The translations under genes were made by a program, and so were the position numbers. DNA of 21,254 nucleotides from IMG/VR virus record IMGVR_UViG_3300046005_000856, positions 1-21,254 of that record; one strand, 5' to 3'. The stretch's first letter is position 1. The number at the start of each line of letters is the position of its first letter. The notes beneath the pieces were generated by a model. It was not told the DNA's origin, did not search any database, and saw only the letters and a list, made by a program, of their open reading frames with translations. Origin of the DNA: a virus. This document shows, piece by piece, positions 1 to 21,254 of the stretch.

Positions 1-438
1 GGATATCCTAGTGTTGCTGAAAAATTTATTACTAATTTGACAGCATGGGAACCTGATTTAGTAGGGTCTAGTGGTGTGATATTTGTGTATCATTTGCAAG
101 ATGAATTATTAGAGCAAACAAAGTGTGAACTAATTAACAAGTTTCCAAAGTTAGAAGGAAGTAAATTTTCAATAGCATATACGCTAGGATCAAGGTTAAG
201 TTATGTGCAATGGCACTGCGACCAAGATCATAAATATGCATTAACAGTATATTTGAATGAACATTGGGATAGGAATTGGAGCGGTTCATTAATATACCAA
301 GACAGTGATAATCAACTTATAGCTGTTTATCCTGAATATAATAAGACTATTTCTTTTGCACCACCTGTTTGGCATACTACAAACATGCCAAATATACTAG
401 CTCCATTACGCGAAAGCCTACAAATATTTTGTGATTAA
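1..438 (+). CDS. 2OG-Fe(II) oxygenase (prolyl-4-hydroxylase-like), 5' partial
   Basis: The reading frame is open from base 1, so the true start lies left of the window. Counting from base 1, the iron ligands are visible as His72-x-Asp74 (in WHCDQD), distal His125 (VWHTT) and the 2-oxoglutarate-binding Arg137 (RESLQ), with a beta-rich stretch (YALTVYLNEHW) between, as in the double-stranded beta-helix dioxygenase fold. Such enzymes couple 2-oxoglutarate decarboxylation to hydroxylation of protein or nucleic-acid targets; the target here is unknown. It stands at the head of a structural gene chain, with its stop one base before the next ATG (440), so it is probably expressed late with virion proteins. 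Family assignment is firm; role in the virion or in host modification is open. Confidence 0.85.
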   Translation, partial: GYPSVAEKFITNLTAWEPDLVGSSGVIFVYHLQDELLEQTKCELINKFPKLEGSKFSIAYTLGSRLSYVQWHCDQDHKYALTVYLNEHWDRNWSGSLIYQDSDNQLIAVYPEYNKTISFAPPVWHTTNMPNILAPLRESLQIFCD

Positions 439-439
439 T

Positions 440-733
440 ATGGAAATAAAAACAGTATTAACATGCCCTTTAGGGGCTAAGTGCGAAGAAATAAAAGATG
501 GCGCAATCCATCGTTGTGCTTGGTACACCAAGTTAGTTGGCACTAATCCAAACACAGGTGAAGTTATGGACGAACACGGTTGCTCGATTGCATGGTTGCC
601 AATGCTGACAATAGAAAATTCTATGCAACAAAGAAGCACCAGTGCAGCGGTTGAAAGCTTTAGAAACGAGATGACTTCAGCGAATCAAACAAGCCAACAA
701 TTATTATTAGCTACTCAAGGTAAATTGCTATGA
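440..733 (+). CDS. Cys-rich conserved phage protein, unknown function
   Basis: 97 residues from ATG 440; an in-frame GTG at 431 would add three residues but overlaps the previous gene. Four cysteines (C9, C15, C26, C48) with H24 next to C26 could form a metal site, for example a zinc knuckle. The second half (IENSMQQRS...FRNEM) looks helical. It matches in style a small protein that I recall beside virion genes in other phages, but I know of no established function. It is joined to the next gene by an ATGA overlap, suggesting translational coupling in the late operon. A structural accessory or assembly role is inferred from position only. Confidence 0.75.
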   Translation: MEIKTVLTCPLGAKCEEIKDGAIHRCAWYTKLVGTNPNTGEVMDEHGCSIAWLPMLTIENSMQQRSTSAAVESFRNEMTSANQTSQQLLLATQGKLL

Positions 734-2292
734 CATTATTAAAAATTAATAATTTGGGTATGCAAAATGTTAATTTTGATTTAGAACCTTGTGACTTACC
801 ACCAGAAGTATTTACTTATGGAACAAACTTTAGACTAATAAATAATAAAATAGTCGGCTTTAACATGTCTAAGACATTAGCAACGCCACCATCTAACTTC
901 AAGGCAGGTGTAATTCAGCCAATATTGGGTGCTAGCGGTAGCTTCTATGTGTTAATAGGGCAATCATCAGCATGGGCATATAACGGAGCGTCATGGACTA
1001 ATATTACATCTGCTACAGGTTATCCAGGCATTAGTACAAATGGTGAATTATTCTGGCATAGTTGTTTACTAGGAAGCATACCAATATTTAATAATAAACA
1101 ACATTATCCAGAATATTGGTCGCCACAGCAAACCGCACAGATACTTCAACCGCTTAATTTTAAAGTTGGCAGCACTTGGCAAGCAATGGGATACAGTGCT
1201 GATATTATACGTTCTCATAAAGACTTCTTGTTTGCCTTAAATCTTTCAGAAGCTGGAACTATTTTGCCATCAACGTACCGTTGGAGTCATCCTGCTGATG
1301 TTAATGGTCTGCCTTATACATGGGACGAAACAGACTTAGCATCTATAGCTGGAAAGGCATCTATTGGTGGTGACATGGGCGCATTGATTGATGGCAAGAC
1401 ATTGCGTGATGCTTTTGTACTTTATTCAGAGCGAGGCATCAATATATTAAATTATGTTGGTGGTGAGTTTGTATGGCAACGTCAGGTATTGTCTGCAAAT
1501 CATGGTTTATTAGCTAAGAACTGTTTAGCAGAAGCAAATGGCGTTCATTATTTCTTATCTGATGGTGACATACTATCTAATGACGGTAACTCTATACAGT
1601 CTATTTTAAATAAACAGTTAAAAACACGATTAACAACAAACATTGATTCTACTTATTATGCTAATTCATTTGCTTTAACAAATCCGATTACTAAAGAGAT
1701 TTGGTTCTGTGTGCCAGAAGTAGGTAATACATTACCTAACATTGCGTTTATATTTAACTATGTTGACGGCACTACATCTATTCGTAATATACCAAACACT
1801 ACAACAGGGTTAGCATTTGGTGTGAATCTTGCTGTGCCTTTATTGTGGAGCAATACATCTGATACTTGGGATACCTCGTCAAGGGTCTGGACTTATGATC
1901 CAACATCGGTATTCTCTAAGACTGTTGTAAGTACAAATAACGTCAATAGTGCAATAGTTTCATTAGAGCTAGACGATAACACCACTGTTCAAAATACGTT
2001 GCTAGAACGGCTTAGTTTTGCCTTAGAAGGGCAAGAAGTAGTAACAACAACACAGAGTGTATATCCACACTTAACATCTAATGAATCAGTTAGTATACAA
2101 TTAGGATCACAGGACTTTGTAGGTGGTGCAGTACGTTGGAAACCTGAAGTATTATTTAATCCTAAAACCATGCGAAAGGTTGACATTAGAACTACCGGAA
2201 AGCTCTTGTCATGGCGTATTAAGTCAACAGGTTTACTGCCATTTACTTTAAGTGGTTTAGATATAGAATATGTAATTAATGGGGTGAGATAA
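730..2292 (+). CDS. large virion structural protein (tail/portal-closure type)
   Basis: 520 residues, mostly short beta strands with many aromatic, Asn, Ser and Thr residues and no signal peptide or membrane segment. The N-terminus (INNLGMQ..FDLEPCDLPPEVFTYGTNFR) is a pattern seen in podovirus virion proteins annotated as stabilisation or tail-hub proteins, functionally like P22 gp10. The repeated W/Y-containing strands (SAWAYNGASWTN, DTWDTSSRVWTYDP) suggest a beta-propeller or adhesin-like repeat fold. ATGA overlap with the previous gene and a one-base TAATG overlap with the next place it in the structural operon. Structural role is likely; whether it is a nozzle, adaptor or fibre base cannot be told from sequence alone. 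Confidence 0.7.
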   Translation: MTLLKINNLGMQNVNFDLEPCDLPPEVFTYGTNFRLINNKIVGFNMSKTLATPPSNFKAGVIQPILGASGSFYVLIGQSSAWAYNGASWTNITSATGYPGISTNGELFWHSCLLGSIPIFNNKQHYPEYWSPQQTAQILQPLNFKVGSTWQAMGYSADIIRSHKDFLFALNLSEAGTILPSTYRWSHPADVNGLPYTWDETDLASIAGKASIGGDMGALIDGKTLRDAFVLYSERGINILNYVGGEFVWQRQVLSANHGLLAKNCLAEANGVHYFLSDGDILSNDGNSIQSILNKQLKTRLTTNIDSTYYANSFALTNPITKEIWFCVPEVGNTLPNIAFIFNYVDGTTSIRNIPNTTTGLAFGVNLAVPLLWSNTSDTWDTSSRVWTYDPTSVFSKTVVSTNNVNSAIVSLELDDNTTVQNTLLERLSFALEGQEVVTTTQSVYPHLTSNESVSIQLGSQDFVGGAVRWKPEVLFNPKTMRKVDIRTTGKLLSWRIKSTGLLPFTLSGLDIEYVINGVR

Positions 2293-2684
2293 TGGACAGT
2301 ACATTAATAGCTCAATTACTTGGACAGATGGATAAACCTACAGCAGAGAGTCCTGACTATGGTTTAGATAGCTACCTTAAAAAGTATGGTGTACCTCCTC
2401 CTTATAAATCAATACAAGATTATTTAGATAATGGAGGTCATCTAAAAGACGAATTTAAACTTCCCAACCACATAACCTTTAGTAGTTTTAGTCCTTATTC
2501 TGCACCTGATATGCAGGGCGGTGTTTGGCAAAAAGGTGGCATAGATAGGTGGAGTTTTGAGCCATCACAATTTAATTTACAAAACACGCCAATAAAAGAT
2601 TTGATTAAATATTTTAATACTCGTGAAAAGAAGGGTACGTTCTTACATGCACCAAATGGAAAATACTATGAGGGCATTAAATAA
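2292..2684 (+). CDS. hypothetical protein in structural module
   Basis: 130 residues with no family that I recognise. It is hydrophilic, Pro/Tyr/Lys-rich, without membrane segments or cysteines. Around residues 75-130 it has a segment (GGVWQKGGIDRW, FLHAPNGKYYEGIK) that looks like a small folded domain. It starts inside the stop of the large virion protein (TAATG) and ends the same way into the C1q-like gene, so it must be co-translated with virion components. A minor virion or assembly protein is the simplest inference. Confidence 0.6.
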   Translation: MDSTLIAQLLGQMDKPTAESPDYGLDSYLKKYGVPPPYKSIQDYLDNGGHLKDEFKLPNHITFSSFSPYSAPDMQGGVWQKGGIDRWSFEPSQFNLQNTPIKDLIKYFNTREKKGTFLHAPNGKYYEGIK

Positions 2685-3385
2685 TGGAACAGCCTCCTTT
2701 TACAACATCACCAGAACTTAAAGAGTATTTAGTAAGGCAACTAACATCAGTCAACTACAAGGCTGATGATCTTGGCAACTTAAGCATATTGACAGCACTT
2801 CCAAATAAGCCACATGTCGGCAAGATTTACTATTTTGCTAATGCTATTTTGCCAAGCATTACTTATGAAGGCGCATGGGTATATACATCATATGGTTGGA
2901 CATCGCTATCATCAATGTCATCAACTCCTTATGGTGCGTTTGAAGATACAGTTTCACATACGGTAACAGCTAACACAGCTAATGCTATGACATTTAATAC
3001 TACTGATTATAGTAGCAATGTCAGTATGGTTAGTGGATCAAGGATAACAGTTGCATATAGTGGCTTATATAATTTGCAATTTAGTACACAGTTTCAAAAT
3101 ACAGATAATTCATTACAGGACGTTAGTATTTGGTTGCGTATAAATGGTGCAGATGTTGTGGGTTCTACAGGTTATATTTCTGTACCCAATAGTCATGGTG
3201 GTATAGCAGGACATAGCATTAATGGCTGGAACTTCTTTGTTAGATTAACTGCAAGTCAATATGTTGAAATCTGGTGGTCTACAACACACGCTGGTGTTAC
3301 TATACAAGCATATGCAGCAGGAACTTCACCAACTAGACCATCAACTGCATCTAATGTGGTAACAATGACTTATGTAGCACAATGA
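2684..3385 (+). CDS. C1q/TNF-like jelly-roll tail fibre or adhesin
   Basis: 233 residues. The N-terminal ~80 residues include a short segment (GKIYYFANAILPSITYEGAWVY) typical of phage fibre connector modules. From about residue 83 to the end the strands follow a C1q-like pattern: SGLYNLQFSTQFQN, VSIWLRINGADV, NFFVRLTASQYVEIWW, ending VVTMTYVAQ. C1q-like domains form trimeric heads and are common at phage fibre tips, where they bind receptors or stabilise the trimer. The gene overlaps the following GNAT-like gene by four bases. Likely host-recognition or decoration protein; receptor unknown. No reverse transcriptase or template repeat was seen, so there is no sign of targeted diversification. 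Confidence 0.75.
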   Translation: MEQPPFTTSPELKEYLVRQLTSVNYKADDLGNLSILTALPNKPHVGKIYYFANAILPSITYEGAWVYTSYGWTSLSSMSSTPYGAFEDTVSHTVTANTANAMTFNTTDYSSNVSMVSGSRITVAYSGLYNLQFSTQFQNTDNSLQDVSIWLRINGADVVGSTGYISVPNSHGGIAGHSINGWNFFVRLTASQYVEIWWSTTHAGVTIQAYAAGTSPTRPSTASNVVTMTYVAQ

Positions 3386-3813
3386 ATAATTATAATATAG
3401 TAGCATTACCACCAACATTAGTAGAAGTCCTGTGGGATAAGATTGCTCCACATCTTAAAAAGGCTATTGAAATATCAAATGGGGAGCTTACTGAGGAAGG
3501 AATAAAAAGAGTTTTATTGTCAGGAAGCAACATGGCTCTTCTTATTTGTCGCAATGAGCATATTGTTGCAGTTCATACTTTAGAAGTAAGAGAACTTTCA
3601 GAAGGATTGCGTGTCCTCCATATTAACGCTATTGGTGGAGAAGAAATGGGCGCATGGTTTGAACAATATGTACTTGTAATGAGAGCCATAGCAAAAGATT
3701 TAAACTGTACAGAAGTCAGAGGCTGTGCAGTTAGAAATGGTTGGCTAAGGTATCTTAAAGGCTTAGGATTTGAAAAAATATCATCAACAGTTAGATTAAA
3801 ACTAGGGGAATAA
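3382..3813 (+). CDS. GNAT-like acetyltransferase-fold protein of the virion module
   Basis: 143 residues. The order helix (LVEVLWDKIAPHLKKAIE), beta strand (MALLICRNEHIVAVHTLEV), strand (LRVLHINAIGG), helix (WFEQYVLVMRAIAKDL), strand (EVRGCAV) and RNGWLRYLKGLGFEKI matches the GNAT fold, with the final GW..YL..LGF block typical of its C-terminus. A clear acetyl-CoA pyrophosphate loop (R/Q-x-x-G-x-G/A) is not obvious, so it may not be catalytic. Proteins of this kind occur among podovirus structural genes. Overlaps the C1q-like gene (ATGA) and precedes a 53-residue gene. Fold call moderately sure; function not known. Confidence 0.65.
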   Translation: MNNYNIVALPPTLVEVLWDKIAPHLKKAIEISNGELTEEGIKRVLLSGSNMALLICRNEHIVAVHTLEVRELSEGLRVLHINAIGGEEMGAWFEQYVLVMRAIAKDLNCTEVRGCAVRNGWLRYLKGLGFEKISSTVRLKLGE

Positions 3814-3814
3814 C

Positions 3815-3976
3815 ATGGCTGGCAAAATATATAAAAACTCATTTAAACTAAATGAAGCATGGGGAGATGGTCGTAGAGCTGCTCAAACAGGTTTACTTAT
3901 TGGCACTAACCCATTTTCCGCTGGCGTTCCTGCTTACCAAGCATGGATAGACGGTTTCAACAACACTTTCGCATAA
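3815..3976 (+). CDS. small RMF/CrpP-like protein (53 aa)
   Basis: Short gene whose ATG is two bases after the previous stop, preceded by an AGGGGAA ribosome-binding site. The product runs MAGKIYKN...AWGDGRRAAQTG..IGTNPF...PAYQAWIDGFNNTFA. The pattern G-x-x-A-x-x-G, then N-P-[FY], then W-x-x-G-[FW] is the signature of ribosome modulation factor and the related CrpP-type mini-proteins. RMF dimerises 70S ribosomes in resting E. coli. Here the gene lies between fibre and ejection genes, so it could act late on host ribosomes or could be a virion mini-protein using the same fold. Ten bases separate it from the next ATG, with AAGGGGAAGG supplying that gene's ribosome-binding site. Coding status is well supported by packing; function is inferred. 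Confidence 0.7.
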   Translation: MAGKIYKNSFKLNEAWGDGRRAAQTGLLIGTNPFSAGVPAYQAWIDGFNNTFA

Positions 3977-3986
3977 GGGGAAGGTC

Positions 3987-4829
3987 ATGTCAGGCGGTGG
4001 AAGCTATAATCAAAGTAAGGCAAATAACCAAAGTCAGTTCCAACAACAAATACCAAAGTGGCAATCTGATGCACTTACTCAAATGTACAATGCAGCAGCA
4101 GGTACTTATGGTAATGTTGGAAACACCATCAATCAGCAGATGGGTGGAGCGCAAGATTACATTAACCAAACTAGCCAAGCTGCAATGCCTGAGTGGCAAA
4201 ATCAGTTAGCTGGCGGTGTATATCAAGGCATGGATAATGCTAATAGGCTTTCTCAGTCATTGCAACAATCGTTAAATGCTCCAACCAACACACAAAGCAT
4301 TTATGCTCAGATGATGGGCGGACAAGGTAATACCTATGCTGATGCAATGAAAGCTGGTTATGCTGCTGATGCTAATAGAGCAACTGCTAACATGCTATCT
4401 AATCTTGATGCAAGGGCAACAGCTTCAGGCATGTCTGGTGGATCAAGGCATGGTACAGCTACTTCTCAAGGCATGTATGATATTAACAGCAATTTGCAAA
4501 AGAATTTAGCAGATGTTGGCTACAATACTTTTGATAAAGACTTGCAAAATAAACTTAACATTGCACAACAAGCAGATCAAGGAACTCTTGCTAGACAGCA
4601 GTTAATGTCAAACATGCTAGGACAACAACAAGGTGTTTCTACTGGTGCTTTAGGTATGGGTCAAAATATGCAAAATCTTGGTATGGGTGCGTTTGCACCA
4701 GGTATGATGCCTTGGCAAAATATTAGTAACTATGCAAATGCTTTAGGATCACCAACAGTGCTTAATTCTGGCAGTAGTTCTGGAAACAGTAATGCTATGG
4801 GAATGAGTGGCGGTGGAGGTGCTAAGTAA
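3987..4829 (+). CDS. internal/ejection-type virion protein (Gln/Asn/Gly/Met-rich)
   Basis: 280 residues with strong bias to Q, N, G, A, M and S. It starts with MSGGGSYNQSKANNQ and ends in a low-complexity Gly/Ser/Met tail. Middle helices (ADAMKAGYAADANRATANML, LNIAQQADQGTLARQQLMS) and the ARATASGMSGGSRHG segment are typical of podovirus internal proteins that are ejected with DNA into the host envelope. Strong ribosome-binding site just upstream. It overlaps the next gene by one base. The exact homologue (for example P22 gp7/gp16/gp20 or T7 gp14 equivalent) cannot be assigned from sequence alone. Confidence 0.7.
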   Translation: MSGGGSYNQSKANNQSQFQQQIPKWQSDALTQMYNAAAGTYGNVGNTINQQMGGAQDYINQTSQAAMPEWQNQLAGGVYQGMDNANRLSQSLQQSLNAPTNTQSIYAQMMGGQGNTYADAMKAGYAADANRATANMLSNLDARATASGMSGGSRHGTATSQGMYDINSNLQKNLADVGYNTFDKDLQNKLNIAQQADQGTLARQQLMSNMLGQQQGVSTGALGMGQNMQNLGMGAFAPGMMPWQNISNYANALGSPTVLNSGSSSGNSNAMGMSGGGGAK

Positions 4830-5320
4830 TGAGTAGCTTATTGGAGTTATTAAGTGGCGGTGGCAGTCTTACTGATCTGCTGAGAAAGAAGTCTATGGGT
4901 GGCGCTGGCAATGCTATGTCTGGACAAGTTGCAGGTGCTGTATTACCACAAAGTTCATTAAACCAAGCATTAACAGGATCGCCAACAACTACTAATCCTA
5001 TGATGTCATCAACAATAGGATCAGCAGCAACTATTCCTGCACAAAAACAAAGCAATCGTAGTTGGGAGAAATGGGCGCAACCACAAGATGTTTCTGCTGG
5101 ACTATCTGCTGCACAACCTAATGACCCAATGTATAATCAGATGATGCAACAGGTTATGCAACAACAACCTCAACAACAAAGACAGCCAATGACTTCTGTT
5201 GGAGTGGCTCAACTTCCACAAACAGGTATTCCACAGGCTACTATGCCTCAAATGCCTGGTGCTATTCATCCAAACGAAGATATGATGTCATTATTTAGAA
5301 GATTAATGGGAGGTGCGTAG
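4829..5320 (+). CDS. Gln/Pro-rich probable virion-internal protein
   Basis: 163 residues, low complexity. The N-terminus has a Gly-rich hydrophobic start (LLELLSGGGSLTDLL), followed by Ser/Thr/Ala linkers, a Gln block (QMMQQVMQQQPQQQRQP, about residues 109-125) and Pro/Gln/Met repeats. The last residues (EDMMSLFRRLMGGA) form a possible amphipathic helix. No family recognised. One-base overlaps with both neighbours tie it to the ejection-protein set; a scaffold-like or flexible internal virion role is inferred. Its Gln block resembles the start of the next protein (QRQQPQQ). Confidence 0.6.
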   Translation: MSSLLELLSGGGSLTDLLRKKSMGGAGNAMSGQVAGAVLPQSSLNQALTGSPTTTNPMMSSTIGSAATIPAQKQSNRSWEKWAQPQDVSAGLSAAQPNDPMYNQMMQQVMQQQPQQQRQPMTSVGVAQLPQTGIPQATMPQMPGAIHPNEDMMSLFRRLMGGA

Positions 5321-6489
5321 TGGCATTTAATATTGTTGATATGCTAAGAGGTGATATTGTCCAGCGACAACAACCTCAACAAAATTCAAGCTCAGGTCTT
5401 GGTGAGATGCTTTCATACTTAATGCAAGGCACTAACCAACCTGTTGCAAAAGTTCCTGAACAAGCACAATACTGGACTCCTCCTAGTTTAAGTGAAATTG
5501 CTCAAGTTTCTGCTAATAGACGACAAGAAAAGCAACAGGAAGATTCTTTTGCAAAGTTGCAGGAGTTGATTGGTACTAAAGGAACACCAGGTAATAACAT
5601 TCCAACACCATTTAGAGGTGCTGTACTACCAACTAAAGGAACTGGTCTTAGAGGCGGTGGAAGTTTAGAAGATTTTGCTATTGGTCTTGCTGGTGTTCCT
5701 GATAAGGCTTTAGCAGCTCAAGGTTTTGATATGATAACTAACTTGTCAAAACCAACTCCTCAACCTGCTCTACATTCTATGGGTGTTCCTAATAAGCCTG
5801 GTTATAAAGTTAATTTTTATCTTGATGCTAATAACCAACCTGTACCAGTTGGCGAACCGTACAAATCAGATGGTGGTATTAATATTAATACTGGTGCTGG
5901 CTCTATGGGTAACTTATTAAGTGAAGAACAAAAAATAAAAGCCAATATTCCTGTAAAAGACGTTGCACAATTCAATCAGTCTGGTGGAATAAGCATTGTA
6001 AAACCTGCTCCTGCACCAGTTGAATTAAAAGATTGGCAAAGAAAAGATTTAGACTTTGTTACAAGAATGATGCAAGCAGATAAGGTTTTATCTGAAGTTG
6101 GCACTAATTATGATCCAGCGTATGTTAAAGCAGCTAGATATGTAGAAAATACACCAATTTTAGGTGACATAGCTAATGCTGCTATAAGTGAAAATGACCA
6201 GCGTGTTTTACAGGCTCAACGTCAATTTCTTAATTCTGTATTAAGACCTGAATCTGGTGCTGTTATTGGTGATGTTGAATTTGCAAGTGGAGTAAAACAA
6301 TATTTTCCACAGCCAAATGAATCAAAAAAGATACAGGAACAAAAAGCTAATGCAAGAAGAACTGCAATAGAAGGCTTAAAACTTGGAATACCTCCAGAGT
6401 TTTTACCTAAAACAGATTATGGATCATATTCTCCATCAACAGGAGGTGGTTTAAAATCTGCTGAACAATACTTAATGGAGAATCAATAA
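5320..6489 (+). CDS. DNA-ejection / internal virion protein with ESGA motif
   Basis: 389 residues, GTG start overlapping the previous stop (TAGTG). Residues about 20-190 are Pro/Gln/Gly-rich and probably flexible. The C-terminal part is helical with the block QRQFLNSVLRPESGAVIG (about residues 299-316), then FASGVKQYFPQPNES and ARRTAIEGLKLGIPPEF. This VLR-ESGA ... YFPQ ... K...R..AIEG pattern recurs in large phage internal and DNA-transfer proteins, as I recall them. Neighbouring genes are of the same type. Expected to be carried in the capsid and leave with the DNA. Family resemblance is good; precise role unproven. Confidence 0.7.
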   Translation: MAFNIVDMLRGDIVQRQQPQQNSSSGLGEMLSYLMQGTNQPVAKVPEQAQYWTPPSLSEIAQVSANRRQEKQQEDSFAKLQELIGTKGTPGNNIPTPFRGAVLPTKGTGLRGGGSLEDFAIGLAGVPDKALAAQGFDMITNLSKPTPQPALHSMGVPNKPGYKVNFYLDANNQPVPVGEPYKSDGGININTGAGSMGNLLSEEQKIKANIPVKDVAQFNQSGGISIVKPAPAPVELKDWQRKDLDFVTRMMQADKVLSEVGTNYDPAYVKAARYVENTPILGDIANAAISENDQRVLQAQRQFLNSVLRPESGAVIGDVEFASGVKQYFPQPNESKKIQEQKANARRTAIEGLKLGIPPEFLPKTDYGSYSPSTGGGLKSAEQYLMENQ

Positions 6490-8216
6490 TGAGTTCCTTT
6501 AGTGATTTACAAAAAGCATTTTATCTAGCGCAACAAAAAGGTGACACTGAACATGCCACAAAGTTTGCAAAAGAATTAGCTGCACAAGGAACTGATTATA
6601 GTGGAAAGCAAGTTGAAGAAACTAATTTGCAAGCTGGTGACACATTAGGAGGTAATGTTTGGAATGGTAATGGTTGGGTATCGCCTGATAAGTATGATCT
6701 GCCATTAAAAACAATACCATCAACACCTGCCGTACAAGAAAACAAACCACAGTCATGGTTAAAGGTAGCAACAAGAGGTGTTTCTAATCTTCCAGGTTCT
6801 ATTGCTGGTGTAGCTGGTGACGTTGTGTCTAGCGTTTTACATCCTATTGATACAGCACAAGGCGTTTTAGATTTAGGCAATGCTGCGCTTCAGAAAGTGC
6901 TTCCTGATGCTATTGTTCAAATGATGCCAGAAAGTACACGCAATAACCCTGCAAAATTAAATGCTGTTGTAGACTTTTATAAATCACGATATACCAATCC
7001 TGAAAACTTTAAAGAAGCACTAGCAGCCGATCCAGCCAGCGTATTAGCTGATTTCTCAACAGTGCTAACAGGTGGAGGTTCTTTAGCTTCAAAGATTCCA
7101 GCGTTGACTAAGGTTGGAAATGTTGTAGCAGGTGTAGGACGTATTGTTGATCCGTTATCAATAGCGGTTAATGTAGCACCTTCATTTGGTAAAGGTCTTG
7201 CTAATGTAATCGGGGGAACTGGTACGCATACAGGTGGAGAAAGTTTAAAGACCGCAGCTAGGGCAGGTGCTGAAGGCGGAAAGATGGCTGAAACATTTTT
7301 AGGAAACATGCGTGGCAATGTTCCAATGCAAGATGTTTTAGACATGGCAAAACAAAATGTTGCTGATATGGGAGCAAGAAAGGCAGCAGAATATCAACAA
7401 GGAATGGTTGGAATAACTAATGATAAATCAGTATTAGATTTTAATAAAATAGACAACACTTTAGCCAATACATATGACAAGGTAACATTTAAAGGAAAAC
7501 CAAAGAATGATGTTGCTTTTACGGCTTTTAATAAGATAGCCAATGAGATTAATGCTTGGAAAGATTTAGACCCTGCTGAATTTCATACACCATTAGGACT
7601 TGATGCACTTAAGCAAAGAATTGGTGGAATACAAGAGTCAATTCCGTATGAAGAAAAGACTGCAAGAATGGTGGCAAAAAATCTTTATGATTCCGTTAAG
7701 AATGAAATAACAAATCAAGCTCCAGCTTATTCAAAGGTGATGAAAGATTATTCTCAGGCATCTGATTTAATCAATGAAATAGAGCGTACATTCTCATTAA
7801 AGCAGTCTGGCAATCCAGATACAGCAATGAGAAAATTACAGTCTTTAATGCGTAATAATGTAAACACTAACTATGGAAACAGACTTGATTTATTTAAAAC
7901 TTTAGAAGATCAAGGAAGGAATGAACTTACTTCTGCAATAGCAGGTCAAGCACTTAACTCATGGACTCCAAGAGGTCTTGCAAATGCTGGCTTAACAGGT
8001 ATAGGAAGTTATGCTGTTGGTGGCGCACCATTGGCTGTGCCTATGCTTATGGCACAATCACCTAGATTGATGGGTGAGGCAGCTTATGGTGTTGGTTTAT
8101 TATCAAAACCTGTAACAAAAACATCTAAAAAGTTAAAAGGTATGTTTGACTACTTGAATGTAGATCCAACACTTACTGGTAATTTATTGTATCAAGCTAG
8201 AGAGAATCGCCAATGA
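6489..8216 (+). CDS. large internal virion / DNA-ejection protein
   Basis: 575 residues, mainly helical. The N-terminal segment (FSDLQKAFYLAQQKGDTEHATKFAKELA, residues 4-31) resembles a helical repeat found at the start of phage internal proteins. Two glycine-zipper-like hydrophobic stretches occur near residues 100-117 (NLPGSIAGVAGDVVSSVL) and 496-522 (GLANAGLTGIGSYAVGGAP onward), which could insert into the host membrane during ejection. The middle is rich in charged helices. Overlaps the next gene by four bases (ATGA). No catalytic motif seen (no lysozyme-like E-8-D/T or transglycosylase motif that I could recognise). Confidence 0.65.
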   Translation: MSSFSDLQKAFYLAQQKGDTEHATKFAKELAAQGTDYSGKQVEETNLQAGDTLGGNVWNGNGWVSPDKYDLPLKTIPSTPAVQENKPQSWLKVATRGVSNLPGSIAGVAGDVVSSVLHPIDTAQGVLDLGNAALQKVLPDAIVQMMPESTRNNPAKLNAVVDFYKSRYTNPENFKEALAADPASVLADFSTVLTGGGSLASKIPALTKVGNVVAGVGRIVDPLSIAVNVAPSFGKGLANVIGGTGTHTGGESLKTAARAGAEGGKMAETFLGNMRGNVPMQDVLDMAKQNVADMGARKAAEYQQGMVGITNDKSVLDFNKIDNTLANTYDKVTFKGKPKNDVAFTAFNKIANEINAWKDLDPAEFHTPLGLDALKQRIGGIQESIPYEEKTARMVAKNLYDSVKNEITNQAPAYSKVMKDYSQASDLINEIERTFSLKQSGNPDTAMRKLQSLMRNNVNTNYGNRLDLFKTLEDQGRNELTSAIAGQALNSWTPRGLANAGLTGIGSYAVGGAPLAVPMLMAQSPRLMGEAAYGVGLLSKPVTKTSKKLKGMFDYLNVDPTLTGNLLYQARENRQ

Positions 8217-9331
8217 CATTAGAGGAAATAGTTAACAGTTTAAAATCTGCTGGACAAGATTATGGTCAGTTGTTTAACAATAATCCAAAGTACACGGCTG
8301 TAGCATCAAATGTTACTAAAGGACTTGAAAATCTTGTGCCGCCACAGTTTACTAATACTCAAGATGCTAAAAGCCAAGAATACAGCAAGAAGTTAGCTGA
8401 ATGGGCTTTAGGAAATGGCATGGGCATGAGTGGTATGGCGTTGTCTACTAAAATACCAAATACTATTAAATATAATCTTAATGCTGACTTGCTTAAAAAA
8501 TACCTATCTACCGGTAAGTTATCGCCAAAAGAAATGGCTCAATATGAAGCTAATGGTTTAGCAATGGAAACGCCACAGTTGCAAAGGTATAACTTAAGTA
8601 ATGCTAATGCACAGGGTGGGAGTACAGAAAGCAGGGCTGCGGACGTTGGTTTTGGTACAAACAAATGGCATGAAACAGATATAAATGGATTTAATGGAAT
8701 TACAGCAGATGGGTTTAACCCTAATCGGGCTGTAGCGGCTGCATCAGATGAACAAACACCTTATGCAGTATTTGTTAAGGATAATGCAAAGCCAGTTGGT
8801 ATAAAAAATGACAATCAAATCCAAATGCCACTTATGACCAGAGAGGGAAATTCATTAAGTTTTAATACTAGAGATGGTTTAAAAGGATATTTTAATCAAT
8901 ATCCAAGCATTAAAACTGCAATGGATGATGTAAAAAATGCAGATAAACTTGGTGCAGCAGAAATAGACAGAATTGGCGAGGAAATGTTTTCAGGTGAAAT
9001 GGGTGTTAAACATCCAAATAAAGAAGAACTATGGAGGCAAATTTCTGAAATAGCTGGCAACAATGGGATGGTTACTAAGTTGGCTAAAGTTTCAAAAGAT
9101 AATATAACCAGCCAATTAAAAAATGATGGTATTGATTCAATAAATTTATTTAAAGACCAAGGTTCTATGGGTAGGTCTGTGAATACTCAAATGATATTAG
9201 ACCCTAAAAACATACGCTCCCGTTTCGCAGCCTTTGATCCGCTAAGAAAAAACAGTTCTAGTTTATTAGCCAGTGGATTACTAGGTGCTTTATTATTTAA
9301 CAATGAAAACAAAACATCGGAAAACAAATAA
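8213..9331 (+). CDS. virion-module protein with ADP-ribosyltransferase-like (polyvalent-protein) domain
   Basis: 372 residues. The first ~140 residues look like a virion-internal segment. From about residue 150 there is KWHETDINGF, in the place of the usual (Y/F)HGT start of ART-like domains in phage polyvalent proteins, then YAVFVKD, and near the end GIDSINLFKDQGS...TQMILDPKNIRSRFAAFDP (residues 307-343). The ending FDP..IRS.FA.FDP is characteristic of that domain class. A hydrophobic tail follows (SLLASGLLGALLF, residues 350-362). If active it would transfer ADP-ribose to host proteins on entry. His153 is retained, but the HGT is changed to HET, so activity is uncertain. Overlaps neighbours on both sides. 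Confidence 0.7.
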   Translation: MTLEEIVNSLKSAGQDYGQLFNNNPKYTAVASNVTKGLENLVPPQFTNTQDAKSQEYSKKLAEWALGNGMGMSGMALSTKIPNTIKYNLNADLLKKYLSTGKLSPKEMAQYEANGLAMETPQLQRYNLSNANAQGGSTESRAADVGFGTNKWHETDINGFNGITADGFNPNRAVAAASDEQTPYAVFVKDNAKPVGIKNDNQIQMPLMTREGNSLSFNTRDGLKGYFNQYPSIKTAMDDVKNADKLGAAEIDRIGEEMFSGEMGVKHPNKEELWRQISEIAGNNGMVTKLAKVSKDNITSQLKNDGIDSINLFKDQGSMGRSVNTQMILDPKNIRSRFAAFDPLRKNSSSLLASGLLGALLFNNENKTSENK

Positions 9332-9468
9332 TGCCATCAAAATCAAAAGCACAAGAAAAGTTAATGCAAGCAGCAGCACATAATCCTAAGTTTGCAAAGA
9401 AAGTCAAGATACCAGTTGAGGTTGCTCAAGAGTTTGTTAAAGCTGATAAGGCTAAAAGGAAAAAATAG
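9331..9468 (+). CDS. small basic conserved phage protein (45 aa)
   Basis: ATG overlaps the stop of the ART-like gene by one base (TAATG). The product, MPSKSKAQEKLMQAAAHNP...FAKKVKIPVEVAQEFVKADKAKRKK, belongs to a widespread small phage protein type with the pattern S-x-A-Q-x-x-L-M-x-A-A-A-x-x-P-x-F-A-K-K. It is strongly basic and predicted helical, so it could bind nucleic acid. It is the last gene of the late operon, followed 17 bases later by the terminator hairpin. No function is established that I know of. Confidence 0.75.
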   Translation: MPSKSKAQEKLMQAAAHNPKFAKKVKIPVEVAQEFVKADKAKRKK

Positions 9469-9485
9469 TTTGCGCTCGTAGCTTG

Positions 9486-9513
9486 GGAGCTGTTTTACCA
9501 GCTCCATTTTTTT
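9486..9513 (+). terminator. intrinsic terminator of the late operon
   Basis: Seven-base-pair stem GGAGCTG / CAGCTCC with a six-base loop, followed by A and seven T residues. It sits 17 bases after the last structural gene and one base before the end of the converging minus-strand gene. On the minus strand the hairpin is not directly followed by a T-run, so it is a clear terminator for rightward transcripts only. Confidence 0.85.
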
Positions 9514-9514
9514 A

Positions 9515-9763
9515 TTAACGTCTGAACTGTCCATCAAGTAGTATCATTTGTGTTTGCAGAGCATTTGTTCTTTCTTGACGTATTTGTTGCTCTTGGTTAA
9601 GTTCGCTCACATAAGCATTATAATCTGCATGTTGACGCTGTTGGCGTAGTTCGTTAGTTACCCTGCTTGTTCTTGCTTCTTCTGCTAACTGATAGCCAGT
9701 ATCATCATCACAAGCAAATACAATAGTTGGTATTAACAATAGTATTAAAAGTAAGTTTTTCAT
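9515..9763 (-). CDS. exported or lipid-anchored small protein
   Basis: 82 residues. The N-terminus is a classical signal peptide: MKN, then a Leu/Ile-rich core (LLLILLLIPTIV), then FA-CDDD. The site is ambiguous: VFA is a good signal peptidase I site, while VFAC is an imperfect lipobox (Phe at -2). The mature part is hydrophilic, Gln/Arg/Glu-rich and coiled-coil-like (ELRQQRQHADYNAYVSELNQ). Last gene of the leftward operon; its ATG overlaps the preceding stop (ATGA). Could be an envelope protein used in lysis (outer-membrane spanin-like) or superinfection exclusion, but no spanin partner was seen. Function unassigned. Confidence 0.65.
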   Translation of the reverse strand: MKNLLLILLLIPTIVFACDDDTGYQLAEEARTSRVTNELRQQRQHADYNAYVSELNQEQQIRQERTNALQTQMILLDGQFRR

Positions 9764-9861
9764 TTCTTTTCTTCCTTCTTTTTATCCCCAAATATACGAT
9801 CCCAATTTTCATCAAACTTTTTCCTATCAGAAATAGGACGTGGTGCTGACCCTTTACTCAT
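9760..9861 (-). CDS. SKGS-type small conserved phage protein (33 aa)
   Basis: Very short gene: MSKGSAPRPISDRKKFDENW, then DRIFGDKKKEEKK. The pattern M-S-K-G-S-x-P-R-P-...-F-x-x-N/R-W-D-x-I-F is common in small proteins of many tailed phages. ATGA overlaps with the genes on both sides give strong support that it is translated. Basic and Lys-rich tail. Function not known to me. Confidence 0.8.
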   Translation of the reverse strand: MSKGSAPRPISDRKKFDENWDRIFGDKKKEEKK

Positions 9862-10001
9862 TGCTTATTCTCCAGTTGTTTTTCTGCCCATCTAACACCA
9901 TCTTCAAAGCCTTCTTCCCATTCTTCTGAATAGTATTCCTCACTAACGGTTGATGATCTTAATGAATTGATGTGTTCTTCTATTTCTTTTTCGCTAATCA
10001 T
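9858..10001 (-). CDS. small acidic hypothetical protein (47 aa)
   Basis: MISEKEIEEHINSLRSSTVS, followed by an acidic aromatic stretch (EEYYSEEWEEGFEDG) and VRWAEKQLENKQ. It overlaps the upstream gene by eight bases and the SKGS gene by four (ATGA). An AGAGAGGAA ribosome-binding site lies inside the upstream gene. Probably two helices; no known family. Real by packing and ribosome-binding site, function unknown. Confidence 0.65.
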   Translation of the reverse strand: MISEKEIEEHINSLRSSTVSEEYYSEEWEEGFEDGVRWAEKQLENKQ

Positions 10002-10284
10002 TTTTATTCCTCTCTGCTAACATTGCGTCTGCCATGTCGTAAGACAACTTAACACTCATATCTGTATTAAATTTATTAAGTGTTATAAATCCCTGCATAG
10101 CCAAGCCAGCAAAGTGGTCACGGAGGGATATTCCTTCTCGTATATCTTCTCGCATATCTTCTCGTAACTTACTATTTTCTTCTGCTAATTTAAGTATGTG
10201 CTTATCACGCTCATGTAGTTTTGTTTTAACCCACTTTAATTCCAAATCTATAGGTATTTCTAATCTTTCATGTTCAACGCTCAT
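9994..10284 (-). CDS. conserved phage protein with SLRDHFAGLAMQG motif
   Basis: 96 residues. The N-terminal half is a charged coiled coil (ERDKHILKLAEENSKLREDM...). The C-terminal block GISLRDHFAGLAMQGFITL ... YDMADAMLAER is a frequent small module in phage and prophage proteins (usual form G.(S/T)LRDYFAA.AMQG ... Y..ADAML..R). It has no established function that I know of. Within the coiled coil a 12-base tandem repeat encodes RED-(M/I)-RED. ATGA overlap with the upstream gene. Confidence 0.75.
   Translation of the reverse strand: MSVEHERLEIPIDLELKWVKTKLHERDKHILKLAEENSKLREDMREDIREGISLRDHFAGLAMQGFITLNKFNTDMSVKLSYDMADAMLAERNKND
10134..10164 (-). repeat. 12-bp in-frame tandem repeat (2.6 units)
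   Basis: Units cttctcgtatat and cttctcgcatat followed by a partial cttctcg (plus-strand reading), one base apart in identity. Being a multiple of three, copy-number change would lengthen the coiled coil of the host gene by four residues (REDM/REDI) without a frameshift. Confidence 0.7.
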
Positions 10285-10421
10285 TTCTCTCTCCAGTACA
10301 TGCTGTGCAGGGCTTTAGTAGCTCTTTGTTTATGTGGGATATACTCAAATTTATAGTTATTACATTCTCTTTTAGCATCTAAAAACCATGCTATACGACA
10401 CCACCTATTTTTAATTTTCAT
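10281..10421 (-). CDS. small basic hypothetical protein (46 aa)
   Basis: Product starts MKIKNRWCRIAWFLDAKREC and ends ...RATKALHSMYWREK; basic and aromatic-rich. The start at 10421 is preferred over the adjacent ATG at 10424 because GGAG then lies six bases upstream, the same spacing as in the equivalent junction at 10659. That ribosome-binding site lies inside the last codons of the upstream gene. Ends in an ATGA overlap. No family recognised. Confidence 0.6.
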   Translation of the reverse strand: MKIKNRWCRIAWFLDAKRECNNYKFEYIPHKQRATKALHSMYWREK

Positions 10422-10584
10422 CATCTACTCCAATGCCGTGTGCTTTTTCTATTGCTCTAGCAAACCTGATAATTGGGTCTTTAGTATTGGTAGGCAATCG
10501 ACTCCACTTCATTTTTATTTCTTCATCCTTTAGGGGCTTTTGGTTTGTAAATCGTTTTAAGAACCATCTTTTAATCATACTCAT
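10411..10584 (-). CDS. small protein with C-terminal RFARAIE-AHGIGV motif (57 aa)
   Basis: MSMIKRWFLKRFTNQKPLKD at the start and IIRFARAIEKAHGIGVDDEN at the end. The final FARxIExAHGI block is a common C-terminal module of small phage proteins. The gene at 10652-11146 ends in a related RFAEVMHGIGVGDE, so the two share the module. GAGGA lies five to six bases before the ATG, inside the intercistronic gap left by the 21-residue gene. Its own C-terminal codons carry the ribosome-binding site for the next gene. Function unknown. Confidence 0.65.
   Translation of the reverse strand: MSMIKRWFLKRFTNQKPLKDEEIKMKWSRLPTNTKDPIIRFARAIEKAHGIGVDDEN
10424..10442. repeat. copy 1 of a duplicated C-terminal-module/RBS sequence
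   Basis: tctactccaatgccgtgtg here and cctactccaataccgtgca at 10662-10680 (plus-strand reading) are near-identical and in the same reading frame. Each encodes HGIGV at the end of a gene and places TTGGAG a fixed six bases before the next gene's ATG. Confidence 0.7.
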
Positions 10585-10593
10585 GATAATTCC

Positions 10594-10659
10594 TCAACAC
10601 AAAAAAAGAATAATAGATATAAACACTAAAGCAACACATACTATATTTTCGCTACTCAT
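10594..10659 (-). CDS. 21-residue single-pass membrane peptide
   Basis: MSSENIVCVALVFISIILFL then C and stop. Almost entirely a hydrophobic helix. GGAG lies six bases before the ATG, within the end of the upstream gene, and the start overlaps that gene by eight bases. Such tiny membrane peptides in phages may affect membrane enzymes or lysis, but with 21 codons chance cannot be excluded; support is the ribosome-binding site and tight packing. Confidence 0.45.
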   Translation of the reverse strand: MSSENIVCVALVFISIILFLC

Positions 10660-11146
10660 CGCCTACTCCAATACCGTGCATTACCTCAGCAAATCTAACA
10701 CCTGCTATAAAAATCTCTCTAGTGGCATTAAGCATTGATGGGTTACCCTCTCTTATTTCTTTTTCACTCAAAGGCTCACGTTTTTGTGGTGTTGCGAATA
10801 GCTCTGTAACTTTACAATATTTATAAACTCGTTCCATTGGTTTAACCGTATGAAACTCTTTGATAAGCTCATTATTAAAAAGGGTTACTACCATCCAAGC
10901 TACAGGCTCTTGTTCAGACATTACAGACTTTCTACCTTCTTCATAAGCATCATAGACATTGCTGACACAAACACCGTTAGGCATAACAGCCATAGCTGTT
11001 TCAGTTGGCTTATCTGTCACAGGCTCTTGCTCTTGCTCAGATTGTGCTAGAAATTCTTTTATTTCTCTAATAAGATCATCGACAGGAACTTCGTGGTATT
11101 GAAATTCATCTAAACATCTTTCCAACAACTCTCTTTTTTTACTCAT
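10652..11146 (-). CDS. mosaic Ea22/Ead-like phage accessory protein
   Basis: 164 residues. N-terminal helices (LLERCLDEFQYHE...LIREIKEFLAQ), an acidic Gln/Glu linker, a central EPVAWMVVTLFNNE module, then VTELFATPQKREPLSEKEI and the C-terminal FAEVMHGIGV module. This modular arrangement (EPVAW ... L(F/Y)..P ... LS/T..EI ... HGI) is typical of the shuffled Ea22-like proteins of lambdoid and other phages, whose function is largely unknown. AGGGGGAA lies in the end of the upstream gene. Its own final codons host the ribosome-binding site for the membrane peptide. Confidence 0.7.
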   Translation of the reverse strand: MSKKRELLERCLDEFQYHEVPVDDLIREIKEFLAQSEQEQEPVTDKPTETAMAVMPNGVCVSNVYDAYEEGRKSVMSEQEPVAWMVVTLFNNELIKEFHTVKPMERVYKYCKVTELFATPQKREPLSEKEIREGNPSMLNATREIFIAGVRFAEVMHGIGVGDE

Positions 11147-11336
11147 AGTAATTCCCCCTAAAATCTATAAAAAAATCACATTCATGTTGTTTTAATTCTT
11201 TTTTAAAATCTCCATGCCAAAAATAATCTTTTGTATCAATTTCTATACTTAAATATCTGGAACAGTTTTCTTTCTTATCGCAGTTGCTTCCTAAGCAACG
11301 TGCGTTTTCATTCGGCAATGGATACTTCATCTTCAT
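11139..11336 (-). CDS. small Cys-rich probable zinc-binding protein (65 aa)
   Basis: Start chosen at ATG 11336 because TTGGAG lies seven bases upstream; an in-frame ATG at 11360 would add eight residues but has no ribosome-binding site. The motif ARC-x4-C-x5-C-SRY (Cys14, Cys19, Cys25) with a later Cys54 is typical of small metal-binding phage proteins. The start lies inside the HTH gene upstream (overlap 29 bases). Function unknown; a zinc-binding regulatory or nucleic-acid-binding role is inferred. Confidence 0.65.
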   Translation of the reverse strand: MKMKYPLPNENARCLGSNCDKKENCSRYLSIEIDTKDYFWHGDFKKELKQHECDFFIDFRGNYYE

Positions 11337-11556
11337 AATAATCTCCAATTCTAGGTACATTGCTGCCCATTATTTTTATATATAAATCTAACAAGTTCAT
11401 TGCATCATTCCAACCCTTTGGAGCTTCTTTAAGTTCCGTCTTAATTGGTGATAATGTTCCTGCTGATATTCCTGTTCGTCTTGAAATCTCTGCTTGCGAT
11501 AAACCTTCTTGTTCAAGTTTTAATATCATTACTGCCCAATCAAAATCCCTCTTCAC
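11308..11556 (-). CDS. HTH transcriptional regulator (phage Cro/XRE-like)
   Basis: 82 residues. A helix-turn-helix is clear at about residues 18-41: GLSQAEISRRTGISAGTLSP, followed by an extended helix (WNDAMNLLDLYIKIM). The form E-G-x-S-Q-A-E-I-x-R-x-x-G is that of XRE-type DNA-binding domains. Short enough to be a Cro-like repressor. ATGA overlap with the upstream AlpA-like gene, so the two putative regulators are co-expressed. Target not known. Confidence 0.75.
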   Translation of the reverse strand: MKRDFDWAVMILKLEQEGLSQAEISRRTGISAGTLSPIKTELKEAPKGWNDAMNLLDLYIKIMGSNVPRIGDYYEDEVSIAE

Positions 11557-11999
11557 AGCTTTCTCCTTAGTTCATTGCAATATAATTCTATTTCTTTATT
11601 TTTACGCATAAACTCCACAATCTGTGCAGCCATTCCAGTTAATTTAATTGGCTTAGGTTTTTTCATAAATGCACATGATTCTCTTGCATAGGGTAGCCAC
11701 TCCATAATTTCATCTCGGTTATATAAAACCGTTCCATCAATATGTGTGGCAACCTGTTTTGGTGCTGAATACTTTTTATCCTTAAGTATTTTATCCAGCA
11801 CAAGTGCGGTAACACCAATTAGGCTCATTATCTCCTTCTTCGTTATGTTCTTTTGATTTATTTTCACCACAACATTTAATTCTTTCAATTTATCTGCCTT
11901 ACGCTTTGCAACAACTCTTCTATTTATGGCTTTCTTATTCTTATGGTAATACTCCAACATTCTTAGTCGTTGCTTCTCTTTTCGTTCTTCTGGTGTCAT
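11553..11999 (-). CDS. AlpA/MerR-like winged-HTH protein
   Basis: 148 residues from ATG 11999, which overlaps the upstream 37-residue gene by four bases (ATGA) and has GGAGG ten bases upstream; longer in-frame starts at 12008 and 12050 would run over that gene. The N-terminus is basic and helical (TPEERKEKQRLRMLEYYHKN). Residues about 48-102 (NITKKEIMSLIGVTALVL ... GTVLYNRDEIMEWLPY) resemble an AlpA/excisionase-type winged helix, with the usual T-x-x-E-x-x-x-x-x-G-V and final Y-x-x-x-E-I-x-x-W. Likely DNA-binding; regulator or excisionase-like factor. No integrase is in the window. Confidence 0.6.
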   Translation of the reverse strand: MTPEERKEKQRLRMLEYYHKNKKAINRRVVAKRKADKLKELNVVVKINQKNITKKEIMSLIGVTALVLDKILKDKKYSAPKQVATHIDGTVLYNRDEIMEWLPYARESCAFMKKPKPIKLTGMAAQIVEFMRKNKEIELYCNELRRKL

Positions 12000-12109
12000 T
12001 GTAGCCATGCCTCCATAGCTAGAATAATTCCTGCTGCAATCAAACACCAAATTTGTATTTCTTGATGTCTGGTGAATGTATGTGCTGGTTTATTTTTATA
12101 GTCTTTCAT
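11996..12109 (-). CDS. 37-residue single-pass membrane protein
   Basis: MKDYKNKPAHTFTRHQEIQI followed by a hydrophobic segment WCLIAAGIILAMEAWLQ. ATGA overlaps at both ends (with the genes at 12106 and 11999) argue strongly that it is translated. Cytoplasmic basic head and one membrane helix. No family recognised; a small membrane modulator is a guess. Confidence 0.6.
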   Translation of the reverse strand: MKDYKNKPAHTFTRHQEIQIWCLIAAGIILAMEAWLQ

Positions 12110-12552
12110 TTACATGCATTCCAATTACGTGCGCTATTAGCTTCAAGGTTATCTCTATATTCAATTCTTGCTGCTTTAGCTGCTTTATATAATTTCTTTG
12201 TAATATTATTTTTATTTGGTTCACTTAAATAATTTTTTGTTTCTTTTGAAACAACATTTATATTTATATCTGTATTTTTTAACCACAATGCAATATCTAA
12301 AATATCATCAACTTGTTTTTTATCTAAAATCTTATATAACTTTTCTAATCTAGTAGCTACAAAACAATAAATATCTAATTTTCTTGGAATAAATCCATTG
12401 CTTTTTCTTTTTATTAAATCCATATCATCATTAGTCAACTTATTATTAATTTTAAAAGTATGTTGCAACCTTAAAATCTTATAATTTGGTTTTTCATAAA
12501 AATGATGCATTAAATAAATGTCCCATCTCATTTGCAATCTTTCAATATTCAT
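12106..12552 (-). CDS. hypothetical protein downstream of an internal terminator
   Basis: 148 residues from ATG 12552 (a TTG four codons earlier would start inside the terminator's T-run). Very Lys/Asn/Ile-rich with A+T-rich codons. Helical throughout; the N-terminus (IERLQMRWDIYLMHHFYEKP) is aromatic-rich and the C-terminus (YKAAKAARIEYRDNLEANS) amphipathic. I do not recognise the family. It is the first gene after the terminator hairpin at 12563-12588, only ten bases before its ATG, with a weak GGAT ribosome-binding site. Expression must come through that terminator or from a promoter not seen. Confidence 0.65.
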   Translation of the reverse strand: MNIERLQMRWDIYLMHHFYEKPNYKILRLQHTFKINNKLTNDDMDLIKRKSNGFIPRKLDIYCFVATRLEKLYKILDKKQVDDILDIALWLKNTDININVVSKETKNYLSEPNKNNITKKLYKAAKAARIEYRDNLEANSARNWNACK

Positions 12553-12562
12553 AATCTTATCC

Positions 12563-12588
12563 AAAAAAATGCCCTACCGAAATAGGGC
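12563..12588 (-). terminator. intrinsic terminator inside the leftward operon
   Basis: On the minus strand GCCCTA, loop TTTCGG, TAGGGC, then A and seven T residues. It lies between the genes ending at 12605 and starting at 12552, ending ten bases before the latter's ATG. A strong candidate for partial termination, or for an antitermination or attenuation point between middle and distal genes. Confidence 0.8.
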
Positions 12589-12604
12589 GAGTGGCTGCTT
12601 CTAT

Positions 12605-12853
12605 TCAGGAATTGCAAATTAAATTGTTAGCTTTCCAGTCCATTGCCTTTTGAACTAAAAGATTAATGCTGGTGTACTTTGGTGATAATGTTGCGTTCTC
12701 TAACAATCCAAATAGCTCAGAACCGTCTGTTTCTGCGATTTGAGCGTTGATTAGTGCTTGGCAATAGTCTACAAAGGCTTGTGCTATTAAAATGCCACCA
12801 AGCGACTGATCTATACGCATATCAGTTATTATTTTATCAAATTGATCTTCCAT
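12605..12853 (-). CDS. hypothetical protein (82 aa)
   Basis: Starts MEDQFDKIITDMRIDQSLGG, acidic and helical, no cysteine motif, no membrane segment. No family recognised. Its ATG overlaps the stop of the upstream membrane protein by one base (TAATG), suggesting coupled translation; GGTGA lies just upstream. Last gene before the internal terminator. Confidence 0.6.
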   Translation of the reverse strand: MEDQFDKIITDMRIDQSLGGILIAQAFVDYCQALINAQIAETDGSELFGLLENATLSPKYTSINLLVQKAMDWKANNLICNS

Positions 12854-13077
12854 TAGAAATCACCTTTGTTTGGTGCTACAAATGAAGGAACATTACTTGG
12901 AAGCTCAAGAACTTGATAAATCTGTTCCTCTCCCTTCAGATTCTTTTGGATAATAAATGCACCTGATCTGGTTTTGTGGATTACACTTGATTTATCGTTA
13001 TTGGTGTATGTTGCGCCAATAATAAATCCACATGTAAGAGCTGCTAATATTATTACTGCTATTTGTTTGTTGTTCAT
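12853..13077 (-). CDS. membrane-anchored small protein behind a hairpin leader
   Basis: 74 residues. Short Lys-containing head (MNNKQ), one hydrophobic helix (IAVIILAALTCGFIIGATY, residues 6-24), then a hydrophilic domain (IHKTRSGAFIIQKNLKGEEQ) that would face the periplasm. Uncleaved signal anchor likely. Preceded by a 27-base leader carrying AAAGAG as a weak ribosome-binding site and, upstream of it, the ACAAGGATGT hairpin. No family recognised. Confidence 0.65.
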   Translation of the reverse strand: MNNKQIAVIILAALTCGFIIGATYTNNDKSSVIHKTRSGAFIIQKNLKGEEQIYQVLELPSNVPSFVAPNKGDF

Positions 13078-13104
13078 GTTGTTCTCTTTATAGTTGTAGT
13101 TAAT

Positions 13105-13120
13105 GCCACATCCTTGTGGC
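13105..13120 (-). promoter_or_regulatory. CsrA/RsmA-type RNA hairpin, copy 1
   Basis: Minus-strand RNA GCCACA-AGGA-TGTGGC: six-base-pair stem, tetraloop AGGA. The ten bases ACAAGGATGT equal the core of the CsrA SELEX consensus (ACARGGAUGU with GGA in a hairpin loop). It ends 27 bases before the ATG of the gene at 13077. Downstream TTAACTACAACTATAAAGAG is nearly shared with copy 2. The consensus match is seen; binding is inferred. Confidence 0.55.
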
Positions 13121-13128
13121 GGTGGTTG

Positions 13129-13374
13129 TTATTGTGCAATGATTGGATAAAAACCTTGATTTGGATAGTTAAGAAAGCCATTAATGCGTATTGCTTCTTT
13201 TAACTTAGATGCTGATAATGTGTATGCTGGTTGGTTATCCCATCTTTTAGAAATTATTTCTCCGTTTCTAATATACCATCCAGCACAATCCATATTGTGC
13301 TTTCCTTGAATTTCTAAAGTAATCAATGTTGTTGTTTTAGAAATGTTTTCTATTCTATAAGTTTTAGTAGCCAT
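13129..13374 (-). CDS. hypothetical protein (81 aa)
   Basis: Start at ATG 13374 chosen for the strong AGGGGAA ribosome-binding site six bases upstream; an in-frame ATG at 13410 would add 12 basic residues. Product MATKTYRIENISKTTTLITL... is beta-rich, with AGWYIRNGEI and GFLNYPNQGFYPI. No family recognised. A 47-base gap separates it from the nuclease gene upstream. After its stop comes the copy-1 hairpin. Confidence 0.6.
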   Translation of the reverse strand: MATKTYRIENISKTTTLITLEIQGKHNMDCAGWYIRNGEIISKRWDNQPAYTLSASKLKEAIRINGFLNYPNQGFYPIIAQ

Positions 13375-13421
13375 CTTATTCCCCTTTCTTTTTCTTGTTA
13401 AGTTGGGCATAGATTAAATAA

Positions 13422-13844
13422 TTATTTATCAATTTGCAAATATTTTTTATCTTTCCAATAAATAAATGCTTCATATGCTCCAACATAACCCAAACCAATA
13501 CAGACAAAAGCTCCATGTTTCTTGGCTTCCAAGAGATATTCTTGCTGTCCATCCTGCCATTTTGAGCGTGTATGATCTTGGCGTTTTAATTCACAGACAA
13601 ACGCAACGCTTGCAGGAATAATAATATCGGGTGCGCCTTTAACCATTCCTTCACTCTTTTGTTTAGTTGCCTGGTAAAAGGTTCTTAAGCCTTCATTCCT
13701 GATATGTGTTGCAATCTTTCCGTAACTGTCAGGATACTCCCTCCTTAACTTTGCAAAGAATGTTACTGCTTCAGCAGCTTCAGAAGGACATTCACCTCTA
13801 AACTCTTTATTCCCAAACACCGGTATATCATTGTGGAACTTCAT
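13422..13844 (-). CDS. PD-(D/E)XK nuclease, VRR-NUC / phage-resolvase-like
   Basis: 140 residues from ATG 13844; GAGG lies six bases upstream and the start overlaps the helicase gene by 17 bases (a longer frame to 13925 lies within that gene). Catalytic signature: GMVKGAPDIIIP (Asp73), FVCELKR (Glu85-x-Lys87), then the conserved Gln100 in WQDGQQEYL and GAFVCIGLGYVGAYEAF, the usual order of VRR-NUC-type nucleases. Such enzymes cut flaps or Holliday junctions and are often next to phage helicases, as here. Probably acts in replication-fork or recombination intermediate processing. Confidence 0.85.
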   Translation of the reverse strand: MKFHNDIPVFGNKEFRGECPSEAAEAVTFFAKLRREYPDSYGKIATHIRNEGLRTFYQATKQKSEGMVKGAPDIIIPASVAFVCELKRQDHTRSKWQDGQQEYLLEAKKHGAFVCIGLGYVGAYEAFIYWKDKKYLQIDK

Positions 13845-15612
13845 CGGCAACCTCGTTATATCCATAAATCCTAAAAAAATCACCTTTCTTTCGATAAGTG
13901 ATAGTGCTTGGTGTTGTAAAGCCATTGTCGGTAAACTTCATAAACGCATCATAACTGCTCTGCATTTTCATGGTAAACCATACTGGGAATGATCTATACT
14001 CGGTTATAAAATCAACTCGTATACACTCGTTCCCTGCCTTGCTCAATGTTGGTATTGCTCTCATTGCAACAACCTTGTCAGTCTGTATTTGTGTTGGGTC
14101 TTTCTTTTTCATTTGGAAGTCAGCTATTAACTTGCTGTTTGGGTCAATTAGCTCTCCTTTACAGCTGCAACAATAACGTGCAGCAATATCATTTTCTTCT
14201 TCACAATGTGGACACGGTTTAAACGTCCAGCGATAAGAACATCTAACCAACTTTTTAATAGTTTTATTAAATACCTCACCAAAACATCTTCTTCCATAAT
14301 GCGCTGGCATCTCTCCATATTCTGTTTCTAGTCGTATTCCTTCAAGATCAGTAAAATAACCAAAATCATCAATTTTATGACTTGCTTCATTAGGAACAGG
14401 AGCAAACTCATTGTTAGCATTGCACTGTGGACATCTAGCTTTTATTGGTTCACCAGCTCCGTAATCACCTGATGCTTCTATCTCTGGATTAAATAAGTCA
14501 CCATCAGGACAATGTCTGCTTATATTTTCAGCATAATCTAATATTAAACAATCATGTTTATTGTTATCAATACGCAATCCTCTGCCAATTATTTGTTGAA
14601 GCAAACTAACTGACTCTGTAGCTCTTAAAATAGCTATTAAATCAACGTGTGGAGCATCAAAACCAGTGGTTAAGACTGACACATTGACTAAATATTTTAA
14701 TTGCTTAGATTTGAATTTTCGCAGTATTTCTTCTCGTTCCTTCTTTGGTGTTTCTCCTGTCACTATGCAAGATAAACTTGGTGGTAAAGACTGCATAACC
14801 TCGTGAGCATGTTGCACTGTCGCAGAAAAAATCATTACACCTTGCCTATCTACTGCTTGCGATACAATATCGCCTACAATCGCACTGGTGAGCCTTCCTT
14901 GACCATGATAAGCTCTATCAACGTCTGCCTTTGCAAACTTACCCATGCTATTAAGTTGCATATCCAGCGTTTCATAATGACCTGAATTAATCGCACCAAC
15001 AACAGGCGTTGTTAAGTATCCTTGCTGTATTAAATCTCTAGCGTAAACGGTAAATACTTTTGCATTAAAATAAGGGTTCTTAGTTTTATCATCTCCATGT
15101 GCATTACCATGTTCATCCATTCTGTATATATAACCATCTCCAAGCCTGTATGGAGTAGCTGAAAGACCTATTACACGCAGATTAGGATTACAGGCAACTA
15201 AAGATTCAATGATACTTTTTACCGTTGGTGTTATTCTATGCGCTTCATCCAGTACAACAGCACAAAATTTAGCTCCAAAACGATGAATCTTATTTTTAAC
15301 ACTAACAGGCGTGCCGAACACTACTGGATGTTTTAAACATGTTTCACCAACACTTGCACTGAACAAACTGCATTGATTACCAGTATCCCTATATTTTTCC
15401 GCATTTTGTTCTAACAGCTCTTTTGAGGGTACAAGACATAATATATGCTTGCCACCACTAACTTGGTGCAATGTATTGGCTATTGCTGCAACAATTAAAG
15501 ATTTGCCACTCCCTGTTGGCAATTCTAATACACATGGGTCAGTACATTTTTTTATCCAGTTTATAGCTGCATCATGCGCTTGTTGTTGGTAGGGGCGGAG
15601 TTTCATAAACAT
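13828..15612 (-). CDS. radD: RadD-like superfamily 2 DNA helicase
   Basis: 594 residues, close in length to E. coli RadD (YejH, about 586). N-terminal LRPYQQQA Q-motif region, Walker A PTGSGKS (32-38), DEAH (122-125), SATPYRLGDG (151-160), VLTTGFDAPHVDLIAILR (313-330) and motif VI QIIGRGLR (340-347). C-terminal zinc-binding cysteines: CPQC (394-397) and a later CPHC...CCSC set after FKPC, as in RadD. RadD is a DNA-dependent ATPase that aids RecA-type recombination and repair. Its neighbours here (nuclease downstream, recombination genes upstream) fit that job. TAATG overlap with the upstream gene; a second ATG at 15606 is also possible. Confidence 0.9.
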   Translation of the reverse strand: MFMKLRPYQQQAHDAAINWIKKCTDPCVLELPTGSGKSLIVAAIANTLHQVSGGKHILCLVPSKELLEQNAEKYRDTGNQCSLFSASVGETCLKHPVVFGTPVSVKNKIHRFGAKFCAVVLDEAHRITPTVKSIIESLVACNPNLRVIGLSATPYRLGDGYIYRMDEHGNAHGDDKTKNPYFNAKVFTVYARDLIQQGYLTTPVVGAINSGHYETLDMQLNSMGKFAKADVDRAYHGQGRLTSAIVGDIVSQAVDRQGVMIFSATVQHAHEVMQSLPPSLSCIVTGETPKKEREEILRKFKSKQLKYLVNVSVLTTGFDAPHVDLIAILRATESVSLLQQIIGRGLRIDNNKHDCLILDYAENISRHCPDGDLFNPEIEASGDYGAGEPIKARCPQCNANNEFAPVPNEASHKIDDFGYFTDLEGIRLETEYGEMPAHYGRRCFGEVFNKTIKKLVRCSYRWTFKPCPHCEEENDIAARYCCSCKGELIDPNSKLIADFQMKKKDPTQIQTDKVVAMRAIPTLSKAGNECIRVDFITEYRSFPVWFTMKMQSSYDAFMKFTDNGFTTPSTITYRKKGDFFRIYGYNEVADEVPQ

Positions 15613-15839
15613 TAACTATTTAATTCAATTTTTTTAAAAAAAGAATACCATTTTGATGGTTTTGCCGTATTGCCAAGCGTCAATAACCCATGATCATTTT
15701 TTAAAATAGCTATTGCTATAGCCTTATATGATGGAGCTAAATTATTTTTCATTAACTCATTTGGCACTTCATCAGGAATATCAATTGGATATCCTTGTTC
15801 TTTCCATTTATTAATATAATCTTCTATTTTGCCAATCAT
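15612..15839 (-). CDS. stand-alone DUF3440 C-terminal-like protein (75 aa)
   Basis: MIGKIEDYINKWKEQGYPID, then DEVPNELMKNNLAPSYKAIAIAILKNDHGLL... The block PSYKAIAIAILKNDHG resembles the C-terminus of the PAPS-reductase-like protein encoded at 17072-18373 (ASWKRFAITILKNDHT), and the two genes share a 26-base stretch with 23 identities in the same frame. So this is a separate copy of that C-terminal module. AAGGA lies upstream of the ATG. It may interact with or replace the domain in the large protein. Function unknown. Confidence 0.7.
   Translation of the reverse strand: MIGKIEDYINKWKEQGYPIDIPDEVPNELMKNNLAPSYKAIAIAILKNDHGLLTLGNTAKPSKWYSFFKKIELNS
15691..15716. repeat. dispersed direct repeat, copy 1 (copy 2 at 17157-17182)
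   Basis: tgatcattttttaaaatagc + tattgc here and tggtcattttttaaaatagt + aattgc at 17157-17182: 23 of 26 identical, same reading frame (codons for AI-ILKNDH). Marks homology between the 75-residue protein and the C-terminus of the DUF3440 protein. Confidence 0.75.
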
Positions 15840-16194
15840 TTAATTTTATCCTTGCTGCATTATTTGCTTTTATTTTTTTATCATCATCTAATAAAAAAAA
15901 TCCACTTCTAAATGTGCTTGGTATTCCAGTTGCCAAACACATTGATGACTGCCCAAGCCAAGCTATTCTATTTATGCTTGGATTAGATAAAAAATGTTCT
16001 GAAGAATATTTCCATGTTTTTATTACTTCATCCATTGAATAATTAAACAGCTCAATATCTGATAAAAAAATTGCATATTCTTCTTTGCATTGTTCTTTTG
16101 TTTTTCCATTAGGTGGGATAGCGCTATAAAATCCTGCTTTATAGCATTCCCATAGCCACCAAGGATGATAAATCCTAAGCCCATTCTTCTTCAT
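15811..16194 (-). CDS. conserved phage partner of ParB/PAPS-reductase cassette
   Basis: 127 residues from ATG 16194, with GGGAAGCAG upstream; a longer frame to 16242 lies within the ParB-like gene. N-terminus MKKNGLRIYHPWWLWECYKA, C-terminal block RIAWLGQSSMCLATGIPSTF and later AARIKLNDWQNRRL. The pattern W-x-G-Q-x-x-x-C-L-...-G-(V/I)-P ... A-N-x-A...W matches a small phage protein type I associate with ParB-like and PAPS-reductase genes. Overlaps both neighbours (20 and 29 bases). No catalytic residues recognised; a complex member or structural adaptor is possible. Confidence 0.65.
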   Translation of the reverse strand: MKKNGLRIYHPWWLWECYKAGFYSAIPPNGKTKEQCKEEYAIFLSDIELFNYSMDEVIKTWKYSSEHFLSNPSINRIAWLGQSSMCLATGIPSTFRSGFFLLDDDKKIKANNAARIKLNDWQNRRLY

Positions 16195-16702
16195 CTGCTT
16201 CCCAACTATCAGAAAAACTACGATTTTGAAATAACGCAGCAACGCCAGTTATTTGCTTTAATCTTAACAATTCATCAGGACTCATTCCAATATGTTTGCA
16301 TATCCAAACATCTCCTTTTCCCATTTCAACAAGCTCAGAAACTATAGTACTCATTAATTCAATATTATGAGATCCTCTAGCTCTGTTATGCCTGATAGTA
16401 GATGCCATTCTGTCGCCGAGTTCTTTTTTAATTACAACAATTGGTAGCATGTTGTTTTCACGCTCTCTTATGCGATCACTATTTTTCATTGTTAAATAAC
16501 GGTGAAACCCATCTACTACAATGTAAATGTCTTTTGTATCATCGTAATAAGTAACAATTGGTTGCGTATATCCATCTTCCCATATTGATGTTTCTAATAA
16601 AGCCATTTCAGGTGGAGCAACTGCATTAGGATTGTAATCATTTGCAGTTACTTGGCTAAATGGAACACAAAGTACGTTATAAACTGGAGATTTAAATGTC
16701 AT
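16175..16702 (-). CDS. ParB/Srx-fold protein, IbrB-like
   Basis: 175 residues. Contains GYTQPI (44-49), VVDGFHRYL (62-70), MLPIVVIKK (85-93) and RHNRARGSH (104-112), the hallmark set of the phage ParB/sulfiredoxin-fold family related to IbrB, followed by a helical C-terminus (IGMSPDELLRLKQITGVAAL). The ParB/Srx fold binds nucleotides (CTP in ParB) and some members are nucleases. It is paired here with a PAPS-reductase-like protein as IbrB is with IbrA. AAGGA eight bases before ATG; start overlaps the EctC-like gene by 11 bases. Family sure, biochemical role unknown. Confidence 0.88.
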   Translation of the reverse strand: MTFKSPVYNVLCVPFSQVTANDYNPNAVAPPEMALLETSIWEDGYTQPIVTYYDDTKDIYIVVDGFHRYLTMKNSDRIRERENNMLPIVVIKKELGDRMASTIRHNRARGSHNIELMSTIVSELVEMGKGDVWICKHIGMSPDELLRLKQITGVAALFQNRSFSDSWEADEEEWA

Positions 16703-17075
16703 ATGAATTATCCTTGTTGTGGACTTCTAGTCCTGTTAATGGTGGATTAAATACGCATAGCAGCTCTACTGTAGAAAAAGCTATAAATGAATGCGGATCA
16801 TTTTTGTCAAGAACGTACATCGTGCCAGGCAATATTCTATGTTTTTCTCCTGTATTTTTATTTGTAATACATCCATGCCCTTTTATACAATAACAAGCTT
16901 CAAGATGATTTTTATAATGCCAATGTTGTTCTCCATTTGGTGGTATTATTGTGTTTGTCACAGAAAAACCCATATTGTCTTTTTCAAGCAAAAACCTTCT
17001 GCTTAAAAAACCTCCTTTTGGGCATTTAACTTCTTTTTCTGTTCCTTTTAATTCATGCAATTTAATTATTTTCAT
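16692..17075 (-). CDS. ectC: ectoine-synthase-like cupin (EctC family)
   Basis: 127 residues, the usual EctC length. EctC (EC 4.2.1.108) closes N-gamma-acetyl-diaminobutyrate to ectoine. Conserved blocks: DNMGFSVTNTII (33-44), HYKNHLEACYCIKGHG (53-68), PGTMYVLDKNDPH (83-95) and LLCVFNPPLTGLEVH (105-119). With a +2 offset to well-studied EctC, the iron ligands Glu57/Tyr85/His93 correspond to Glu59, Tyr87 and His95, and Tyr54, His57 and Cys107 are also kept; a substrate-site Trp appears as Phe23. It has no ectA, ectB or ectD neighbour: it lies between a PAPS-reductase-like gene (ATGA overlap) and a ParB-like gene, so it may use a different substrate. No good ribosome-binding site, so probably translated by coupling. 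Confidence 0.88.
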   Translation of the reverse strand: MKIIKLHELKGTEKEVKCPKGGFLSRRFLLEKDNMGFSVTNTIIPPNGEQHWHYKNHLEACYCIKGHGCITNKNTGEKHRILPGTMYVLDKNDPHSFIAFSTVELLCVFNPPLTGLEVHNKDNSYDI

Positions 17076-18373
17076 AATTTTTTATATTTTTCCATAATTT
17101 CACGTTGTCGTAATGCTTGCTCTTTTGTTGGAGCAAATCCCATGTATTTGCAAGTATGGTCATTTTTTAAAATAGTAATTGCAAATCTTTTCCACGATGC
17201 AACTTCACTATTATTATTTTTTATATCATCAGTATGATCTGGATATTTTTTAATTATTACTCTAATTTTATCTTTTCTTCCATGAGGTGTTAATCCATTT
17301 TCTTTTATCTTTATTCTGTTGCTTGTCCTTAATTGCTCTAATGTACTATCTGATACGGTTTGCCCAACTCTTCCCCAATATTTAATTGATTGAACAAACC
17401 GCATCTTAAAATTTATAGAAACTTCCTCCGGTAAAGTAGCCAACAAAAATTTAACAAACGATTTCCATGTGTGTCCTTTAGGTAATTTAAAAGTATTGTA
17501 ATTAAGTTGTTTTCCATACGTTGCTATAAAATTAGCTCCTTGAACACGAGCACATAATTTAGCCCATGTATGAGGATCAATAACTCTATATAAACCTAAA
17601 CTAGATTTAGATTCAGACATAAATGGAGATGCAACTCTCATTCTATGAACAGGAACTCCTGCTTTATAAAAAATATCGTAAAGTTTGTTGTAATCCCAAT
17701 CGTATATGCAATTAGCAGTCCAAATATCTTCTGTTCTCCAATCATAAATAGGGTAACAATTATAAGAATGCTCTGTATTTTTTTTTGTCCACATTTGACC
17801 GCCTAAAGTTTCTTTTTGTTGATTCATAATTGCTCTGAATCTGTTTAAACTTTCAACGGTTCTAATTCCAATTAAATTTGCACATGTTTTTCCTTGAGAA
17901 TACCATTCTGAAAATCCATCCCAAAATTTATCATATGGCATATCTTCTTCAAAAAATGGAAAATTATGATTATCAAAATTAACAATATAATCTTGTTTTG
18001 GCATAGGTCTTATCCATCTTTCTTTATCTCTATTTCCCCAGCATTGCCATTCAACTGCATATGAACTTATTGTGCAAGGAAGTGTTATAGGCAAACAGCA
18101 CCAATAAATTTCAAGCAAATCTCTATTTGAATCAAGTATTCTGTGCATGAACTCTACAGACAATTCATAATTTGCTTCATTGTCTAAAATTTGAATACCT
18201 ATTTTTTTTGTTATTCCTTTTTCCCTCATATATTTCAAAACAAAATTAAGCATTACGCCAGAATCTTTACCTCCTGAAAATGAAAGATATATTCTTTCAA
18301 AATTATTAAATATAAAATCCAATCTTTCTACGCCTGCATCCCAAACATTTTTATCTCTGTTATAAGTTCTCAC
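17072..18373 (-). CDS. PAPS-reductase-like / DUF3440 protein, IbrA-like
   Basis: 433 residues from GTG 18373 (GTGA overlap with the YqaJ stop; GGAGG five bases upstream). N-terminal PP-loop LSFSGGKDSG (30-39) of the adenine-nucleotide alpha-hydrolase / PAPS reductase superfamily, then a Cys/Trp-rich segment (EIYWCCLPITLPC, EWQCWGNRDKERW) and a DUF3440-type C-terminus (ASWKRFAITILKND). Such proteins activate a substrate by adenylation or reduce sulfate esters, and include IbrA and DndC-like sulfur enzymes. Paired with the ParB-like protein as in ibrAB. A role in nucleic-acid or small-molecule sulfur chemistry is inferred only. Confidence 0.88.
   Translation of the reverse strand: MRTYNRDKNVWDAGVERLDFIFNNFERIYLSFSGGKDSGVMLNFVLKYMREKGITKKIGIQILDNEANYELSVEFMHRILDSNRDLLEIYWCCLPITLPCTISSYAVEWQCWGNRDKERWIRPMPKQDYIVNFDNHNFPFFEEDMPYDKFWDGFSEWYSQGKTCANLIGIRTVESLNRFRAIMNQQKETLGGQMWTKKNTEHSYNCYPIYDWRTEDIWTANCIYDWDYNKLYDIFYKAGVPVHRMRVASPFMSESKSSLGLYRVIDPHTWAKLCARVQGANFIATYGKQLNYNTFKLPKGHTWKSFVKFLLATLPEEVSINFKMRFVQSIKYWGRVGQTVSDSTLEQLRTSNRIKIKENGLTPHGRKDKIRVIIKKYPDHTDDIKNNNSEVASWKRFAITILKNDHTCKYMGFAPTKEQALRQREIMEKYKKL
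17157..17182. repeat. dispersed direct repeat, copy 2 (copy 1 at 15691-15716)
   Basis: tggtcattttttaaaatagt + aattgc, 23 of 26 identical to copy 1 and in the same frame, within the C-terminal module of the DUF3440 gene. Confidence 0.75.
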
Positions 18374-19233
18374 GACAACCTCCAATAACTAACAGGATCA
18401 CCGGTATATTCAGTAAGATCAACATCAGGTAGAAGTTCTTTAACTACTTTAGCGTAGGATATAGAACCAGCTTTGGTAACTTTAGTTAGCTTATGACCAT
18501 TGATCTCACTATCCTTGCCATCAGCAAGTTTAACTATTTCATCTAGCAATCGTTTTTTTTCTGCTTCAAGTTCTTTTATCTGCTCTGCTATCATTAAATA
18601 GCGATCAACTTGTCCTTCACACCTTACTTGTTGGCGTTTATCATCAAGATACTTTTGTGCTTGTGGTAGTTCACGCTCTACAAGAAATTCATTGTAGAAG
18701 TCTTTTAACTTTGGTAAATATTCTTCAATAGCTAATTGATTAAATTGTACTGTTTCAAGCATGTAGCCGTGTGCCGACCATTGATAAAAATGACACCATT
18801 GGCACCCAGTAACAAGCAGTTGAATCTGTATCTGCATCCAGTAATGCGTTTGGTAATCTATAGACTTAAACTCTGGTGGATTTTTATCACGCAAACCATA
18901 CGGACATTTAATCTCTATCAATCCATCATTACCGATCAATCCATCTGGTGATGCTCCAAGCCAATCTTCATAAGTATGAAAACCAGTAAGCTCTACTTTT
19001 TTATCAAACTTTAATTCATAATCAGCTAAAGCATTTGGTTCGTTATACGTTCCATAATTTGTTGCTGGATTACCTGTAAATTCACTTGGGTAGCCATGAT
19101 ATTGACGCACCATGTTACGCATGACATCTTCACGTTTCATGAATGGCGATAATCCTAAGATTGCACCAACATTACTACCAGTTACACGACCAGCTCTTTT
19201 TTTAAACCATTCTTCTGTTCTTTGTTGTTCCAT
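18370..19233 (-). CDS. YqaJ-like viral exonuclease (lambda-exo superfamily)
   Basis: 287 residues. N-terminal EEWFKKRAGRVTGSNVGAIL (7-26) with the R...S motif of YqaJ nucleases; G61-x3-E65 in YGTYNEPNALADYE; catalytic Asp97 (GASPDGLI) and Glu107-x-Lys109 (LIEIKCP); then HYWMQIQIQ (130-138). The C-terminal third is a coiled coil (IAEQIKELEAEKKRLLDEI). Such enzymes resect double-stranded ends 5'-3' to feed a phage annealing or RecA-like protein; a Sak4-type ATPase and SSB are upstream in the same operon. Preceded by a leader with the copy-2 hairpin and TAAGAG as a weak ribosome-binding site. Confidence 0.9.
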   Translation of the reverse strand: MEQQRTEEWFKKRAGRVTGSNVGAILGLSPFMKREDVMRNMVRQYHGYPSEFTGNPATNYGTYNEPNALADYELKFDKKVELTGFHTYEDWLGASPDGLIGNDGLIEIKCPYGLRDKNPPEFKSIDYQTHYWMQIQIQLLVTGCQWCHFYQWSAHGYMLETVQFNQLAIEEYLPKLKDFYNEFLVERELPQAQKYLDDKRQQVRCEGQVDRYLMIAEQIKELEAEKKRLLDEIVKLADGKDSEINGHKLTKVTKAGSISYAKVVKELLPDVDLTEYTGDPVSYWRLS

Positions 19234-19265
19234 TGTTATTTACTCTTATAGTTATAGTTAAAAAT

Positions 19266-19279
19266 GCACATCCTTGTGC
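19266..19279 (-). promoter_or_regulatory. CsrA/RsmA-type RNA hairpin, copy 2
   Basis: Minus-strand RNA GCACA-AGGA-TGTGC: five-base-pair stem and AGGA loop, again containing ACAAGGATGT. The pair just outside the shared CACA/TGTG stem is G-C here and C-G in copy 1, a compensatory change that supports a real RNA stem. It ends 32 bases before the YqaJ-like ATG. It is followed by ATTTTT, so a weak terminator is an alternative reading. Confidence 0.55.
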
Positions 19280-19289
19280 GTTTGTTTAT

Positions 19290-19799
19290 TTACCAGGGGA
19301 TTGAATCAATATCAACTACACTTGGTTCTGCTGACTTTTCTTCTTTAACTGGTGTAGCACCTTTGCGTGGAGCTACAGAAGCAACCCAATTACCAGTTCT
19401 ACCTTCTAAATCCCATACCATTACTTTTATTAACATTGGTTTATTTAATAATGCTTTTGCCATTGCAGTATCATTTGGTGCTTCATCAGACTGTGCTAAT
19501 TTTCCACCACAGTTTGCATCAATAGCAGCAAGCATCTTTTTAGCTTTATCGGCTTTCTTGCTATCCACATCAAAAACTCTAACCTTTTGAAATATTTTAC
19601 GTCCTTTGTATATTGCAGGTTCTGCTATTACCCATCGTAAACTTATGTATTCATCACCTTGATACTCAGCCAATCCTGCTTCGTCAATCATTGCAAGGCA
19701 AGTTGTATTGTCAGGTATGTTTTCAATCATGCCACCAGAAGTGAATTCACCAGTTGTTGTAATTTCTTTGTTATCGCTTGTTGTCCAAAAGTTTGCCAT
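19290..19799 (-). CDS. phage single-stranded DNA-binding protein (DUF669-like)
   Basis: 169 residues: an OB-fold-like beta-rich body (YISLRWVIAEPAIYKGRKIF, MLIKVMVWDLEGRTGNWVA) followed by a charged linker and the acidic tip VVDIDSIPW. An acidic tail ending in an aromatic residue after Pro is the protein-interaction tail of bacterial and phage SSBs. GGAG within the last codons of the Sak4-like gene serves as its ribosome-binding site. Position between Sak4-type ATPase and YqaJ exonuclease is the usual order of phage recombination modules. SSB role likely. Confidence 0.8.
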   Translation of the reverse strand: MANFWTTSDNKEITTTGEFTSGGMIENIPDNTTCLAMIDEAGLAEYQGDEYISLRWVIAEPAIYKGRKIFQKVRVFDVDSKKADKAKKMLAAIDANCGGKLAQSDEAPNDTAMAKALLNKPMLIKVMVWDLEGRTGNWVASVAPRKGATPVKEEKSAEPSVVDIDSIPW

Positions 19800-19802
19800 T
19801 GT

Positions 19803-20561
19803 TTATGCTCCGATGCTTGGTATTAAATTTAAAAGTGGATTAGTTCCGTTTACAACCAATAAGTCATCGCTAATTCCATAGCGGTTCTTTGATATATTTG
19901 CAGCGGAGGCGTATGTTACCAGTATTCTTGTACCATCGCTGATTGCTTTCTTACGTTCTCCATCGCCAAAGGTGTGAGTTTCTAACTTAAGATAGCCAAC
20001 CAAATCTGTATTATCAGTATAATGAGATACAGACTTTTTCTGCATACGGATGTTGTATCTTGTGTATGGGTCTTGGTCTGGCAACTCTATAGTTTCTGTT
20101 TCTGAATGAGCAATGAACACAATGTTCATGCCCTTAGCTTCATTAAGTATGCCAGCAGCTTTACGAACCCTGCCATGCAAACTTGACAACGCTTGGAATC
20201 CAGCACCATAACCACCCAATGCTTGGGCAATCGTTCTGGGCTTTTTAGGATCAGTATCAACAATGTGATTTGTGAACAAATTATCAAGCTGAGTGACGCT
20301 ATCAATAACCAAAGTTTTATAATCATGATCTTCCTTGATTAATGCAGTTAGTTGTTCCCACAACATATCAACATTGCTTAGAAGTGGAAAAGCATCAGGT
20401 CTTGTTGCTGTTGGTATGGCTTGTAAACCATCTTCAGCTCTGATAAAAATAGGTTTTGGGAAGGTGGCAGCTAAACTTGTTTTTCCAAGTCCTGCATCGC
20501 CAGTTATAGTGCAAATGATCGAACGATCATCTGGTTTAGCAATAGAGCTTAATACGCTCAT
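19803..20561 (-). CDS. RecA-like ATPase, Sak4-type recombinase (AAA_24 family)
   Basis: 252 residues. Walker A GDAGLGKT (21-28), Walker B TLVIDS (83-88), then an Arg/Gln-rich block and a polar sensor-like strand MNIVFIAHSETE. This is the compact core of the phage nucleotide-binding proteins (AAA_24) that include Sak4 single-strand annealing ATPases related to Rad51/RecA. Its partners downstream, SSB and YqaJ, complete a recombination module. First gene of the leftward operon: strong AAGGAGAA ribosome-binding site nine bases before ATG and a promoter about 40 bases upstream. Annealing activity is inferred from family and context. Confidence 0.82.
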   Translation of the reverse strand: MSVLSSIAKPDDRSIICTITGDAGLGKTSLAATFPKPIFIRAEDGLQAIPTATRPDAFPLLSNVDMLWEQLTALIKEDHDYKTLVIDSVTQLDNLFTNHIVDTDPKKPRTIAQALGGYGAGFQALSSLHGRVRKAAGILNEAKGMNIVFIAHSETETIELPDQDPYTRYNIRMQKKSVSHYTDNTDLVGYLKLETHTFGDGERKKAISDGTRILVTYASAANISKNRYGISDDLLVVNGTNPLLNLIPSIGA

Positions 20562-20603
20562 GGTGTTTCTCCTTACGGTTAAAAATCTTTTTCTCTAATT
20601 CCG

Positions 20604-20632
20604 TTGCACATTTTACTTAAATAATTTAGAAT
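20604..20632 (+). promoter_or_regulatory. predicted sigma70 promoter for HTH-primase transcript
   Basis: -35 TTGCAC (20604-20609), 17-base spacer, -10 TAGAAT (20627-20632). Start point near 20639 would leave a leader of about 40 bases before ATG 20678, which has an AAAGGGA ribosome-binding site. It overlaps the opposing promoter. Confidence 0.55.
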
Positions 20633-20637
20633 TGCAA
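20610..20637 (-). promoter_or_regulatory. predicted sigma70 promoter for the leftward recombination operon
   Basis: Minus strand: -35 TTGCAA (20637-20632), 16-base spacer, -10 TAAAAT (20615-20610). Start near 20603 gives a 41-base leader to the Sak4-like ATG at 20561. Its -35 box abuts the -10 box of the opposite promoter, so the two cannot be occupied together. Confidence 0.55.
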
Positions 20638-20677
20638 TACCTAAAACAAAATAATTTTTAACAAAGGGAAAAAAATA

Positions 20678-20848
20678 ATGTTCACTCCAGAAGAAATTAT
20701 AAAGAAATTGCAACCTTTAAACTTAACTTATCTATCAAAGAATACTGGCATTAAATATAATGTATTGTGGAAGTTTGCCAATAATAAATTGAAGATTATT
20801 CCATATGATTTAATTAAAAGACTGAGTGATTATTTCAATGTTGCCTGA
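20678..20848 (+). CDS. Cro-like HTH repressor (56 aa)
   Basis: MFTPEEIIKKLQPLNLTYLS, then KNTGIKYNVLWKFANNK and IIPYDLIKRLSDYFNVA. The spacing L-x-x-L-S-x-x-T-G-I-x-x-x-x-L-W-x-x-A-N-x-x ... L-x-x-Y-F is that of Cro/XRE-type phage repressors (helix-turn-helix about residues 17-38). Ribosome-binding site AAAGGGA. Placed directly beside overlapping divergent promoters, the classical position of an early switch repressor; it could repress both. Overlaps the primase start by 11 bases, so the two are co-translated. Confidence 0.8.
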   Translation: MFTPEEIIKKLQPLNLTYLSKNTGIKYNVLWKFANNKLKIIPYDLIKRLSDYFNVA

Positions 20849-21254
20849 GTTATGTGATGCAATAAGAGCTGTAGGTTATGAACCTCCTCCTAATATAGCA
20901 GTTGGTAAGGTAACAAGATTCTCTACTAACGGTAAGCGCAACGATAGGTCAGGTTGGGTTCATGTATTCGATGATGGAAAAGGCGCAGTATTTGGTTGTT
21001 GGCGCAGTGGAGAGCAACACCAATGGTTTGAAAAACGTGATTATGTTCCTGATATACATGAGCAGGAAGCAATGCGTCAGCAGTTTGAGGAGGCTAAACG
21101 TAAAGCAATAGCTGAACGTGATGCTGCTTACGCTGTAGCTGCAAAAGAGGCTCAGGTATTATTTGATAATGCCGTTCCAGTAGCAAGCCATGACTATCTT
21201 ACCAACAAGGGCATACGTCCAAATATGGCTCGTGTGTTTGGCGGAAAACTTATT
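20838..21254 (+). CDS. phage DNA primase/helicase, N-terminal part (3' partial)
   Basis: ATG 20838; frame open to the last base, 139 residues visible. Starts MLPELCDAIRAVGYEPPPNI, then VGKVTRFSTNGKRNDRSGWV and DDGKGAVFGCWRSGEQHQWF, the recognisable N-terminal domain of phage and plasmid TOPRIM-type primase/helicases (G-x-x-P-P-x-x-I ... RF.T.GKR.D..GW ... DG..A.FG.WR). It is followed by an Ala/Glu/Lys/Arg-rich helix and a segment SHDYLTNKGIRP that is typical of the region before the catalytic domain. Catalytic motifs lie beyond the window. Follows the Cro-like gene with an 11-base overlap; initiates phage replication, by inference. Confidence 0.8.
   Translation, partial: MLPELCDAIRAVGYEPPPNIAVGKVTRFSTNGKRNDRSGWVHVFDDGKGAVFGCWRSGEQHQWFEKRDYVPDIHEQEAMRQQFEEAKRKAIAERDAAYAVAAKEAQVLFDNAVPVASHDYLTNKGIRPNMARVFGGKLI

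Follow-up and report, generated by a model that had tools for sequence, protein, structure and literature searches.

Organisation of the locus

The window, that is, the whole 21,254-nucleotide stretch that was analysed (virus record G000), comes from a tailed phage; in this 21.3-kb fragment structural-type genes run rightward and replication and recombination genes run leftward. The leftward set encodes a Sak4-like annealing protein, a single-strand DNA-binding protein (SSB), a YqaJ exonuclease, and PAPS-reductase-like, ParB-like and RadD-like helicase proteins. Near-DNA comparison of the window with the phage records gave no match, an Rfam search of the window matched no family, and family searches with the 74-aa, 82-aa and 80-aa neighbour proteins gave none.

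A short hairpin lies in the leaders of two leftward genes (Table 1). On the minus strand the order at copy 1 is ...CAATAA, CAACCACC, GCCACAAGGATGTGGC, ATTAACTACAACTATAAAGAGAACAAC, ATG. The position proposed in an earlier reading of the DNA, made from its letters alone (the sequence-only reading), is borne out: the hairpin sits between a stop codon (TAA, 13131-13129) 8 nt upstream and an ATG (13077-13075) 27 nt downstream. Both copies start 8-10 nt past a stop codon and end 27 or 32 nt short of an ATG, and they have in common the hairpin core and an A/U-rich stretch, TTAACTAYAACTATAA, 3' of each. The SELEX consensus for the regulator CsrA is RUACARGGAUGU (PMC7652899); its ten-base core, ACAAGGAUGU, is exact in both copies, as the same reading had claimed, and the 5' RU is unmatched (CC in copy 1, GC in copy 2).

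Table 1 Features of the two hairpin-bearing leaders in the window
Feature	Position	Strand	Description
Downstream gene of copy 1	12853..13077	-	74-aa protein with a hydrophobic segment at the N-terminus; no family above chance
A/U-rich leader of copy 1, ATTAACTACAACTATAAAGAGAACAAC	13078..13104	-	Weak Shine-Dalgarno sequence AAGAGA, without a second GGA
Copy 1 hairpin, GCCACAAGGATGTGGC	13105..13120	-	Predicted CsrA/RsmA operator; arms GCCAC and GTGGC, loop AAGGAT; from fold, conservation and covariation
Upstream gene of copy 1	13129..13410	-	80-93 aa by choice of start; 8 nt separate its stop codon from the hairpin
Downstream gene of copy 2	18370..19233	-	YqaJ/RecE-like recombination exonuclease, 287 aa; Pfam PF09588, phrog_434
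Copy 2 hairpin, GCACAAGGATGTGC	19266..19279	-	Arms GCAC and GTGC, loop AAGGAT; CANGGANG conserved at the homologous position
Upstream gene of copy 2	19290..19799	-	Single-strand DNA-binding protein (ssb), phrog_9002; stop codon 10 nt before the hairpin

The 16-nt hairpin of copy 1 alone folds at -9.3 kcal/mol (z -2.85; 3 of 200 shuffles equally good). Two matches to the core ACANGGANGT, one in each leader, are present in the window against an expected 0.45, and 8 of 100 shuffles reach two; in the window by itself this enrichment is weakly significant. The window alone being modest evidence, the significance of the hairpin comes from conservation, both in the likeness of copy 2 and in related loci. 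A Rho-independent terminator, with a GC stem and a T-run, was rejected for copy 1, which is followed on the transcript by ATTAACTA; copy 2, with a 5-bp stem followed by ATTTTTAA, is a marginal match that also falls short of this pattern.

Conservation and covariation of the hairpin

A total of 78 related loci were gathered through the exonuclease, and most keep the hairpin. Leaders were then selected through homologues of the preceding ssb gene, with no motif demanded; of the 44 distinct sequences that follow ssb, 42 have CANGGANG on a stem (68 of 71 loci), at SSB identities down to 55%. Leaders of homologues of the 74-aa gene carry the hairpin in 15 of 22 distinct sequences; among the seven that lack it, L067 has the near-form CAAGGATT at that place. 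The conservation in related phages that the sequence-only reading had proposed as a check is thus seen at both positions. The element is absent from the nearest isolates, H103, CASP1, pYD21-A and VaS_L1. The A/U-rich leader of copy 1 stays in the hairpin-less relatives L048, L057, L066 and L071, so that the hairpin is a module open to gain and loss. In five loci (L063, L068, L069, L070 and L077) an additional gene separates ssb from the exonuclease gene, and the hairpin remains by the ssb stop codon, now before the insert.

Only five loops were found in the homology-chosen leaders: AAGGAU, AUGGAU, AUGGAC, AAGGAC and ACGGAC. The GGA, the A two bases 5' of it and the closing C-G pair are constant, and variation is confined to the two loop positions that CsrA ignores. 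This specificity agrees with the SELEX consensus (PMC7652899) and with the high-affinity ANGGAX hexaloop on a stem described by NMR (PMC4005645).

For covariation an alignment was made of 30 different hairpins, drawn both from the window family and from tail assembly chaperone leaders, which are described below. Two-sided changes occur in four of the five stem pairs, with 24 two-sided cells where shuffles give 9.2; the covariation score is 0.417 against 0.086 for shuffled alignments (reached in 0 of 500), and it collapses in slid controls. Since the alignment was built from motif-bearing sequences, its pairing percentages are biased upward and the invariance of C, A, G, G and A among the 30 hairpins is partly by construction; the real evidence is the two-sided changes together with the homology-chosen leader set. 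The inner closing A-U pair is absent in 12 of the 30 sequences, so that the conserved object is the hexaloop C-ANGGAN-G, directly on a C-G-closed stem; the sequence-only reading was right that GGA is displayed in the loop, and its tetraloop gives way to this hexaloop. With compensatory change in the stem and a constant GGA, the comparative evidence indicates that selection acts on it as an RNA hairpin.

Occurrence in other phages

The exact 16-mer was found in at least 45 IMG/VR stretches, mostly just 5' of an ATG. The hairpin recurs at comparable positions in phages that are not related to the window lineage: IMG/VR contigs, Vequintavirinae infecting Klebsiella, Salmonella, Erwinia, Cronobacter and E. 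coli, a Rheinheimera Barbavirus and a Vibrio phage. Counts of variants in the collection are lower bounds, so that reliance is placed on fractions. Among the IMG/VR matches listed, GCCACAAGGATGTGGC lay in leaders in 22 of 33 contexts, before about 11 groups of downstream proteins, and its antisense reading did so in 0 of 32; the hairpin always has the orientation of the downstream gene, on the sense strand of the leader. Among the matches listed for the loop variants, most single-base changes occurred in 0 or 1 leaders, and replacement of the 5' A of ANGGA, pairing-preserving replacements included, left 3 of 62 in leaders. The stem-variant scan, GCCNCAAGGATGNGGC, was uninformative, as other exact stems with the AAGGAT loop lay mostly inside genes among the matches listed. 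Some contigs (L495, at 2550 and 2832; L258; L282) have two or three such leader hairpins, with some stems differing within a contig.

Tail assembly chaperone leaders

Among isolates with known hosts, the hairpin was found before the tail assembly chaperone gene of Klebsiella phage BIS47, Salmonella phages PVPSE1 and GEC_vB_MG, Erwinia phage SNUABM_01, Cronobacter phage CR3, E. coli phages TH18 and A73, Rheinheimera phage Barba5S (Barbavirus) and Vibrio phage 249E41-1. It was not found before that gene in V5, phi92, phiWec188 or the Aeromonas Plateaulakevirus phages. At this one gene position one loop is carried by three stems: GCCAC/GTGGC in the Vequintavirinae, GCCTC/GAGGC in A73 and GACTAAC/GTTGGTC in Barba5S. 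The gammaproteobacteria Klebsiella, Salmonella, E. coli, Cronobacter, Erwinia and Rheinheimera carry csrA, and csrA was detected in E. coli as the positive control of our CsrA search.

Twelve Vequintavirinae-type and Vibrio leaders (L332, L333, L334, L336, L337, L342, L317, L319, L321, L326, L340 and L480) share a set of GGA motifs: counted from the first at 0, a second recurs at +23-26 nt and a third at +44-50 nt. This third motif sits at the Shine-Dalgarno sequence; in A73 the third is at +47 and a Shine-Dalgarno GGA follows at +54. In most of the leaders the last GGA lies within a small covarying hairpin at the Shine-Dalgarno sequence (ACGC-AGGA-GCGT or ACAC-AGGA-GTGT). CsrA dimers bridge sites 10-63 nt apart (PMC7652899), and the spacing in the Vequintavirinae-type leaders falls within this range. 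As judged from these motifs, such leaders have the multi-site architecture of CsrA-repressed mRNAs and are a stronger candidate for CsrA control than the window; they are also found in isolates from enteric hosts. The window leaders have no second GGA near the Shine-Dalgarno sequence at 10-63 nt, so that dual-site bridging does not apply there.

A contig with many hairpins

Contig G024 (IMGVR_UViG_3300027632_000001; L510-L511) is 37.4 kb long, and its open reading frames for RNA and DNA polymerase mark it as T7-like. One strand has 13 CANGGANG hairpins with a stem of at least four pairs and the opposite strand has 3, whereas permuted loops give 0-2. About ten hairpins are outside genes, most of them before an ATG, and their stems differ. 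About six overlap sigma70-like promoters (TTGACA-N17-TANNNT) with the arms still pairing; transcripts begun there would exclude those hairpins. LUZ100, a distant isolate relative of G024 whose promoters and terminators have been mapped, is without such a hairpin.

Alternative explanations

A phage-encoded RNA-binding protein could autoregulate early genes through the hairpin, with the likeness to CsrA sites being convergent. Such phage proteins are known (T4 RegA, phage coat proteins), and the element is kept within a lineage and located at phage leaders. The same hexaloop is present, however, in siphovirus-like phages, Vequintavirinae, a Barbavirus, a Vibrio phage and a T7-like contig, which have no recognisable regulator in common, so that a shared host factor is the simpler explanation and an autoregulator is unlikely.

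Equally improbable, in our estimate, is a generic intercistronic hairpin that protects an mRNA 3' end, serves in processing or is a weak terminator, and in which GGA stands in the loop by coincidence. Phages often have GNRA- or UUCG-loop hairpins at intergenic positions of this kind, which counts against the CsrA reading. GNRA-loop hairpins occupy homologous places in Pseudoalteromonas phage H103 (after ssb), L120, phi92 and phiWec188, and in L063, L069 and L070 the hairpin stays beside the ssb stop codon despite the gene inserted before the exonuclease. These intercistronic places thus seem to favour a hairpin irrespective of its loop, and the CsrA-type loop may have been gained by, or lost from, an older hairpin. 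An incidental loop does not account for the constancy of GGA and of the A two bases earlier while the other loop positions and the stem change, nor for the control scan, in which the GAAA tetraloop lay in leaders in 7 of 24 contexts, several with terminator-typical T-runs, against the 22 of 33 for GGA (among the matches listed in each case). As an observation on these loci, ANGGAN is replaced by a GAAA or AGAAAU loop at L344:35439 (H103), L338 (phi92), L341 (phiWec188), L120 and L339 (phiA019).

The loop might instead be a ribosome standby site or an extra Shine-Dalgarno sequence on a hairpin, as AAGGA is complementary to UCCUU at the 16S 3' end and the hairpin lies 24-52 nt upstream of the ATG; this is very unlikely given a whole clade with AUGGAC or ACGGAC, in which A(N)GGA and the closing C-G persist but most of the complementarity is gone. 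We give as little weight to a DNA element (an operator, part of a promoter or a single-strand DNA hairpin promoter), to which the promoter overlaps in G024 would point, since the arms vary with compensation that a reader of duplex DNA would not need, the orientation always follows the downstream gene, and the roughly 20 nt from hairpin to ATG in clade 2 of the window family is too little for a promoter plus leader. For the window copies a promoter was in any case rejected, with no listed -35/-10 pair beside the hairpins and no such room in clade 2.

A candidate operator for host CsrA

The hairpin is probably an operator through which CsrA/RsmA, a global regulator of the host, gates translation of the downstream gene. 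Its identity as a CsrA/RsmA-type site is strongly supported by the sequence evidence, and from this we infer that CsrA is the protein that binds it. A CsrA gene was found in 0 of 27 phage records, so that the host protein would be needed. Among cellular contigs, a moderately close relative (54% identity, the best of five distant relatives in a genome scan) was found in just one, from a Ferrovum metagenome-assembled genome (MAG). This MAG gave no csrA hit and its phage contig is without such a leader, though the assembly may have gaps and the contig may be wrongly binned.

In the proposed mechanism, the leftward mRNA would fold, past the end of one gene and ahead of the ribosome-binding site of the following one, into a short stem that displays C-ANGGAN-G. 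A host CsrA dimer would dock on the displayed hairpin and crowd the 30S landing site just 3' of it, giving less or later translation of the 74-aa protein or the YqaJ exonuclease. In the other phage lineages CsrA would bridge to further GGA motifs as far as the Shine-Dalgarno sequence. Expression of the downstream gene would then track free CsrA, as set by the Csr sRNAs and nutrient state of the host. For the multi-site leaders, repression by ribosome blocking is the most likely outcome on the arrangement of their motifs. Because the window family has a single GGA and a weak Shine-Dalgarno sequence, the effect there may be partial repression, delay or mRNA stabilisation; repression is favoured, less firmly.

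The sequence-only reading had also suggested that the phage RNA could be a sponge that removes CsrA from host mRNAs, a suggestion that finds little support here. A sponge role for the window phage is unlikely, since its 21 kb contain two sites and each relative has one or two conserved ones in leaders; relatives G001, G003 and G006 have few leader hairpins, not the many GGA hairpins in one abundant RNA that a sponge would have. A broader proposal, which we regard as evenly balanced, is that several unrelated tailed-phage lineages independently placed high-affinity CsrA operators in chosen leaders, where a regulator of host carbon metabolism times expression, and that some, such as G024, may also titrate CsrA from host mRNAs.

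Comparison with known systems

The E. coli mRNA glgC is repressed through an upstream hairpin and a Shine-Dalgarno site (PMC7652899). The phage leaders resemble such mRNAs in having a high-affinity GGA in a hairpin loop 5' of the start, and the Vequintavirinae-type leaders also have a lower-affinity Shine-Dalgarno GGA within bridging distance (PMC7652899). They differ in being phage mRNAs and, in the window family, in having one GGA site and none at the Shine-Dalgarno sequence. The ANGGAN hexaloop on a stem is also the highest-affinity CsrA/RsmE site of CsrB and RsmZ (PMC4005645); those are non-coding sponges with many sites, whereas the phages have one or two per genome (about ten in G024) in coding transcripts.

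A mobile-element mRNA under host CsrA is known from plasmid pColE2, in which CsrA binds the leader of the colicin E2 lysis gene (cel) and delays lysis, and in which the plasmid mRNA and single-strand DNA also titrate CsrA (PMC5916893). The phage counterpart is predicted; pColE2 is a plasmid rather than a phage, and the cel site is at the Shine-Dalgarno sequence. Phages are connected with the Csr system in a further way, through the 30 that carry csrA (PMC7366521), and knock-down of one phage csrA lowers plaquing (PMC11879866). Those phages bring the protein, whereas the phages described here carry RNA sites. A preprint of 2026 takes a modelling approach to the CsrA targets of host genomes and mentions phage integrases among them (PMC12889724); its subject is genes that lie in bacterial genomes. 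No published description of a phage leader with CsrA sites was found in the open-access papers searched, in agreement with the sequence-only reading, which knew of none in such phages.

If the operator reading is true, CsrA control of phage mRNAs would tie lytic development to the carbon state of the host post-transcriptionally, with a putative benefit to the phage. As the element is also present in A73, for which E. coli K-12 MG1655 is the recorded host, and in well-known phages of Salmonella and Klebsiella, the idea is testable with existing laboratory tools.

Other features of the window

An A/U-rich stretch, TTAACTAYAACTATAAR, lies 3' of the hairpin in both leaders (13081-13104 and 19241-19265, minus strand); it is retained even where relatives have lost the hairpin and is a possible translation enhancer. 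The phosphoadenosine phosphosulfate reductase-like gene (17072-18385, minus strand), with a DUF3440 domain, adjoins the gene for the ParB-like protein and is a possible auxiliary gene. Strong terminator-like hairpins with T-runs lie at 9486-9505 (plus strand) and 12571-12588 (minus strand), the former near the point where the rightward and leftward genes converge.
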